From: Planctomycetaceae bacterium
GTDB lineage: Bacteria; Planctomycetota; Planctomycetia; Pirellulales; Pirellulaceae
Direction: 5' to 3'
NCBI GenBank assembly: GCA_005798335.1
Contig: SYJV01000299.1
Span: 1-64,000 of the forward strand
Length of the DNA: 64,000 bases
The notes below the pieces were generated by a model. It saw only the letters and a list, made by a program, of their open reading frames with translations, searched no databases and was not told where the DNA came from. This document shows positions 1 through 64,000 of the stretch, piece after piece (position 1 is the first letter of the stretch; each line of letters opens with the position of its first letter). The position numbers and the translations under genes were made by a program.

Positions 1-123
1 ATAACCGCCAACGGACACTTCACCGAAAACCGATCCAGATTTGTCTTCCCTGACATAGCTATCAATCTCCACAAATCCATGAAACTTCCATGTTCCACAA
101 GGATTTAGCAGATTCTCAAACAT
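1..123 (-). CDS. Possible N-terminal fragment of a minus-strand gene, cut by window edge
   Basis: From an ATG at 123-121 the minus strand reads through 41 codons without a stop to the window edge, beginning MFENLLNPCGTWKF. The in-frame stop upstream lies near 165. There is no convincing Shine-Dalgarno site and I recognise no family. It would run divergently from the DUF1501 gene that follows. An open frame this short can arise by chance, so this is a tentative call that needs sequence to the left. Confidence 0.3.
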   Translation of the reverse strand, partial: MFENLLNPCGTWKFHGFVEIDSYVREDKSGSVFGEVSVGGY

Positions 124-229
124 GTTGAAAGGTCTGGCCCTTAACGGCTGATGGTCTAATGGTCAAACGTGATCCCAAACTATTGCTGGCGTTTTTGCGT
201 CACCATCTCCCTCTGCGTCACTGCGAATA

Positions 230-1636
230 ATGCTCATGGCCAATAAGTCGATTGACAACTCGAGGGCATGGACGTTGCGGCGAGATTTTCTGCGATATGG
301 TTCAGGACTCTCCGTGGCTGGATTCACGAGGCACTCTGGTTCGGCGTTGCCTGCCAGCGATTCAGCTTCGGGAGGCTCTAGCGGTGCGCGATCGTGCATC
401 TTGGTCTACTTGCTTGGTGGTCCACCGCACCAAGACATGTTCGATCTCAAGCCCAATGCTCCTGCGGAAATCAGAGGTCCGTTCCGGCCAATTGCCACTC
501 GCTTGCCTGGTTTGCAAATCTGCGAGTTGCTGCCGAAACTAGCCGGATTGGCGAACAAGTTTACGCTCATTCGTTCCGTAACTCATCGAAACAGCAATCA
601 TACGCCAATGATTTATTACACGCTCACCGGTCGACACACGGCCTTTCCTGAGCGTGACAACGATATACGTCCTCCGCAACGCGACGATTTCCCGCACTTT
701 GGATCGGTCGTGGCCAAGCATAAGTCGGCTCCGCATGCACTGCCAAGTTTTGTCGCGATTCCTGAGTTGGCAATTCGCAGCAGCACGATCGGTGAATTCA
801 AACGAGTTCGTTCGCCACTGCGCGGTGGTGGTGCGGGCTTTCTTGGAGCTGCGTTTGACAGCCTGGCGGTCAACGGAGCCCCCGACTCGCCTGACGCTGT
901 TCCCGCGCTAGCGCTCCCACGCGACGTTTCCCAGGAGCGATTTGAAGAACGATCTGAGCTGCTCGGGTTGCTTGACGGACGCTCGCGTTGGTCCGGGAAA
1001 TTGCCTGCCAACTCGCTACGCGATCAAGCTCTATTACTTACCGGAGCAACCGCGCGAGGCGGCGTCCCCGCGTTTTCGCTTGAGGCTGAGCCGGCACGAG
1101 TTCGCGAGCGCTACGGAATGCACCGCTTTGGGCAGGCCATGTTGATGGCGCGTCGACTGGCCGAAGCTGGGGTGCCTTTGATTGCGATCCACTTTAATGA
1201 GATGACAGTGTGTGACGGCTGGGACACGCATGCCAAAAACTTCGAAGCACTTAAAAGTGAGTTGTTACCGATGCTCGACCAATCACTTTCCGCGTTGCTC
1301 GATGATCTTGAACAGCGAGGAATGTTGGGGGAAACGCTGGTGGCCTGCTTTGGGGAATTTGGGAGGACACCCAAGATCAACACAAATGCCGGCAGAGATC
1401 ACTGGGGCCAATGTTCGTCTACGTTGTTGGCTGGCGGAAAAATCAAGCGCGGAATGGTGCTGGGCAGCTCCGATAAACATGCCGCATTTCCAACTTCAGA
1501 CCCGGTCGATCCCACCGACATTCAAGCAACCTTGTATCATTGCCTGGGCTTGTCGCCCAATCAATTAATCCATGACAGCTTGCAGCGACCCTTCGAAATC
1601 AGCACTGGTCGAGTACTCCACCAGATTCTTGCATAG
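230..1636 (+). CDS. DUF1501 domain-containing protein (Tat-type leader)
   Basis: The 468-aa protein has a Tat-like twin-arginine stretch RRDFLR at residues 17-22 followed by a short hydrophobic, Gly-rich segment, then the DUF1501 body (related to the alkaline phosphatase/sulfatase fold). Visible family motifs are LGGPPHQDMFDLKPNAP near residue 65 and GEFGRTPKIN...GRDHW near residues 375-391. In planctomycetes these proteins usually follow a DUF1549/DUF1553 cytochrome-like gene in the same operon; here no such partner is visible, and upstream lies only a possible divergent fragment. The substrate is unknown; a role in outer-compartment catabolism is inference. A second start, ATG at 236, is equally possible. 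Confidence 0.9.
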   Translation: MLMANKSIDNSRAWTLRRDFLRYGSGLSVAGFTRHSGSALPASDSASGGSSGARSCILVYLLGGPPHQDMFDLKPNAPAEIRGPFRPIATRLPGLQICELLPKLAGLANKFTLIRSVTHRNSNHTPMIYYTLTGRHTAFPERDNDIRPPQRDDFPHFGSVVAKHKSAPHALPSFVAIPELAIRSSTIGEFKRVRSPLRGGGAGFLGAAFDSLAVNGAPDSPDAVPALALPRDVSQERFEERSELLGLLDGRSRWSGKLPANSLRDQALLLTGATARGGVPAFSLEAEPARVRERYGMHRFGQAMLMARRLAEAGVPLIAIHFNEMTVCDGWDTHAKNFEALKSELLPMLDQSLSALLDDLEQRGMLGETLVACFGEFGRTPKINTNAGRDHWGQCSSTLLAGGKIKRGMVLGSSDKHAAFPTSDPVDPTDIQATLYHCLGLSPNQLIHDSLQRPFEISTGRVLHQILA

Positions 1637-1650
1637 CGTTTCACGAGATA

Positions 1651-1678
1651 GAGCAATTGTCCTCAATTGCTCAGTTTT
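1651..1678 (+). terminator. Intrinsic terminator after DUF1501 gene
   Basis: A perfect 9-bp stem, GAGCAATTG (1651-1659) with CAATTGCTC (1664-1672), closes a 4-base loop 14 bases after the DUF1501 stop and is followed by AGTTTTG. The stem is AT-rich and the T tract short, so it may be only moderately efficient. Confidence 0.6.
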
Positions 1679-1911
1679 GCTCGATCCGTTTGCCCTGCGC
1701 AGATTGGCATCGCAGATAACTGATTCACGCAAATCACTCTGCACATGCAAATTGGCGTTGATTTCAGCGAGAATCCAATTTGATCGATTGATCTGACCTG
1801 ACGATCCGCCCTAGCAATCTCGCACAGGAAATCCATTAGAATCATTGGACGCCCAGTGCACCACAGTTGCGAGTATTATAAAATGCGACAAATTCTCGCA
1901 GAGGTAAAATC

Positions 1912-2778
1912 ATGGAACTAATTGTTTTTGAAAGAGCAGACTTCGCGCACGTTTCCCTGGTCGGGAGATTGGACGCGACCGGTGTCGACGAAATTGAGCA
2001 GCGATTCTCCGAGGTTGCGACCGATCGTAACTTGCCAACGTTAGTCGATATGTCCGGCGTGACGTTCATGTCATCGCTGGGCATCGGATTCTTGTTTGCC
2101 AATACTAAGATCCTCAAGAAATCGGGATGCAAGCTGGTATTGGTGAAGCCGCAGGAGATGGTTGAGTCCGTCTTGCGTACGTCTAAAATGGACAAGGTGA
2201 TGCCGATCGCTGCCGACATGGCGGAAGCGCTCAAGTTGCTCGGCATTGAGGCGCTGGATCTCATTCCGGGACCGGCGTCTGCGTCAACGACAGCTTCCGC
2301 TGAACTTGCCGCCGGGACGGTTTCAACCGTGCCGGGTATTCGAGTCTCGATTAAGAATGATACTTCCGAGTTGCCAAGTCTCTATGCGAAAGTTGCCGAG
2401 TTTCTAGAAGCGCATGCAACTCCGTATCGCTCCGGGTACACCGTCAACCTCGCACTTGAGGAGTTGGTAGTCAACGTCATTCGTTATGCGTACATGGATT
2501 TCGATGAGCATTTGATCGCGATCGACTTGAGTCTTCGGGACGAGCATTTAGTATTGGTGATCGAGGATGACGGACGACCTTTCGATCCGCGAGAAGGCAA
2601 CCGTCAATTAGATTATGCAGATGACCCCGATGATGTCGAAGTCGGTGGGCTCGGTCTGGTCCTGGTCTTGGATATGGTTGACGTCTTGAAATATGCTCGA
2701 GTTCAGGATAAGAATCGAACCGAAGTTCACATCAAATTGCGCGAAGCAGAAGTTCCAATCGAATCGGACGCAACCTAG
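1912..2778 (+). CDS. STAS anti-anti-sigma domain fused to HATPase_c anti-sigma-type domain
   Basis: The 288-aa cytosolic protein has an N-terminal STAS domain (residues about 1-105) and a C-terminal GHKL ATPase domain of the RsbW/SpoIIAB type (about 140-280). In the STAS part, FMSSLGIGFL corresponds to the SpoIIAA phosphorylation loop; the phosphorylatable Ser position is kept while the preceding Asp is Ser. In the ATPase part I see an N-box (LALEELVVNVIRYAY), a G1-like EDDGRPFDP and a G2-like GGLGLVLV. The start is supported by GAGG at 1901-1904, 7 bases before the ATG, and an AT-rich TATTATA at 1874. Kinase and antagonist are normally separate genes; here they share one chain. No sigma factor is adjacent. 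Confidence 0.9.
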   Translation: MELIVFERADFAHVSLVGRLDATGVDEIEQRFSEVATDRNLPTLVDMSGVTFMSSLGIGFLFANTKILKKSGCKLVLVKPQEMVESVLRTSKMDKVMPIAADMAEALKLLGIEALDLIPGPASASTTASAELAAGTVSTVPGIRVSIKNDTSELPSLYAKVAEFLEAHATPYRSGYTVNLALEELVVNVIRYAYMDFDEHLIAIDLSLRDEHLVLVIEDDGRPFDPREGNRQLDYADDPDDVEVGGLGLVLVLDMVDVLKYARVQDKNRTEVHIKLREAEVPIESDAT

Positions 2779-2943
2779 TGACATGAAATCGCACTTGATA
2801 TACGTTGGCTCTGTTGGGAGAAGACGCTCGCCGTAAGAAGAATCTTGACACGTTCGCTTGAAAAAACCAGTAGGCCGTCAGTGTGCCGAACGTTTTGCCA
2901 ACATTCCTTTACAATCTGGGGCGAGTCTATTGGCTCGACAACG

Positions 2944-4959
2944 TTACATTTTTACGGCCAAACGCGTGGCCACGATATCCGCAAATGCGGTGTTTGTTGG
3001 GACTGAATTCGAATCGGTTTCCGAGGTGGATTGTTGGGCCTTCTCGGCGACTAATGTAATAGTATTAATTTGGCGAGTGTCAGCCCGTATTTCACCGATT
3101 GCCTGGCCATCGACTAGAACTACCCAACGAGCAATCTCCCGCTGTATTCTAACTGAATGCGCCGCCCGATCGACATCGAGCGAGTATCGCGATCCACGAG
3201 AGATAAAGAGTCCGCGCACTTCTGATTGCGAACCGAGTTCGGCTTCGTTGCCCTTCAAACGCAACGACGGCCGAACGCCCAGATCTTCTGGATTGTTGTG
3301 CGCGAACTGCACATATACGTGGTTTTTCGGACCCAATTCAACATTGACCTCGAAAGAGAACATTTCCCACTTGGGCACTTCAAACGTCAGATATCCAAAT
3401 GAGCCCTCTTCGTGAACTATCCGACCATCGTGAGTTCCCCATCCGCCAACTTGATAAACAATTGACGGACTGAGCAAGTCTTGGCCGTTGAAAAGCTGAA
3501 TTTGATCGGAAGTTGCCTCGACCGGAATCGGCGCTGCGAACCTCCCGGTTAAATAAGCGTACACTCCGGCGAATAATACCAGTCCAATTACGGTCGCTGA
3601 AATCCACGACCAAGGCCGAGCAAAGAAAACTCGATCGATACTAAGCAAGTGTTTAGGCTGTGTACAATCTTCTCCCGCAGCCACTAAATTCGGCGCTGCA
3701 ATCGTGATTGTCGCCGAAGTTTGTAGCGGCGAGTTTATTTGTGACTCATGTGTTTGGTGGTTGCAATCGTCCAACTGTGCCTGAACTGTGGCCGAAAGTC
3801 CCTGGCGAGCAATGGTTGAGGTTGCCCCTGTTTGTACCATTAGCGTTGGTAGCGCATCTCCTTGACCCAATCTAACCGCGCTGCGAATGACGGTTGTGTT
3901 AGCCGCCAAAGCTGCCTGCGAATGAATTATCGCGTCCATCGCGATCATCAACTCACCATAGTCGTTGGCTCGGCTATCGGCATGGGGATCGAGCATGCTC
4001 TCCAGCAGATTGACCGTTTGCGAAGTCCATTCAGGTTGATCGTCTTTCAAACTGGGGCGCTGGCCGCTGAGTTTGGCAGCGACGATTTGTTGCAGAGACT
4101 TGCCCGACCAAGGTGGATAGCCGGTCAGCATGTGATAGATCGTTGCTCCAAGTGAGTAAATGTCTGCGCGCGTATCGTATTCTTCGCCGCCAAATTGTTC
4201 TGGCGCCATATAATGGGGGCTGCCGATCGCAGCATCGCGCGAAGTTAGTCGTTCCGAGACCGCTTGTTGCGAGTTTAAGATCGCCAATCCAAAATCCGTC
4301 AGCTTGGCCATCGGCAATCCGCGGCGCAGAGGATAACCTTCTGGAGGTTCGACCAGTAAAATATTGGCTGGTTTAATATCGCGATGGATGACACCTGCTT
4401 TACTGGCATGCAGCAATCCTCCAGCGATTTGTCGGGCAATGCCCCAAGCCGTCGATTCATGCAACCTAGTTTGTCGAGCGACAAAACTGTTCAGGTCCTC
4501 GCCATCGACGATCTCCATCGCCAGATATAGTCGCCCTTGATGTCGCCCAAAATCGAGTGCACAAACGATATTGGGATGCGACAACTGCGCGATCGTAGTT
4601 GCTTCGCGCTCAAAGCGAGCCAAGGCAACTTTGTCATCGGCTTGCCGCGCTAGAATTGTTTTCAAGGCCACGAATCGATTGAGATTCTTTTGCAGTGCGC
4701 GATAGACGGCGCCCATACCGCCGCGGCCGATTAGGCCGGTCAACTCGTATCCGGGAATCGCCTCGTCACCGCGCATCAACAGATCGACGATTTCGATATC
4801 CACTGGTGCAATAAGAACACGCTGAACCAGGATCTGCAGTGGTGATAGACCAGTTTGAGCGGACTGTTGTATTACGTCGTCTACCAATTCATCGCTGAGC
4901 AACCGCAGCTCGCGCATCGTTTGACGAAATGAAATACTGGAAGGTGAATCGTCGGTCAT
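2944..4959 (-). CDS. Hanks-type Ser/Thr protein kinase with C-terminal DUF1080-like periplasmic domain
   Basis: In this 671-aa protein an N-terminal helical segment precedes the kinase domain (about residues 68-345) with a glycine loop GRGGMGAVY, catalytic HRDIKPAN near 191, DFG near 219 and APEQ near 251, so it should be active. A linker of about 100 residues leads to one membrane helix near 453-472. The remaining 185 residues lie outside the cytoplasm and begin FNGQDL, the typical opening of DUF1080/3-keto-disaccharide hydrolase-like (concanavalin-fold) domains. A lectin-like sensor coupled to the kinase is a reasonable inference. It lies 12 bases downstream of the redoxin gene on the same strand, suggesting one operon. 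The ligand is unknown. Confidence 0.92.
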   Translation of the reverse strand: MTDDSPSSISFRQTMRELRLLSDELVDDVIQQSAQTGLSPLQILVQRVLIAPVDIEIVDLLMRGDEAIPGYELTGLIGRGGMGAVYRALQKNLNRFVALKTILARQADDKVALARFEREATTIAQLSHPNIVCALDFGRHQGRLYLAMEIVDGEDLNSFVARQTRLHESTAWGIARQIAGGLLHASKAGVIHRDIKPANILLVEPPEGYPLRRGLPMAKLTDFGLAILNSQQAVSERLTSRDAAIGSPHYMAPEQFGGEEYDTRADIYSLGATIYHMLTGYPPWSGKSLQQIVAAKLSGQRPSLKDDQPEWTSQTVNLLESMLDPHADSRANDYGELMIAMDAIIHSQAALAANTTVIRSAVRLGQGDALPTLMVQTGATSTIARQGLSATVQAQLDDCNHQTHESQINSPLQTSATITIAAPNLVAAGEDCTQPKHLLSIDRVFFARPWSWISATVIGLVLFAGVYAYLTGRFAAPIPVEATSDQIQLFNGQDLLSPSIVYQVGGWGTHDGRIVHEEGSFGYLTFEVPKWEMFSFEVNVELGPKNHVYVQFAHNNPEDLGVRPSLRLKGNEAELGSQSEVRGLFISRGSRYSLDVDRAAHSVRIQREIARWVVLVDGQAIGEIRADTRQINTITLVAEKAQQSTSETDSNSVPTNTAFADIVATRLAVKM

Positions 4960-4971
4960 GCAGCTACCAAT

Positions 4972-5571
4972 TTACTGGATCGACTTCAGTTGCTTGATAA
5001 TCGCCTCGACGCGCGGCCGGTCGGCGGGATCGCGACCGACATAAGAAAACCGGACTTTGCCTTGCTTATCCAGAATAAAAGTGGCTGGCATCGCCAACGC
5101 TGCGCGGATTCCCAATTGATCGACGGCCATTGCTTGAACATCATAAGCCAATGGAAATGGAAGTTCGGCGTTAGCGTCCTTAAGCACGATTCGGGCCGCT
5201 TCGACCAATTCAATGGAGTGTTTCTTCTCCATCGCATCTTGAATCGGAAAAACCACCAAGACTTCCGATTTCTCTGCCTTAATGCGCGCGTAGTTTGACG
5301 CCAAACTCTGCGTTTGCGAGCAGCAGAATGGGCAAACCGTCCCCGAGAACCCTCGCGAAAAAACCACGACAAGTTTATCTGCGGTCGCATAATCCATAAT
5401 GCGTTTTTTCTGACCGGTTTCATCGGAGACTTCCAAATCGCCAATGCTCTCGATCGCGGCTCGTGTTGGACTGGCCGCTGGCAAGCTACTTCGTGAACCC
5501 CGGTCATCACTACATCCTGCGACTACGGTTAGCAGGACGCCGCAACAAGCAAGCATCGTTAGGAATCGCAT
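4972..5571 (-). CDS. Redoxin/AhpC-TSA family lipoprotein
   Basis: This 199-aa thioredoxin-fold peroxiredoxin-like protein is exported as a lipoprotein: the start MRFLTML is followed by a hydrophobic core and lipobox VVAGC with Cys20. The redox motif is SRGFSGTVCPFCCSQT around residues 70-85, with three cysteines in CPFCC, then a family-typical MPATFILDKQGKVRFSYVG. I chose ATG at 5571 because the longer frame begins with TTG at 5595 and adds only eight residues before a standard signal peptide. No clear Shine-Dalgarno is visible. The kinase gene follows after 12 bases, so the two are probably co-transcribed. It probably reduces peroxides or thiols in the periplasm; the electron donor is not seen here. 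Confidence 0.88.
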   Translation of the reverse strand: MRFLTMLACCGVLLTVVAGCSDDRGSRSSLPAASPTRAAIESIGDLEVSDETGQKKRIMDYATADKLVVVFSRGFSGTVCPFCCSQTQSLASNYARIKAEKSEVLVVFPIQDAMEKKHSIELVEAARIVLKDANAELPFPLAYDVQAMAVDQLGIRAALAMPATFILDKQGKVRFSYVGRDPADRPRVEAIIKQLKSIQ

Positions 5572-5714
5572 GTAGATACCAATGAAATTACCCAAAATAA
5601 TTTTTCGCCTGAGCTGAACCTATAGTTGCCGTAGTATAACCGTTCTAAGATCTCGTAATGAGGTGCAACCAATGCTCTCAATTCAGTACATTTGACATTG
5701 GCGTTGCTTCTCAC

Positions 5715-7766
5715 CTACGGCCCAAACAAAGGAATTCGACCATCGATGCCTACCTGCCAGAGTGCGCCTTGATATGGGATCGCACCGATATCGGGTCGAC
5801 CTGGATCGGAGCTTCTTAACGAGTCAGGCCACTCCTCTGGCAATTGTTGTCCTGCGTCAATTGCTGGACTTGCAGCCGATAACTGCCAATCGCTAGCTAC
5901 GAACGCGCTGGAATCAAGTTTCTTGAATTTTGGGTCCGCAACGAGGTCGTGGGTTGTCCAGCCTGGCGGATAGATCGCTTTACTTTCGACAAAAGCGCTC
6001 GAGCATCGAAAACTCTCAAAGGGATTCGTTCGCTCTGGCAAGTTCGAAGCCGCGCCCCAGAGGAGATTGCCTCCTTCTCGCAAGACACCGTTTGACTTCG
6101 CGGGAAAGACGGTACCGGGAATCCGCTTCATCTGCACGAACAAGTTGTTAAACACGTCGCGCTCGGTGTCACGCAAGCCGCCAGTGCCGAGATTAAACAG
6201 AAAGTAGTCGCGGAACACAGGCTCGCGACGGATAAAAGTATTGTGATAAAATCGCATCACTGGAAAAATCGGGCTGCCGTGATCACTCAGTAGATGACCT
6301 TCGAAACGCATGTAACTGCCCGACGGGTCGCTGGTCTCAGGCAGGGCGTAATAGACACCGGCTCGCTGATCGACGATGTTGCGATAGACGTACAGTCCGC
6401 AATTGGGTTCATGAGTTACCGGTGATTCGTCGCGATCGATCTCGTGTTGCTGAAACACTCCCAAGCAAGCGCCGAAACGATTGTGATGAATGAACATGGA
6501 ATGCCATCGCAATTTGGCTCCACACTCGAGCCCGTCATCATTAAAGTTGTCGACGAAATTATGGTGGAACTTAAGGTTCTTCACGTAGCGCAGAAAAGCG
6601 AAATCGTGATCGTCCGTAAATTCGCAATGCGCCAGTTCGATATCTTCGTTCACGGGCTGTGAGTTCTGCAGCACAATTTGATAACTGGCAGTTCCACGAT
6701 ACTTCATATGGGCGCGACCGGTCCAGGGTGCTGCCAACCCACGAAAAGCGGAGTGCTGAACTTGAATGTGTTGTGAGGCATTGACCAACAAGCCGGGGAA
6801 ACCGCCAAAGATCGTCATGTGGTCGAATTGAATATTTTGTGAACCATACACATGGATCATGGGACAACCGGTCGCGCCTCGCAGCACCAACCCGCTGACT
6901 CGCACGTGCTTGATTCCGCTGATTCTCAATATGTCATTGCCGAAGCCGACTGCAACAATCAGCGGGATTTTGCGAGGATCGGTTTCGCCTCGATACGCTC
7001 GCTCACCCAGTCCGGCAAGACGATGATGAGCCAATCGAATATGAATGCGACGAGTGTCTCGATTGAACCACATCCCCGGTCCGCAATAGACAGGTTCACC
7101 GTCGGAGGACTTTGATTTCGGCTGGTATTCATTGCTGGATCGCAAATCGGCCAGCGTACGATAGCCATGCAACGGAACCATCGAGTCTGCAAAATGCCCC
7201 AACGCAATGGGACGCTGCTCTTCGACACCCAACATCGGTTCCCAAGATCCGGGCAGAAACTGATTGGGGACTCGACGACTGGTCGCGTGGTGATATTGAC
7301 GAGTCGAAACGAACTCGTCTGCAGCTTTTTCGCTAGCTGGCTGCCAACAAGATTGAGGAGTCTCCAAGAATTCGCGCAGTCCTCCGTCCAACACGGGCAG
7401 CTCGCCAGGATAAGCCGCGATGACGATCGGCTTGGCAACAGTCCCGGAACGTGTCAAGTAAACTTTTTCATAGTAGATTCCACCGCGCAAATACAACGTA
7501 TCGCCCGGTTTCAATTGCTCGACCGCATGCTGCATTGTTTTCCAAGGCTTGGCGATTGAGCCGTCGTTGACATCATTGCCGTGAGCGGGATCGACGTAGT
7601 AGCCAGGCTTCAACTGGGTTACCGAACTGGTCGGCTGGGGCAATGGTCGTTGCGGTGGATGGGACTGGGGCCACTGATTGCCGGCGAATAGTCTGGCTGA
7701 TGAACAATCGAGCAATGCTAAACCTGCGAGTAAAACACACCAGATCATGCGATCGATTGACAACAT
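5715..7766 (-). CDS. Exported right-handed beta-helix (DUF1565-like) protein
   Basis: This 683-aa secreted protein has a signal peptide (MLSIDRMIWCVLLAGLALL), a Pro/Gln-rich linker, and YYVDPAHGNDVNDGS, the usual opening of DUF1565/pectate-lyase-like beta-helix proteins. Repeated short strands with Asn/His turns follow (for example HHNFVDNFNDDGLE and HHNRFGA). The C-terminus SPAIDAGQ...PDIGAIPYQG is the common end of this fold. Several starts are possible; ATG at 7766 is preferred because AGGAG (reverse complement of 7777-7781) sits 10 bases upstream. Such proteins bind or cleave polysaccharides; no lyase catalytic triad could be assigned by eye. Same strand as the acyltransferase upstream, 69 bases away. 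Confidence 0.85.
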   Translation of the reverse strand: MLSIDRMIWCVLLAGLALLDCSSARLFAGNQWPQSHPPQRPLPQPTSSVTQLKPGYYVDPAHGNDVNDGSIAKPWKTMQHAVEQLKPGDTLYLRGGIYYEKVYLTRSGTVAKPIVIAAYPGELPVLDGGLREFLETPQSCWQPASEKAADEFVSTRQYHHATSRRVPNQFLPGSWEPMLGVEEQRPIALGHFADSMVPLHGYRTLADLRSSNEYQPKSKSSDGEPVYCGPGMWFNRDTRRIHIRLAHHRLAGLGERAYRGETDPRKIPLIVAVGFGNDILRISGIKHVRVSGLVLRGATGCPMIHVYGSQNIQFDHMTIFGGFPGLLVNASQHIQVQHSAFRGLAAPWTGRAHMKYRGTASYQIVLQNSQPVNEDIELAHCEFTDDHDFAFLRYVKNLKFHHNFVDNFNDDGLECGAKLRWHSMFIHHNRFGACLGVFQQHEIDRDESPVTHEPNCGLYVYRNIVDQRAGVYYALPETSDPSGSYMRFEGHLLSDHGSPIFPVMRFYHNTFIRREPVFRDYFLFNLGTGGLRDTERDVFNNLFVQMKRIPGTVFPAKSNGVLREGGNLLWGAASNLPERTNPFESFRCSSAFVESKAIYPPGWTTHDLVADPKFKKLDSSAFVASDWQLSAASPAIDAGQQLPEEWPDSLRSSDPGRPDIGAIPYQGALWQVGIDGRIPLFGP

Positions 7767-7835
7767 GCTGTGCATGCTCCTACAACGGTCCGAGATCAAC
7801 TGTTTGCACTAGGGGGTCACGCTAGGCAGAACATT

Positions 7836-9056
7836 TCAGATTCGCACAAAGATTTTATTCCGGTACATCCACCAACAGGCCAGCCAAAAGCAGCAGCCAA
7901 CCATGGTCGCTTGTAGGCACGGAGCCCATTTATCCCCGGCCAACAAGAAAATATCGGGGCCCAGATGCGTCCGCAGTGCCCCGGCAGTCCACCCGCGAAG
8001 CAGCATACCCATGACATAAATTGCTATCGAATTCATACCGACGACGACCAGTGGAAAACACCATGTTCGAAATCCAGCAACGTCGATCACGCCGTACAGG
8101 ATCATCAAAATCAAACAGCAGATGCCGGTCGAAAACAAAGCCCACGAGGGTGTCCACAATCGTTTGACGATTGGGCAACCTTGCCAATGCCAGGCCAATC
8201 CGAGCGCTATTCCGATCGATCCAGCAATTAACAGCCACACCAATTTCGCCTGGGGCGACCTGCGTGAGCGGAGCAACTCTCCGCACATCAAACCAAAGAG
8301 CATCGTTGCCAGCGAGGGAATAAAGTTGATAGTTTGATAGCCTCCGGAACTGGCTTCGAACGGCTTCTCTTGAGGCAGTTTGTTTAGCAGCCAAACATCG
8401 ATAACGTGCCCGATGTTTGCATTCTTGTGCCACGGGGCACCCACTGCCGCTAGATGTTCATCGGCCCACTCAAGCGAAACACCGCGATCGCCGGCAAGCT
8501 GAGCGAGTTCGGTTTTCGAAGGCGCGAGATAGTTGTACAGCGCCCACGTTCCGCAGAGCAAAGCCGCCGCGACGATCAACTGAAACCATGCCGGCTTGCG
8601 CCACAAGAGAAACAAGAATGTGTAACCAAGTCCGATTTGAGTCAGTACGTTCATCAACGACCAATTGGTTGCAGGCTTTCCATTGGAAATCAAAAAGACT
8701 CCCAAAAAACACAATACAATCGCTCGCACCATGGCATGTCCGAGCATGCTACTCCAGGAATCACCTTGCGCGTGACGTTTGACATAAGAGTATGCCATGG
8801 ACACGCCGACCATGAACATGAACGAGGGCTGAATCATATCCCAAAAGGAACAGCCAACCCATTCACAGTGCGAGAATTGATACTGGACGGCTTGCCAGAA
8901 ACCTGACCCGGGAGTTTCCTTGAGATATTCACCAGCCGTTGTAGCCAAGCCGAAGTTGTTAAACGCCAGCGCGACCATGATCAATCCCCGATAAACGTCC
9001 AGGGACTGAAGTCGCTCAGTCGAAGAACCATCGTTGATGCGATTGATTGAATTCAT
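7836..9056 (-). CDS. HGSNAT/DUF5009-type membrane acyltransferase
   Basis: This 406-aa polytopic membrane protein opens with SLDVYRGLIMVALAFNNFG, the signature of the heparan-alpha-glucosaminide N-acetyltransferase-like/DUF5009 group. About ten hydrophobic helices follow, including FWDMIQPSFMFMVGVSMAY and GTWALYNYLAP. Related proteins move acetyl groups from cytosolic acetyl-CoA to sugar amines across the membrane; the substrate here is not evident. It reads in the same direction as the beta-helix protein and is divergent from the MFS carrier, so the 237-bp gap probably holds both promoters. No good Shine-Dalgarno precedes the ATG. Confidence 0.85.
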   Translation of the reverse strand: MNSINRINDGSSTERLQSLDVYRGLIMVALAFNNFGLATTAGEYLKETPGSGFWQAVQYQFSHCEWVGCSFWDMIQPSFMFMVGVSMAYSYVKRHAQGDSWSSMLGHAMVRAIVLCFLGVFLISNGKPATNWSLMNVLTQIGLGYTFLFLLWRKPAWFQLIVAAALLCGTWALYNYLAPSKTELAQLAGDRGVSLEWADEHLAAVGAPWHKNANIGHVIDVWLLNKLPQEKPFEASSGGYQTINFIPSLATMLFGLMCGELLRSRRSPQAKLVWLLIAGSIGIALGLAWHWQGCPIVKRLWTPSWALFSTGICCLILMILYGVIDVAGFRTWCFPLVVVGMNSIAIYVMGMLLRGWTAGALRTHLGPDIFLLAGDKWAPCLQATMVGCCFWLACWWMYRNKIFVRI

Positions 9057-9293
9057 TTTCTATTTCGATCAATAATGTTCGTGGAAAAAGCTCAGGAAAA
9101 TCCAAGCCTGACAAAACAGGTGGCGAGTTACTTTGGTGCAGAATGATTTTGCAAATTGGTCAGGGCCACGTGATTGTGGTTGTCGTTCAGTCTATCATGC
9201 GTTGTCACCAGGGGTACGATCCAATTGGTGTTGTCACGTCGAGTACCCTTGGAAATTCTGCTGCGGCGAAAGTCATCTAGGAAACGCAGACCA

Positions 9294-10661
9294 ATGCCAC
9301 AATCAGAAATCGCAGGAAGACCTCAGTCTGCCACTCAGGTGCGCTGGTTGGTATTTGCCTTGGCGGCGGGTGCTTCGTTCTTGCTGTATTTGCATCGTTA
9401 CAGTTGGAACTTGGTTAGCCCAGAGCTGACGAAGCAATTCTCGTTGAGCCATACACAAGCGGCGATAATATTTTCGTTGTTCTACTATACCTATGCAACG
9501 CTGCAGATTCCCAGCGGTGTAGCCATTGATCGCTTTGGGACCCACCGGTTCTTGGCAGCCATCGCTGCCGCATGGTCATTGGCCTTTGTAGCGATTGCAC
9601 AGTCCACCAGCATCGTTGTCTTGTCGTGCATGCGACTATTGTTCGGAGCGACTCAAGCAGGTTGCTATCCGGCACTGACAAAAATCACCGGTCAGTGGTT
9701 TCCCGATAGCCAAAGGACGTTGATTCAAGGCTGGATCGCCACCACCTTTGGCCGCGCTGGCGGAGCGATGTCGCCAATTATTATGGGGACGTTGTTGATG
9801 GGCCAATGCGGTCTAAGTTGGCAATCGGCTGTCACGGTTCTGGGGATGGCGGGTTTGATCTACAGTGTGTTGTTTTGGTGGTTGTTTCGCAATTCACCGG
9901 CACAACATTCATGGGCGAACGCAGCAGAAGTCGAGCTGATTCGGCAAGGGACCAGTCGCGCAAATTCAATCGCGACAGAAGCCGCTGAAGTGGCTAAGCA
10001 TTTGCCAGCTCGCGCGGCACTTCGCAGTTCAAGCATGCGATTTTTCACAGTTCAGCAGTTTCTAGACGCTGGCTCGGATGTCGCCTTTGTATGGTTAATA
10101 GGTGCCTATTTTCTTGATGTTCATCAGCTCAACATAAAATCGACCGGCTTGCTTACCAGCATGCCGCTTTGGGGTGGCGCGTTAGGAGGCATTGCTGGCG
10201 GTTGGTTAAACGACTGGCTGATACGCAGGACTGGCAATCGTGGGTGGTCGCGCAGCGTTGTCGGTTTTGTCGGCAAGTTAATCGGCTGCATTATGTTGGG
10301 CTTGATCGCCATGCAAAGCTCAGCCGGGGCAGTTGCGGGATTCTTATTCGGAGCGAAATTTTTCAGCGATTGGAGCCAACCGACGACATGGGGAGCATGC
10401 ACCGATTTGGGAGGTCGCTTCACGGCGACGGTTTTTAGCATCATCAATACCGCTGGAACGATCGGCGGAATTGTCATGCCGCTGATTTTCGGCTGGTTGC
10501 TGGATCAATTCACTACCGAGCGGCTGATCGACAGCGAATTAATCAAAACTACTAACTGGAACCCACTGTTCTTGCTGATGGCTGCGATGTACCTTGGATC
10601 GGGAGTCTGCTGGTTGTTGGTAGACTGCACCAAGTCACTCGATGTTTCCACGGATCGGTAA
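9294..10661 (+). CDS. MFS transporter, anion:cation symporter-like
   Basis: This 455-aa transporter has about 12 transmembrane helices. The N-terminus matches hexuronate/phthalate-type carriers (ACS family): LYLHRYSWNLVSPELTKQF, then SLFYYTYATLQIPSGVAIDRFG, which contains the conserved loop 2-3 region. A longer frame opens at 9174, but its extra 40 residues are basic and unrelated. ATG at 9294 is preceded by AGGAAA about 10 bases upstream and gives the usual cytosolic N-terminus. The likely role is uptake of an organic acid or sugar acid; the substrate cannot be read from sequence. It is divergent from the acyltransferase, with DUF1579 57 bases downstream. Confidence 0.9.
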   Translation: MPQSEIAGRPQSATQVRWLVFALAAGASFLLYLHRYSWNLVSPELTKQFSLSHTQAAIIFSLFYYTYATLQIPSGVAIDRFGTHRFLAAIAAAWSLAFVAIAQSTSIVVLSCMRLLFGATQAGCYPALTKITGQWFPDSQRTLIQGWIATTFGRAGGAMSPIIMGTLLMGQCGLSWQSAVTVLGMAGLIYSVLFWWLFRNSPAQHSWANAAEVELIRQGTSRANSIATEAAEVAKHLPARAALRSSSMRFFTVQQFLDAGSDVAFVWLIGAYFLDVHQLNIKSTGLLTSMPLWGGALGGIAGGWLNDWLIRRTGNRGWSRSVVGFVGKLIGCIMLGLIAMQSSAGAVAGFLFGAKFFSDWSQPTTWGACTDLGGRFTATVFSIINTAGTIGGIVMPLIFGWLLDQFTTERLIDSELIKTTNWNPLFLLMAAMYLGSGVCWLLVDCTKSLDVSTDR

Positions 10662-10718
10662 ACGATATTCCGCGACGCTTGGTCAACTTTTTACTCTTTT
10701 TCACAAAGGCAAATTCCC

Positions 10719-11252
10719 ATGATTACTTACGCGAAGCCAATTAATTTCCTGGCGCTAGTTGCGTTATTCGGCTCTGTCACGTTTGCACAGCAGCCTCCAT
10801 CGCCTGGCCCGGAGCATGCAGAACTGAAATTGTTGGAAGGAGACTGGGACTTCGAATTGAAATCTCCCGATGGTACCAGCGCTAAAGGGACCAGCAAATT
10901 CAAGATGGAATGCGGAGGCATGTGGCTTATGAGCGACTTTCGTTGTGATTTTGGGGGTATGCCCTTTCAGGGACGCGGCATGGACGGCTATGACTTGAGC
11001 AAGAAGAAACATGTTTCTGTGTGGGTCGACTCGATGATCTCCGCTCCAATGTTGTTCGAAGGCTCGTACGACGCCAAACGAGAAAAGCTGACCATGTTCG
11101 CCGACGCGCCCGGTCCCGACGGAAATCCAGCCAAATGGCGATCGGTTACCATGATGAAGGACAAGGACCATCAGACATTTGAAATGTACGTCGCTCCCAT
11201 CGGCGGCAAAGAGCAACAGATGATGACGGTCGAATATGTACGCAAGAAGTAA
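10719..11252 (+). CDS. Exported DUF1579 protein
   Basis: This 177-aa protein has an N-terminal signal peptide ending near FAQQPPS and a DUF1579 body: LKLLEGDWDFELKSPDG, then GMWLMSDFRCDF and the closing VEYVRKK. DUF1579 folds as a lipocalin-like beta barrel, but no function is established. AAAGG lies about 10 bases before the ATG. It follows the MFS gene on the same strand and could be co-transcribed. Confidence 0.88.
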   Translation: MITYAKPINFLALVALFGSVTFAQQPPSPGPEHAELKLLEGDWDFELKSPDGTSAKGTSKFKMECGGMWLMSDFRCDFGGMPFQGRGMDGYDLSKKKHVSVWVDSMISAPMLFEGSYDAKREKLTMFADAPGPDGNPAKWRSVTMMKDKDHQTFEMYVAPIGGKEQQMMTVEYVRKK

Positions 11253-11286
11253 ACGCAAGAAGTCCACAAACGAGATGTGAGACTTG

Positions 11287-11348
11287 CAATCTGAAATCTG
11301 CGTTTGAAATCTGAGGTTTGAAATCTGCAATTTGAGATTTGAGATCTG
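11287..11348. repeat. Degenerate 13-14 bp tandem repeat
   Basis: Four and a half imperfect copies of a unit close to GTTTGAAATCTG are joined head to tail (boundaries about 11287, 11301, 11314, 11328, 11342). The repeat lies between the DUF1579 stop and the C45 hydrolase start and encodes nothing. Confidence 0.75.
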
Positions 11349-11398
11349 TCCAGTGAATTCTGAAACGCCTCATTGTCCAAGAAGTCCAAGGTATTCTC

Positions 11399-12658
11399 AT
11401 GTTAGTTTTGGGACGATTGAATTGGATTGTTCACAGATCGGCTATGGCGATTGGCAGTGCGTTTTTTGTTATTCACGCGTTTGTCGTTCCCATGTGTGCG
11501 CAGGACAAGCCGAGCGAAATTCGTGCTGGGATTGGGAATGATGCCCATGTCCGATACGCGGTTCCAGGAGTAGGCGGCAGCGGTCATCGCACGTCCGTCG
11601 CGAATGGCGAGATTCAATATCCAGTCGTTGTAGTTCGGGGCACGCCCTATGAAATGGGCAGGCATCTTGGCCGATTGATCCGGGCGGAAATGCAGCAGTT
11701 CGTACCGCGCGCGGTGGCAGGCATCGCCAAAGAACTCGGCGTGGATATCGATGTGTTGCAGGACGTTTGGGCGCGTACTTCCGCCTATGCGGACGATCGA
11801 TTGGAGCAAGAGCTAATCGGCTTGGCGGACGGATCGGGCGTTTCGTTGTCCACTTTGCAAGCGATGCACGCGGTACCGCTGTTGATGCCCTATTCGTGCA
11901 GCAGCATTGCCGCGTGGGGAGCAGCGACGGAGGATGGTCACTTGTATCAAACGCGCAATCTGGACTGGAGCCTCGAAGTCGGCGCGCATGAGTTTCCAGT
12001 GATTGTCGTGTACATGCCCAACGATGGTATTCCGCACGTCGTACCGACATTTGCTGGGATGGTTGGCGCTCACACGGGCATGAACATGCGAGGGATTGTG
12101 CTGGCCGAAATGGGAGACGCGTCGGCCAAGGAAGCGCCCTACCAAGTCCACGCGCCTCATTTCACGGCCTATTTTCGCACTCTGCTTTACGACGGCGAAT
12201 CGCTATCGCAAGTGCTGAACATTTTCAAAGCGCAACCTGCGACGAAGCGATACCATTTCGTGTTTGGCGATGGCCAGAATGAAAAACGCGCGGTCAAGGT
12301 GCGAGCGCACTCGCCTGAACCAGCCGAGCGATGGCTGTCGATCTGGAAGGACAACGATCCGACCGACGAGTTCGCGCCGAACGTCCTGAATTGCGTGGTC
12401 TACAACGACGAAGGACGCGGTGCTTTTCCGAGGTTGCAAAAATCACACGGAAAACTGTCGGGTGAGAAACTAGTAGAGTTGGCCAACCAGATTCCCATCA
12501 AAGGCGGCAACGTCGAAAACGTAGTCTACGATGCGACCGGATTGCGGATGTGGGTTTCGTACGCCAAGGGAGAAAAGGAAGCGTTTCAAAGGCCCTATGC
12601 GTACCTCGATCTACGGAAACTCGACTCCGACGGCGATGGCAGAGCTGATCTAAAGTAG
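11399..12658 (+). CDS. C45 family Ntn-hydrolase (acyl-CoA:6-APA acyltransferase-like), exported
   Basis: This 419-aa protein has a hydrophobic leader ending near MCAQD. The body matches the peptidase C45/acyltransferase family: VRGTPYEMGRHLGRLIRAEM near residue 80, the candidate autocatalytic nucleophile Cys167 in PYSCSSIAAWG, then YQTRNLDW, typical of the family's substrate pocket. Members deacylate or hydrolyse amides after self-cleavage before the Cys; in related bacterial proteins the pro-segment is removed. AAGG lies 8 bases upstream of the ATG. The C-terminus ends DSDGDGRADLK, a short Ca-loop-like stretch. It is convergent with the rhomboid gene, with a palindromic element between them. 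Confidence 0.87.
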   Translation: MLVLGRLNWIVHRSAMAIGSAFFVIHAFVVPMCAQDKPSEIRAGIGNDAHVRYAVPGVGGSGHRTSVANGEIQYPVVVVRGTPYEMGRHLGRLIRAEMQQFVPRAVAGIAKELGVDIDVLQDVWARTSAYADDRLEQELIGLADGSGVSLSTLQAMHAVPLLMPYSCSSIAAWGAATEDGHLYQTRNLDWSLEVGAHEFPVIVVYMPNDGIPHVVPTFAGMVGAHTGMNMRGIVLAEMGDASAKEAPYQVHAPHFTAYFRTLLYDGESLSQVLNIFKAQPATKRYHFVFGDGQNEKRAVKVRAHSPEPAERWLSIWKDNDPTDEFAPNVLNCVVYNDEGRGAFPRLQKSHGKLSGEKLVELANQIPIKGGNVENVVYDATGLRMWVSYAKGEKEAFQRPYAYLDLRKLDSDGDGRADLK

Positions 12659-12677
12659 AGAGTGATAATTGCTTGCC

Positions 12678-12820
12678 GAGTTTAGGCACAATACCGTTCA
12701 ACAAACGTGGGATAAGCTTCCAGCTTGTCAATATCTTGTGCAAGCAGTGGCGAAACTCCGCTACAGGTTGACACGCTGGAAGCTTATCCCACGTTCGTTG
12801 AACGGTATTGAGTTTAGGCA
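12678..12820. repeat. MITE-like palindromic element with flanking direct repeats
   Basis: The 36-bp arms at 12689-12724 and 12775-12810 are inverted copies with one mismatch, separated by 50 bases. The 11-base sequence GAGTTTAGGCA occurs directly on both sides (12678-12688 and 12810-12820; the right copy shares its first G with the arm), as a target-site duplication would. There is no ORF inside. The element sits between two convergent genes, so the long RNA hairpin may end transcription from both sides. A related half-copy lies at 62498-62525. Confidence 0.85.
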
Positions 12821-12838
12821 AGCGATTGTGTGCGATCA

Positions 12839-14155
12839 CTACTCCACTTCCAGCACCCCATCCTGAATTTGCTTCTTGGCGAAGGCTGCTAATTTCTGAA
12901 TTTCAGCTTTTTCACTGTCCGACAGAAATGCGGCGTTCAGTCCACGCATGTAGCGAATGGCGTGGCGCGGTCTTTGCTGTTGCAGCCAGGTTTTGATCAG
13001 CTTGGATTGCAACAGGAATCGATGTTTCTCGAACATACCGACGTGGAGTTCTATCAATGGAATTGCTTTGGTCATATCGCCAGCCTTGACGTAGTGTTGC
13101 ATGACCGCGGCAAGTTGAGGCTGGCTCCAGCGCGCATCTGGGTTGCTTTCGCAAATCTTGTTTTGCAGAGCTACCGCCAAATCAAACTGACCTTGTCCAA
13201 TGGCTTGATCGACTTGTCGATTCAGCAGTGATAATGTTTGTGCTGGGTCCTGGGCTGGTGCGGCGATAGTGGTGGTTTGGTTTGTCTGCTTGGCCGCTCG
13301 CTGGCGGCGGGCCTGCTTGCCGACCTGCGAACGCTTCCCTTCGCGGCCGGTCAAATGGGAAATTATGTCGTAGCCTTCGCAATCGACGTATCCGCGCGTG
13401 AGCATAATCAATCCAACTGGCGCACCAACCAAGAACCCAATCAAGTGCAGCGCTTCGCTACTCATATCTGCGCCTCCCAGGAAAAAGAAAGCAACGTTCA
13501 TCGCGACGTAAAAGAACCCAAACATCAAGATCGGCAGTTCAAAGGTAATCGCGCGAAACCCAAAAAACAGCAGCACTTCAAAGTTGTTCAGCGGCGCGAA
13601 AATTACGACCAATGCCATCATGGAAAAGATTGCTCCAGACGCCCCAAGTGCCGCACCGTGCGAAAACCACATCAGAGTCTGCACAAGAAACGCCTGGACG
13701 ACGCCTGTCGCCAAATAGACCAAAGTGAATACTAACCAACCCAACTTGCCCTCAAGCAACAGACCGAACGCCCACAGAAATACCATGTTGCCGATCAAGT
13801 GCCCGAACCCTTGGTGCATGAACATCGATGTGCACCACTGCCACGGCAGATAGCCTTGGCCATACTGCAACATTAAGCGATCCGCTGTAGAGAAATTGAA
13901 AACGGGTTTATACTCTTCCAGCAATTCATCTGGGCTTTCCCCTGCCTCGATCAGCTCGTTCGCTTTGGACTCCATTTCTTCCATGGAGTAGGAGCGGCCA
14001 GTTCGGTCAACAAAATGACTGATCTCGCTCCCATCAACTTCGTTCTCGTTAGGTAAACAGAAGCTGAAAAAGAAAATGACGTTCACCACAATTAGCGTGA
14101 CGGTTGCGATCGGGTAGTGATATATCGGCGCGTCGGTGGAATATGGAATCAACAT
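12839..14155 (-). CDS. Rhomboid family intramembrane serine protease with C-terminal helical extension
   Basis: This 438-aa protein has a six-helix rhomboid core: WCTSMFMHQGFGHLIGNMVFLW (helix 2 His/Asn), the nucleophile in GASGAIF near residue 174, and the catalytic His in LHLIGFLVG near 238. Between helix 1 and the core is a 60-residue charged insertion. After about residue 300, a soluble region with alternating helices resembles TPR-like hairpins (QAIGQGQFDLAVALQNKI, AGDMTKAIPLIELH). The protease cuts membrane proteins within the bilayer; the extension may recruit substrates (inference). It is transcribed toward the palindromic element. Confidence 0.92.
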   Translation of the reverse strand: MLIPYSTDAPIYHYPIATVTLIVVNVIFFFSFCLPNENEVDGSEISHFVDRTGRSYSMEEMESKANELIEAGESPDELLEEYKPVFNFSTADRLMLQYGQGYLPWQWCTSMFMHQGFGHLIGNMVFLWAFGLLLEGKLGWLVFTLVYLATGVVQAFLVQTLMWFSHGAALGASGAIFSMMALVVIFAPLNNFEVLLFFGFRAITFELPILMFGFFYVAMNVAFFFLGGADMSSEALHLIGFLVGAPVGLIMLTRGYVDCEGYDIISHLTGREGKRSQVGKQARRQRAAKQTNQTTTIAAPAQDPAQTLSLLNRQVDQAIGQGQFDLAVALQNKICESNPDARWSQPQLAAVMQHYVKAGDMTKAIPLIELHVGMFEKHRFLLQSKLIKTWLQQQRPRHAIRYMRGLNAAFLSDSEKAEIQKLAAFAKKQIQDGVLEVE

Positions 14156-14374
14156 AAAAAGAATGTCCGATCATTCGTTTCGCGGCACAGAGCGGTTCCA
14201 TCACGAAACCTCTGAAATCATGCTGCGTCTTGCAGATTACGATGAATTTAGGTATCGTAGATCTAGATTGTAACCTCACAGCCTTCCGAATGCTCTGCGC
14301 TGCTGGCTGTATCCATCCTTCCACAGTACGCCGAACCCAATCGGCGGCTCACTTCCTTTGACGGAGAATTCTCT

Positions 14375-15481
14375 ATGGTTTCTCGTTGTTGCACTAGATT
14401 TAGTCGCGTTCCACTGGGATTCACTTTAGTCGAATTATTGGTCGTCATCGCCATCATCGGCGTGTTGGTTGGCCTGCTGCTGCCGGCGGTTCAATCGGCA
14501 CGCGAGGCAGCGCGTCGGATGCAATGCAGTAACAATCTCAAGCAGGTTGGTTTGGCGCTGCATAATTATCACGATACTCACAAGAAGTTCCCGTACCTGC
14601 GAGGCGGTCGCAACAATCCCTCCAATCGTTGCGGCGATTACCATGGATTGGTAACCATGTTGCCTTTCTTCGAGCAAGGTCCGCGCGCGAATATGGAAAG
14701 TGGCGCTGCGGCGATTGACCCATTCAACAACGCGGCTCAAGTTTGGATGGGCGCGATCTCGACTCTTATTTGTCCCTCTGCCTCGCCGACGACCAATGCG
14801 CGATATACGACTCAACCGGTTCGTTCCTACCATTTTTCGATGGGTACGACGATCATCAACAACTACGCAGGCGTGACTAATGGGCTATTCAGCTATTCGG
14901 CTCCCGGCGCGTTACCAGCCAATGGGTGTATTGGACCGGGAACTCATAAGAGCTTTGCTGACATGACCGATGGCGCCAGCAATACAGTGGCCGTTGGCGA
15001 AAAAGGACATGGTGATGGCGGCGATCCCAATGCAACCAACGCAGCCACCAGTCCGCGGACCGTGATTGGGTTGGCGGTTTATCCTTACAATACGACGACT
15101 TTGAACAACACTCCGACTATTTGTTTGGCGACCGCTCGCGGCAAGAAATACATCTCAGGTACCATTTCCGGACGTTTTCCGGCTGACGAATTATGGGCGT
15201 TTGGTCATCCTCATTGGGCTGGATTCAACACAATTCTGCCTCCTAATAGTCCGTCGTGCTATGATTTGAACAACGTCAACCCCAGTAACGCATCTGGGTT
15301 ATTTTCGCTCAGCAGCTTACACACCGGTGGTGTTAACGTTTGCATGGCTGATGGCAGCGTTCATTTTATTAGCGAGACGATCGACTGCGGCAATTATGGC
15401 GTGGCTCCAAATCGTAACTACGGAGTCTGGGGTGCGCTTGGCACGGTGTCGGGTGGTGAAGTCGCCAATTGGCAACAATAG
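14375..15481 (+). CDS. DUF1559 protein with prepilin-type N-terminus
   Basis: This 368-aa protein has a type IV prepilin-like leader: the cleavage/methylation site is Gly15-Phe16 in [16 protein letters not shown], followed by the hydrophobic helix and [11 protein letters not shown], standard for planctomycete DUF1559 (SBP_bac_10-like). The C-terminal motif [17 protein letters not shown] (H-x9-DG) is intact. GGAG lies about 12 bases before the ATG. Role: exported pseudopilin-like surface protein, function unproven. A small lipoprotein gene follows on the same strand, a pairing often seen in this phylum. Confidence 0.93.
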
Positions 15482-15573
15482 GCTGTTGATCTTAAGCGTG
15501 TTGGGGGCAGCGGCATTGGCCGCTGCTTGCACAGTTCATATTTTTCGAACGTTTGTCAAGTGAGGAGTCCGCG

Positions 15574-16065
15574 ATGCGCCGCTGGTTCTGTTTTTACGCG
15601 AGCGTTCAGGTACTTTGTCTGGCCGGGATGTTGCTGTCGGCTGGATGTTCAGGTGGCGGACTTACCGGTCTCTATCCGGTGCGAGGAACTGTGACGCTGA
15701 ATGGAAAACCGCTCGAGGGTGCCACGATTACTTTTGTGGGCAAGGGTGACTTGCGACCTGCCACGGCGATATCGGGTTCCGACGGCAAATACGAACTGTT
15801 CACTTTGGATTCACCTGGAGCGCAACCGGGCAGCTATTCCGTGGTCGTGCAGAAGATGGAAGCACCCGCAGAAGCGAGCACGGCAGACGCTGGCTTCGAT
15901 GCCCAGGGACGCGATTTGAGCATGGTTCAAGCCGCCGCGAATGTTGGCAAGGGTGCAGGCAAGAGCAAGGATTTGGTACCTCCAAAATATCTGAATCCAG
16001 AAACTACTCCGCTGAATTTCGAAGTGAAGAATTCATCGAATACGATAGAACTGAAGTTGGAATGA
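15574..16065 (+). CDS. Lipoprotein with carboxypeptidase-regulatory-like (transthyretin-like) fold
   Basis: This 163-aa protein has a lipobox LLSAGC near residue 25. The beta-sandwich pattern VRGTVTLNGKPLEGATITFVG, then SGSDGKYELFTLDSPGAQPGSY, is that of carboxypeptidase-D regulatory-like domains used as small extracellular binding modules. The start was set at ATG 15574, where GAGGAG lies 7 bases upstream; a TTG-started longer frame has no such support. It is probably anchored on the periplasmic side of a membrane and co-transcribed with the DUF1559 gene, 92 bases upstream. Confidence 0.85.
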   Translation: MRRWFCFYASVQVLCLAGMLLSAGCSGGGLTGLYPVRGTVTLNGKPLEGATITFVGKGDLRPATAISGSDGKYELFTLDSPGAQPGSYSVVVQKMEAPAEASTADAGFDAQGRDLSMVQAAANVGKGAGKSKDLVPPKYLNPETTPLNFEVKNSSNTIELKLE

Positions 16066-16090
16066 GTACGCGCTATTTTGCTCTCAACGC

Positions 16091-17134
16091 ATGAGCGCGC
16101 ACTCGGTTGAGCTGAGTTTACTACAAGCTTGGCCTGTCGAAAGGTGGCGGGGGCGCAGAGTTTTAGTTGCCGTCAGTGGCGGTCCCGACAGCGTCGCGGC
16201 TTTATGGGCGATTCTACGTACTGCGCCAAATCCTGATCTGATCTGCGTGGCGCATTTCAATCATCGCTGGCGCGGGCAGGCAAGTGATGACGATGCGCAG
16301 TTTGTTCGCGAACTGTGCCAGCGAACCTCCGTCAACCTAGTTGATAAAGCCGCCGAGCAAACGGATGTAGTGACCAAAAGCGAGGAGGCGGCTCGACTTT
16401 GTCGGTATCAATTCTTGATCGATGCCGCCTATCAAACCGGTTCTCAATTCGTGGTAACAGGTCATACTGCTGACGACCGAATCGAAACGGCATTGCATAA
16501 TTTGTTACGAGGCTCGGGATTGGCGGGAATTGCCGGACCTCGCGCAATGCGATTGCTGAGTGAAGGTATCATGCTGGTCCGTCCGCTGCTGAGCGTCTTT
16601 CGTTGTCAGGTCCTGGATTACCTTTCCGCGCTCGATCAGGGCTATCGACTTGACGCGACCAATTGGGACGATCGCTTCTCGCGGAATTTTATCCGCACTA
16701 AATTGCTTCCATTAGCGCGACAGCATTATGTAAATGGGGTCGATCGCCAAATACTATCGCTTGCCGAAATTGCTCGTGAGTCGATTGATGCCTTAAGCGT
16801 CATCGCCGCGCGTTGGTTGGACCAGCAACCAATATCAAGCCCCGCGCTCGACGAGATCGTGCGACGATTTGAACTAGAGAATCCTTGGTATGTTATGCAC
16901 AGCAGCTTAGTCGCAATGCCTGCGCCGGTAATCCGAGAAGCTCTCAAGCAAGTTTGGCAAGTCCGGGGCTGGCCTATGAAATCCATGAATCGCAAACATT
17001 GGCTGAGTGTCTACTCGGTGCTTGTGGCCAGTGACAGCGTGCAGTGTCCCCAACAACGACTGACATTGCCAGGCAACTTGCATGTCATGGTTTGTGGTCA
17101 GTTGCGAGTGATCGGCCGACGGCGAAAATGCTAG
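16091..17134 (+). CDS. tilS: tRNA(Ile)-lysidine synthase
   Basis: This 347-aa N-type ATP pyrophosphatase carries the PP-loop SGGPDS near residue 30 and the TilS motifs HFNHRWRGQASDDD, TGHTADDRIET (with ALHNLLRGSGLAG) and NFIRTKLLPLA. It converts cytidine 34 of the CAU-anticodon tRNA to lysidine. The canonical C-terminal domains (TilS, TilS_C; total about 430 aa in E. coli) are shortened here, as in many bacteria. The start lies 25 bases after the lipoprotein stop. The assignment is firm from the motif order; no second copy is seen. Confidence 0.93.
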   Translation: MSAHSVELSLLQAWPVERWRGRRVLVAVSGGPDSVAALWAILRTAPNPDLICVAHFNHRWRGQASDDDAQFVRELCQRTSVNLVDKAAEQTDVVTKSEEAARLCRYQFLIDAAYQTGSQFVVTGHTADDRIETALHNLLRGSGLAGIAGPRAMRLLSEGIMLVRPLLSVFRCQVLDYLSALDQGYRLDATNWDDRFSRNFIRTKLLPLARQHYVNGVDRQILSLAEIARESIDALSVIAARWLDQQPISSPALDEIVRRFELENPWYVMHSSLVAMPAPVIREALKQVWQVRGWPMKSMNRKHWLSVYSVLVASDSVQCPQQRLTLPGNLHVMVCGQLRVIGRRRKC

Positions 17135-17464
17135 CCCAGCCAGTTGCGAGTCGAAAGTCTGTAGAATTTGTTAAGCAGGTTGTGTTTGCGGCTTGCGCAA
17201 GCCTTGATGGATTTTTGGCGGATGATTTGAGTATCGGTTGTGAATGTCTGTTTTGCGAAATAAGCTTGCCAGAGTTGAATTGCAGCGATTGCTAGCCTAT
17301 TGAGTTGCCGATTCGAAATATGGATTTGAGCGCACGGAAAGCGCTTAGCTTTGATTCCAATGCCAAGACAACGGGACTTGTCCCGCAACTGTACTTGTCG
17401 AATCTTCTCGGCGCAAGTTAAGTGCCGCAGTCAAGGAACGACGAAAACTGCAAGGAGTTTAGCA
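17135..17464 (+). promoter_or_regulatory. Long structured 5' leader of the BBP7 gene; cobalamin-riboswitch-like core
   Basis: No gene is supported in these 330 bases. A hairpin AGCGC/GCGCT lies at 17329-17345. At 17375-17393 the sequence GACTTGTCCCGCAACTGTA matches the most conserved strand of cobalamin riboswitches apart from one extra T, and a weak B12-box-like AGTCAAGGAACG is at 17429-17440. Against this, the GGGAC...GTCCC part forms its own palindrome and the full P3-P6 fold was not found by eye. AAGGAG at 17451-17456 is the ribosome site that selects GTG 17465. Confidence 0.35.
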
Positions 17465-19243
17465 GTGAGAAGGATATGGTTTCCCAGCCTCGCTCTGGCG
17501 CTAGGCTATGTTTCGATGAGCGGACTGGCCCAAGGCCAGTATGTAGGTTATCCTGCGCCCGGATACGGTAACGCGGGACTTGCACCTAGTTCTTACCCAA
17601 TTCAATATTCGATGCCGCAGCAACAGCGGCAGATCCCCACGGTCCCAACTGCATTCACTGCCCAACAAGCGGCTCATCAGGGATGGGTTGGTCCGTACAA
17701 TGGCCAATATCAACTGGTCGCACAATCTCAGCCGGCTCCGGTCGAGGCGGTGCATGTTCCCCAGGCCTTGGACAATCAAGCTTACGGGGCAAAACAGCAC
17801 GCACCAGTTCCATCGGTGCAACCAGTTCCGATGCAATCCTATCCTATTCAGGGGCAATCGTATCCCGCCGGGCAACCATCGGCAGGCTGCAATTCCTGTG
17901 GACAAGCAGGCGTAAATCCAATGTATGGAGCGGCGGTAGCTCCAACAGCAATGGGCTACGGTTCGGATTGTGGTACTTGCGGCTACGGTGGCGCATACGG
18001 GCCAGGCACGGGCACAGCAGGACCATTCTACGGTGCTTTTTCACCAGCGATGAACGGAAATCGCAACTGGTTCGTTGGTGCGAACGCTTTGCTGTTCAAT
18101 CGAGTTGACGATGACCGCATTGCGCTAACGTATGATACGGGAATGCCCAACGTCGATGTCCTGACCACGCGCAGCGCTCGCCTTGGTCTGCATTCGGGCT
18201 TTGAAATTTTTGGTGGTCGTTACTTCAATTGTGGTCGCAATGCAATCGTCGGAAGTTACTGGGGACTGTTCCCCAGCGACGCCATGGCGACAGCTACCAC
18301 GAGTACGAACTTGCGATCGCGTCATCCGTTTGGCGAGTTGACCATGCCGGGCGGACCTACGGTATACGATTGGTACGATGGTGCGATCGTGCATCGCGTT
18401 CGACGCAGTGCTGAGTATCACAACGTCGAAGTCAATCTGTTAGGCTTTGGCGTTGGTGGTGCAGCTCGCTCGTTTGGTTGTGCCGTTGCGCCTCGCGCCG
18501 GTTACCTGTCGAGTATGTTCGCCGGTAATGGTGCAGGTACTTGCGGCGCTGGCGCACGTGGTACAGGCGCTTGCGGTGACTCGTGTGGTACAGGGTGTGG
18601 CTCGTGCGCGACCGCTTGCAATCCGTGCGTTGGTACGACGGGCCCTTGCGGTTTCGTCCCACCGGGCTGCAGCAGTCGTCTGAACTTGACTTGGTTGGCT
18701 GGTTTCCGTTACTTCCGCTTTGAAGATAATTTTCAATATGCGGCCAGTTCCGCAGACGCAGCCTTCACTGGTGGTGCCGACGATATCTACTATGATATCA
18801 ATACGACAAATGATTTAGCTGGTTTCCAGCTTGGTGGAATAGGAAACGTTTGCGTTGGCAAGCGCATCAACCTCTGGGGTAGCAGCAAGGTCGGTGTGTA
18901 CAACAATCGTTCGACCCTGTTCACTCGAATTGCAACCAACGAAGTGCCACCCGACTATGCCACGATTACCGCACCCAATGCGTACTTTGGTAACAACTAC
19001 TTGGTTGACGTCTATAAAAATGACGTTGCCTTGTTAGGTGAACTGGGATGTGGCGTTGGTGTGTGCATGTCCCGTGGTTTCAGTGCGACGGTTGGTTACC
19101 GGATCATCGGGGCCTCTGGAGTTGCGACCGCAGTATCGCAGATTCCGTTCAACATGTCGCACTTAGGAAACGTTGCGGACTATAACAACAACAGCTCGCT
19201 AATTTTGCATGGTTTACAAATCGGTGGCGTGTATAACTTCTAG
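17465..19243 (+). CDS. BBP7-family outer-membrane beta-barrel protein
   Basis: This 592-aa protein begins with a signal peptide (IWFPSLALALGYVSMSGLAQGQ) followed by about 170 residues rich in Pro, Gln and Tyr, then a C-x-x-C-G/Gly-Tyr stretch. The body is the BBP7 barrel: NWFVGANALLFNRVDDDR, GFEIFGGRYF, WLAGFRYFRFEDNF and a final aromatic IGGVYNF, the usual terminus for outer-membrane insertion. A Cys-rich insert (CGAGARGTGACGDSCGTGCG region) sits mid-protein. An upstream in-frame ATG at 17351 is rejected because it lies in the structured leader, while GTG 17465 has AAGGAG 8 bases upstream. It probably forms a pore or surface structure. Confidence 0.85.
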   Translation: MRRIWFPSLALALGYVSMSGLAQGQYVGYPAPGYGNAGLAPSSYPIQYSMPQQQRQIPTVPTAFTAQQAAHQGWVGPYNGQYQLVAQSQPAPVEAVHVPQALDNQAYGAKQHAPVPSVQPVPMQSYPIQGQSYPAGQPSAGCNSCGQAGVNPMYGAAVAPTAMGYGSDCGTCGYGGAYGPGTGTAGPFYGAFSPAMNGNRNWFVGANALLFNRVDDDRIALTYDTGMPNVDVLTTRSARLGLHSGFEIFGGRYFNCGRNAIVGSYWGLFPSDAMATATTSTNLRSRHPFGELTMPGGPTVYDWYDGAIVHRVRRSAEYHNVEVNLLGFGVGGAARSFGCAVAPRAGYLSSMFAGNGAGTCGAGARGTGACGDSCGTGCGSCATACNPCVGTTGPCGFVPPGCSSRLNLTWLAGFRYFRFEDNFQYAASSADAAFTGGADDIYYDINTTNDLAGFQLGGIGNVCVGKRINLWGSSKVGVYNNRSTLFTRIATNEVPPDYATITAPNAYFGNNYLVDVYKNDVALLGELGCGVGVCMSRGFSATVGYRIIGASGVATAVSQIPFNMSHLGNVADYNNNSSLILHGLQIGGVYNF

Positions 19244-19294
19244 CACGCGTCCGGACTGCTGATTCCGGCAGAACAAGTTTGCTCTTGGCAAAGC

Positions 19295-19327
19295 ATGGCG
19301 GCACTGGGAAACCAGCGCCGCCATTTT
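19295..19327 (+). terminator. Intrinsic terminator after BBP7 gene
   Basis: ATGGCGGC pairs with GCCGCCAT and, inside, CTGG pairs with CCAG around a GAAA loop. This gives a GC-rich stem followed by TTTT-containing sequence, 50 bases after the BBP7 stop. It is the best-formed terminator in the window. Confidence 0.8.
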
Positions 19328-19463
19328 GCGTTTCTAGGTGCATACCCTTGCGCGATCACTAATTGGGACCTTGTTGCGAGCTGACTATTGTTGGCGCACA
19401 ACGGCAGTTACAATAGTCTTGTCTGATGATGGCGGCGGTATTTCCCCAGCGAGGTGCAAAGCA

Positions 19464-20195
19464 ATGTTGAAGATAAAACGAATGCGACTGGCGATGGTTG
19501 TTGCGTCGATCGCATTTTGGTTGCCGCCGATGAACGTTGGGATCGGCCAAGTCGTGCAACTGCCGAGCGTACGTAGTTTCGGTTATAGCGGAACGGTAAC
19601 CGTTCCCGATGCGGGCTTGGTGAATCTCGGTGGAATATCCAGGGGAGCCAGCGGCAGCTCGGCGATGATTCCCAGTCGGGCGACCGGAAGTTCCCGCGGT
19701 GCAGCGCAAGCCAACGTCTCAGCAGTGATCATCGACCTCAAAGCGATCGACGATATGCTGCTGAACTCAACGGCACCGCCTGCGATTGTCGCCAATCCAA
19801 ACGGATTGATACCAAATACGCTTGGACCGCCCAGCATCACGAATTCGCAGCGCGTGATTGTGCCACCTGATCCCAATGCGTGGCAAATGGCATTGGCGCG
19901 TTCACCTGCCAATTCGCCCAAGTTGGACACAGCCATCGAAGAAGATATTAGGTATTATCTGAATGAAGCTGAAGACGCCGTGCGTCAAAATCGATTGGCC
20001 ACTGCGCGGGTATTCCATCGCTTGGCAATTGAGCGCATGACGCCCCAGATGCGAGCTCGTATGAGCCAACGGGCCGACGAAATTCGCCAAGCATCGACAA
20101 ATCAAATCATCAAGCAGAAAACAGGACGAGTGCCGGTAGCAAACGACTCAACCAGCGCAACCAATCCAGAACAGTCGCCTCGCCCTCGTTTCTAA
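19464..20195 (+). CDS. Exported protein of unknown function
   Basis: This 243-aa protein has a signal peptide (MRLAMVVASIAFWLPPMNVGIGQ). It continues with a Gly/Ser-rich stretch and a C-terminal helical region EEDIRYYLNEAEDAVRQNRLATARVFHRLAIERMTP that resembles a single TPR-like hairpin pair, then a basic, Asn/Ser-rich tail. ATG at 19464 is chosen over a longer frame at 19338 because GAGGTG lies 7 bases upstream and the extra residues overlap the terminator region. No named family was recognised; proteins of this size and make-up are frequent in planctomycetes. Confidence 0.75.
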   Translation: MLKIKRMRLAMVVASIAFWLPPMNVGIGQVVQLPSVRSFGYSGTVTVPDAGLVNLGGISRGASGSSAMIPSRATGSSRGAAQANVSAVIIDLKAIDDMLLNSTAPPAIVANPNGLIPNTLGPPSITNSQRVIVPPDPNAWQMALARSPANSPKLDTAIEEDIRYYLNEAEDAVRQNRLATARVFHRLAIERMTPQMRARMSQRADEIRQASTNQIIKQKTGRVPVANDSTSATNPEQSPRPRF

Positions 20196-20351
20196 CTCCC
20201 TGCCCCAAACCGTTTTGCAGCGGTTCGATTGTTTCGCGCGAGTTGGTGTCGAAAACTTACCTGGACGAGCTTCCCAGTCGCCATGATTGAGGTCGTCATG
20301 TTAGATTATGAGCGACGAAGTAATTCTTTTTTTCTTGTATCATTTAGTTAA

Positions 20352-21338
20352 ATGAGAGAATTCAAGGTGCATGAATTGTTGACCAATCGACGTGGATTTG
20401 TAGCAACCGCGCTAGTCGGCGGTGCGGCATTGGCGGCTACAGGTGCAGGAACTGTTGCGCTAGCAGCCGACGATATCACGGCCCCCAAATTTCGTTATTG
20501 CCTCAACATGAGCACGATTAATAGTTCGCAAATTCCCTTGCGCGAGCAACTAAAAATTGCGTCTCAGGCGGGCTACGACAGTGTCGAACTGTGGCTGCGC
20601 GACGCTGATACCTACGAAAAGAACGGTGGCGACCTCAAGTCCGTGCGCAAAGAATTGGATGATCTTGGCCTGGGTGTGGATAGTGCGATCGCATTCGGAA
20701 AGTGGATCGTCGACGACGACAAGCAGCGCGCCGCTGGGCTGGAAACTTGCAAACGCGATATGGACCGATTGCGACAGCTTGGTGGTCGGCGGATGGCCGC
20801 ACCGCCGTCCGGTGCAACCGACCTCGGTCCAAGCGGCAAGAAGATCGATTTGGACCACGCAGCCACGCGCTATGCGGCTTTGCTGGAACTGGGCCGCTCG
20901 CAAGAGGTCATTCCGCAAGTTGAATTGTGGGGGTTCTCCAAGAACCTTTCCAAGTTGGCCGAAGTACTTTACATCGCCGCGGCCGCCAATAGCGCGGATG
21001 CTTGCATACTGCTGGATGTATATCACTTGTATAAAGGTGGCAGTGACTTTAGTAACCTAGGATTGGTGCCCGGTACTAAGATGCATTGTTTGCACATGAA
21101 CGACTATCCCGCCACGCCGCCACGCGATTCGATCGCCGACCGAGATCGAGTTTATCCCGGTGACGGAGTTGCCCCCATGGACCATATTTTGCAAACGTTG
21201 GTCCGCGGCGGGTTCAGCGGCACGCTAAGCCTCGAATTGTTCAATCGCACTTACTGGGCGCAAGATCCGCACGAAGTAGCGCGAACGGGACTCGCCAAAA
21301 TGAAGGCCGCTGTCGCCTCCGCATTTCGTGCGCGCTGA
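20352..21338 (+). CDS. Tat-exported sugar phosphate isomerase/epimerase (AP endonuclease 2 fold)
   Basis: This 328-aa protein has a twin-arginine leader NRRGFVATALVGGAALAATG ending near ALAAD, then a xylose-isomerase-like TIM barrel: GYDSVELWLRDADTY, PQVELWGF, LLDVYHLYKGG, HCLHMNDYP and LSLELFNRTYW, which supply the Glu, Asp/His, Asp and Glu metal ligands of the family. Exported members of this group are common in planctomycetes and act on sugars or inositols in the periplasm; the substrate here is unknown. It precedes the haloperoxidase and aldo/keto reductase genes on the same strand. Confidence 0.9.
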   Translation: MREFKVHELLTNRRGFVATALVGGAALAATGAGTVALAADDITAPKFRYCLNMSTINSSQIPLREQLKIASQAGYDSVELWLRDADTYEKNGGDLKSVRKELDDLGLGVDSAIAFGKWIVDDDKQRAAGLETCKRDMDRLRQLGGRRMAAPPSGATDLGPSGKKIDLDHAATRYAALLELGRSQEVIPQVELWGFSKNLSKLAEVLYIAAAANSADACILLDVYHLYKGGSDFSNLGLVPGTKMHCLHMNDYPATPPRDSIADRDRVYPGDGVAPMDHILQTLVRGGFSGTLSLELFNRTYWAQDPHEVARTGLAKMKAAVASAFRAR

Positions 21339-21516
21339 TGCCGTTGTTGATCACGAAACGATTCGGTGCTATTAAACATCGAAACAGCATACCGGCTGAA
21401 TATCGACATTTCGCCTATCCTCAAGCTACCTACAGCACGTTCGAGCCACGCAGCTAAATCGGGACAGAGAATCTCCCAGAGCGTAGTGAGCGTGTGTTTG
21501 CACGTTGGAGAGAATG

Positions 21517-23073
21517 ATGAACCGATCACCTGATGCTGGGCCTGTTTGCAAGTTTGGCATTTCGTCGCTGATATTTGAGGCTATGTTGTGGAGCGTTGTT
21601 GGCATCGTATGGGCACAGATTTCGACCAGCGAAGGTTTAGCTCAGGCCAATGATCAACGCTTGCACAAATTCGATCGAGTTCAGGATTCGGCAAAGTACT
21701 CGTACGCATATCAATGGTTGGATATTGCAGAGGAAGCAACCGCTCGCGACGTCGATCGTTTTGGTGCGCGACCCACGATCATCGCTCGTACATTATCGAT
21801 TTGGGCTACTGCCATGTACGATGCTTGGGCAGCCTATGATGCGCAGGCTGTCGGTTCTCGGCTTGGTGGCCAACTGCGCAGGCCACCCAACGAACGCACG
21901 CTGCGCAACAAAGAAATTGCCATTAGTTATGCGTCGTTTCGCGCATTGGACTTTGTGTATCCAGAATCTCGGCAGTGGCTCGCTGGCGAAATGCGGCGGT
22001 TGGGATTCGATCCCGAAGTAAATTCGCTCGATTTGACAACGCCGGTGGGTGTGGGAATTCGCGCCGCCAACGCGGTAATCGAATATCGCAAGCATGACGG
22101 CGCCAATCAACTTGGCAACGAAGCAGGAGGTGATGGACTTCCCTATTCCGATTACACTTTTTACCAGCCGATCAATCCGCCAGACAAGATTATCGATCCG
22201 GATCGCTGGCAACCCATCACGTTTACTCGGCCCGATGGCACGAAGTTTACGCCTGGCTTCTTGACGCCCCATTGGTATCGAGTCAAGACTTTTGCATTGG
22301 ACAGTAGTGCCCAGTTTCGTCCTGGGCCACCTCCCAAGACAACCACCGACGACGCAGAGCTTCGACGACAAACAGAGCAGGTATTGCGTTACAATCAGTC
22401 GTTGACGAATCAGCAAAAAGCCATCGTTGAATTCATGCGCGATGGACCGCGCTCGACGGGCCAAAGCGGCCATTGGCTTAGATTCGCACAAGATGTCTCG
22501 CGCCGAGATAAACACGACTTGGACAAGGACATAAAGTTGTTTTTCTGCATTGCCAACGTGGCTTCCGATGCATTCATTTCGTGCTGGGAAACCAAGCGCT
22601 ATTACGATTCATCGCGTCCCTGGACATTGGTGCGGCATTACTATCGAGGACAGACGATTCGAGGCTGGGCAGGTCCGACGGGTGGCGTCGTTCAGATGCC
22701 TGCGGAGCAATGGCATCCCTATTCTCCATATGTGTTCATCACGCCTCCGTTTCCAGGTTACACCAGCGGCCACGCAACGGTCAGCGGTGCATGTTCGAAA
22801 ACACTTGAGCTGTTCACAGGAACCGATCAATTTGGTTTTATCGAACGTCGCAAGCATTGTGAACTGACAGAAACGAATGCTGGCGATCTGATGACACTCG
22901 AATTGCCGACATGGAGCGCGACGGCGGAGATGGCAGCTTTGTCGCGCGCACTTGGCGGCTACCACATTCCTATCGACAATGATGTCGGGATCAAAGTTGG
23001 GCGTGAATTAGCGAATTGGAGCTGGCCAAAATTTCAAGCCTATTTCGCTGGATCGGCCACAGTCCGCCCGTGA
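21517..23073 (+). CDS. Vanadium-dependent haloperoxidase/PAP2-like exported protein
   Basis: This 518-aa protein has a hydrophobic leader after residue 20. The C-terminal half carries the vanadate/phosphate-binding motifs of the PAP2/haloperoxidase superfamily: KRYYDSSRPW (K-x6-RP), PGYTSGHATVSG (usually PSGH; here TSGH) and SRALGGYHIPIDNDVG (SR-x5-H). The order and spacing are those of planctomycete vanadium haloperoxidase-like proteins. ATG at 21517 follows GGAG by 6 bases; ATG 21514 is possible. Either haloperoxidase or acid phosphatase chemistry fits; sequence alone does not decide. Confidence 0.9.
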   Translation: MNRSPDAGPVCKFGISSLIFEAMLWSVVGIVWAQISTSEGLAQANDQRLHKFDRVQDSAKYSYAYQWLDIAEEATARDVDRFGARPTIIARTLSIWATAMYDAWAAYDAQAVGSRLGGQLRRPPNERTLRNKEIAISYASFRALDFVYPESRQWLAGEMRRLGFDPEVNSLDLTTPVGVGIRAANAVIEYRKHDGANQLGNEAGGDGLPYSDYTFYQPINPPDKIIDPDRWQPITFTRPDGTKFTPGFLTPHWYRVKTFALDSSAQFRPGPPPKTTTDDAELRRQTEQVLRYNQSLTNQQKAIVEFMRDGPRSTGQSGHWLRFAQDVSRRDKHDLDKDIKLFFCIANVASDAFISCWETKRYYDSSRPWTLVRHYYRGQTIRGWAGPTGGVVQMPAEQWHPYSPYVFITPPFPGYTSGHATVSGACSKTLELFTGTDQFGFIERRKHCELTETNAGDLMTLELPTWSATAEMAALSRALGGYHIPIDNDVGIKVGRELANWSWPKFQAYFAGSATVRP

Positions 23074-23092
23074 ATTCCGTGGTGAGCATTTG

Positions 23093-24064
23093 ATGCAGTA
23101 TCGAGTACTGGGAAAGACCGGCATCCAGGTTTCAGTCATTGCGTTTGGCGCCGGTCCGATCTCGACGCTAATGGTGGGCGAAGAGCGATGTTTGCAGACG
23201 CAGGTGGTTCGGCACGCTCTTGAGTGTGGCATCAATTGGTTTGACACCGCAGCCACTTATGGTCAAGGTGCTTCGGAAATCAGCCTCGGGCTGGCGCTCA
23301 AAGAAATTGCGCCCGAACGGATGCCACATATCGCGACCAAGGTTCGTTTTTCACCTGAAGACTTAAGTGATATTCTCGGCGCCGCGCGACGATCTCTAAC
23401 CGAAAGTCTACGGCGTTTGCAAGTTTCCAATGTTACGTTGCTTCAGCTCCACAACTCGATCACTCCGCAGCGAGGCGACGAGCCTACGAGCATCGCGCCG
23501 CAGGATGTGCTTGGGCCCAATGGAGTTGCACAGGCATTCGCACAATTGCGGGATGAAGGCTATGTTCGTTTTTTGGGATTTACAGGCTTGGGGCATCCGG
23601 ACAGCATGGCGCAGATTGCATGTTCGGGGCGATTCGAAACGATCCAAGTTCCCTACCATATGCTGAACCCAAGCGCCGGCAGGTGTATGCCCGCGGAATT
23701 TATGGAAACCAATTATGGAAATATTATCGATGTTTGTGCGCGACAAAGCTTGGGCGTTTTCGTGATTCGCGTTCTCGCGGGCGGAGCGCTGGCCGGCAAC
23801 GAACCTAGCCCGCATACTTACAAGACGCCTTTTTTTCCACTCGATTTGTATTTGCGCGATCGCCAGCGAGCTGACGAATTAGTCGCTGGATACCTTGGCA
23901 GAGACGAGCTCGCGCGTCAAGCAATTCGATTTTCGATCACACATACGCAAGTTCAGGCGGCGATTATTGGTTTCGCGTCGAATTCTCAAATTGACGAGGC
24001 AGTAAAGGCACTCCCGCACCGCTCGCCTATAACGCGTTCGCGAGATGCATTTTTGTTCACTTAG
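23093..24064 (+). CDS. Aldo/keto reductase
   Basis: This 323-aa cytosolic NADPH oxidoreductase has an AKR TIM barrel: VLGKTGIQVSVIAFGAG, the catalytic Asp and Tyr in FDTAATYGQGASE, Lys in HIATKVRF, and His in LLQLHNSI, followed by a C-terminal cofactor site region AIIGFASNSQIDEAVKAL. GGTGAG at 23081-23086 supports the ATG. It starts 19 bases after the haloperoxidase stop, so the two are probably one operon. It is convergent with the acyl carrier protein gene. The substrate is likely a sugar aldehyde or ketone (inference). Confidence 0.92.
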   Translation: MQYRVLGKTGIQVSVIAFGAGPISTLMVGEERCLQTQVVRHALECGINWFDTAATYGQGASEISLGLALKEIAPERMPHIATKVRFSPEDLSDILGAARRSLTESLRRLQVSNVTLLQLHNSITPQRGDEPTSIAPQDVLGPNGVAQAFAQLRDEGYVRFLGFTGLGHPDSMAQIACSGRFETIQVPYHMLNPSAGRCMPAEFMETNYGNIIDVCARQSLGVFVIRVLAGGALAGNEPSPHTYKTPFFPLDLYLRDRQRADELVAGYLGRDELARQAIRFSITHTQVQAAIIGFASNSQIDEAVKALPHRSPITRSRDAFLFT

Positions 24065-24083
24065 GGCCTGTCGGTAGAAAAAC

Positions 24084-24317
24084 TCAGCACGAGTTCTTTG
24101 TCTGCATTGCGCGCACGTAGTCCGCCAGTTCTTGGACGGTTTCTACATTGAGGATTTGGTCGTCGACAGCAATTTTGAAATCGCGTTCTATTTCCACGGT
24201 CAACTCAGCCATCCCAACTGAATCGACGCCTACCAACACCAAACTGTCTGACAACTGCGGGTTACCGCCAAATTTATTGACTAATTGGTCGAGTAACTTT
24301 TGTTCAATGGATTCCAC
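24084..24317 (-). CDS. Acyl carrier protein, orphan
   Basis: This 77-aa four-helix acyl carrier protein has the phosphopantetheine site at Ser33 in GVDSVGMAEL. It then shows VEIERDFKIAVDDQ and the closing VQELADYVRAM, the standard helix II-III pattern. No ketosynthase, AMP ligase or fatty acid gene is nearby; upstream on the same strand, 95 bases away, is the Cache-type kinase. The N-terminal GVDSVGM differs from the DSLD/DSLS of FabF-linked carriers, so it may serve a dedicated pathway. Its partner is unknown. Confidence 0.9.
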   Translation of the reverse strand: MESIEQKLLDQLVNKFGGNPQLSDSLVLVGVDSVGMAELTVEIERDFKIAVDDQILNVETVQELADYVRAMQTKNSC

Positions 24318-24412
24318 AAGCCAATCCTTAACTCATTAATCGAGCCGAATCGGCTCCATGCCAGCAAGTTCTACCTGCCAGCTACCTGGTACAATTAGGG
24401 TCAGCCGACCAG

Positions 24413-26656
24413 CTACTTGATGTCTTCAGTAGCCTTGAGCCCGGCGTAGTTTACCGCATTTGTGTCTTGAGCCAAAGATGGCGTTTTTTCATGGACTTGG
24501 TTCATCCGAAAAACGAAGTACCATGGAATGCAAATTACCAAAATTACCAGCCCCAAACCGACCAAGCCCTCGTTTTTCAGCCGTCCGCCAAGCCGTTCAA
24601 TCGGCTCTCTTACTCCGGCAGATCGTTCTTGTACTAAGACCCAGAGGTCGGTTTTCGAGCGATCGCTCAAATCCGTGCTATCACGACTAGGCAAGTGTAC
24701 TTCTTGCATCGCGGCAATCCACTCACCCTGGAAAACTTCGCCGTTGGTTTTCATTGCGGCTGGATCGAGATACGATTCCATCCCGGTCTTGCGCAGTTTT
24801 GCTAATTGGCCTGCGTCGATCACAGGAGGAATATCCAACGAGTCATTGGAGCCGACAAGAGTCCCCGGTCTCATTTGCGCGCGCAACAAAGGATGCTGCA
24901 ACAGCGTGCCTTCCATCCCCTGGCGACCATCGACAAACACCAAGATCCGGTCGTCTCCCTGTTGATAGCTGGTGTCTAGCAATAGATGAAAATCTCCTAG
25001 ATTGATCGTCAATACGACAATTCCAATCGGCGTTCCGTCCGACTCGGCGTCCGCTGTGTCGCGCCAGATCGGAGCGCTGATGGCGACTTTCCATTTTCCG
25101 GTCGACGTGCTGCGAAAAACTGATGAAAAATGGGTACTTCGAATCGCAGCAGGGCGAACTTGCAACTGGTTGGGTTTCAGATCTTCCTGCAGGCCAGTAA
25201 AGTACGTTCGATAGGCAAAGTTTTTCCCTATAGGACTATTCGTCTTAGCTTCTTCTGGATCGTAGTAGTCGATGGCTAAATTATTGCCTAGTGCATCGAG
25301 CACCAAGAGACTGCTGAATATCGCGGATTTTCCTCCGGCCGAGTTGTCGTCCACGATTTCATCCAGTCGACTGGCCAGGTATTCGTTGAGTTTTCTGAGT
25401 TGTGGGATTTCGGCGAATCGCGCTATGTCGGCTTGATTGTCTCGAACTCGTGCAATGTCGCGCAGCGATTGTTCTGTTGCCTCGAAGGCCTCAGTGATTA
25501 GCTCGCGAAGTCTCTCGCGATTACTTTCCGCCTCTACGGTACGAAACAAATCAGCGATCTCTCCTTCGAGTGAACTGGCTGCGAATTTGGCTGCAAACTG
25601 GTTACTCATGAGCGCCCAATGTTGAACGCGTTCCAATGATTCCCGTTTTGCAATCGAAATGCCGCGGAGGAAGAAAACCATCATCATCGTCAGCAGCAGC
25701 AGTGGCCCAACAATTCCCAGCAGGTAGAGTGGTCGCCGAACTCGAGCAATTTCGCGACGTGCGACTGCTTCCAGAACTTGCTGTACGTTGGCGTATCGAT
25801 CCATCGGCTGCTTAGCTAGACAGCGATCAACGATTTGGCACAGGGCCTTGTCGGCTCGTGAAAGCTTGTAATGCGATCGCGGTGCAGGTGAGTCAAAGAT
25901 CGCATTCCGGTAACGTTCCAGACGTTCGGGTAGCGAGGCGGCGGTATCCAGTTTTTCAACGACGTGCGGCGAACGATAAGGTGGCGTGCCTACCAGCATC
26001 GTGTGCAAAATTGCTCCCAACGCATATACGTCCCAACCGGCATCTGCCGACGCCGCCAAATCGGCTTGCTCCGGTGCCATGTAAAATAAAGTACCCAACG
26101 ACGGTGACTGTTCGTGCGACATGCGACTTTGCCCGAAATCGGCCAGTCGCGGTCGCCAATCGTGATCCAGCAGCACATTAGCCGGCTTGAGGTCGCAGTG
26201 CAATACGCCCTTGCCGTGAGCGAAATTCAGTCCTTCGGCAATTTGGCGAAAAATCGCAATTGACTCCGTGACAGTTAACCTACCTCGCTGACGGATAAGG
26301 TCCTCCAATGAGCCGTTCTCCAAAAACTCCATCACATAGTACGGTGGCTCAGCTTCCCAACCGACCGTCAGCACTTGGACGATATACCTGCCGGTCGACA
26401 TGTTGACCAAGTGTTTGACTTCGCGGCCTAACAACGACCAGTTAACTCCACCTCGATGCAGATAAAACTTGATCGCCACTTCGCGCGAAGTATTGAGGTC
26501 GCGTCCCTTCCAAACTTGACCAAATGCACCCTGTCCCAGCAGTTTTTCGATGCGTACTCCTGGCACTTCTGCTGGTGGAACAGTTGCGTTCAGGCTCAAG
26601 CGTTCAGCCGCGCGCAGCTCACCCATGGTCTGCTGTAGTGTGAAATCAGAGGACAT
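24413..26656 (-). CDS. Ser/Thr protein kinase with periplasmic Cache-like sensor between two membrane helices
   Basis: This 747-aa protein has a kinase domain (about residues 30-300) with GQGAFGQVWKG, an HCDLKPAN catalytic loop (Cys replaces the usual Arg of HRD near residue 151), DFGQSR and APEQA. A first membrane helix (about 310-334) leads to about 360 periplasmic residues. Their order, a long helix then GNNLAIDYYDPEE, YFTGLQEDL and DFHLLLDTSYQQGDDRILV, resembles double Cache ligand domains. A second helix lies near 695-718, ending in a 30-residue cytosolic tail. ATG 26656 is preferred over a TTG 51 bases upstream. It probably senses a small ligand and signals by phosphorylation. Confidence 0.9.
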   Translation of the reverse strand: MSSDFTLQQTMGELRAAERLSLNATVPPAEVPGVRIEKLLGQGAFGQVWKGRDLNTSREVAIKFYLHRGGVNWSLLGREVKHLVNMSTGRYIVQVLTVGWEAEPPYYVMEFLENGSLEDLIRQRGRLTVTESIAIFRQIAEGLNFAHGKGVLHCDLKPANVLLDHDWRPRLADFGQSRMSHEQSPSLGTLFYMAPEQADLAASADAGWDVYALGAILHTMLVGTPPYRSPHVVEKLDTAASLPERLERYRNAIFDSPAPRSHYKLSRADKALCQIVDRCLAKQPMDRYANVQQVLEAVARREIARVRRPLYLLGIVGPLLLLTMMMVFFLRGISIAKRESLERVQHWALMSNQFAAKFAASSLEGEIADLFRTVEAESNRERLRELITEAFEATEQSLRDIARVRDNQADIARFAEIPQLRKLNEYLASRLDEIVDDNSAGGKSAIFSSLLVLDALGNNLAIDYYDPEEAKTNSPIGKNFAYRTYFTGLQEDLKPNQLQVRPAAIRSTHFSSVFRSTSTGKWKVAISAPIWRDTADAESDGTPIGIVVLTINLGDFHLLLDTSYQQGDDRILVFVDGRQGMEGTLLQHPLLRAQMRPGTLVGSNDSLDIPPVIDAGQLAKLRKTGMESYLDPAAMKTNGEVFQGEWIAAMQEVHLPSRDSTDLSDRSKTDLWVLVQERSAGVREPIERLGGRLKNEGLVGLGLVILVICIPWYFVFRMNQVHEKTPSLAQDTNAVNYAGLKATEDIK

Positions 26657-27121
26657 TCGGCAGTGATTTTCCTTGCGGTCATTCAGGCTAAAGCGGTAGG
26701 CGTCCAATATTGTTGGACGTGCAATCTCACTTCTTGGTTCAAAATTATAAACGTCGAACGGTTCTCACGTTATCGAGTTTCGGCAAATTCTTGGCCCTCA
26801 GTTCACCACAGTTTTCTTTGTCGCAGTGTTGCCTACCATTTATTCGCTCGCGAATCGCTATTTATGACGCTTTGTTTCATTGTGTCATCACTTGCTAGGC
26901 CGATCGCGATGGGGGTGGGCGAAACGAGTCTGCAATCCATATATAATCACTGCTGGTTCGAAGAATCGGGTAGGTACGGGTTAAACGAGTTCTGGCCACA
27001 CCAGTACGAGCCAGGGACGATCGGGCGAAATCCTGCTTTGGCCACGGCAACTGTACCGAATCCTCTGCTGACTACCTCGCCAATTTTACTCTCTAGATAG
27101 ATCCTATAGCGGCCGAGCTCA
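26657..27121. other. Intergenic stretch, no gene supported
   Basis: These 465 bases lie between the divergent kinase and the following exported protein. A 145-codon plus-strand frame exists at 26663-27100, but its translation has no family features and no Shine-Dalgarno, and runs antisense over the kinase promoter. The region probably holds both promoters. Confidence 0.5.
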
Positions 27122-27754
27122 ATGAACATCCTGCCACACTACCGGTTCGCAGCCTTGTGCTGGTTTAGAAAGAGTAAGCGGAAGGGCGCTAGCCTCCGGC
27201 GCGGCGGCTGTTGCCAGACGTGCGATGCAAACCCAACTGGCAAGTCGCGTCAAAACAGCCTGGTAGCCAAAACTCCCGTGCCGGGGGCTAGCACCCTTCC
27301 GCTCACCGTTTTCGGGCTAGCGTTGTGCTGCTTTTTCTGCGGAGTTTCTTTCTCAGATGCGATATCCCAGGACGCAAAAAAAACTCGCTCTACCTGGGGC
27401 AGCAACCTGTGGCGCGCCACCCAACTGCTGTCGTTATACAAAGTACTGGATCGAGAGGGGCCGCTGACCAAAGATGCGATGTGGCTGGCCGCTGGGTATC
27501 CATGGGGAATTGACCAACCGCTGACCAGCCAAGAACTGAAATCTGCGGTCGGTCGATTGGCAAGCATTTGTCTGTCCAGCAACGGCAAGCCAACCATTAC
27601 AACCGCCTCGGCAATTTCGTCGCAACATCTCCGATCTGTTCTTGCCTCCATCAATCCTCAGTGGGCATTCGTGGTGGACCGAACCCCAATTCAGAACCCG
27701 CACAGCATTACTGCGGGTGAGTTTGCTTTGGTCGCTTACGAACTGCTCAAGTAA
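27122..27754 (+). CDS. Exported hypothetical protein carrying a repeat-encoded N-terminal segment
   Basis: This is a 210-aa frame. Residues 19-61 are encoded by a palindromic repeat (27177-27303) and read SKRKGASLRRGG...VPGASTLP. A normal signal sequence follows at residues about 62-80 (VFGLALCCFFCGVSF), and then a soluble domain with WGSNLWRATQLLSLYKVLDREGPL and a C-terminal ITAGEFALVAYELLK. The repeat has kept the reading frame open. The native start is therefore uncertain: either the ATG at 27122, or an unseen start near 27280. No family is recognised. It is upstream of, but probably not transcribed with, trpB. Confidence 0.6.
   Translation: MNILPHYRFAALCWFRKSKRKGASLRRGGCCQTCDANPTGKSRQNSLVAKTPVPGASTLPLTVFGLALCCFFCGVSFSDAISQDAKKTRSTWGSNLWRATQLLSLYKVLDREGPLTKDAMWLAAGYPWGIDQPLTSQELKSAVGRLASICLSSNGKPTITTASAISSQHLRSVLASINPQWAFVVDRTPIQNPHSITAGEFALVAYELLK
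27177..27303. repeat. Palindromic repeat inside an ORF (GAGCGGAAGGG family)
   Basis: The 24-base arms at 27177-27200 and 27280-27303 are inverted copies with two mismatches, separated by 79 bases. The arm core AGCGGAAGGGYGCTAGCC is shared with the copy at 60034-60062. The whole element is in frame within the exported-protein ORF. Confidence 0.85.
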
Positions 27755-27889
27755 TAGAATTTCGACCGATGTGGAATTGCAAAGCTAGGGCAAATGCCGA
27801 GAATCGTTTTAGTATTTAAGGTTTTCTTGGGTTTCTCAGCTGCCAAATATCGAGTCACTTAAAATGTACCCTTACTCAAGCCAACGTTC

Positions 27890-29119
27890 ATGAACAGCCA
27901 TACCGTGGAACGTGTACAATCGGCGTCGACGCAGATTCCCGACCAACGAGGACGCTTTGGGGAGTTTGGCGGACGATTTGTGCCGGAGACATTGACGCGT
28001 GCACTGGTTGAGCTGGAATCCGCATACGCTGCGGCCCGCAAGGATCCAACATTTCATGTCGAATTGAACGAATTGCTCAAACGATTCGTCGGGCGTCCAT
28101 CACCATTATATCATGCGCAACGGTTGACTAAACTGGCCGGCGGTGCGCAAATTTGGTTCAAGCGTGAAGATCTCAATCATACCGGTGCTCACAAGATTAA
28201 TAACACGCTTGGTCAAGCTCTGTTGACCTTGCGCATGGGCAAGAAAAGAGTGATCGCGGAAACGGGAGCCGGTCAACATGGAGTTGCGACGGCCACGGCC
28301 TGTGCACATTTCGGATTGCCGTGCGTCGTGTACATGGGCGCCGAAGATGTGCGACGCCAAAAGCCCAATGTGTTTAGCATGCGATTGATGGGCGCCGAAG
28401 TTCGCCCGGTCACCAGCGGATCGAAAACACTGCGCGATGCCGTGAACGAAGCGATGCGAGATTGGATGGCCTCGGTCGAGAATACTCACTATATCATTGG
28501 CTCGGTAATCGGTCCGCATCCGTTTCCCATGATGGTGCGCGACTTTCAATCGGTGATCGGACGCGAGGCACGCGCTCAGTGCCAAGAGACCTTTCATCGC
28601 TTGCCAGACACCGTTGTGGCGTGCGTCGGCGGTGGATCGAATGCTGCGGGAATGTTTTTCCCGTTCATTGAAGATGCTTCAGTTCGCTTGATCGGAGTGG
28701 AAGCTGGAGGGCGTTCGAGCAGCTCGGGCGAGCACGCGGCACCTTTATCGCTGGGTACTCCTGGGGTCTTGCATGGCAGCTACAGTTACGTCATGCAGGA
28801 TCGCGACGGCCAGACCTCGCCGGTCCATTCAATTTCCGCCGGATTGGATTATCCCGGAGTTGGTCCGGAACATAGTTACTGGAAAGACAGCGGGCGAGTC
28901 GAATATACGTTTTGTCGCGATGATGATGCCTTGGCGACGTTCGACAAAGTGGCTCGTAACGAAGGCATCCTGCCGGCGCTGGAGTCGTGTCATGCGGTCG
29001 CCAAAGCGATTGAGATTGCCGGGACGATGAACGCAGAACAAAACTTGCTGATTTGTTTGAGCGGACGCGGAGATAAAGATGCTGCCGAGATTGCTCGCTT
29101 GAAGGGACAAGACTACTAG
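27890..29119 (+). CDS. trpB: Tryptophan synthase beta chain
   Basis: This 409-aa PLP enzyme joins indole and L-serine to make tryptophan. It shows the family's opening [13 protein letters not shown], the PLP-binding Lys in HKINNTLGQ (near residue 101), [13 protein letters not shown], and the cofactor phosphate site GGGSNA. Length matches the standard TrpB1. It ends one base before the trpA ATG, so both are one translationally linked unit. No other trp genes are in the window. Confidence 0.97.
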
Positions 29120-29120
29120 C

Positions 29121-29915
29121 ATGTCTGTTATTGACGAACGATTTGCCGATTTGCGAGCCTCGGGACGAAAAGCATTTATTCCATTTATCACAGCAGGCGA
29201 TCCGTCACTGGACATGACTGGGCGACTGCTGCTACGGCTGAGCCAATGCGGTGCGGCCATTGCGGAAGTCGGCATTCCCTACAGCGATCCAATCGCCGAC
29301 GGCCCAGTCATACAAGCATCCTATACGCGAGCACTTGAGGCTGGCATAAAACTGGAGGATATCTTTGCGACGATCGCGCGCGTAGTTCCACAAGTGAAAA
29401 TGCCGATCGTATCCATGGTCAGCTATGCGATCGTGAATCGACTTGGTCCTCAACGATACGTCGAAGATGCTCAGCGCTGTGGGTTCAGCGGAGCCATCGT
29501 TCCCGATTTACTGGTTGAAGAAGGTGACGAACTGCGCGAAATATGTCGTCAGCGTGATTTTAGTTTGATTCATCTGGTAACGCCGACCACGCCTCGCCAG
29601 CGAATGCTGCGCATCGCCGAGTGCAGCACGGGTTTTATCTATTTCGTATCGGTGACTGGAATTACAGGTGAGCGAACGGAATTGCCACAAGAATTGTACG
29701 AGCAAGTGGCGTGGTTGCGCGAGCGAACAGAGATTCCGATATGCATCGGGTTCGGCATCAGTCGCGTCGAGCACGTCCGGCAACTGGCACCGGTCGCCGA
29801 TGGATTGATCGTTGGGTCGGCGATCGTGCGCAAATTTGTTGAAGCGAATGACCCCGAAGTTGCCCTGGCTCAGGTCGATGAATTAGCGCGCGCACTGATC
29901 GGTGCCATGGGGTAG
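29121..29915 (+). CDS. trpA: Tryptophan synthase alpha chain
   Basis: This 264-aa TIM barrel splits indole-3-glycerol phosphate to indole, which passes to TrpB. The catalytic residues fall exactly at Glu49 (AEVGIPYSDP) and Asp60 (IADGP). The phosphate site GFGISRVEHV and GLIVGSAIV are intact. One base separates trpB's stop from this ATG. The complex is expected to be alpha2beta2. Confidence 0.97.
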   Translation: MSVIDERFADLRASGRKAFIPFITAGDPSLDMTGRLLLRLSQCGAAIAEVGIPYSDPIADGPVIQASYTRALEAGIKLEDIFATIARVVPQVKMPIVSMVSYAIVNRLGPQRYVEDAQRCGFSGAIVPDLLVEEGDELREICRQRDFSLIHLVTPTTPRQRMLRIAECSTGFIYFVSVTGITGERTELPQELYEQVAWLRERTEIPICIGFGISRVEHVRQLAPVADGLIVGSAIVRKFVEANDPEVALAQVDELARALIGAMG

Positions 29916-30027
29916 TCCCCGAATCCTGCCGACTCAATGCGGAGTACCTGTCATCGCCAAGTCGAGATTGAAGAAACGATCGGACTGTGTACCGATTCGT
30001 CGCATCGATTCTTAGCTGGAATGCCAA

Positions 30028-33000
30028 ATGCCATTGGAGAAAACTCAGCATGCGGGAAATCTTGACGACCCGGATGTTGCGCACAACATGCTCAGCAAAC
30101 TTGGTTGCGTCGACATTCCGCGTTCGACCTCGAGCCTCAAGCAGGTTCTGGAGGTGGGACTAACCGAGGATCTGTTCGTAATGCTGGTGCGTCAGTTGGC
30201 GAGTGTGTTGCTTCAATGTGCTGATCCCGATGGTGTGCTGTGTCATCTTCAGCGATTTATCGCGGCCAGCCGCTCGCCGCAGTCGCTGGTGTCGCTGTTC
30301 GAACGCGACCCTGAGTCGTTGGCGTCTCTGACAACGATTCTTTCCACCAGCCAGTATTTGGCCCAACAACTGGTGCGCGATCCCGAAGTATTCGACTTGC
30401 TGCGATTGACCGAAGGTCAACCAGTGGCTCGCGATATCTTGGTCGATGAAATCGCGACCGAGGTGGACGCTGCGCTCGATGAGGGACAAGTGATGCGCAT
30501 TCTGCGCACGTACAAACATCGCGAAACGATGCGCATCGCATACGGTGATTTTGTGGGCCAGATGCCATTGGAAGTCGTTACGCAACAGATTTCTACCTTG
30601 GCCGAAGCAATCGTCGAAGGGGCGCTGCGCGCCGCGTGGCGAGACTGTATTGCGTGGCGGGGACAGCCGCTGCGTTCCGACGGCCAACTTGCCAGATTTT
30701 CAGTAATCGCGCTCGGCAAGCTCGGCGGAACCGAGCTGAATTATTCCAGCGATATCGACGTGGTCTTTGTGGCCGACATACAAGGGCACACCGAACATCC
30801 TCGACCGATCGAGAATTCAGAATTTTTCTTACGACTAGCTCGGCAGTTGATCAAATTGCTGAGCGAATCTACAGCGCTGGGGCACGCTTATCGAGTCGAC
30901 ATGAGATTGCGACCTGACGGCGCACAAGGTGCATTGGTAATTGGACTGCACGAGGCGCTGCACTACTATGACAGCGCCGGACGAACTTGGGAACGGCAGG
31001 CATTTGTCAAAGCTCGCGCGATTGCCGGCGACAGCGAGCTTGGCAATGAGTTCATCGAACGTTTACAGCCGTGGATATACCGCACTTACCTTAATCGAGC
31101 AGATATTACCGGTTTGGCTGCACTTAAACGACGGATAGAACGGCGATCCAACCAGTCTGGACAAGATGATCGTAATGTGAAAACGGGCAAAGGAGGAATC
31201 CGGGATATTGAATTTGCGATCCAATTTCTGCAGTTGCTCAATGGAAGCGAGTCCCAATCGGTGCGCGGAGCAAACACGCTGAATGTAATCGCTCAACTTG
31301 AGCAGCATGGTTGCTTGACGGCACCGGAACGATCCATACTGGAGTCCAACTACCGATTTTTGCGCAGGATCGAGCACCTGCTGCAGATCATGTTCGATTC
31401 GCAAACCCATATGCTGCCTACCGATCCAGTGGAAGTTCGCCGATTCGCGTTGCGCGCTGGCTATCGCGATCGCGCAAATGCGAGTGCGGCCACACAATTC
31501 ATCAATGAATATGTGGATCGCACCGCGAAGAACCGAAAAATACTCGACCATTTGCTGCACGACGCATTTGGGGGCGAAGCCAACGTTGCTGAGGAAAGCG
31601 ATCTGATCTTGGACCCCGAGCCCAGCCTCGAGTCGATCGACCGCGTGTTAGCGAGATTTGGATTTCGCGATGCACAACGAGCGCACCAGATACTGATGGA
31701 GTTAGCCCGCGAATCGATTTCATTCTTGTCCACGCGTCGCTGTCGCCATTTTCTCGCTGCGATTGCTCCCCAGTTGCTCGCCACGATCGCTCGCACACCT
31801 TCGCCGGACGATACGTTGGTAAAGTTGGCGTTGGTCAGCGAGTCGATTGGCGGCAAAGCGGTGCTGTGGGAATTGTTCAGCGTCAATTCACCCAGTATGG
31901 AGCTGTGCGTTCGGTTATGCGCCTGCAGCCCGTATCTGGTAGGCATCTTAGTTGGCAATCCGGGCATGATCGACGAACTGATGGACTCGCTGATGCTCGA
32001 TCGTTTGCCGAACTACGATGAACTGGACGAGTTACTCGCCGAAACGTGCCGTAACGCCGACGATATCGCGCCGATGCTGCATAGTTTTAAGAACGCGATG
32101 CATCTTCGCGTGGGCATTCGCGACATACTTGCCAAAGAAACGATCGAGAGCACGCATCGTTGTCTGGCGGAAATTGCAGAAGTTTGCTTGAAGCAAGTAA
32201 TTGAGCAAGAATATCACAAACTTGTGCGCAAGCTAGGTCTGCCCATCGTCGGCGAAGGAGCCAGCGCCGGTCAGCCGGCGGAATTGATCGTACTGGCAGT
32301 TGGCAAGTTAGGTGGCAACGAACCCAATTACCACAGTGATCTCGATGTCCTATTTCTATTCGACGGTGATGGTCAAACTCGCTCGATAGTGCCTAGCCGT
32401 CGCTACCAACCAACGACGAATCGGCATTTCTTTAATCAACTGGCCCAGCGCATCGTACAAACGATGACGCACCTGGGCGTCGGAGGCCGATTGTTTGACC
32501 TCGATGCTCGCTTGCGTCCCTCCGGCTCGAGCGGAGTATTAGCGATTACGGTCGCCGACTTGCAAGCCTACTTTTTTGAGGAACATGGCCAGCTATGGGA
32601 ACGCCAGTCGCTGTGCAAAGCCCGCGCGGTGTGGGGCAGTTCGGCAGGCCGCCTGGCAGCAACCCTAGCCGTGCACGAGATTCTAACTCGATTCGATTGG
32701 CAGCCGGAAATGCTTGAGGAAATTCGGCAAAAACGTTATCGATATCAACACGGAGCTGCCGAGTCGAATTTGAAACGCAGCTTAGGTGGGACGGTTGACA
32801 TTGAATTCATCGTGCAAATGCTGCAGTTGCAACACGCGGGACAGAATTCTCTATTGCTCGAACCCAATACGATCGAGGCGCTACAAAAACTGTGCGAACA
32901 CGGATTGATCTCCACAGAGGATGCGAATACGCTGCGCGAAAACTATCGATTCTTGAGGAGCATCGAATCGGGTTTACGCTTGATGGACTTGGCCGCGCGG

Positions 33001-33153
33001 CACGATTTACCGACTGATCGCGATCAACTGCGGCAGCTTGCGTTCTTGTTGGGTTATCACGAAGATGAGTCGATCGACGAGCGCTGCCGCCGCGTACGGG
33101 TGGAGAATCGCCAGCTATTTGATATCTACTTTGCCGAAGGGGAGCAGAATTGA
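30028..33153 (+). CDS. glnE: Bifunctional glutamine synthetase adenylyltransferase/adenylyl-removing enzyme
   Basis: This 1041-aa protein sets glutamine synthetase activity by adding or removing AMP on a Tyr. It has two nucleotidyltransferase domains: GGTELNYSSDIDVVF near residue 231 (removing half) and GGNEPNYHSDLDVLF near 760 (adding half), each followed by the GlnD-UR/UTase-associated segment with DMRLRPDGAQG and DARLRPSGSSG. It is about 95 residues longer than the E. coli enzyme, with the extra mostly N-terminal. No glnA or glnB is visible. It overlaps the sulfatase start by four bases. 112 bases separate it from trpA. Confidence 0.95.
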   Translation: MPLEKTQHAGNLDDPDVAHNMLSKLGCVDIPRSTSSLKQVLEVGLTEDLFVMLVRQLASVLLQCADPDGVLCHLQRFIAASRSPQSLVSLFERDPESLASLTTILSTSQYLAQQLVRDPEVFDLLRLTEGQPVARDILVDEIATEVDAALDEGQVMRILRTYKHRETMRIAYGDFVGQMPLEVVTQQISTLAEAIVEGALRAAWRDCIAWRGQPLRSDGQLARFSVIALGKLGGTELNYSSDIDVVFVADIQGHTEHPRPIENSEFFLRLARQLIKLLSESTALGHAYRVDMRLRPDGAQGALVIGLHEALHYYDSAGRTWERQAFVKARAIAGDSELGNEFIERLQPWIYRTYLNRADITGLAALKRRIERRSNQSGQDDRNVKTGKGGIRDIEFAIQFLQLLNGSESQSVRGANTLNVIAQLEQHGCLTAPERSILESNYRFLRRIEHLLQIMFDSQTHMLPTDPVEVRRFALRAGYRDRANASAATQFINEYVDRTAKNRKILDHLLHDAFGGEANVAEESDLILDPEPSLESIDRVLARFGFRDAQRAHQILMELARESISFLSTRRCRHFLAAIAPQLLATIARTPSPDDTLVKLALVSESIGGKAVLWELFSVNSPSMELCVRLCACSPYLVGILVGNPGMIDELMDSLMLDRLPNYDELDELLAETCRNADDIAPMLHSFKNAMHLRVGIRDILAKETIESTHRCLAEIAEVCLKQVIEQEYHKLVRKLGLPIVGEGASAGQPAELIVLAVGKLGGNEPNYHSDLDVLFLFDGDGQTRSIVPSRRYQPTTNRHFFNQLAQRIVQTMTHLGVGGRLFDLDARLRPSGSSGVLAITVADLQAYFFEEHGQLWERQSLCKARAVWGSSAGRLAATLAVHEILTRFDWQPEMLEEIRQKRYRYQHGAAESNLKRSLGGTVDIEFIVQMLQLQHAGQNSLLLEPNTIEALQKLCEHGLISTEDANTLRENYRFLRSIESGLRLMDLAARHDLPTDRDQLRQLAFLLGYHEDESIDERCRRVRVENRQLFDIYFAEGEQN
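33137..33144 (+). promoter_or_regulatory. Strong Shine-Dalgarno that selects a TTG start
   Basis: AAGGGGAG inside the end of glnE lies 5 bases before TTG 33150, the first codon of the sulfatase frame. It is among the best ribosome sites in the window and explains the four-base overlap with the glnE stop. Confidence 0.7.
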
Positions 33154-34550
33154 CAATCTCTTGTTGCCGATTATTCGTAATGCTGACACTCGCCTGCATC
33201 GCTGGGTGCTTGGCGCGAAACGCCAACGCTGCCGATACACCGGTTCCCAATGTCGTCGTGATTCTTGCCGATGACTTGGGCTACGGAGACCTGGGTTGTT
33301 ACGGTCATCAGCGATTCAAAACACCGAACCTGGATCAAATGGCCGCGCAAGGTGCTCGGTTGACACAATTTAATACCCCCGCTCCGTTCTGCGCGCCAAC
33401 AAGATCGGCGCTGATGACCGGACGTTATCCCTTTCGTTCGGGCATGACTCAAAATCCAGCACCCGATGGGCCGGCAGGAGCTGACTCAATTTCGCTTGCA
33501 GTCAGCGAAATCACTTTGGCACAAATTCTGCGTTCTGCTGGCTACGCGACCGGAATTGTAGGTAAGTGGCATCTCGGACACAAACCAGCCAGTCTACCCA
33601 CCGACCGCGGATTCGATGAATATTTCGGCATTCCCTACTCAAATGATATGCGGCCCGTCAAACTGGTCGACGGCAGCAAGACGGTGGAATATCCAGTGGT
33701 CCAGGCCACGCTCACACAACGTTACACCGACCGCGCGGTTCAGTTCATCGAACGAAACAAGTCTCGTCCGTTCTTTCTGTACTTCGCACAAGCAATGCCA
33801 CACAAGCCGTTGGCCGCATCGGAGAAAATGTACCAAAAAAGTGGTCAAGGACTGTATGCCGATGTGCTCGCCGAACTCGACCAGAGCGTGGGAGAGGTGT
33901 TGTCGAGCTTGAAGGCCAATGGAATTGACGATCGTACATTAGTGATATTCACCAGCGATAACGGTCCCTGGTTTGGCGGCAGCACCGGTGGCCTGCGAGG
34001 AATGAAAGGGAGCAGTTGGGAAGGTGGTTATCGCGTTCCCATGATCGCACGCTGGCCCGGAAAAATCCCGGCTGGCCATATCAGTCATCAACACGCGGTC
34101 ACGATGGATATCTTTACAACGGTATTGGCGGCTTGTCGCGTGAAAACTCCTGACAGTCGCAAGATCGACGGGCTGGACATGATGTCCATACTAACCAGCG
34201 CGGCACCATCACCTCATGACTTTGTGCTGGGACACCAAGGACCTCGCTTGGCGACGATACGCGACCAACGCTGGAAACTGCATGTATTAGCTGCCAATCA
34301 AATGCGGTTCAATCGCAATAACACCGGTCGCTGGATCGACCCACGCGCTCCTGACGGTGTAACGATTCTCGCACCTTACGAACAATATCAGCCCAGCGAT
34401 TTCCCGGGACTCGACTCGGGTGTTGCCGCGGCTCCGATGCAGTTATTCGATCTTCAGGCTGATCCAGGCGAACAGCGCAACGTGGCGACGGAGTTCCCGC
34501 ACGAAGTCACCCGTTTGAAAACTGCCTATGATCGAATGATTCAACTTTGA
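33150..34550 (+). CDS. Type I (FGly) sulfatase, exported
   Basis: This 466-aa protein has a signal peptide with Arg before the core (RLFVMLTLACIAGCLA). The sulfatase signature is CAPTRSALMTGRYP with Cys81, which sulfatase-maturing enzymes convert to formylglycine. Metal ligands appear in VVVILADDLGYGD and FTSDNGPW; the Lys/His motif GKWHLGH is present. ATG 33180 would remove the basic n-region; TTG 33150 has AAGGGGAG upstream. The substrate is likely a sulfated polysaccharide of marine origin, but it cannot be named. Cotranscribed with glnE. Confidence 0.93.
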   Translation: MTISCCRLFVMLTLACIAGCLARNANAADTPVPNVVVILADDLGYGDLGCYGHQRFKTPNLDQMAAQGARLTQFNTPAPFCAPTRSALMTGRYPFRSGMTQNPAPDGPAGADSISLAVSEITLAQILRSAGYATGIVGKWHLGHKPASLPTDRGFDEYFGIPYSNDMRPVKLVDGSKTVEYPVVQATLTQRYTDRAVQFIERNKSRPFFLYFAQAMPHKPLAASEKMYQKSGQGLYADVLAELDQSVGEVLSSLKANGIDDRTLVIFTSDNGPWFGGSTGGLRGMKGSSWEGGYRVPMIARWPGKIPAGHISHQHAVTMDIFTTVLAACRVKTPDSRKIDGLDMMSILTSAAPSPHDFVLGHQGPRLATIRDQRWKLHVLAANQMRFNRNNTGRWIDPRAPDGVTILAPYEQYQPSDFPGLDSGVAAAPMQLFDLQADPGEQRNVATEFPHEVTRLKTAYDRMIQL

Positions 34551-34639
34551 TGCAGAGTACTTGTCCACATCGGTTCATTCACCGATTAACCTAGCGACGT
34601 GATTTGCTATTTGCACTATATTCCCTGGAGATCCGTAAT

Positions 34640-35782
34640 ATGTTGTATCGAAGTTGCTTTTCTGCGATCGTGGCGATTGGAGTATTGATGGGAACCGTTT
34701 CACCTCTGTTGCGCAGCGAAGAATTGCGTGTATTCATCTCGGCTTTTGCGGCAGGGAATGAAGGAGCGATTCATGCATTTCAGTTGGATTTGGAATCAGG
34801 CAAGCTGCGCCCGACAAATCGTACCGCAGACATTGAACATCCATTCTTTCTGGCTGTGTCGCCCAATAATAAGTTTCTGTATTCGATTCACGCCCCGGGT
34901 AAGTTTGGTGGGACGCAGGACGAACAGGTAACGGCGTTCGAGATCATCGACAAAGAGGGACGACTTCGTTTGCTGAATCGTCGAACATCGCGGGGTACGG
35001 CCTCGTGCTATCTGGATGTTGACCAAGCTGGCAAGTCGCTGGTGGTGGCGAATTATCTGAATGGAAGTTTGGCGTCCTTTGCTATTCAGCCAGACGGTTC
35101 GCTCAGTGAGCCGGTTACGTTCGTTCAGCACGTTGGTTCGAGCGTCAATGAGGATCGACAATCTAGCCCCCATGCTCATTGCAGTGTGATCAGTCCGGAT
35201 GGCCGTTTTGTGCTCGCAGCGGACCTTGGCCTGGATCAGATTCTTTGTTATCAGCTCGCTGCATCGAACAGTTCGCTCACGCCCAACCAGCAGGCGTTCG
35301 TGCGCACGCTACCGGGAGCCGGTCCCAGACACCTGACCTTTCATCCCCATGGAAAGTTTACGTACGTGATCAATGAACTCGCCAATTCCGTGACTGCTTT
35401 TGATTTCCACCGTGACACTGGTTTCCTGACCGAACGAAGTACGATTTCGACTTTGCCAAGCGATTTCACGGGCAAGAGTTACTGCGCTGATTTGAAGATC
35501 ACTCCCGATGGTCGGTTCCTGTACGGTACCAATCGCGGTCACGACAGCTTGGCAGCCTACCGAATCGCTCAAGACGGTTCGTTGACATTAATTGGCATTG
35601 AGCCGAGTCTAGGAAAAGGTCCACAAAATTTGGCGATTACCCCCAACGGACAATTGTTGTTGTGTGCGAACATGCCTGGAAACAATGTCGTTGTATTTCG
35701 CATTGATCCGAATTCCGGCAAACTGACTCGTACTGGCGAATTGATTTCATTGCCCAGCCCTTCGTGCATCATGATTCGCTGA
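34640..35782 (+). CDS. Lactonase family (6-phosphogluconolactonase-like) beta-propeller protein, exported
   Basis: This 380-aa protein has a signal peptide ending near LLRSEE, then a seven-bladed propeller with repeated AVSPNNKFLYSI-type strands: PHAHCSVISPDGRFVLAADLG, GPRHLTFHPHGKFTYVINE and GPQNLAITPNGQLLLCANMPGN. This is the cytosolic Pgl/YbhE family carrying a secretion signal, so it probably hydrolyses sugar lactones outside the cytosol. ATG 34640 follows GGAG by about 10 bases. It is convergent with the 543-aa gene, 15 bases apart. Confidence 0.9.
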   Translation: MLYRSCFSAIVAIGVLMGTVSPLLRSEELRVFISAFAAGNEGAIHAFQLDLESGKLRPTNRTADIEHPFFLAVSPNNKFLYSIHAPGKFGGTQDEQVTAFEIIDKEGRLRLLNRRTSRGTASCYLDVDQAGKSLVVANYLNGSLASFAIQPDGSLSEPVTFVQHVGSSVNEDRQSSPHAHCSVISPDGRFVLAADLGLDQILCYQLAASNSSLTPNQQAFVRTLPGAGPRHLTFHPHGKFTYVINELANSVTAFDFHRDTGFLTERSTISTLPSDFTGKSYCADLKITPDGRFLYGTNRGHDSLAAYRIAQDGSLTLIGIEPSLGKGPQNLAITPNGQLLLCANMPGNNVVVFRIDPNSGKLTRTGELISLPSPSCIMIR

Positions 35783-35797
35783 ACGCGCGATCCGTCG

Positions 35798-37429
35798 CTA
35801 AACTGTGTACCCAAGAGTTTGGCATGCGTTATGCGCGAGCTTGCGCAGTTGGTCGATCAATTGGGCCGGAAATAGGCAGAAACTGAACTCTCGCGACTGC
35901 AGAGCATTGCGAATCCGCATCTGCGAACTCAGTTGATCCAAATTGCGCTGAACGTCTTCGATTTGCGATGCATTAAACGTTTCGAGCCGACGGTGGATAT
36001 CGACCAATTCGCGATGCCAGTTCCATTTCTTGCCCTTCTCAGGCATATGGTCGAGCAAATTGCGGCGCTGGTCGAGCAATAAACGAGTTTCTGGTGTGTC
36101 AATCGTCAGGAACTGCTCGGGATGGTGCCTCAGTTGCCAAATCCTATTTTGTTGTTCGCGAATCTCTTGGTCGGTAATTTTGGGGACATCGATTGGCAAG
36201 TGCATCGTGGCAGTCGCGACCAGATACGGTGGCGCGGCGCATCCAAAATACTCGCTCAGAATTGCGTCCGTTAACTGATCGTACTTGCCGCCACCGATGC
36301 CGTGAACAAACAAGTCGCCGATGACCATCCTGGCGAACATCGTTGTCAGCAAGGCACGTGGTCGAATGAAAACCTCATCTTCCAGCAACTCCATCCATTG
36401 ATCGATCGCTTGTTCGCTATCGATTGGGCCTTCAATCTCAACTTGCCAGCCATTGCGATCGCTCAGCAGCAAACTGTCCTGGCGATGGTAGAGAAATAGT
36501 GCTTGACGTCGTGGCACTTCGGCGCGATAGACCCACCATGGACCTTCGATCCAGCCAGCTCGTTCTTGCAGCGCCGGAACGGGATGGGCCGCGCTGCGAA
36601 CATGGTTGGCTCGTCGATAGGTGTCGCGATGCCAGTTATAAATCTTGCGAAACGTCGCCAAATCGTGCATGATCTGCAAACTGAAACGGGCGAACGACCG
36701 AGTAGAGGTCAAACTGCTCAGCGGCAGTTCTAACGTGTTCAATCCGCATGCTCGCTCCAGAGCGTGTCGAGCTTGTGCCAAGATTGTGCCGACAGGCAGA
36801 GGGCGTTCCAGCAGCTTCTCCGTTTTCGCCCATAATTGATCGACCAGCGGATTATCCACTTCGGTCAATAAGTGGCGGCGAATCCTTTGAGGAAACGATT
36901 CGAACGTCGAAGCACTGGCGATGCAGCGAGTTTCCCACGGAGTCGCTTGACGGGGCAAATCCCATGGGACCGATTCGAAGGTGATATTCCCAACTGCATC
37001 GCGTCCGGGGACTTTTACGGCGATCGATCGGCACAAGTCGTTGTCGACAATCAGGTTCAGCGCGATGCCATCGGTTTGCTTGGCAAGTTCGTCGAGCAGA
37101 AAATTCTTGAACCACACGCCTGGATGAAATAACTCCGGTTGATGTCCAGCGATAATTAATGGAGCGTTCTCTGAAGGTGCGAAGTCAAATGGCTCGGCGC
37201 TATAGCTGGCAACATACCGGGCAGCCAACGAAAGTACTTCGCGCCGAGCCTCGTCGCGCACGCTCGCAAGATTCTTGCCACACAATGAGACACGTTGCTT
37301 GGCTGTAGCCAACCACTGGCCAGCAACCATGCTTTCGCCGTCCAAATCGCGCGACGGTTGCACCAAGAAATGTCCGGAATCGATTGGCGCTTTGAGTCGA
37401 AGTGACGGTCTTGCACCAGCCACAGTCAT
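35798..37429 (-). CDS. Conserved-looking protein of unknown function (weak BshC-like appearance)
   Basis: This 543-aa soluble protein is translated from an ATG that overlaps the GT2 stop as TAATG, with GGAG upstream, so the two are translationally coupled. Features: IIAGHQPELFHPGVWFKNFLLDELA near residue 95, a central Trp/Tyr-rich part, and RPRALLTTMFARMVIGDLFVHGIGGGKYDQLTD near 355. The layout and the RP...LLTT...HGIGG stretch recall cysteine-adding enzymes (BshC) but the match is not close, and I would not name it. Earlier in-frame starts would overlap the glycosyltransferase by up to 85 bases. Confidence 0.8.
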   Translation of the reverse strand: MTVAGARPSLRLKAPIDSGHFLVQPSRDLDGESMVAGQWLATAKQRVSLCGKNLASVRDEARREVLSLAARYVASYSAEPFDFAPSENAPLIIAGHQPELFHPGVWFKNFLLDELAKQTDGIALNLIVDNDLCRSIAVKVPGRDAVGNITFESVPWDLPRQATPWETRCIASASTFESFPQRIRRHLLTEVDNPLVDQLWAKTEKLLERPLPVGTILAQARHALERACGLNTLELPLSSLTSTRSFARFSLQIMHDLATFRKIYNWHRDTYRRANHVRSAAHPVPALQERAGWIEGPWWVYRAEVPRRQALFLYHRQDSLLLSDRNGWQVEIEGPIDSEQAIDQWMELLEDEVFIRPRALLTTMFARMVIGDLFVHGIGGGKYDQLTDAILSEYFGCAAPPYLVATATMHLPIDVPKITDQEIREQQNRIWQLRHHPEQFLTIDTPETRLLLDQRRNLLDHMPEKGKKWNWHRELVDIHRRLETFNASQIEDVQRNLDQLSSQMRIRNALQSREFSFCLFPAQLIDQLRKLAHNACQTLGYTV

Positions 37430-38178
37430 TAAGGGCACTCCTGGCATGTCAGATCGGCGTGCGGTAGTCGATAGCCCTTCTCTAGTGCAGCAAGCACGCT
37501 GCGATCGATGCATTCGTTGTAATACTTCAAGCGAATTTCAGCTTGATCGAGTGTACCGCCAAAGGACCGATTCAAGTCGAGGTAAATGAGCGGTACCGGC
37601 ACCTCAATGATACTCAGCCCCAACGCGGCTGCCTGGACCCACAACTCCAATGGCATCGCATATCCATCGTCTTGGATATCCAGCAGCTTCAGCGATTCGA
37701 CTCGATAAGCTTTGAAACCGCAAAAGGCGTCGGTCAGATTCAAACCGAGTCGCTGATTCAACTGGCGCGTAACCAAGCGATTAATGAATAATCTCTGTTC
37801 CGGTGGTTGGCTATCGCCCTCGTAACTCTTCAGGTAACGACTGCCCGAAACAATATCTGCATGGCGACAGGCGGCCACAAATCGCGGAATGCGTTGCGGT
37901 TGGTGCTGACCATCGCAGTCCAGCGTTACCAGATACTCGTACTGATGTTCGATCGCGTATGCAAACGCGGATTTCAGCGCCGCACCGTAACCACGGTTCT
38001 TTTCGTGATTGACAACTTGAACAGTTGGCCATGACTTCAGTCGCGCAATCGTTCCGTCGGTCGAGCCGTCGTTGATTACTAACACATCCTGCGCGTACTT
38101 ACTTACTTCGGCTAGAACCGAATCAACGGTCGTAGCTTCATTAAAAACTGGAAGTGCGGCTAGCCATTTCCTAGACAT
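37429..38178 (-). CDS. Glycosyltransferase family 2
   Basis: This 249-aa GT-A-fold enzyme has LAALPVFNEATTVDSVL, VINDGSTDGT, the nucleotide/metal DXD-like TLDCDGQHQP, and later SGSRYLKS and DAFCGFKAYR. It resembles dolichol/polyprenyl phosphate glycosyltransferases but lacks C-terminal membrane helices, so it probably uses a lipid or protein acceptor at the inner membrane. It is followed by the 543-aa gene with a one-base overlap and preceded, after 277 bases, by a methyltransferase gene. Confidence 0.92.
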   Translation of the reverse strand: MSRKWLAALPVFNEATTVDSVLAEVSKYAQDVLVINDGSTDGTIARLKSWPTVQVVNHEKNRGYGAALKSAFAYAIEHQYEYLVTLDCDGQHQPQRIPRFVAACRHADIVSGSRYLKSYEGDSQPPEQRLFINRLVTRQLNQRLGLNLTDAFCGFKAYRVESLKLLDIQDDGYAMPLELWVQAAALGLSIIEVPVPLIYLDLNRSFGGTLDQAEIRLKYYNECIDRSVLAALEKGYRLPHADLTCQECP

Positions 38179-38455
38179 GTTTCGGTCCTTTCGATTGCAA
38201 ACGCAAACTCTTCACTCTCCGAGCAAAACCTATCGCTTCAGACTAGCTGCTTACCATCTCGTAGCGGAATCTGTCAAGGATTTCGTCGTTCGATCGAAAC
38301 TCTTGACCAGTTCCGCCACTGTTTCCGAATCAAGTCCGAGCCATACGCGTAAGCGTATAAGCAGCAATTTCGTCAGCCCAGAGTATGTCTCTGACATCTG
38401 CATTCTAGGCAATCGAAATTGTCCGTCAACGAAAGTTGATTACCAAGCAGGAATA

Positions 38456-39181
38456 TTAGTTGGGGCGTGTCGCGAATACGACATACTGCGCACCTAAAGG
38501 AACGCGCCGCAACCGGGGCTCGAACAGCCGCAGCCACGCGAGAAATCGTGGAAAAAAGAAGTGATGTTCAATACACCGCACCATTAATTGTGCGTTGGAA
38601 AGGCGCGCAAAAGTTTCGTTTTGGGTTAAAACAATCGCGTCCCGATCAAAGGGAATGCGCCTCATAACCCAACGTGTCCCGATATTCCACGGATTATTCT
38701 CCCACAGGGCAAAACCACCGCCAGGACGAATCAGATCGCAAACTCTGGCCAAAACAGTCGTTCGTTGTTCGGGAGCAATGTGGTGGAATACACCGTTGCA
38801 ATATACCAAATCAATCGACTTGGAAGCTATTCCCGCCAAATCCTCAACCCAGCGAAATCTGTCATCGGTATGCGCAGATTGGGCTGCTGCCAATGCACTT
38901 GTGGCGATATCGCTGCCGTAAATGATCGCTCGAGGAAAATCCTTGGCCAAGAATTCCGCTGCCGTGCCAACGCCACATCCAAAATCAAGCACACTGTTGA
39001 TCGGCATACTCCAACGCTCGGCCAGCCTCGCGGTTGCGGATATTCGCGAGCGTGCGAAGTAATCGGGCGTTTCACCACTTAGGCCCACTCCTTGCACCAA
39101 CTGTCGATGATAGTCCCTCGCATTCTTCCCGAACAGTTCGTTGCTGGACGTCACCGTGGCGATGGATTCGCTGATTTGCAT
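38456..39181 (-). CDS. Class I SAM-dependent methyltransferase
   Basis: This 241-aa protein has motif I VLDFGCGVGTAAEFLA, motif II IIYGSDIATSALAAAQ and motif IV LVYCNGVFHHI, with RPGGGFALWENNPWN following. The C-terminal FFFPRFLAWLRLFEPRLRRVPLG is typical of small-molecule or lipid methyltransferases in this phylum. The substrate is unknown. It could be co-transcribed with the downstream GT2, but 277 bases intervene. Confidence 0.88.
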   Translation of the reverse strand: MQISESIATVTSSNELFGKNARDYHRQLVQGVGLSGETPDYFARSRISATARLAERWSMPINSVLDFGCGVGTAAEFLAKDFPRAIIYGSDIATSALAAAQSAHTDDRFRWVEDLAGIASKSIDLVYCNGVFHHIAPEQRTTVLARVCDLIRPGGGFALWENNPWNIGTRWVMRRIPFDRDAIVLTQNETFARLSNAQLMVRCIEHHFFFPRFLAWLRLFEPRLRRVPLGAQYVVFATRPN

Positions 39182-39570
39182 GATAGTACCGATAATTCCG
39201 GCGAAAGAACTCGATCGTCTGCTTGAGTGCGGAATGTATCAAGCTGGCCAGCTTTGATAGCTGGATAGCCGATTCATCTGTAACCGTGCCACTGAAAATC
39301 GCAAATGCAAGTCTTCCGCGATGGAAATGTCCAGCAATTTTTTTACCGGTGCCGATCTGTCTACACTCCTTGGCACAATTCGTGGAACCGCAAATGGTGT
39401 CGCGTGTTGCATCCGAAATCAACCAATTCGACGTGGTGAGCGTTGTTACCATGCCAGCGAAAACAAATGCGCCACGGATCGTTAATACGAATGCTGTATT
39501 GGCCATGGCAGCTTAGTTGGACAGCGCCATTTTGTGTGCAAGGCATGGCTTTTGGCCCTAGCCATTTCGT
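39182..39570. other. Intergenic stretch with no convincing gene
   Basis: The gap lies between the minus-strand methyltransferase and the palindrome in front of the ABC-like gene. Antisense frames at 39223-39516 (plus) and 39072-39506 (minus) are open but mutually overlapping, without recognised motifs; the second also overlaps the methyltransferase. It is probably a divergent promoter region. Confidence 0.5.
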
Positions 39571-39671
39571 CGTTTACCCCGCTGCCGCTAGGCGAGGATT
39601 GGGTTGAGCTTGGCTTTGCAATAAGTTCGAAATCTCAACCCAATCCTCGCCTAGCGGCTGCGGGTTAAATG
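39571..39671. repeat. Palindromic repeat overlapping the ABC-like ORF start
   Basis: The arms 39571-39608 and 39634-39671 are 38 bases each, 35 matched as inverted copies (24 without mismatch, CCGCTAGGCGAGGATTGGGTTGAG), around a 25-base centre. The right arm includes the ATG 39669-39671 of the next ORF. This family differs in sequence from the 12.7-kb and 27.2-kb repeats. Confidence 0.85.
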
Positions 39672-41624
39672 ATTTCGCTGCAACGACTTGTTCTTTCCAA
39701 TGCAAATGAAAGTGGCGCTGTCCATTTAGGTAGCATGCTGGGAACTTCGCAAGTTAGAATGCAGTTTTCAGTAGAATTTATCTTTCATGAGCGGAATGGG
39801 CGATTGAGTACACGCAACTTCAGAGAACTTCTGGCCAGCGCGAAAATTGCGCGGCGATTGAATACTGCTCGATTTTTGGGTGGATTGGCAGCGATTCACG
39901 TGCCGCTGATTTTCATTCTCTGCGGATACGTAACCGACGCGTTGGCAACACCCAATGGATCGACGTCTGTTATCTTTGGCAGGTGGTTGCCAAATTTTCG
40001 GCGCTGGCTGCCGGAAGAAATGAGTTTATTGGCGCAAGTTTCCACACTGCTCGCCTTGGGCCTGGTGCTGCTGTTTATTCAGTCGTGGTGCTTGCTGGCT
40101 TTCTATCGGCAAATTCAAGGAGTAGCAGTCGAATTCGAAACCAAATTAATTCAGCGATTGCGCGATCATGCGAGAAAGCTGGCGATTGTACGCGGGTTGT
40201 CGGGGCAAGAATTGGCGCTTGGAGATGCGTTGGAATATCACTTGCCGCGCGTGCGCAATAGTCTCAGTCGTTGGTGGCGGGCGTATCCGCGCCATCTGGT
40301 ACAGCTCGTTGGTTGTGGCATTGTGGCGTTTCTGGTCCAGCCGATGCTAATGTTGTTGACTTCGGTTGCTGCAAGCCTGGTGATAGTCGTCTATCGATGG
40401 TTAGATCGCCGTCGCAGAACGATGTTGCCGGTCGTACGCGAACGAGCGGCGCAGCGGCGAGCGACGATTCAATCGATCTGTATTCGCGGTCCGTTGCTGG
40501 AGACAGTACACCAGGCGAGCGACATCAGCGAGCGATTCGAGCAAGAGCTCAGTGGATACCGCGTCGATGCAGAACGCTCGCTGGCTAGCTCTGCCTGGAA
40601 GACACCGCTGGTCGTATTCTTGTCTGGCTCGCTGGCCTGTCTTTTTATTTTTATCGTCGCCATTCACATTTTGCGTCCGGAGGCAGGATTGTCGTTGGCG
40701 GGGACAGTGACATTCTTGTTGTGCAGCGTGGGAGCGGCGGCGAGCATTGTACGGTGGGAGCGCAGTCTCCGCGAACTAAAAAGCGTTCAGACGGCCGCCG
40801 ACGATATTCGCAGGTTGCTGGCGATTTCCGCAGATGTACTGCCGGCGTCGGAATCGCGCGGATTGACTCGGATTGACCAACACATCGAATTGGATCACGT
40901 TACCATGCGCGACAGCGAAGGCAGGAAGCTGTTGGAAGACGTTTCTGTGGTATTTGTGCCCCGTCGACTGATAGGCATTATTTCCAGCCAGCGATTGCAA
41001 GCCAGCGCGCTGGCCGAGATGTTGATGGGGTTTGGGCGGCCAATCAGCGGCCGGATGTTGCTGGACGATACTCTGATATCGGACATCGATCTTAAGTCGA
41101 TGACTCCATGGGCGACCTGGGTTTCTGCGACAGGGCCATTGGTAACCGCGTCGATCGAAGCGAATCTGCAATACGATGGAAAGCAACTTGACCGCGACAA
41201 GATTATCGACGCACTCAGGGAGGCGCGCGTTCTGGATTCAGTCGAACGCTTGCCCAACGGACTGGCAACCTTAGTTTCCGACGGCGACGATCGTTTGATT
41301 CTCGACGCGCCCTTTCGACTGGGTATCGCTCGCGCGGCGCTACTGGACCGTTCACTCGTTGTGTTGGACGAGCCCAACTCGCGCGTGGATATAAAAGTTG
41401 AACAAGAAACCACGGACGCGATGCGCAGTCTGCTGACTCGACCGATGATTACCGTGGTGCTCCCGCAGCGATTGACGACGCTGCGCCAGTGCGAAACAAT
41501 TGTCTTGCTGCACGAGCATAAAGTTGCCGACATCGGAACACACGCGGAACTGTTGCAGCGCAGCGAGCTCTATCGACATATCAACTATGTAAGGTTTAGC
41601 TCGTTGCGTCATGTGACGGTTTAG
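39669..41624 (+). CDS. ABC exporter-like protein with degenerate nucleotide-binding domain
   Basis: This 651-aa protein has about five or six membrane helices (residues about 70-380) followed by an ABC ATPase-like domain (about 395-640). The Walker A position reads IISSQRLQASALAEML, without GxxGxGKS/T; the Q-loop and the LSGGQ signature are also lost, and the switch His position reads VLPQRLTTL. Only Walker B with the adjacent Glu, SLVVLDEPNS, and the D-loop-like SRVD remain. It is therefore probably unable to hydrolyse ATP alone; it may be a regulatory half-transporter or a decaying gene. The annotated ATG lies in a repeat arm, and a later start is possible. The C-terminus overlaps the convergent uvrA end by 29 bases. 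Confidence 0.75.
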   Translation: MISLQRLVLSNANESGAVHLGSMLGTSQVRMQFSVEFIFHERNGRLSTRNFRELLASAKIARRLNTARFLGGLAAIHVPLIFILCGYVTDALATPNGSTSVIFGRWLPNFRRWLPEEMSLLAQVSTLLALGLVLLFIQSWCLLAFYRQIQGVAVEFETKLIQRLRDHARKLAIVRGLSGQELALGDALEYHLPRVRNSLSRWWRAYPRHLVQLVGCGIVAFLVQPMLMLLTSVAASLVIVVYRWLDRRRRTMLPVVRERAAQRRATIQSICIRGPLLETVHQASDISERFEQELSGYRVDAERSLASSAWKTPLVVFLSGSLACLFIFIVAIHILRPEAGLSLAGTVTFLLCSVGAAASIVRWERSLRELKSVQTAADDIRRLLAISADVLPASESRGLTRIDQHIELDHVTMRDSEGRKLLEDVSVVFVPRRLIGIISSQRLQASALAEMLMGFGRPISGRMLLDDTLISDIDLKSMTPWATWVSATGPLVTASIEANLQYDGKQLDRDKIIDALREARVLDSVERLPNGLATLVSDGDDRLILDAPFRLGIARAALLDRSLVVLDEPNSRVDIKVEQETTDAMRSLLTRPMITVVLPQRLTTLRQCETIVLLHEHKVADIGTHAELLQRSELYRHINYVRFSSLRHVTV

Positions 41625-44262
41625 GCAAGGCATGTAAGTGTGCGAGGTAATGGCCGGTTACACTTTGTGAACATCGAGCAATTTCTTCCGGTGGGCCTTC
41701 CGCCACGATTTGGCCCCCTTGCGCTCCACCCAGCGGACCGAGGTCCACTAGCCAATCGCAAGCTGACAATACATCGAGATTGTGTTCGATAACTATCACG
41801 GTATTGCCGGCTTCGACCAATCTATCCAGGACATCTAGCAACCGGCGTATGTCGTCGAAATGGAGGCCCGTCGTCGGTTCGTCGAGAAAGTACAATGTCC
41901 GACCAGTTTCGGAGCGAGCCAATTCGGTGGCTAGTTTTATTCGCTGCGCTTCGCCACCACTGAGCGTAGTCGAACTTTGCCCGAGAGCGAGGTAACCTAG
42001 TCCAACGCGATTGAGGCTGTCCAGAAATCGGTGTATCTTACTAAAGTTGGCAAAAAATTCGGCGGCCTCATCGACGCACATGTCGAGAACGTCTGCGATA
42101 GATTTTTCGCGGTAGCGGACCTGCAGCGTTTGGCGGTTGAATCGCTTGCCCTTACACGCTGAACAAATTGCGAATAGGTCTGGCAAGAAATTCATCTCGA
42201 TCTTTTCGAAGCCTTGTCCTTGGCACTGCGGGCATCTGCCACTGGCGGCATTGAAGCTAAATCGACTGGCCGTGAATCCTCGTTGTTTGGACTCGCGAGT
42301 ATTGGCAAACACTTCACGAACCAAGTCAAACAAGCCGCAGTAAGTGGCCGGAGTGCTGCGTGGCGAACGGCCGATTGGATCTTGAGTGATCTGAATAAGT
42401 TTATCGATATGGTCGATGCCAGAAATTTTTCGGAACGGTCCAGGTCGGGCAGAACTGAGACCTAAACTACTGGCGATGGCAGGCGCCAGGGTCTCAACCA
42501 CTAAGGAACTCTTGCCGCTACCGCTGACGCCCGAGATGCCGACTAAGCATCCCAGTGGGATCCTTACCGAAACGTTTTGAAGATTATGCAGTTTTGCTCC
42601 TTCCAGCTTGATCCATGGTCGGTCTTGCGAAGTCCTGCGCTGGCGATTCGTCCAAACAGATTTCTCACCGCGGAGATATTGCGCTGTAAGTGAGTTTCGA
42701 TTCTCGCAAACCGTCGCGACATTTCCAACCGCGACAATCTGGCCACCGCGATTGCCAGCGCCTGGTCCGATGTCGACCAAGAGATCTGCGGCTCGCATCA
42801 TTGCTTCGTCGTGTTCGACAACAATGACGGTGTTCCCTTGGCGTTGCAGGTCGCGCAGAGATTCGATCAAGCGATCGTTGTCCGATTGATGCAACCCAAT
42901 CGACGGCTCGTCCAGTACGTAGCATACGCCGACTAAACCACTGCCGATACAAGTTGCCAATCGAATGCGTTGCAGTTCACCGCCGCTGAGCGTGTCGGCT
43001 CCGCGATCAAGCGAAATATAGCCGACTCCCACTCGATTCAAGAATTGTAGTCGGTTGAGAATTCCTGAGACGATAGGAGTAGCAACGGGTTGTCGAGCCA
43101 CAGGTACCGGCAACTGGGTGAACCAGTCTTGCAGTTCGCCGATGTTCATGGAACAAATCTCGGCGATATTGCGATCCGCGAGTTTTACAGATAGTGCTTC
43201 GCGCCTCAGTCGCGTACCGTTGCAAGTTGCGCATACGACGGTCGCATTATCGACTCGGACCTGTTCAGAGTCGTCGTCGCTTGCCTTTCGTCCCATACCG
43301 TCGCAATCTGGGCACGCACCATAGGGGCTATTGAAACTAAACGTACGCGGTTCAATCTCTTCATAGCTGATGCCGCAATCGGCACAGGCAAAGCGGGTAC
43401 TAAACAGCCGCTCAGTCCAAGGGGAACTCTCAACTTCGTTACCACTGGCGACCAATTGTAAACTGGTCGATACCAACCCGTCAGCCAGTTTGAGGGCCAA
43501 ATTGACCGAATCGGCCAAGCGTCCGCTGGCCCCTTCACGTACAATCAGCTTGTCGACAATGGCTTCGATGGAGTTCTTGCGTCTCAAGTCCAAATGTGGT
43601 ACCGACTCCAAATCAAACGTCTCGCCGTTTACTCGCGCACGCAGTAGACCAGCGCGTCGAATTTCGTCCAAGACTTCCCGATGTTGTCCTCGGCGACCGC
43701 GAACCATGGGAGCCATGACGATCACTTTCGTGCCCAGTGGGAGGCTGTTAAGTTCGGCGAGAATTTGGTCAGCAGACTGCTGCAAGATTGGTGAACCGCA
43801 CTCGTAACAATACGGCGAGGCCACGCGAGCCATCAACAAACGCAGGTAATCGTAAACCTCCGTAATGGTGGCCACCGTACTTCGCGGATTGGCGGTTCCG
43901 ACACGCTGTTCGATGCACAACGTTGGTTGCAGGCCATCGATGGAATCGAAATCGGGTCGCTGAATTTGGTCAATGAATTGTCGCGCGTACACCGACAGAC
44001 TATCGATATATTGCCGCTGGCCCTCGGCGTACAGGGTATCAAAGGCCAATGAACTCTTACCACTGCCACTGACTCCAGTGATGACAATCAATTGCTGATG
44101 TGGTAAATCGAGGTCAACGTTTTTCAGGTTGTGTGTACGCGCACCCCGAATACGAATGACCGGAGACCAAGTGTCAACTTGCTGCTTGTGAACTACTTTG
44201 GTGGAAGCCGTTGGTGGACTATCGGCTTGAGATCGAGAAGGGCTCAAGAGTGGGCTCCCCAT
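41596..44262 (-). CDS. uvrA: Excinuclease ABC subunit A
   Basis: This 888-aa nucleotide-excision-repair damage sensor has two ABC ATPase halves: Walker A GVSGSGKSSLAFDT and GVSGSGKSSLVVET, signatures LSGGELQRIRLA and LSGGEAQRIKLA, and Walker B VLDEPS/FLDEPTTG. Zinc-binding pairs are visible in CADCG...CPDCDGMG and CPQCQGQG...CSACKGKR. The UvrB-binding region (residues about 130-250) is present, so this is the classical form rather than UvrA2, though somewhat shorter than E. coli's 940 aa. ATG 44262 starts 19 bases inside the mtfA frame; a longer frame begins with TTG at 44274. Confidence 0.95.
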   Translation of the reverse strand: MGSPLLSPSRSQADSPPTASTKVVHKQQVDTWSPVIRIRGARTHNLKNVDLDLPHQQLIVITGVSGSGKSSLAFDTLYAEGQRQYIDSLSVYARQFIDQIQRPDFDSIDGLQPTLCIEQRVGTANPRSTVATITEVYDYLRLLMARVASPYCYECGSPILQQSADQILAELNSLPLGTKVIVMAPMVRGRRGQHREVLDEIRRAGLLRARVNGETFDLESVPHLDLRRKNSIEAIVDKLIVREGASGRLADSVNLALKLADGLVSTSLQLVASGNEVESSPWTERLFSTRFACADCGISYEEIEPRTFSFNSPYGACPDCDGMGRKASDDDSEQVRVDNATVVCATCNGTRLRREALSVKLADRNIAEICSMNIGELQDWFTQLPVPVARQPVATPIVSGILNRLQFLNRVGVGYISLDRGADTLSGGELQRIRLATCIGSGLVGVCYVLDEPSIGLHQSDNDRLIESLRDLQRQGNTVIVVEHDEAMMRAADLLVDIGPGAGNRGGQIVAVGNVATVCENRNSLTAQYLRGEKSVWTNRQRRTSQDRPWIKLEGAKLHNLQNVSVRIPLGCLVGISGVSGSGKSSLVVETLAPAIASSLGLSSARPGPFRKISGIDHIDKLIQITQDPIGRSPRSTPATYCGLFDLVREVFANTRESKQRGFTASRFSFNAASGRCPQCQGQGFEKIEMNFLPDLFAICSACKGKRFNRQTLQVRYREKSIADVLDMCVDEAAEFFANFSKIHRFLDSLNRVGLGYLALGQSSTTLSGGEAQRIKLATELARSETGRTLYFLDEPTTGLHFDDIRRLLDVLDRLVEAGNTVIVIEHNLDVLSACDWLVDLGPLGGAQGGQIVAEGPPEEIARCSQSVTGHYLAHLHALPKPSHDATS

Positions 44263-45035
44263 GGACTCTGCCAAAGATGAGTCTCCAATCGAAACAGGTT
44301 CGCGAGCTCTTGGTAAAAAATCGGGTATTCATCCATCAGTTGCGAGCCGGCCTCGAAAAACGCTTCGCAACCGACCGCAAACAATTCTGACGGGCTTGAG
44401 CAGCCGTAGCAATCTAGAATCGTGTACCGAGAATCGCGACACGCATGGCGAAGTTGATCGAGAGTCTCTTGCAGTACCGATTGCCAGCGGTCGATATGCC
44501 TTCGGTCTGGCAGTGGCGGTATGCCATCTGCGGATTCTCCGTTGAGCATATCCAGTTGGTGCGCGAACTCGTGAATGACCAGGTTATGCGGTTTTCCTCG
44601 GGAGGGCTCGAGCACGTCCGACCACGACACGATCACTGGTCCGCCATACCAGGCTTCACCTTCGAGTGCTTGTTCGGCCTCCAAGTGCACGCCGGAGCCG
44701 ATGGCAACTTTGCGCGGTGCGACGAAAGCATTGGGATAAATGAGAATCGATTGAACGTGGTCGAAATAGAACGGCTGGTCCCATCCCAAGACCATCAAGC
44801 CTACTTGTGCCGCGACGGCCAATTTCATGTCGTCGTTCAGGCGCAAACCACCGCAACCTTCCCAGTTCTTGCGCGCGGTAAAGTTTACGACCCACTGTTC
44901 GAGACGATCGCGCTGCTGGTTGGACAGTGAATTCCAGGGACCAACGAGCTGAGCCATCACCGTGCCGGCAAGATGAGCAAGCCGCTTGTGCGATGAACTA
45001 CTGCCGAGTCCCAACAGATTTTTCCAGAATCCCAA
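44244..45035 (-). CDS. mtfA: M90 family zinc metallopeptidase (MtfA-like)
   Basis: In this 263-aa protein the zinc motif HEFAH lies near residues 152-156 in NLVIHEFAHQLDMLNG, with the family sequence WGGPVIVSWSDV-like stretch YGGPVIVSWSDVLEPS before it and ELFAVGCEAFFE as third ligand region. In enterobacteria MtfA controls glucose uptake by binding Mlc; that partner is not visible here, so function in planctomycetes is open. It runs into uvrA with a 19-base overlap. Start ATG 45035. Confidence 0.88.
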   Translation of the reverse strand: MGFWKNLLGLGSSSSHKRLAHLAGTVMAQLVGPWNSLSNQQRDRLEQWVVNFTARKNWEGCGGLRLNDDMKLAVAAQVGLMVLGWDQPFYFDHVQSILIYPNAFVAPRKVAIGSGVHLEAEQALEGEAWYGGPVIVSWSDVLEPSRGKPHNLVIHEFAHQLDMLNGESADGIPPLPDRRHIDRWQSVLQETLDQLRHACRDSRYTILDCYGCSSPSELFAVGCEAFFEAGSQLMDEYPIFYQELANLFRLETHLWQSPWGAHS

Positions 45036-45181
45036 TTTCGCGCTCGTGTTTCCAATTCACTCTAATTCGGTTCTCCGGGCGAAAGCTCCTATGTTATCAG
45101 CTTGCCAGAAAGTTCGAAGTAGTCGTATTGGACACTGGAATGGATCAACTTCAAAGACAGGCGATGCGTGAGTCCCTGAGG

Positions 45182-47641
45182 CTACTCCGAAGCCAACAGG
45201 CCATTCTCGTCGAAGACACGCTGGATCGTGATTTCCAGGTGCTTCGGACGCGAACCGACGTCGCGGATATGGGCTCGTTGAACGGTCAAGCAGAGGTCAA
45301 CCAAGGACTGCATGATCGGCAGGATATCGTTCCATTCGTCCGATTTCTCGCGCTTGATGAGTTGTGTCATTTCGCTTGCGAGTCGCTGGATTATCGGCAA
45401 TTCGTGCTTGTCCGCAGCGCGGCCCAAGTGCTCAAGCACTTCGCACAGAGCATCTGCCTGGCGTCGTTCGTAACACTGAATCATGCGTTCGGTCAGTTGG
45501 CCGATCGTGATCGCTATTTTGTCAGCCATATCGGAACCGCACATATGCGAATCCGGTCGCCAGCCGAGTTGGAGTTTCACGAAGCGGTCGACCAGTTCCG
45601 GATCGAATTGACTGCCCGCGCAGCGTTTGAGCTCTGTGAAAGCGTCTTCGGGCGAACGGCCTTTACGGTAGACTCGGTCTGAGACCATCGCATCAAAGGC
45701 GTCGCAGATACATACAATGCGGGCGCCCAATGGAATGTTCTGGCCAAGTGGCATATCGTTCGACTGGCGAACGCCATCGAATCGACAGTGATGCCAACGC
45801 ACGATATCGGCCAATTCCGGCGAGTCAAACGAAGACTCGACGATTTCGACGCCGATGCGCGCGTGCGCTTCCATGATTTTCCATTCTTCTTCGGTCAACC
45901 GAGTTGGCTTGAGCAAGACACTGTCCGGTACGCCGATCTTGCCGATGTCGTGCAACAGTGCTGCGATCTCCAAGATGTACAGCTCGCTGACGGACATCAA
46001 ACCACGCCCAAGTGCGACGCTCATCTCGGCCACGCGTTGGCTGTGAATGGCTGTGTCGGCGTCGCGATACGCCAAGGCAGCATGGAGCGAAGTTACAGCG
46101 TGGTAGGAAATGGAAGCGTTTTCGTTCAGCACAGTCAACGGTTTCAGGACGACTTTCTTTTCTTTGACTTCGACCTGATCAAGCGACGGATGCCAAAGTC
46201 GAACGTTATTTCTGCCACCGTGCTTGGCGCTGTACAGCGCCTTGTCTGCTTGTTCGAGAACGACTTGGAAACTACTAGCGCCACTGGCCGACGTCGAAAC
46301 GCCCACGCTGATTGTCACCGCATATGGCGTGGCCAATTGAGCGGCAATATTGCGTCGGATATTCTCCGCCACATCGTATCCCTGTTCGGCAGAGGCGTCC
46401 GCCAATACCACGCAAAACTCTTCGCCACCATAACGTCCTGCGAGTCCACGGGTACCGACTGACTCGGTTACGATGCGAGAAACCTCTCGCAGCACTTGAT
46501 CGCCTACTGCATGTCCGTGGCTGTCGTTCAGTTTCTTGAAATGATCGACATCCATCATGATGCAGGCCATGGGTTGGCCGGAATCGACCGACTGTATCCA
46601 AATTTCGTCCAGCTTTTCGAACAAGGCGCGGCGATTGTACGTGCCCGTCAGAGCATCGCGCGAGGCCAAGGTGACAAGTTTTTCGTTTTGCTGTTTGATC
46701 TGTTCTTTGGAGATCTCCAAATTCTCAAGCGTCTGCACTAGCGAAAGACGCTGTTTTTCGAGAATCGTCACGTCTTCGAAACTGACCATCGCGCCCGCCA
46801 GTTTTTCTTTGGCGTCGAACAGTGGAGTTGCATTGACGACGAAGCAGCGTTCTTCGTTGTCGTTCAGTTTCAAGAATACCGTGGCACCAGAAATTCTCTT
46901 TTGCGATGCAACGGCTTCGATCCATGGGAAGGGTGCACCTCCCGTGACGCGCCATGAGAAACTGTCCAGTGAACGTCCCAACATTTGCGACGGTTCGCTG
47001 CCGCAGCTTGTCGCGAAAGCCTCGTTTGCCAAGACAACGCGATTCACGTTATCCAAAACAACTACACCACCGACGATCGTGTCCAACGTATTGCGAACAC
47101 GCTTGGGAACAGCGCTGCCCGGATCGAGTACCGACAATTTGCGGCGCAGCAGCATGAAAAACGACAGCGCGTTTACAAGTGTCGTGACGATGAACAACTT
47201 GCATGCAAACCACCAACCATGCGCTGCCGCGATGTCGGTGCGAAATGCAACTTCCATGGTTCCCCAGTTGCGTCCATCGCGCAACAACGGAACACGCACG
47301 TTCTCTAGTGTTGACGGCGAATCTGCTTCCAAATACCAGTGCTTGTCGTGGTTACCGATCTCAAGCAGCAGCATGCCGTCAAATCGCCTCATGCGCACAC
47401 TACTGGCATACTTGGAATTATCGATGAACTGCTGCAGTTGGCCACGCGCGGCCATCGAGTCCTGCCGCCGCAAGTGGAGCGAACAGCTAACCGCCACCTG
47501 CTCGCATACCTCGATTCTCTGGCGAATCAACTCCGCCATGGTCTCCTTTTGGGGCTTATCCAGACCCAATAGAAACACCGGCATTGTCGATAACAACGCT
47601 AGTAGAATCGTGATTCGATATGTAACGTTTAGGCGTTGCAT
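45182..47641 (-). CDS. Membrane GGDEF / HD-GYP-like two-domain signalling protein
   Basis: This 819-aa protein has one N-terminal helix, a short periplasmic part, a second helix near 155-175, a PAS-like domain (about 195-300), a GGDEF domain (about 330-495) with the active signature GRYGGEEF, and an HD domain (about 520-690). The HD part keeps HDIGKIG and HHCRFDG, but the GYP motif is replaced by VRQSNDMP, so phosphodiesterase activity is uncertain. No RxxD inhibitory site precedes GGEEF. A 110-residue helical tail ends the protein. It may make and break cyclic di-GMP. Nothing co-directional follows within 140 bases. Confidence 0.9.
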   Translation of the reverse strand: MQRLNVTYRITILLALLSTMPVFLLGLDKPQKETMAELIRQRIEVCEQVAVSCSLHLRRQDSMAARGQLQQFIDNSKYASSVRMRRFDGMLLLEIGNHDKHWYLEADSPSTLENVRVPLLRDGRNWGTMEVAFRTDIAAAHGWWFACKLFIVTTLVNALSFFMLLRRKLSVLDPGSAVPKRVRNTLDTIVGGVVVLDNVNRVVLANEAFATSCGSEPSQMLGRSLDSFSWRVTGGAPFPWIEAVASQKRISGATVFLKLNDNEERCFVVNATPLFDAKEKLAGAMVSFEDVTILEKQRLSLVQTLENLEISKEQIKQQNEKLVTLASRDALTGTYNRRALFEKLDEIWIQSVDSGQPMACIMMDVDHFKKLNDSHGHAVGDQVLREVSRIVTESVGTRGLAGRYGGEEFCVVLADASAEQGYDVAENIRRNIAAQLATPYAVTISVGVSTSASGASSFQVVLEQADKALYSAKHGGRNNVRLWHPSLDQVEVKEKKVVLKPLTVLNENASISYHAVTSLHAALAYRDADTAIHSQRVAEMSVALGRGLMSVSELYILEIAALLHDIGKIGVPDSVLLKPTRLTEEEWKIMEAHARIGVEIVESSFDSPELADIVRWHHCRFDGVRQSNDMPLGQNIPLGARIVCICDAFDAMVSDRVYRKGRSPEDAFTELKRCAGSQFDPELVDRFVKLQLGWRPDSHMCGSDMADKIAITIGQLTERMIQCYERRQADALCEVLEHLGRAADKHELPIIQRLASEMTQLIKREKSDEWNDILPIMQSLVDLCLTVQRAHIRDVGSRPKHLEITIQRVFDENGLLASE

Positions 47642-48003
47642 GATGAACCGGCAAGTAACTCTTTCTCCTGACTATCAATCAGGAGTGCGATGCAGTCTGA
47701 ATAAGAAGATTGGATTGCTAGTTGGAAAAATACGGACCGAGTCCCACCTATGAAACCCTGGCCAAGTGTTGCACACGCCAAGGTTCAAAATTGTGACCAA
47801 ACCTATAGAACCCGCATCAACTGGTGATTCACTTCGACGATTGTATCGATCGTGCTGATTATTCAGTTCGTATGCTTGCCGTCGCAGTGCCAAAACTGAA
47901 TTTGATTCATGATTTCGCTTGCCTCAAAGGCGTCTCTTGTTTCTGGCTAGCCAAAGATTGAAATTGGAAGAATCCACTCCACAAGCAATCATGGCCTGCA
48001 GAA
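47642..48003. other. Intergenic stretch without a gene
   Basis: These 362 bases sit between the GGDEF gene start and the end of the sugar cluster, both on the minus strand. I see no family-like frame, clear terminator or repeat. The region presumably carries the GGDEF gene promoter. Confidence 0.5.
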
Positions 48004-49368
48004 TTACCCAACGAGTTGAGTACGGCGCAAAAAATCTGGCCAAACGTCAGAGTGCAGTTTACGCTCGGCTAATTCGATCGTTTCGTTGACGTTCAGCGTA
48101 CCTTCGGTAATATGCGCCGAATTTAACGCATAGAAACTTGGCACCGAGGTTACCACCGGCGGCAGGTTGTCGGAATAGCCTAGCGTTGGAATCGCCATGA
48201 CGAATTTAGCACGTGCCACACGACTAGCGGTAACTGAGCTCCTCGAAAAATGGGGATACATTCGCTCAATCGCGGCCAAAAATCTATCGAGAATCACATC
48301 CTCGGGGTCGTCCAATCCAGGATCGTGCGCAGGCAGATATTTCGGTAGGTATACCAGCGATTTTCCTCCGAACTGATTGGCTTGAACGATCGTCGACATC
48401 TCAATCACCGCGGTCATGGGTACCCAGGAATCGGTGATATTCGTGACGTAGTAACTTGCCAGTGGTTTATCGAGAACCAGCGAAGCGCAAACGACACCGA
48501 TATACGAAATTGCTTTCAAGCGAGAGTGATCGTCTGGTGATAATTGTGCACACGATTCGCTGATCGCCGGAGATGGTAATGTGCTGATAACATTATCGAA
48601 GTGCAGTGTGCGGCCATCCCGAAATCTCGCTTGGCACCCCGCTTTTTCGTCGCGCGATATTTGCTGGACAGCGGCGGACGGCATTAACTCGACACCCATT
48701 GAGCGCAATCGGCTGGTAAAAGCGTCCAGCACCCGCGCGTAGCCACCTGGGACGTAGCCAAACATCTCGGTTTTCATTCCACTGCGCCTAGCTCGATACA
48801 TCCGAGAAATATACGCCCAAATGAAAGCAGCAGAAGTGTGTACGTAGGCGTCACCCAATTTAGCTCGCAGCAAAGGGAGCCAGATTTTTTCAAACGTCGT
48901 GCGTCCACTCCAGCGGCGTAGCCACTTATCAACCGGAATATGTTCCAAAGGACGCCAGTTTTTTATTTTGGACGCGCGCAAGATCGTTGCACCCAATCGC
49001 AGTTTTTCCACTAGGTTCAGCGGCGGAAATCGCAGAAATTCCCAACTGCTGGACAGCGAATACAATTTTCCTCCAGTATAGAAACCAGTCTTCGACGTTA
49101 CCCAACGTATCTCATGTTCGAGATCCAGCTCGCGCAGTATCCCGCGCAGCCTCGCATCCGAGAGTAACGTAACATGGTAAAATCGATCCCAGGTTACATC
49201 CCCCACTGTCCATGCGCTTGCCAAGCCGCCAAATGTGGGAGCGGCTTCTGCCACCGTAACGGATTGTCCCCGTTCGGCAAGCAGTTTCGCGAGCGTCAAG
49301 CCCATCATGCCTCCACCGACGATCAGCCAACGTTGGCGGGCCACCGTCTCGATTGGCGTCGTCTGCAT
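48004..49368 (-). CDS. NAD(P)/FAD-dependent oxidoreductase (amine-oxidase-like)
   Basis: This 454-aa protein has an N-terminal dinucleotide-binding motif WLIVGGGMMGLTLAKLLAERG, then GGLASAWTVGDVTWDRFYH as in protoporphyrinogen-oxidase/UDP-galactopyranose-mutase-like flavoproteins. FGYVPGGYARVLDAF and FDNVISTLPS follow in the body. Such proteins in polysaccharide clusters often act on a lipid- or nucleotide-linked sugar; the role is inferred only. ATG 49368 was selected over TTG 49452, which adds an unrelated basic segment. Last gene of the sugar cluster. Confidence 0.88.
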   Translation of the reverse strand: MQTTPIETVARQRWLIVGGGMMGLTLAKLLAERGQSVTVAEAAPTFGGLASAWTVGDVTWDRFYHVTLLSDARLRGILRELDLEHEIRWVTSKTGFYTGGKLYSLSSSWEFLRFPPLNLVEKLRLGATILRASKIKNWRPLEHIPVDKWLRRWSGRTTFEKIWLPLLRAKLGDAYVHTSAAFIWAYISRMYRARRSGMKTEMFGYVPGGYARVLDAFTSRLRSMGVELMPSAAVQQISRDEKAGCQARFRDGRTLHFDNVISTLPSPAISESCAQLSPDDHSRLKAISYIGVVCASLVLDKPLASYYVTNITDSWVPMTAVIEMSTIVQANQFGGKSLVYLPKYLPAHDPGLDDPEDVILDRFLAAIERMYPHFSRSSVTASRVARAKFVMAIPTLGYSDNLPPVVTSVPSFYALNSAHITEGTLNVNETIELAERKLHSDVWPDFLRRTQLVG

Positions 49369-49463
49369 CTGGCAGAAACTCGCTTGAATGATAGGAATGA
49401 ACTTGCAACGTCGGTTTATATCGTGTGAAGGCGGTAACCTGACACCGGCCAAGAGGAAAAAAT

Positions 49464-50438
49464 CTACTTCAAGTAACTCATCTGCTTGACCGGTAAGTGT
49501 GGGCCGTCACCCGAGACTAACCAGTTCGCTCGGCGAGCCATATTGACGACGTCAAACGAACGAGCATAAAGCCCAAGCATGCGCGACAAAAAGCGCCGTT
49601 TCTGAGCACCCGGCAAATTCATCGCGGGAAAAAAGTCGAGATCCGTTACATCATCCTTTCCCAAGAAATCAAGCGGATGCAGTAGCATCGATGGAGCCAG
49701 AGAACTGGCTTTGCACATCAGAAGCGCCAGGCGAAAGTAAGCGCTGGCCAATAACTCGGAAAACTGGGCCAAGTAAAGCAAATAACTAAAGTGGAACGGC
49801 GTGCGAAAGATTGGCATCGTGGAAACAGGGATTTCCAGGACTGCTCCGCTGGGCGTTTCCCAATAATACGGTCTTAATCGTCGCAAGCCGTCTCGCATTG
49901 AGCCAAACAACTGTTTGCGATCCTCGGTTTGCGCGCGCGTCAGCCGCGAACGGAGAAAATAGTAGGCGCGTGCAGCAGGGCCAATAAAAGTCGGCAGCGT
50001 GGAACAATCGTACAGGTAACCGCGCGAACCAAGAATGTCTAGCACGTCCGGCGACAGGCTGTAACCGGGTCCGCGAAAGCCAATCAATTTCTGGGGCGTG
50101 ATCGATCCAATTGCTTGCTCGGCGCGATCAAACTCGTCCTCCAATTGTGGTCTTGAGTAGCGCTGCAACCACGGTTCGTGCCGGAATGAGTGATTACCGA
50201 TTTCGTGTCCTTGGCCAACAATCTGCTTCAGAGCATCTCGATTCGATTCCAGCGCCGCATCTTGACCGACTACAAAAAAGGTAATGGTGAGATTATGTTC
50301 TCGCAATGCTTCCAAAGCGTGCGGGATCACTACCTCTAAATACGAAGGATAACTTGCCCAAATCGCATCCCCATGAGTCTTTAGGTAGGACCATTTGTTA
50401 TCCAAATCTAACGACAGATCCGCAAGCTGTTTAGTCAT
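49464..50438 (-). CDS. Polysaccharide deacetylase (NodB-like)
   Basis: This 324-aa protein has a NodB homology domain: LSLDLDNKWSYLKTHGD supplies the catalytic Asp and metal Asp, GNHSFRHEP the two His ligands, and GFRGPGYSLS the following motif. It removes acetyl groups from amino sugars, probably from a polymer made by this cluster. No signal peptide is evident, so it may act before export. The LbH gene lies 11 bases upstream on the same strand. Confidence 0.9.
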   Translation of the reverse strand: MTKQLADLSLDLDNKWSYLKTHGDAIWASYPSYLEVVIPHALEALREHNLTITFFVVGQDAALESNRDALKQIVGQGHEIGNHSFRHEPWLQRYSRPQLEDEFDRAEQAIGSITPQKLIGFRGPGYSLSPDVLDILGSRGYLYDCSTLPTFIGPAARAYYFLRSRLTRAQTEDRKQLFGSMRDGLRRLRPYYWETPSGAVLEIPVSTMPIFRTPFHFSYLLYLAQFSELLASAYFRLALLMCKASSLAPSMLLHPLDFLGKDDVTDLDFFPAMNLPGAQKRRFLSRMLGLYARSFDVVNMARRANWLVSGDGPHLPVKQMSYLK

Positions 50439-50449
50439 TGGACGCTCAG

Positions 50450-51070
50450 TTAAGTTTCAGCGGACTCTCGTGCGACACCGTCGGACACGATATAGCTGCG
50501 GCCACATTCGCATAGATAGATTCCTTGGACCAAGTCGTCCAGCGAATCAAAGCGCACAACCGGTGGTCCACAGCGGCACACGAAGCCAATCAGTCGTGCA
50601 GGATTGCCAATGACCAATCCAAAATCTGGCACGGATTTGGTAACAACAGCCCCCATGCCGACCATGCAAAATCGCCCGAGCGATAAGTCATTACCGATTA
50701 TGGCTCCCCCGCCGATCGTCGCGCCGGCTTGCACCAGAGTCGGAAGTGTGTGTTCATCAGGGGCGCTGGATCGCAGTTCGGATAGGTCCGGCGTAGTGGC
50801 TCGTGGAAAGCGATCGTTCGTAAAAATGACTCCCGCGCTGATCATCACCCCATCTTCGATCGTCACCGCATTGCACACGTACACGTTTGAATTGATCTTG
50901 ACGCGATTACCAATTCTCACGTCGTAAGCGATGTAGGATTTTCCTCCGACAATGCACTGCTCGCCCAGCGTCGCACCGTGACGGATATGGGTGTGATCCC
51001 AAATTGATGTGCCTTCACCGAGGCTCACGTCGGCTTCGATAATCGCTGTCGGATGAATGCGCACTGGCAT
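50450..51070 (-). CDS. Left-handed beta-helix acyltransferase (WlbB/WbpD-like)
   Basis: This 206-aa protein has hexapeptide repeats (IHPTAIIEADVSLGEGTSIWD, TIGGGAIIGNDLSLG, GMGAVVTKSVPDFGLVIGNPA), typical of UDP-sugar N-acetyltransferases such as WlbB that acetylate 3-amino-3-deoxy-GlcNAcA. The C-terminus carries two C-x-C-G pairs (FVCRCGPP and YLCECGRSY), a zinc-ribbon-like tail often seen in this subgroup. The oxidoreductase gene lies 15 bases upstream, and the deacetylase 11 bases downstream. Confidence 0.88.
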   Translation of the reverse strand: MPVRIHPTAIIEADVSLGEGTSIWDHTHIRHGATLGEQCIVGGKSYIAYDVRIGNRVKINSNVYVCNAVTIEDGVMISAGVIFTNDRFPRATTPDLSELRSSAPDEHTLPTLVQAGATIGGGAIIGNDLSLGRFCMVGMGAVVTKSVPDFGLVIGNPARLIGFVCRCGPPVVRFDSLDDLVQGIYLCECGRSYIVSDGVARESAET

Positions 51071-51085
51071 GATAAAGTTACTTGG

Positions 51086-52105
51086 CTAAACGGGAACGGC
51101 AGCGCGAGTCTCGCGTCCACCGATGGTGTGCCAGCGAGAATCTCGTAGCGCTTCGTAGGCGGTCTCGATAACTTCGACCGAGGCGAGCGCATCGGCTGGG
51201 CTGACCAGAAAATCAGCAATTACGTGAATGCCCAGAACAAAGTTCTCTATTTGGTCGCGAAACGCCTGGATCTTGTCGTAGCCGTGGCCAAAAATAGTCC
51301 AGTCCTTGTCTTTCGCTCGACGAAACTTGGACTCCTTCCAGCCGACCATGATGGTACCCTCAGAGCCATACAAGTTGATGTAGGCAGGTTGGCCCTTGTT
51401 GATGCTCCAGGATAGGTCGATGTCCCCCAATACACCATCGGCAGATCGCAGGAATATTTTTACGGTGTCTTCGACCATAGGAGTTTGCAGTCGCTTGCCT
51501 TCAATAACTTGCAGTTCTGCCAGAGGTCCCAGCAAGTAGCGCATGATGTCCACAGAATGAGTTCCATTGTCGATCAACACGCCGCCGCCGGAAATCTCTG
51601 GATTACTGTTCCATCGATTGCGCATGTCCACATTGGCAGTGAACATGTTTTCCAGTAGCACGACTTCACCCACCATACCCGAATCGATCATCGACTTCGC
51701 AGCCCGTACGTCGTCAACATGTCGAAACTTGGAAGCCATGGTCAGTTTGGCTCCGGTCGCTTGGGAAACATGGAACATTTTTCTGGCCAATTCCAGGCTG
51801 ACTGCGACTGGCTTTTCACACAAAACGTGGATTCCTCGCTCCAGCAGTTCACAGCAAATTTCCGGATGTGTGTTGGGAGGCGTGCTGACGATTGCTGCCT
51901 CAAAATCTACGCAACGAATCAGTTTATCCAATGACTCGTAGGCCGACACTCCCGTCGATTCCGCCAAGCTATGCGCTGCCTTGGCATTGATATCGCACAC
52001 TGCGACCAAGTGAGCCAAAGACGTTTGCTTTAGTGCCGCACAATGGGTTTGCGAAATCGCCCCCGCTCCGACAAGTGCCACGCGAAGTGGTTGCTGTTTG
52101 GCCAT
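51086..52105 (-). CDS. Gfo/Idh/MocA family oxidoreductase (WlbA-like)
   Basis: This 339-aa protein has a Rossmann start RVALVGAGAISQTHCAAL, the cofactor/substrate loop CEKPVAVSLELAR, and GGGVLIDNGTHSVDIMRYLLG with the family's acid/His pair. In sugar clusters these enzymes oxidise UDP-GlcNAcA at C3 (WlbA). Their usual companions are an aminotransferase and an N-acetyltransferase, both present on either side. The exact substrate is inferred from context. Confidence 0.9.
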   Translation of the reverse strand: MAKQQPLRVALVGAGAISQTHCAALKQTSLAHLVAVCDINAKAAHSLAESTGVSAYESLDKLIRCVDFEAAIVSTPPNTHPEICCELLERGIHVLCEKPVAVSLELARKMFHVSQATGAKLTMASKFRHVDDVRAAKSMIDSGMVGEVVLLENMFTANVDMRNRWNSNPEISGGGVLIDNGTHSVDIMRYLLGPLAELQVIEGKRLQTPMVEDTVKIFLRSADGVLGDIDLSWSINKGQPAYINLYGSEGTIMVGWKESKFRRAKDKDWTIFGHGYDKIQAFRDQIENFVLGIHVIADFLVSPADALASVEVIETAYEALRDSRWHTIGGRETRAAVPV

Positions 52106-52201
52106 GTTGCAATCTCATGCTAGTAATCAAGATAGTAACGATCTCAGTTGCCAGGATTCACGCGGCTCCTCGCGCATGTTCCATGGATGCAACTGAACGG
52201 A

Positions 52202-53428
52202 TTATCGGGCGCACTCGCGTATCGCATCGGCAAGGAAATTTGCGTGCAGCTCCGTGTAGTTCTCATTCCACGGTAACACCAAGATCCGCTCCAGCCCTTG
52301 AAAAGTCCCGGGGAACAACTCTGAGCGGTAATCGACAGCTTCGGGCCGTGCGAGCGTGAATGGGAACCGACTGTTCCCAAACGTGCGCTGATTTACGAAG
52401 ACCTCGCACGCGAACGCCGGCTTTTGGATATATCGAGGAGCAGAAAAGATTCCCCGTTCTTTTAGCTTCGCAGCCAGTCCGACCGCTCCGCCAGAAATCA
52501 CTTTGGGATCGATCGTTAAACAGTATTTCCAATACGTGTGAGTTGCCCCTGGCACAGGTTTGGGGACTTCGATTCCGTCAAGTCCTTGTAGTTTGGCGTT
52601 CAGCAGATCGGCCATGGCGATGCGATTGGCGACTGAATAATCCAGCTTACCAAGCTGAGCCAATCCGACTGCCCCAGTCAGTTCATTCATGCGATAGTTG
52701 AGGGCCAGGAAATAGTGATCTGGCTTGGGGTCTCCATAACCCCAGGCTTTATTTATGAATAGATATATGTGTCGGGCAAATTCATCATCGCGAGTCACGG
52801 TCAAACCACCTTCGCCCGTCGTGATGTGCTTACCCTGCTGGAGGCTGAAACAACCGATGTCCCCTATCGTGCCCACTGCCTTGCCTTGATACTTCGCATC
52901 GAACGCTTGGGCGCAATCTTCAATCACTGGTATCGATCGAGCGCGGGCCAGTTCCATGATGGGATTCAGGTCGCACGGATTTCCAAACAAGTGTGTCACC
53001 ACGATGGCTTTGGTCCGCGGACTCAAGCGAGCGGCGATGGTATCGGCCGTGACATTGCAACTGCGATAGTCGACATCCGCAAATACTGGAATGGCGCCTT
53101 GATATAAAATGGGAGTAAGTGCTCCCATGTCGGTGATTGGTGTGGTGATAATTTCATCACCTGGTTCTGGATTAATTGCCGCGAAAGCAACATGCAGCGC
53201 CGCAGTCCCAGAACTGGAAGCATAACAATGCGGGGAGCCCAAGCGAGTCGCAAAACCCTGTTCGAGCTGCTTGACATACTCCCCTTTAGTGCTCGTCAAT
53301 GTACCACTTTTGATCGCTTGGCAGACAGCCTCCATCTCATCGCTGCCCAGTGTACGACCATCCGCTTGTTGGTCCGATGGAAGTGATACTTTCCGTTTGG
53401 TCTCAATTGGTGAAATAACGGGACTCAT
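52202..53428 (-). CDS. DegT/DnrJ/EryC1/StrS aminotransferase (WlbC/E-like)
   Basis: This 408-aa PLP enzyme has SSSGTAALHVAFAA (PLP phosphate site), VIEDCAQAFDAKYQGK (Asp contacting the pyridine N), and the Schiff-base Lys in SLQQGKHITTGEGG, in the family's usual order. It transfers an amino group to a keto-sugar nucleotide, or acts on related rings. The C-terminus ends RILVLPWNENYTELHANFLADAI. ATG 53428 is preferred; a TTG 27 bases earlier has no ribosome site. It is the second gene of the minus-strand sugar cluster. Confidence 0.93.
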   Translation of the reverse strand: MSPVISPIETKRKVSLPSDQQADGRTLGSDEMEAVCQAIKSGTLTSTKGEYVKQLEQGFATRLGSPHCYASSSGTAALHVAFAAINPEPGDEIITTPITDMGALTPILYQGAIPVFADVDYRSCNVTADTIAARLSPRTKAIVVTHLFGNPCDLNPIMELARARSIPVIEDCAQAFDAKYQGKAVGTIGDIGCFSLQQGKHITTGEGGLTVTRDDEFARHIYLFINKAWGYGDPKPDHYFLALNYRMNELTGAVGLAQLGKLDYSVANRIAMADLLNAKLQGLDGIEVPKPVPGATHTYWKYCLTIDPKVISGGAVGLAAKLKERGIFSAPRYIQKPAFACEVFVNQRTFGNSRFPFTLARPEAVDYRSELFPGTFQGLERILVLPWNENYTELHANFLADAIRECAR

Positions 53429-53488
53429 GATGGCTCTCAAGTAATTATTTCGCAAAAGTGAAATCGGGTGCCACAGAATTCATGGTAG

Positions 53489-54331
53489 TTACCGAGAAAT
53501 GCCGAACAGCTTTTCCATGAGTATTACAGTCAATAATCGAAGATGTCTGCAGGTTGTTCGAACGGTTCTCATCTTAGAAACACCTGTAACGCGTGGATGC
53601 AGAATCGCGGGAACCTCGGCGATCCGAGCGTCTTTCCTGTCCAGTCGCCACAAGAGTTCGGTTACACCAACGAAACCGGTTGAATCAACTTTGCAGTTGC
53701 GAACCATATTTGCATCGTACACGCGCACACAACAGGTATAACAGCTCAAATTCGACTTGAACAACCAGCGGTACATTCCGGAAGCAACCCTTGAAATAGC
53801 AATGCGCCAGGCGGCCACGTTCTCTACTTTTCCGTGCCGATGGTAAGGCGATGCTGACACAACTTGGAACCCATCCTCCATCTTGGCCAACAATGAGACC
53901 AAAACGGTTGGATCGTAGGTGCAGTCGGCATCCAAGCATGCGATCCATTTGCCCTTTGCAACCTGGAAGCCGGTCAATAGCGCGGCGATCAATCCCCGGT
54001 TGCCTCGGTGCTGAACAATCTGTACATCCGGCCAGCTCCCAAATACTTCGTGTAGCATTTGGCAAGTTGCATCCGAGCTGCCATCATCTACAAACACCAG
54101 TTCCAGGGCGTAGCGATGGGGAATTTGTGCCAGTAAGTCTCGCATACGCGCTGCCAAGTTTGGGATGCTTGGTTGCTCGTTGTAACAAGGAACCACTACC
54201 GACACCACGATTTGTTCTATTGCGAGATCAGGCGAAAGCACGCTCGTGCTGTTGCATTGTCCCGTCGTCGCGTCTGGATACGCAGAAAATTCGCGTTCGA
54301 CGGATTTGCATGCGTTTGGGCGAGGATTCAA
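53489..54331 (-). CDS. Glycosyltransferase family 2 (polyprenyl-phosphate type)
   Basis: This 280-aa protein has VVVPCYNEQPSIPNLAARM, VDDGSSDATCQML, RGLIAALLTGFQVAKGKW, ACLDADCTYDP, and a long hydrophobic C-terminal third. It resembles dolichol-phosphate mannosyl- or undecaprenyl-phosphate glycosyltransferases. Two TTG codons can start it; AGGAG (54341-54345, read on the minus strand) is 9 bases from TTG 54331, the better spacing. It heads the sugar cluster, 60 bases before the aminotransferase gene, and is divergent from the DUF1501 gene. Confidence 0.85.
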   Translation of the reverse strand: MNPRPNACKSVEREFSAYPDATTGQCNSTSVLSPDLAIEQIVVSVVVPCYNEQPSIPNLAARMRDLLAQIPHRYALELVFVDDGSSDATCQMLHEVFGSWPDVQIVQHRGNRGLIAALLTGFQVAKGKWIACLDADCTYDPTVLVSLLAKMEDGFQVVSASPYHRHGKVENVAAWRIAISRVASGMYRWLFKSNLSCYTCCVRVYDANMVRNCKVDSTGFVGVTELLWRLDRKDARIAEVPAILHPRVTGVSKMRTVRTTCRHLRLLTVILMEKLFGISR

Positions 54332-54493
54332 AAACAAGATCTCCTAATTCTGTAGCCTTTTGGTTAGGTTATACTAAACTTCAAGACCCATATGTCAAGC
54401 AATGAGAGTCGTGTGCCGCAGTGCTTTCGCCCACTCATACTTTCGGTAGTCCGTACAACTCACCAATCAGCGCTACCTTTCCGGAATAAAAAA

Positions 54494-55891
54494 ATGACGA
54501 CGAAAAGTGATGCAAGTTGGCAAATGAGTCGTCGATCGGCCCTGGAGATTGGCTCCGGACTGTTCGGATTAAATCTAGCGTCCGCATTGGCGGCCGCGAG
54601 TACTGCGGCACGGCAGTCGTCCAAGTCGGACTTTTCTTGCATCTTCTTGTTTCTTGCCGGTGGCGCCAGCCAATACGAGACGTTTGATCCCAAGCCCGAA
54701 GCTCCCGTCGAAATTCGCGGGCTGTGGAGCCCGATACGCACGAACGTTCCTGGGACACTGATTTGCGAAAAAATGCCGCTCATGGCGCGTCGCATGGACA
54801 AAGTCGCTGTCATTCGCTCGTGGCAAGGTAAAAGCGGTGCGCATGACACGGCGTCGCAGCATGTGGCGAGTGGATTTCTGCCGCCGCGAACTGGTCAGCA
54901 CTTTCCCAATTTCGGCTGCCTAATCTCTGCGCTGTATGACAGCCGAGTGCCCGGCATACCGGCTCATTTTGGATTACCAGTTGCTGCTCGCTATACAACA
55001 CCGCCCGGTTATTTGGGTCCTGCCTTCGATGCTTATAACGTCAAGGAAGATCCTTCAGCAGGTAAGTTGCAAGCCAATAAATTGACGCTGGCTCCGATCA
55101 GATTCGAAGATCGCCACTCCATGTTGCTGCAGCTTGAGAATTTAGCCAGGCTGCACGATCTAGGAACTGCCAGCCAGATTTTAGCGCACGACAAGTTTTC
55201 TGACGAAGCTGTGGCGCTGCTAACCAGCGGCGCGATGGAACACGCAATGAACCTCGAGGCGGAACCCATCGAGTTGCGCGAACGTTACGGTATGAACGTC
55301 GTCGGCCAACGTGTGTTGCTGGCTCGTCGTTTGATCGAGGCCGGTGCGCGATTTGTTACGGTCAACCATGCCGTGCAAGGAGGCTTGTTTGGCGAAGGCC
55401 CAACGAACGGGACGTGGGACAACCACCACCTATTGTTCGACTCGATGACGTCATTCCAAGAAGTACCGAGAGATATCCCTGGCGGTTACAAATGGCATTC
55501 CAATCGTGGGCCTGGTAATCTGCCACAACTCGACATGTCATTATCGACGTTGCTGGACGACCTGGAATCGAAAGGAATGTTGGAAACAACGTTACTGGTC
55601 GTGATGGGTGAGTTCGGGCGGACGCCCAAAATTAATAAAGAGGGTGGGCGAGATCACTATCCTAACTCTGGATGTTTACTAATTGCTGGCGCAAATGTTC
55701 GACGGGGAGTGGTGATTGGGGCTACCGACAAGACAGGCTCGGCACCCAAAACGCGTCCTTGGGGCCCCGAGGACGTTGCCGCGTCAATCTATCATGCGCT
55801 GGGCATCGATCACCACGCGACATATTTCCCTAGACTGCCTCGCCCCACTGCGATCGCTGATGGTGAAATCATCGAAGGATTATTCTCGTAA
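54494..55891 (+). CDS. DUF1501 protein with Tat-type leader
   Basis: This 465-aa protein has a Tat-like stretch SRRSALEIGSGLFGLNLASALA, then DUF1501: GGASQYETFDPKPEAP, GKSGAHDTASQH, and GEFGRTPKINKEGGRDHY. The earlier copy at 230-1636 shares the latter motif, but the two are clearly separate paralogues. ATG 54494 has a weak GGAA upstream; an ATG at 54392 adds 34 residues that look unrelated. Usually paired with DUF1549/1553 genes, which are absent here. Convergent with the FHA-like gene; the two stops are 29 bases apart. Confidence 0.9.
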   Translation: MTTKSDASWQMSRRSALEIGSGLFGLNLASALAAASTAARQSSKSDFSCIFLFLAGGASQYETFDPKPEAPVEIRGLWSPIRTNVPGTLICEKMPLMARRMDKVAVIRSWQGKSGAHDTASQHVASGFLPPRTGQHFPNFGCLISALYDSRVPGIPAHFGLPVAARYTTPPGYLGPAFDAYNVKEDPSAGKLQANKLTLAPIRFEDRHSMLLQLENLARLHDLGTASQILAHDKFSDEAVALLTSGAMEHAMNLEAEPIELRERYGMNVVGQRVLLARRLIEAGARFVTVNHAVQGGLFGEGPTNGTWDNHHLLFDSMTSFQEVPRDIPGGYKWHSNRGPGNLPQLDMSLSTLLDDLESKGMLETTLLVVMGEFGRTPKINKEGGRDHYPNSGCLLIAGANVRRGVVIGATDKTGSAPKTRPWGPEDVAASIYHALGIDHHATYFPRLPRPTAIADGEIIEGLFS

Positions 55892-55920
55892 TCAAGCGCT
55901 AGGTCTGCGGTGTCCTCAGG

Positions 55921-58812
55921 CTAATCACTCTCGCTTTTCGGCTCTGTGGGAGCTTTGGTTGGGGCGCCAGTTTCTTTCATTGGCGGGGCGGCGGCGGACA
56001 ACATAGGCCGCAGACTGCTGGCGGCGTCGAATCCCCAAATGCCGCCAACTAGAAAGCAAGCGATCGTAGCAATGAACGAGACGTTGATTTGCAAGCCATT
56101 GATCAACAGCAGCGTTGACCCTGCAATAAATCCAACCAGCGAAATAGATAGTTTCAAAATAATCGCAGTCCCGTACCGCCGTCGCGCGCTAACTTGGATC
56201 GCCGAACGAGCAGAGTTATTCGCCAGTTCTCGCATCGCCGCCAAATCGCTCGACTTAGAAGTTCGTGATTGGGTCCGCGGGCTAGAGACTTCGGTCGGTT
56301 GTTTCATCGCTCCAGAAGAAACGGGGGCGGTAGGGCGCGATTGAGGTGATTTGGTTGAGGTAAGTTTCGACGGCTCCTCGCCACGCATGCGCGCCAGCAG
56401 ACGCTGCATGTAGTCCTCCACACTCTCTTCGCCATCTTCACCCGAGCCACCAACTTCCAAACTTTTAGCGCTGGACAATGAAACAGAGCTCGATTCATCG
56501 TCGCCTTGGTCGTTGGCATCGGTTTGCTCAGTCGCACCCAGTCCGGCAAGATGATTTTCGTGAATCGCTTCAGCAATTTCTGGCTCGTAAGCTTGAGTAT
56601 CCTGCGCTATTGCGCTGCTATATGACTCGGCTGCTGGCTCTTGCGGAGTTTGTGATAAACCGTATGCCGGCGTGTTGCTCTGGGGTTCCTTATAGTAACT
56701 GCCTGAGAGCCGTGCCATGATGTCGTTTATCGAATTGGTTACTTCATCTTCGTGGCTGAGCGTTGGTTGCTCGCGTAGGTATTCGCCCGCAAGTTCCGTT
56801 GGTTCCGCGTGGCCTGCAGGTGTTGGTGCAAATTCTTGGATTGGGTAGTCGTGTGTATCCTCTGCAAAGGCCGATTCATCAAAGTTGGTGCTCTCCGAAC
56901 TTGCAGAAAACGAATCGACCTCGCCCGTTGCCAATCCGGATGCAGACGATCCGTAGGCATCGAATTCGTGGCCATGGGCAGCGCTAGGATCAATTTCCGG
57001 AGTGAATTGTTCGCGAAACGATTGGTTATGCGAACTGGCTAAATCGTTGGAATTAGTTGTAATTTCATCGGTCGACGACTCATTCCAAGCAGGCGATTGA
57101 CCAATGGACTGCGCATGAAGCACGTCTTCTGGCTGAGAACTGTCTTCTTGCGGAGTAATCCGGAAAGCGGATTCTCCCCAGTGGCGATCGTTCGCATAGT
57201 TTCCTTGACGTGACGGTTCGACAATAGTTGCCGACTGGGATCGCGAGTAAGATCTATCGATTTGCGTCAGATCTTCTGATTTCCACCAAATGGGAATTTG
57301 TTCTGATGGTGGATCTCGGTCGAGCACACAGGTAACTTGTTGCGCTTCGGCCACATTGCCAGGTATTGAATCGATATCCGGAGCAGTTTCATTATCTTCA
57401 GAGTCCGTCATAGCGGCTTGGTGCTGCGCCGACTCGGATCGATAGGGTACAGTAGAATCGCTGCGGATTGATTCGGTTATTGCCGGAAGGGGAGCCAAAG
57501 TCGACTCAGTGATTCGGTTGTGCGGCTGAGAAACCTGCTGATTGGAGAAATTCCGCAGGGACTCGGGGAGCGGCGGAATCGATTCTGAAATGGCGGGTAG
57601 CGCAGCCTCGGGCTCGATGGCGAGCTGCCGGCAGTGGGCATAGAAATCGTCTCGCAGCAATACATTCGAATGCCATTGCACCAACACGTCTGCCGATTGT
57701 CGAACACTCGCCAAAGTATCCTGAACGGATGCTTGCCAAGGCGTGTCTCGTTCCGCGACGATTTGGTGGCTGGCATGTAAGGCTTCCATGGCGGAGGATA
57801 GCGCATTCATGCCGCTTTGCAATCGTTCGATCAGCTCTGGCAATTCTGTCAGCTTAGTTGTGACCGCTGATTTCCAATCCACGTCGCTATCCGAAATAGC
57901 AGTTTGATTGCCTTGCAATTCCCTCGCTAGGTTGAATACGCTTTCCACGCGTTCTTGAATTTGGTTGAGCGAATCTTGAAACGCCTGAAAACGAGTGTCC
58001 TGGGCAATGGAAGATTCTTGGGCCAACGAATCATTGACGGCATACTCGATGGCGACGATGCGATCATTTATTTCGGTAACTCGTCGAGCGATGCTGTCGA
58101 TGCTGTCAGTTTGTTGAGTGATGACTCTTTCGATGGCTTTTTGAGAATTGACCAACTGGTCTGTGTCTGCGGTGGCTGCCAAACGCGTCGATTCGAGTTG
58201 CCGGATTCGATCAATTTCCAGCTTGAACACGTCGGTAGGAATCGCTAATTCGCGCAATCGGGACTCGATCGGTGCGACTGCTTCTTTAATCGCTTGGGAA
58301 ATCCACTGCCGCGAAATTCCGCTGAAAGATTCAGCATTAACCGGCGGCGGTGCGAGAGGCGCGCCGGGCTGGCATTCTACGCGAGCATTGGAGAACCGAA
58401 TTCGTTTGGGTTTTGAAAGTTCCAGGGAAGGATTCACTTGGGCCGCTTGGAGCTGCTTGCGCGAGAAGCTAAATCGGTGGCCCGCGATCTCGAATATTTG
58501 ATGTTCGTCGGCTAGAACTAGTTCGTTGATGTACACGCCATTGAGAGAGACTTTTGGGGCCAGAGCGCGCAAGAATACTTGTTTGGCACCGATGACCAGC
58601 AGTGCGTGGTGTGGTGCGATTCCGGGTAGTTCACAGCAAACTGAACAATCTGAGGCCGAGCCAATTGTACATTTGGCTTGCCGGACAAGCCATTGCTTCA
58701 ACCGTTGCTCGTTCTTATCCAACAAAATCAGTGTGCCACGAACGACATTGCTCGGGTTGGTTGATCCAGCCAAATTGCGATTGGCAGCGTGAGATTGGAG
58801 ATCGATGGCCAT
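55921..58812 (-). CDS. Large FHA-like, coiled-coil membrane protein
   Basis: This 963-aa protein has four parts. Residues about 25-115 are FHA-like: TLILLDKNEQRLKQWLV, CTIGSASDCSV, APHHALL and SLNGVYINELVLADEHQI. Residues about 170-360 are coiled coil with Gln/Ile heptads. Residues about 420-830 are Ser/Asp/Glu-rich and low-complexity. Near 882-931 lie two closely spaced membrane helices (ISLVGFIAGSTLLLINGL and ATIACFLVGGIWGF). The FHA phospho-Thr pocket Arg is not in its usual place (GSA rather than GR). It probably scaffolds a membrane complex, and kinases elsewhere could act on it; no partner is adjacent. Confidence 0.75.
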   Translation of the reverse strand: MAIDLQSHAANRNLAGSTNPSNVVRGTLILLDKNEQRLKQWLVRQAKCTIGSASDCSVCCELPGIAPHHALLVIGAKQVFLRALAPKVSLNGVYINELVLADEHQIFEIAGHRFSFSRKQLQAAQVNPSLELSKPKRIRFSNARVECQPGAPLAPPPVNAESFSGISRQWISQAIKEAVAPIESRLRELAIPTDVFKLEIDRIRQLESTRLAATADTDQLVNSQKAIERVITQQTDSIDSIARRVTEINDRIVAIEYAVNDSLAQESSIAQDTRFQAFQDSLNQIQERVESVFNLARELQGNQTAISDSDVDWKSAVTTKLTELPELIERLQSGMNALSSAMEALHASHQIVAERDTPWQASVQDTLASVRQSADVLVQWHSNVLLRDDFYAHCRQLAIEPEAALPAISESIPPLPESLRNFSNQQVSQPHNRITESTLAPLPAITESIRSDSTVPYRSESAQHQAAMTDSEDNETAPDIDSIPGNVAEAQQVTCVLDRDPPSEQIPIWWKSEDLTQIDRSYSRSQSATIVEPSRQGNYANDRHWGESAFRITPQEDSSQPEDVLHAQSIGQSPAWNESSTDEITTNSNDLASSHNQSFREQFTPEIDPSAAHGHEFDAYGSSASGLATGEVDSFSASSESTNFDESAFAEDTHDYPIQEFAPTPAGHAEPTELAGEYLREQPTLSHEDEVTNSINDIMARLSGSYYKEPQSNTPAYGLSQTPQEPAAESYSSAIAQDTQAYEPEIAEAIHENHLAGLGATEQTDANDQGDDESSSVSLSSAKSLEVGGSGEDGEESVEDYMQRLLARMRGEEPSKLTSTKSPQSRPTAPVSSGAMKQPTEVSSPRTQSRTSKSSDLAAMRELANNSARSAIQVSARRRYGTAIILKLSISLVGFIAGSTLLLINGLQINVSFIATIACFLVGGIWGFDAASSLRPMLSAAAPPMKETGAPTKAPTEPKSESD

Positions 58813-59358
58813 CCTCTGTCTACTCCATTACATCACTCAAAACATGGCGCGCCTTCAACGGACAAACTCGCCAATTGTGCTGACCCCAGCTAACACTCTG
58901 GCCAAAGAAGAAGCTTGTCCCTCCCTTGTCGCAGCACCAATGGGCATCTGTAGGAACGCGCGCAGTCGTCCATGTTGATCCGCTATCGACATGCCGCTCG
59001 TCCATCTATCTTGGATTTGAAAATATCCTGGCAGTATCGTCCGCGGAGGTTTCTTGAATTCGGCCCTGCGCGGTGGTATCGACGACCGATCAGATTTGAT
59101 GAGAATCTAGCCAAGAATCTCTCAAGATCGTTGTGTCTGGGTAGATGGGGGACGCAAAGCAAGATTGAGGTGTTTGACTGTATCGACCAGACGGATTGCA
59201 GAGCTGGCGAAGTATACCACATGCTCGAGCAGTTCATGATCTTCGATGTGCTTGACTAGAGCAGGAACGGTAACGAATACGCAAAAGGAAAATGGTTGCA
59301 TTACCGTTGTTGAGCCAGGCCCGAAGTCCAATACTTGCGTCGACAAGGGATAGAACTT
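58813..59358. other. Intergenic stretch, mostly empty
   Basis: These 546 bases lie between divergent genes. The one frame with a protein-like look is a 59-codon minus-strand ORF at 59122-59301, listed separately. I see no terminator or repeat. Confidence 0.5.
59122..59301 (-). CDS. Possible small protein (59 aa), unrecognised
   Basis: ATG 59301 opens a 59-codon frame starting MQPFSFCVFVTVPALVKH, predicted mostly helical with DHELLEHVVYFASSAIRLVD. It has no Shine-Dalgarno and no family is recognised. A chance frame is likely; it is listed because its residue make-up is unlike that of the surrounding shadows. Confidence 0.25.
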   Translation of the reverse strand: MQPFSFCVFVTVPALVKHIEDHELLEHVVYFASSAIRLVDTVKHLNLALRPPSTQTQRS

Positions 59359-60003
59359 ATGGCGTTGTTGGAAATTGAATTTGAACCTGATGATGGGATC
59401 ACGACTCAGGAGCTCAAGCAATGGATCGCGGCCGGCCGCCAGCGCATTGAGTTGTATTGGGATCACTTTTCCGCCAAACCATTGCCACAATATATTGAAT
59501 GTGATTTCGATTACGTCGCACAGGCACTTGCGGTGTGTGTACATCGAAAGCTGGCGGACGGGAAATTGTTTTGTGAGTGGGGATGTGGGTTTGGCATTGT
59601 TACGGGGATAGCTGCCATCCTCGGCTTCGAAGCAATCGGGGTCGAGGCAGAAGAATTTCTCTGCCGGCAAGCGAGTGAGTTATTAGTACAAAATCGCGTT
59701 TCTGCAGAAATATGGCAGGGAAATTTCTTGCCACGCGGGGCCCGGCAACTGGCTGTCGATGAAGACCCGCTGGTCAGTTTGACGCACTCAATCGAACCGG
59801 CATACGACCAAAATGATATGTCCATCAATGACTTTGCACTTATCTTTGTATATCCGTGGCCAGGCGAAGAGCACTTCCTCAAATCAGTTTTCCATCGTTT
59901 CGCGCGAGTAGGGGCACTGTTGCTGTTGTATCGAGGTCCGTATCAGATGGAGCTGTATCGCAAAACGAGCTCGCGCAAGCAGGCGTCAGCCTCACTGGAT
60001 TAA
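59359..60003 (+). CDS. SAM-dependent methyltransferase-like protein
   Basis: This 214-aa protein has a glycine motif CEWGCGFGIVTGIAAILG followed by an acidic loop AIGVEAEE, as in class I methyltransferases. The rest has LPRGARQL and DFALIFVYPWPGEEHFL (motif IV-like), and ends in a short basic tail. AAGGGA lies 8 bases before ATG 59359. The substrate is unknown; it stands alone. Confidence 0.8.
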   Translation: MALLEIEFEPDDGITTQELKQWIAAGRQRIELYWDHFSAKPLPQYIECDFDYVAQALAVCVHRKLADGKLFCEWGCGFGIVTGIAAILGFEAIGVEAEEFLCRQASELLVQNRVSAEIWQGNFLPRGARQLAVDEDPLVSLTHSIEPAYDQNDMSINDFALIFVYPWPGEEHFLKSVFHRFARVGALLLLYRGPYQMELYRKTSSRKQASASLD

Positions 60004-60314
60004 CTTAGGTCGCAAAGTAAGTAGACGCTTCTTGTGAGCGGAAGGGCGCTATCCCCGACGGGATTCAGTTACGGGGTTGGCGGTAAAAAACGAGTTGGCA
60101 TGCCGATTACGCCTGAAGTTGCGCAACTGCTTCTCGCCTTGGACGCCGTTCCACTCACTTCCATATACCCATGCTAGCAATCGCGAGAATTTGTCAAAAC
60201 GCTCTTGAGCTGTGCGGGCATGCGTGGGTATCGTCTGCGAGTGTCTCAGCGGAGGACGCTGGATACTGAATCCCGCAGGCTTAACCTAGGGATAGAAACT
60301 CAAGGATGCTCGCT
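60004..60314. other. Intergenic stretch holding a degenerate palindromic repeat
   Basis: 311 bases without a gene separate the methyltransferase and the TPR lipoprotein. The repeat copy at 60034-60158 is described in its own entry; I see nothing else in the stretch. Confidence 0.5.
60034..60158. repeat. Degenerate copy of the GAGCGGAAGGG palindromic repeat
   Basis: GTGAGCGGAAGGGCGCTATCC at 60034-60054 closely matches the arms of the 27.2-kb repeat. A partial inverse, CGCCGTTCCACTCAC at 60144-60158 (13 of 15 matched), faces it. The element lies in a 311-base intergenic gap. Confidence 0.65.
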
Positions 60315-61091
60315 ATGCGTCACATTTTGTTGATAAGACCAGACAGTGGAGGACCGGAACTTCGGTCTTACGGCTGGAAAAATTGCGCGATGTGGATGGT
60401 ATTGGCTGCTGTCCTTACGGGTTGTCGCTGGACGAGTACAGGTCAAAATACTCTGGGAGTTAGCCTCTACCAGCAGGGCAAGTATGCCGACGCACTGCAG
60501 CAATTTCAGGTCGCTCAGCAAACGGATCCTACTAATCCGGATGCGTACTATAATTTGGCGTCGACTTATCACAAACTTGCCGTCGCACACAAAGACGCCA
60601 AGATGATCGAGCAAGCGGAATCGCTCTATAATCAGTGCTTGGACTTGTCACCCAATCATGTCGATTGTCATCGGGCACTGGCTGTGCTGCTGGTCGAAAC
60701 AGGCCGCAATGATCGAGGACTGGCACTGTTAAAGAACTGGGCAGCACGCAACCCTCAGCTCTCCGATGCCAGGGTCGAACTGAGCCGACTTCACCAAGAA
60801 CTCGGACAAACCAAAGCTGCCGAGCGGTACCTGGACGAGGCGCTCGCGCTCAACCCCAGTGACGCTCGTGCATGGTCGGCGCGCGGCCAGTTGCGCGAGC
60901 AGTCAGGTGACCTCGGACAAGCCCTCCACAACTACCAACAAAGCATCGCACTGAACAGTTTGCAGCCAGAACTATATCAACGGGTTGCGTCTCTCAATCT
61001 CAAAATAGCGCAAAACTCTCTGTCCACTGGCGCCCCATCAGGTGGCTGGACGGTGCAAAATCCGCAACCCGGAAATACTCCTCGCTACTGA
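60315..61091 (+). CDS. TPR-repeat lipoprotein
   Basis: This 258-aa protein has lipobox VLTGC with Cys37 (counting from ATG 60315), then about five TPR units: SLYQQGKYADALQQFQVAQQ, NPDAYYNLASTYHKLA, DCHRALAVLLVETGRNDRGL, RVELSRLHQELGQTKAAERYL and DARAWSARGQLREQSGDLGQAL. It probably works as a periplasmic scaffold, like PilF/BamD-type proteins. AAGGA 8 bases before ATG 60315 favours it over ATG 60306. The tail is Pro/Asn-rich. Confidence 0.88.
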   Translation: MRHILLIRPDSGGPELRSYGWKNCAMWMVLAAVLTGCRWTSTGQNTLGVSLYQQGKYADALQQFQVAQQTDPTNPDAYYNLASTYHKLAVAHKDAKMIEQAESLYNQCLDLSPNHVDCHRALAVLLVETGRNDRGLALLKNWAARNPQLSDARVELSRLHQELGQTKAAERYLDEALALNPSDARAWSARGQLREQSGDLGQALHNYQQSIALNSLQPELYQRVASLNLKIAQNSLSTGAPSGGWTVQNPQPGNTPRY

Positions 61092-61103
61092 GCCACCCAC
61101 CGG

Positions 61104-61232
61104 TTATGCAGCGTGACGATTAACGAAGTTCCATTCTGGTTCGCTATGCTTGGTTTTGCGAAAGTTAATTTCCCCCAGAATTGATTCTGCCACCGCTTGC
61201 TGGTCCGCGCTCCATTTTCTGTGCTTGGCCAT
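61104..61232 (-). CDS. Possible small basic protein (42 aa)
   Basis: ATG 61232 opens a 42-codon minus-strand frame beginning MAKHRKWSADQQAVAESILG, convergent with the TPR gene. The residues look like a helical DNA-binding or acyl-binding segment, but no Shine-Dalgarno or family is visible. It is listed at low confidence. Confidence 0.22.
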   Translation of the reverse strand: MAKHRKWSADQQAVAESILGEINFRKTKHSEPEWNFVNRHAA

Positions 61233-61363
61233 CGTTATGCGGCTTTTCGATCTGCATGCCCTGCAACTTGCCAAGCCGTTCTTTCGCAGAATCTTGTTCG
61301 GTCCTAGAATGTGCCACATGGAAATGGCGTGGTAATTTTTACAGCATGAGGAATGGGTAAACG

Positions 61364-62473
61364 ATGGCCGATCCACTCTCTCGCGAGCGGGTTTATAATT
61401 TTTCGCCAGGACCGGCTGTATTGCCGGTTCCGGTACTTAAGCAGATCCAAGACGAGATGCTTTGCTTACCAGGTGCAGGCTGTTCGATTCTCGAAGCGTC
61501 GCATCGTGGCAAGGAATATATGGCAATTCAAGACGCCGCGAAAGCGAGTTTACAGCGGCTATTAGGTATTGGCGACGACTTTGATATCCTGTTCCTGCAA
61601 GGAGGCGCACGACTGCAGTTCTCGATGACTGCGATCAACTTATTGCGTGGACAATCGCGACCGGCACAATATGTCCTCACTGGTTCGTGGGGCAAATTTG
61701 CCGTCGAAGAGGCGATTAAGGAAGGGCCCGTGGAAGTCGTCTACGACGCTAAAGCGACCAATTATGATCGCCTGCCAAATTTCGCGGAATTGAAATTGCG
61801 ACCTGATTCAGCTTACGTGCACATAACCAGCAACGAAACGATTCAGGGCGTTCAATTCTTGACGGACCCCAGCTCCGGTGGCGCTCCGTTGGTTTGCGAT
61901 GCCAGCAGCGATTTTCTTTGTCGTCCGTTGGATATGCGTCAATACGGAATGGTTTACGCGTGCGCTCAAAAGAACGCTGGTCCATCGGGGTTGACCGTTG
62001 CCATCATTCGCAAAGATCTCATCGAACGCAGTGGCGGGAACCTGCCCGGATATTTGAGCTATCGTAACCACGCTAAGGAGGGCTCGATGTGGAACACGCC
62101 GCCTACTTTTGCCATTTATGTGCTTGGTCTGGTTGCCAAGTGGCTCGAAAGTACCATCGGTGGTTTGGCGCAGATGCGGTTGCTGAACGAACGCAAAGCG
62201 AAACTGCTGTACAGCGTCCTGGACAAGTTTCCCGAACTGTATATCGGGCATGCACAACTATCGAGCCGTTCGTTGATGAACGTGACCTTTCGCTTTCCTA
62301 ACGAGGCTATCGAAAAGAAATTCTTGGCCGGTGCCGAACAGCTCAAACTATGCAGCCTGAAAGGACATCGCAGCGTCGGTGGCATTCGCGCGAGCATTTA
62401 CAATGCGATGCCCATTGAGGGCGTACAAATCTTGGCTGACTATATGAGTGACTTTGCGAACAAGTCGGCGTAG
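61364..62473 (+). CDS. serC: Phosphoserine aminotransferase
   Basis: This 369-aa class V PLP aminotransferase converts 3-phosphohydroxypyruvate to phosphoserine. It shows NFSPGPAVLPVPVL at the start, LFLQGGARLQFSMTAINLL, SDFLCRPLDMRQYG, and the Schiff-base Lys near 203 in CAQKNAGPSGLTV. Length matches the family. GAGGAA lies upstream of ATG 61364. serA follows after 120 bases, so serine synthesis steps 1 and 2 are clustered, with the repeat at 62498 between. Confidence 0.95.
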   Translation: MADPLSRERVYNFSPGPAVLPVPVLKQIQDEMLCLPGAGCSILEASHRGKEYMAIQDAAKASLQRLLGIGDDFDILFLQGGARLQFSMTAINLLRGQSRPAQYVLTGSWGKFAVEEAIKEGPVEVVYDAKATNYDRLPNFAELKLRPDSAYVHITSNETIQGVQFLTDPSSGGAPLVCDASSDFLCRPLDMRQYGMVYACAQKNAGPSGLTVAIIRKDLIERSGGNLPGYLSYRNHAKEGSMWNTPPTFAIYVLGLVAKWLESTIGGLAQMRLLNERKAKLLYSVLDKFPELYIGHAQLSSRSLMNVTFRFPNEAIEKKFLAGAEQLKLCSLKGHRSVGGIRASIYNAMPIEGVQILADYMSDFANKSA

Positions 62474-62497
62474 ATCAATCCAGGCATGGTTCACATG

Positions 62498-62525
62498 ACG
62501 TGGGATAAGCGCTCAGCTTGTCGAT
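62498..62525 (+). repeat. Half-copy of the CGTGGGATAAGC repeat
   Basis: ACGTGGGATAAGCGCTCAGC followed by TTGTCGAT matches the left arm of the 12.7-kb element, allowing a short variable stretch after GGGATAAGC. No second arm is visible, so it is a lone half-element between serC and serA. Confidence 0.7.
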
Positions 62526-62527
62526 GA

Positions 62528-62547
62528 CAATGGGAAGTTAACCATTG
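62528..62547 (+). terminator. Weak hairpin in the serC-serA gap
   Basis: CAATGG (62528-62533) and CCATTG (62542-62547) form a 6-bp stem with an 8-base loop, followed by GCTTTC. The stem is short and the T run poor, so it may be only an attenuator-like pause or nothing. Confidence 0.3.
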
Positions 62548-62593
62548 CTTTCACAATATGTTGACACAATTTAGAAAATCACCTGAAAATCAA

Positions 62594-64000
62594 ATGTCAA
62601 ATTTCCGAATTGCCGTTTTGGATCCGATCGCCGACGAGGGCCTGGAACTGCTCCGCGCAGAGAAGGATTTTGAATACGAACAGTGCCATGGGCTCAAAGG
62701 GGACGCATTGCGGACAACTTTGGCGCAATTCGACGGTGCAATCGTGCGCAGCGGAGTCAAAATCACTGCCGATGCACTTGCAGGAAACAAACGCTTGCGA
62801 GCGATCGTGCGCGCGGGGGTCGGCACAGATAACATTGATAAAGACGCCGCAACCCGCCTGGGCATCGTGGTGATGAACACACCGGCAGGAAATACCCTGT
62901 CGACGGCGGAGCACGCTTTTGCGCTGATGCTGGCACTGTCTCGGTCGATCGCGCCCGCTTACCAGAGTTTGATCAATGGAAAGTGGGATCGGAAATCGTA
63001 CATGGGTACGCAGTTGGCCGACAAAACTCTGGGTGTGGTTGGCTTGGGACGCATCGGACGCGAAGTCGCACTCAGAGCGATAGCGTTCCGTATGCGAGTA
63101 TTCGCGTTTGATCCATTCCTGTCCGAAGAGCAGGCGCTAAAAATGGGCATTGAACGCGTCGAAACGGTCGCCGACATGTTACCCAAAGTCGACTACTTGA
63201 CGGTTCACACTCCCTTGACCAACGAAACCAAGCATTTGGTCGGAATGAGGGAATTGGATCTTCTCAAGCCTGGTATGCGGTTAATCAACTGCGCGCGCGG
63301 CGGAATCTATGACGAGGCCGCTCTCGTCGAGGGATTAAAACGCGGCAAGATTGCTGGCGTCGCGCTGGACGTTTTTGAAGAAGAACCTTGTACGAACAGC
63401 CCGCTGTACGGTATGCCTGGCGTGGTCTGCACGCCCCATCTGGGCGCCAGCACCGAAGAAGCACAAACGCAAGTTGCGGTCGAAGGGATCCATCTGCTGA
63501 TCAATTTTTTCAAGACGGGCGAGATTCGACATGCTGTGAATGTTGCTTCGCTCGACCCCAAGACGCTCGACGCGATGCGTGGGCATCTGGATGTCGCGCA
63601 CCGGCTGGGGTTGCTGCTCAGCCAATGGCACGGTGGGTCGATCTCGGGTTGCACACTGACATATCGGGGCGAAGTCGCTGATCGCGATACCAAGTTGTTG
63701 ACCGCCGCGTTTTGTGCAGGACTCCTTGAACGAGCTTTGGTGGAAGAAGCCAATATTATCAACGCCGAATTGCTGCTGCGCGAACGTGGCATTGAACTGA
63801 ACGAAAGTCGCAGTCACGAAACTGGTGCGTTCAGTTCCTCAATCACTGCGGAAGTTGGTGGAGGCGGACGCACGGTCAAGGCCGCCGGCACTTTGTTTGG
63901 TCATAACATGCCGAGATTGATTCTGCTGGATGATCATCGATTGGAAGCTTATCTCGACGGCAACTTGCTGATCTTCACGCACATGGATGTTCCGGGAATT
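62594..64000 (+). CDS. serA: D-3-phosphoglycerate dehydrogenase, 3' end beyond window
   Basis: 469 codons are visible. The protein opens MSNFRIAVLDPIADEGLELL, with the NAD site VVGLGRIGREVALR near residue 148, the Arg in NCARGGIYDE near 234, EEEP, and His in CTPHLGASTEEAQ near 280. A region rich in Gly and Leu then opens the intervening substrate-binding domain; the ACT domain and stop lie past the window. It oxidises 3-phosphoglycerate, the first serine step. ATG 62594 lacks a good Shine-Dalgarno. serC is 120 bases upstream. Confidence 0.95.
   Translation, partial: MSNFRIAVLDPIADEGLELLRAEKDFEYEQCHGLKGDALRTTLAQFDGAIVRSGVKITADALAGNKRLRAIVRAGVGTDNIDKDAATRLGIVVMNTPAGNTLSTAEHAFALMLALSRSIAPAYQSLINGKWDRKSYMGTQLADKTLGVVGLGRIGREVALRAIAFRMRVFAFDPFLSEEQALKMGIERVETVADMLPKVDYLTVHTPLTNETKHLVGMRELDLLKPGMRLINCARGGIYDEAALVEGLKRGKIAGVALDVFEEEPCTNSPLYGMPGVVCTPHLGASTEEAQTQVAVEGIHLLINFFKTGEIRHAVNVASLDPKTLDAMRGHLDVAHRLGLLLSQWHGGSISGCTLTYRGEVADRDTKLLTAAFCAGLLERALVEEANIINAELLLRERGIELNESRSHETGAFSSSITAEVGGGGRTVKAAGTLFGHNMPRLILLDDHRLEAYLDGNLLIFTHMDVPGI

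Follow-up and report, generated by a model that had tools for sequence, protein, structure and literature searches.

A 122-bp repeat unit of Pirellulaceae as a probable IS4-subgroup MITE carrying a REPIN

The window, a stretch of 64,000 nucleotides from a Planctomycetaceae draft genome of 8.46 Mb in 558 contigs (G000; G, C and L numbers denote genomes, contigs and loci), holds a 122-bp unit that lies 30 bp past the stop codon of a gene with a weak match to the AAT family and adjoins a convergent gene with a rhomboid domain (Table 1). This agrees with an earlier note on this DNA, which had placed a palindromic element between convergent genes. No transposase gene is present inside the unit, and the open reading frame listed over it (12498-12839, minus strand, 113 aa) is mechanical and runs past its boundaries. 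The earlier note had also described 36-bp inverted arms (12689-12724 and 12775-12810) with one difference; that difference is confirmed as base 12703, which is private to the window copy, and the arms in fact reach 43 bp (12689-12731 and 12768-12810), with 95% complementarity around a 36-nt loop. The window copy departs from the unit consensus by three private changes. As single-stranded DNA the unit has a predicted folding energy of -47.9 kcal/mol (z = -13.2), with 0 of 200 shuffles equally stable. A scan of the hairpin against Rfam gave sub-threshold matches only, mostly to miRNA families, and these were rejected.

The ends of the unit are formed by a 17-bp terminal repeat, CAATACCGTTCAACRAA, which is inverted at the other end. 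Outside it, the 11-bp direct repeat of the earlier note, GAGTTTAGGCA, can indeed be seen (12678-12688 and 12810-12820). The target duplication proper is nevertheless 10 bp and not 11, because in every copy aligned G12810 is the closing base of the right terminal repeat; comparison of copies indicates that the G at 12678 matches by chance.

Table 1. Features of the unit and its insertion site, in window coordinates
Feature	Position	Strand	Remarks
Pre-insertion stem-loop, now split by the unit	12665..12829	.	Arms 12665-12677 and 12817-12829
Target duplication AGTTTAGGCA, left, 10 bp	12679..12688	.	Copy comparison
Unit, very probably a non-autonomous IS4-type MITE, 122 bp	12689..12810	.	One of about 175-220 genome copies
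Left terminal inverted repeat CAATACCGTTCAACAAA, 17 bp	12689..12705	+	Consensus ...CGAA; aligned copies
REPIN, 88 bp	12706..12793	.	Two inverted REPs and a 36-nt spacer
Left REP	12707..12729	+	GTGG and 8-bp covarying stem GATAAGCT/AGCTTGTC, loop TCC
GCTTCCAGC, 9-bp insertion site of Tn5/IS50-like ISs in other copies	12716..12724	+	Unoccupied in the window copy
REPIN spacer, 36 nt	12732..12767	.	Either orientation between the arms, depending on the copy
Right REP GTGGGATAAGCTTCCAGCGTGTC	12770..12792	-	One stem mismatch (12774), private to the window copy
Right terminal inverted repeat CAATACCGTTCAACGAA	12794..12810	-	Aligned copies
Target duplication AGTTTAGGCA, right, 10 bp	12811..12820	.	Copy comparison

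The terminal repeat (12 bp, at most one mismatch) has 201 + 200 matches in G000, against 32 + 19 for the reversed control, and the REP core (21 bp, at most three mismatches) has 222 + 223, against 0 + 0; the genome should therefore hold some 175-220 units. Copies elsewhere carry their own, different target duplications, as the mobility proposed in the earlier note would have it: the 10-bp flanks are identical in 39 of the 58 distinct units that could be read with both flanks and match at 9 or more of 10 positions in 47, whereas flanks paired across different units agree at 10/10 in 5 of 3306 pairs and at 9/10 or better in 28. The target preference is itself palindromic, about CGYTTAARCG. The remaining 11 of the 58 units, with flanks matching at fewer than nine positions, require recombination, misassembly or decay. 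Exactly 122 bp is the length of 48 units, with a mean identity to the consensus of 99.2%, and 21 are identical to it; such near-identity, judged from the sequences, is consistent with recent spread. Inspection of a G000 scan for unit ends not followed by the REP found only units and chance matches.

Two further repeats were seen in passing. A further REP of the window, at 62500-62565, is decayed (GTGGGATAAGCGCTCAGCTTGTC) and has no terminal repeats; what is left of the same spacer (ACCATTGCTTTCACAATATGTTGACA) comes after it. At L122:110-205, and in the flanks of several units, units and IS4 copies lie within another palindromic repeat family (CGTTTAACCG, then CGAGCCGAAGGCGACTGCG-like).

Could the structure simply have arisen in place, as a terminator or attenuator between the convergent genes? 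Its position and strong fold would suit such a role, and the empty site, TTGCTTGCCGAGTTTAGGCAAGCG, is itself a small stem-loop, its stem 13 bp long (RNA fold -14.3 kcal/mol, z -4.5). The earlier note, pointing to the symmetry of the outer GCTTGCC sequences, had left room for a simpler hairpin origin; the symmetry is real, and belongs to the empty site. The hundreds of genome-wide core matches, which differ in their flanks and show perfect duplications of 10 bp, leave an origin in place with practically no chance, and for the unit as a whole it is already refuted. A terminator role of the window copy would be a separate matter. The stem-loop that it splits may once have been a terminator. General targeting of hairpins by the element was considered and rejected, the median z being 0.0 over 46 empty sites.

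Between the ends, the payload, a mobile repeat of a second kind, consists of GTGGGATAAGCTTCCAGCTTGTC in inverted pairs. A set of 12 variants of this REP, gathered by a pattern in which the varying positions were unconstrained on each side independently, has compensatory changes at 4 of the 8 stem pairs, with 97.9% of cells paired; 0 of 500 shuffles were as good, and the covariation signal is lost when the stem partner is slid. The 23-mer family occurs in other Pirellulaceae as solo copies, inverted pairs and tandem copies with no such ends nearby. It is also present in genus mates that lack the terminal repeat, among them G011, which has 26 BLAST matches to the REP and zero to the terminal repeat. 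In G000 at least two REPINs are free of terminal repeats (L112 and one REPIN of L113), as are others in the sampled parts of G156 and G185. On sequence grounds, then, the payload is a REPIN, an identification that rests on anatomy, covariation and distribution; a link from REP to RAYT is putative. No tyrosine transposase (RAYT) was found beside the GTGGGATAAGC REP in G000, a genome with 17 matches to Y1 transposases. In a Pirellula MAG, a REPIN of the same family lies about 430 bp from one Y1 open reading frame (L288).

Some neighbouring observations concern REPs more generally. The REPINs at L113:200-310 and 1370-1540 (contig C75 of G000), one without an IS4-type end and one with only the right end, immediately follow the stop codons of paralogues in tandem, which resemble DUF1559-type genes. 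Six planctomycete loci (L267, L269, L287, L291, L294 and L075) have tyrosine transposase genes with multiple perfect GTAG stem-loops in their flanks, apparently RAYT/REP pairs of other types.

What, then, supplied the ends? The terminal repeat was present in 40 of 241 Pirellulaceae genomes searched at up to two mismatches, a level at which single matches can be chance. Among the DDE_Tnp_1 genes of nine of those genomes, scanned for flanking ends, one gene sits between two inverted copies of the end. This locus, L232 in a sister genome, is a 1471-bp element with ends CAATACCGTTCAATGAAG and a 459-aa transposase that combines Nterm_IS4 (PF13006) and DDE_Tnp_1 (PF01609) domains (NCBIfam transpos_IS4_1) and carries the Y(2)R(3)E(6)K motif (YHERWEIEMMYDEQK) found in all intact IS4 transposases that were read. 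Homologues at 66-76% identity occur in G160, G233 and G114. Those of G233 and G114 have the 13-bp end CAATACCGTTCAA on both sides, and that of G160 has it at the one end that was read; the G233 element has a 10/10 duplication (TCGTTAAACG) and that of G114 a 9/10 one. The same terminal repeat ends the IS4-subgroup elements L232, L256 and L257, and related ends, CAATACCGCTAAA among them, occur on more distant transposase homologues (36-43%). Duplications read from the flanks are 10/10 in L256, L258, L259 and L266 and 9/10 in L257 and L260; the flanks of L254, L261, L264 and L265 fall short of the 9/10 level. Genome G156 holds units together with an autonomous IS4 copy, which has no matching flanks.

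A transposase with matching terminal repeats, the counterpart that the earlier note had proposed looking for, thus exists in sister genomes (L232, with its homologues in G233 and G114). Since no autonomous IS4 copy was found in the 558-contig draft of G000 at E <= 1e-30, the link to IS4 consists in shared ends and duplication length and not in co-residence. The other DDE_Tnp_1 genes of G000 (L056-L059) were rejected as partners, having no matching ends, and in other genomes a shared-protein screen of loci that have the ends turned up no transposase adjoining them. The IS4 subgroup is described as elements of 1400-1650 bp with ends in -AATR and duplications of 10-13 bp (De Palmenaer et al. 2008, PMC2266710). 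The -AATR ends, 10-bp duplication and palindromic target preference of the unit, and the YREK transposase of its 1471-bp partner, correspond to this subgroup; the unit differs in having no transposase and a REPIN for its interior. The second conserved block, WTW (PMC2266710, Table 1), is not obvious in these ends. The word MITE is absent from that paper.

A different engine is conceivable: a RAYT tyrosine transposase that moves the entire unit as a REPIN, with the outer 17-bp repeats no more than part of a long REP-like palindrome or of a target palindrome. The interior is after all a REP pair, G000 has its Y1 transposase matches, and PMC3733652 describes REP dimers in palindromic flanks from A. 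variabilis and H. neapolitanus. Against this, the outer repeats are identical to the ends of IS4 elements, stay constant across genera while the REP changes, and enclose payloads that do not look like REPINs in G085 and G096. The precise 10-bp duplications also speak against it; Y1 transposases are not known to make target duplications. Movement of the whole unit by a RAYT is for these reasons very unlikely.

We conclude that the unit is very probably a REPIN-carrying MITE and belongs to the IS4 subgroup of the IS4 family. The earlier note's reading of the palindrome as a small non-autonomous mobile element is supported by the copies, the 10-bp duplications and the partner with the same ends; what it had not named is the internal structure, the REPIN. 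In the mechanism that we propose, an inverted REP pair would at some time have been placed within IS4-type ends. An IS4-type DDE transposase encoded elsewhere, possibly on an element lost from the genome, missing in the draft or brought by transfer, would have bound the 17-bp ends and moved the unit into a ten-base target, which staggered cutting would have duplicated. At the window site, the copy split the small stem-loop between the AAT-match and rhomboid-domain genes.

The REPs of the units are themselves targets. Three Tn5/IS50-like end types are found at one point within them, GCTTCCAGC or its complement, and a 9-bp duplication can be read directly where one contig holds both junctions (L119). 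At this locus (L119:131-449, contig C91 of G000) a non-coding element with Tn5-like ends (CTTGTTATACCCCACATC) and the 9-bp duplication sits in a unit, a MITE inside a MITE. At L060:1-1748 (contig C54 of G000) a Tn5/IS50-like IS, with a full transposase of Tn5-type domains and ends CTTTTTATACCCCACA, has a nearly whole unit on its left and part of another on its right, with about 67 bp shared. After a simple insertion its left flank should reach about 67 bp less far into the unit, an overlap that may stem from recombination between two inserted ISs or from a misassembly or assembly join. Two 131-bp units (L120 and L125) have a tandem copy of the 9-bp site, as expected if such an IS had departed.

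The IS at L060 carries the only transposase gene found physically within a unit in G000, and it was the first candidate for the parent that mobilises the units. It was dropped, as its own ends (CTTTTTATACCCCACA) and the 9-bp duplication that a related element gives inside the REP (L119) both differ from those of the units; another genome has a similar end within a REP where a unit end is not visible (L046). That such an IS drives the units is extremely unlikely: the Tn5-like IS is a guest and not the engine.

The same IS4-type ends bracket other inverted REP pairs elsewhere in the Pirellulaceae: GTAGCCGCGTCTCTCCGAGACGCG in G003, GTAGTGGATCTTGCCAAAGATCC in G112, GTGGCATAGGCCTCTGGCCTGTG in G156, and GTAGTGGACGAGGTTACGAGTCC in G004, G020, G185 and G186, so that at least four different REPINs are enclosed by one terminal repeat. 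In G112 the two arms differ and each stem is intact (GGATCTT/AAGATCC and GGAAGTT/AACTTCC). Duplications of 9-10 bp accompany these units in most of the genomes, if not at every unit read; among the units sampled in G156, the 14 flank pairs include 6 that match at 10 bp, a smaller share than in G000, which may be due to recombination or short-read assembly. The association of end and REPIN is not universal, the units of G085 and G096 having interiors without the look of a REPIN. A separate arrangement is seen at L188:1-650 (G185), a tandem array of at least four copies, with a 167-bp period, of unit-like sequence holding a GTAGTGGACGAGG REPIN.

How did different REPs come to lie within the same ends? 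Repeated capture by IS4-type ends of each genome's local REPIN, through which a repeat normally tied to a RAYT would gain a DDE-type vehicle and reach hundreds of copies, has somewhat less than an even chance. Also possible, if rather doubtful, is descent of all these units from a single ancient IS4-type unit with a REPIN, whose REP has since turned over, an origin compatible with an IS4-type MITE. The REP does follow the terminal repeat directly in several genomes, and GTAGTGG-type REPs are common to G004, G020, G185 and G186. Payloads vary, however, in their length, spacers and REP type (GTGG and GTAG), and in G000, G156 and G185 the local REP also occurs without terminal repeats in the same genome, which suggests a local origin.

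Each component of this arrangement is already known. The GTGG tag, the 23-nt covarying stem-loop and the inverted pairs, with solo and tandem copies in related genomes, are those of the GTAG/GTGG-tagged REPs and REPINs (BIMEs) treated in PMC3116915 and PMC3733652; what differs is that the window REPIN lies within DDE-type ends with a target duplication, and that no RAYT was found beside its REP in G000. The A. variabilis GTAG-15 and H. neapolitanus CGTC-1 dimers likewise lie regularly in a constant outer palindrome, which the passages of PMC3733652 that describe them do not tie to a transposase or credit with a target duplication. For a MITE that bears a REP and is invaded by an IS, Coxiella burnetii QMITE2 is a precedent, its GTAG REP serving as a target of IS1111 (reviewed in PMC10969869). 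The units described here differ in having IS4-type ends and Tn5/IS50-like invaders that make a 9-bp duplication, and several genera show the same arrangement around different REPs. ISRm22, an IS4-family IS, has all nine of its copies in REPs (Tobes and Pareja 2006, PMC1525189); unlike the targets of this and other REP-targeting ISs, most of the REP targets seen here sit in another mobile element.

The system is of interest for combining an IS4-type MITE with a REPIN payload and for recurring with different REPs. It amounts to a nesting on three levels, of a REP in an IS4-type MITE and of Tn5-like ISs landing on the REP, in a host group whose repeats are little described in the literature that we found. 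Such a unit would offer a route for REPs to multiply without a transposase of their own. Since one set of ends carries different REPs from genus to genus, a change of vehicle by REPINs becomes directly testable through sequence comparison.
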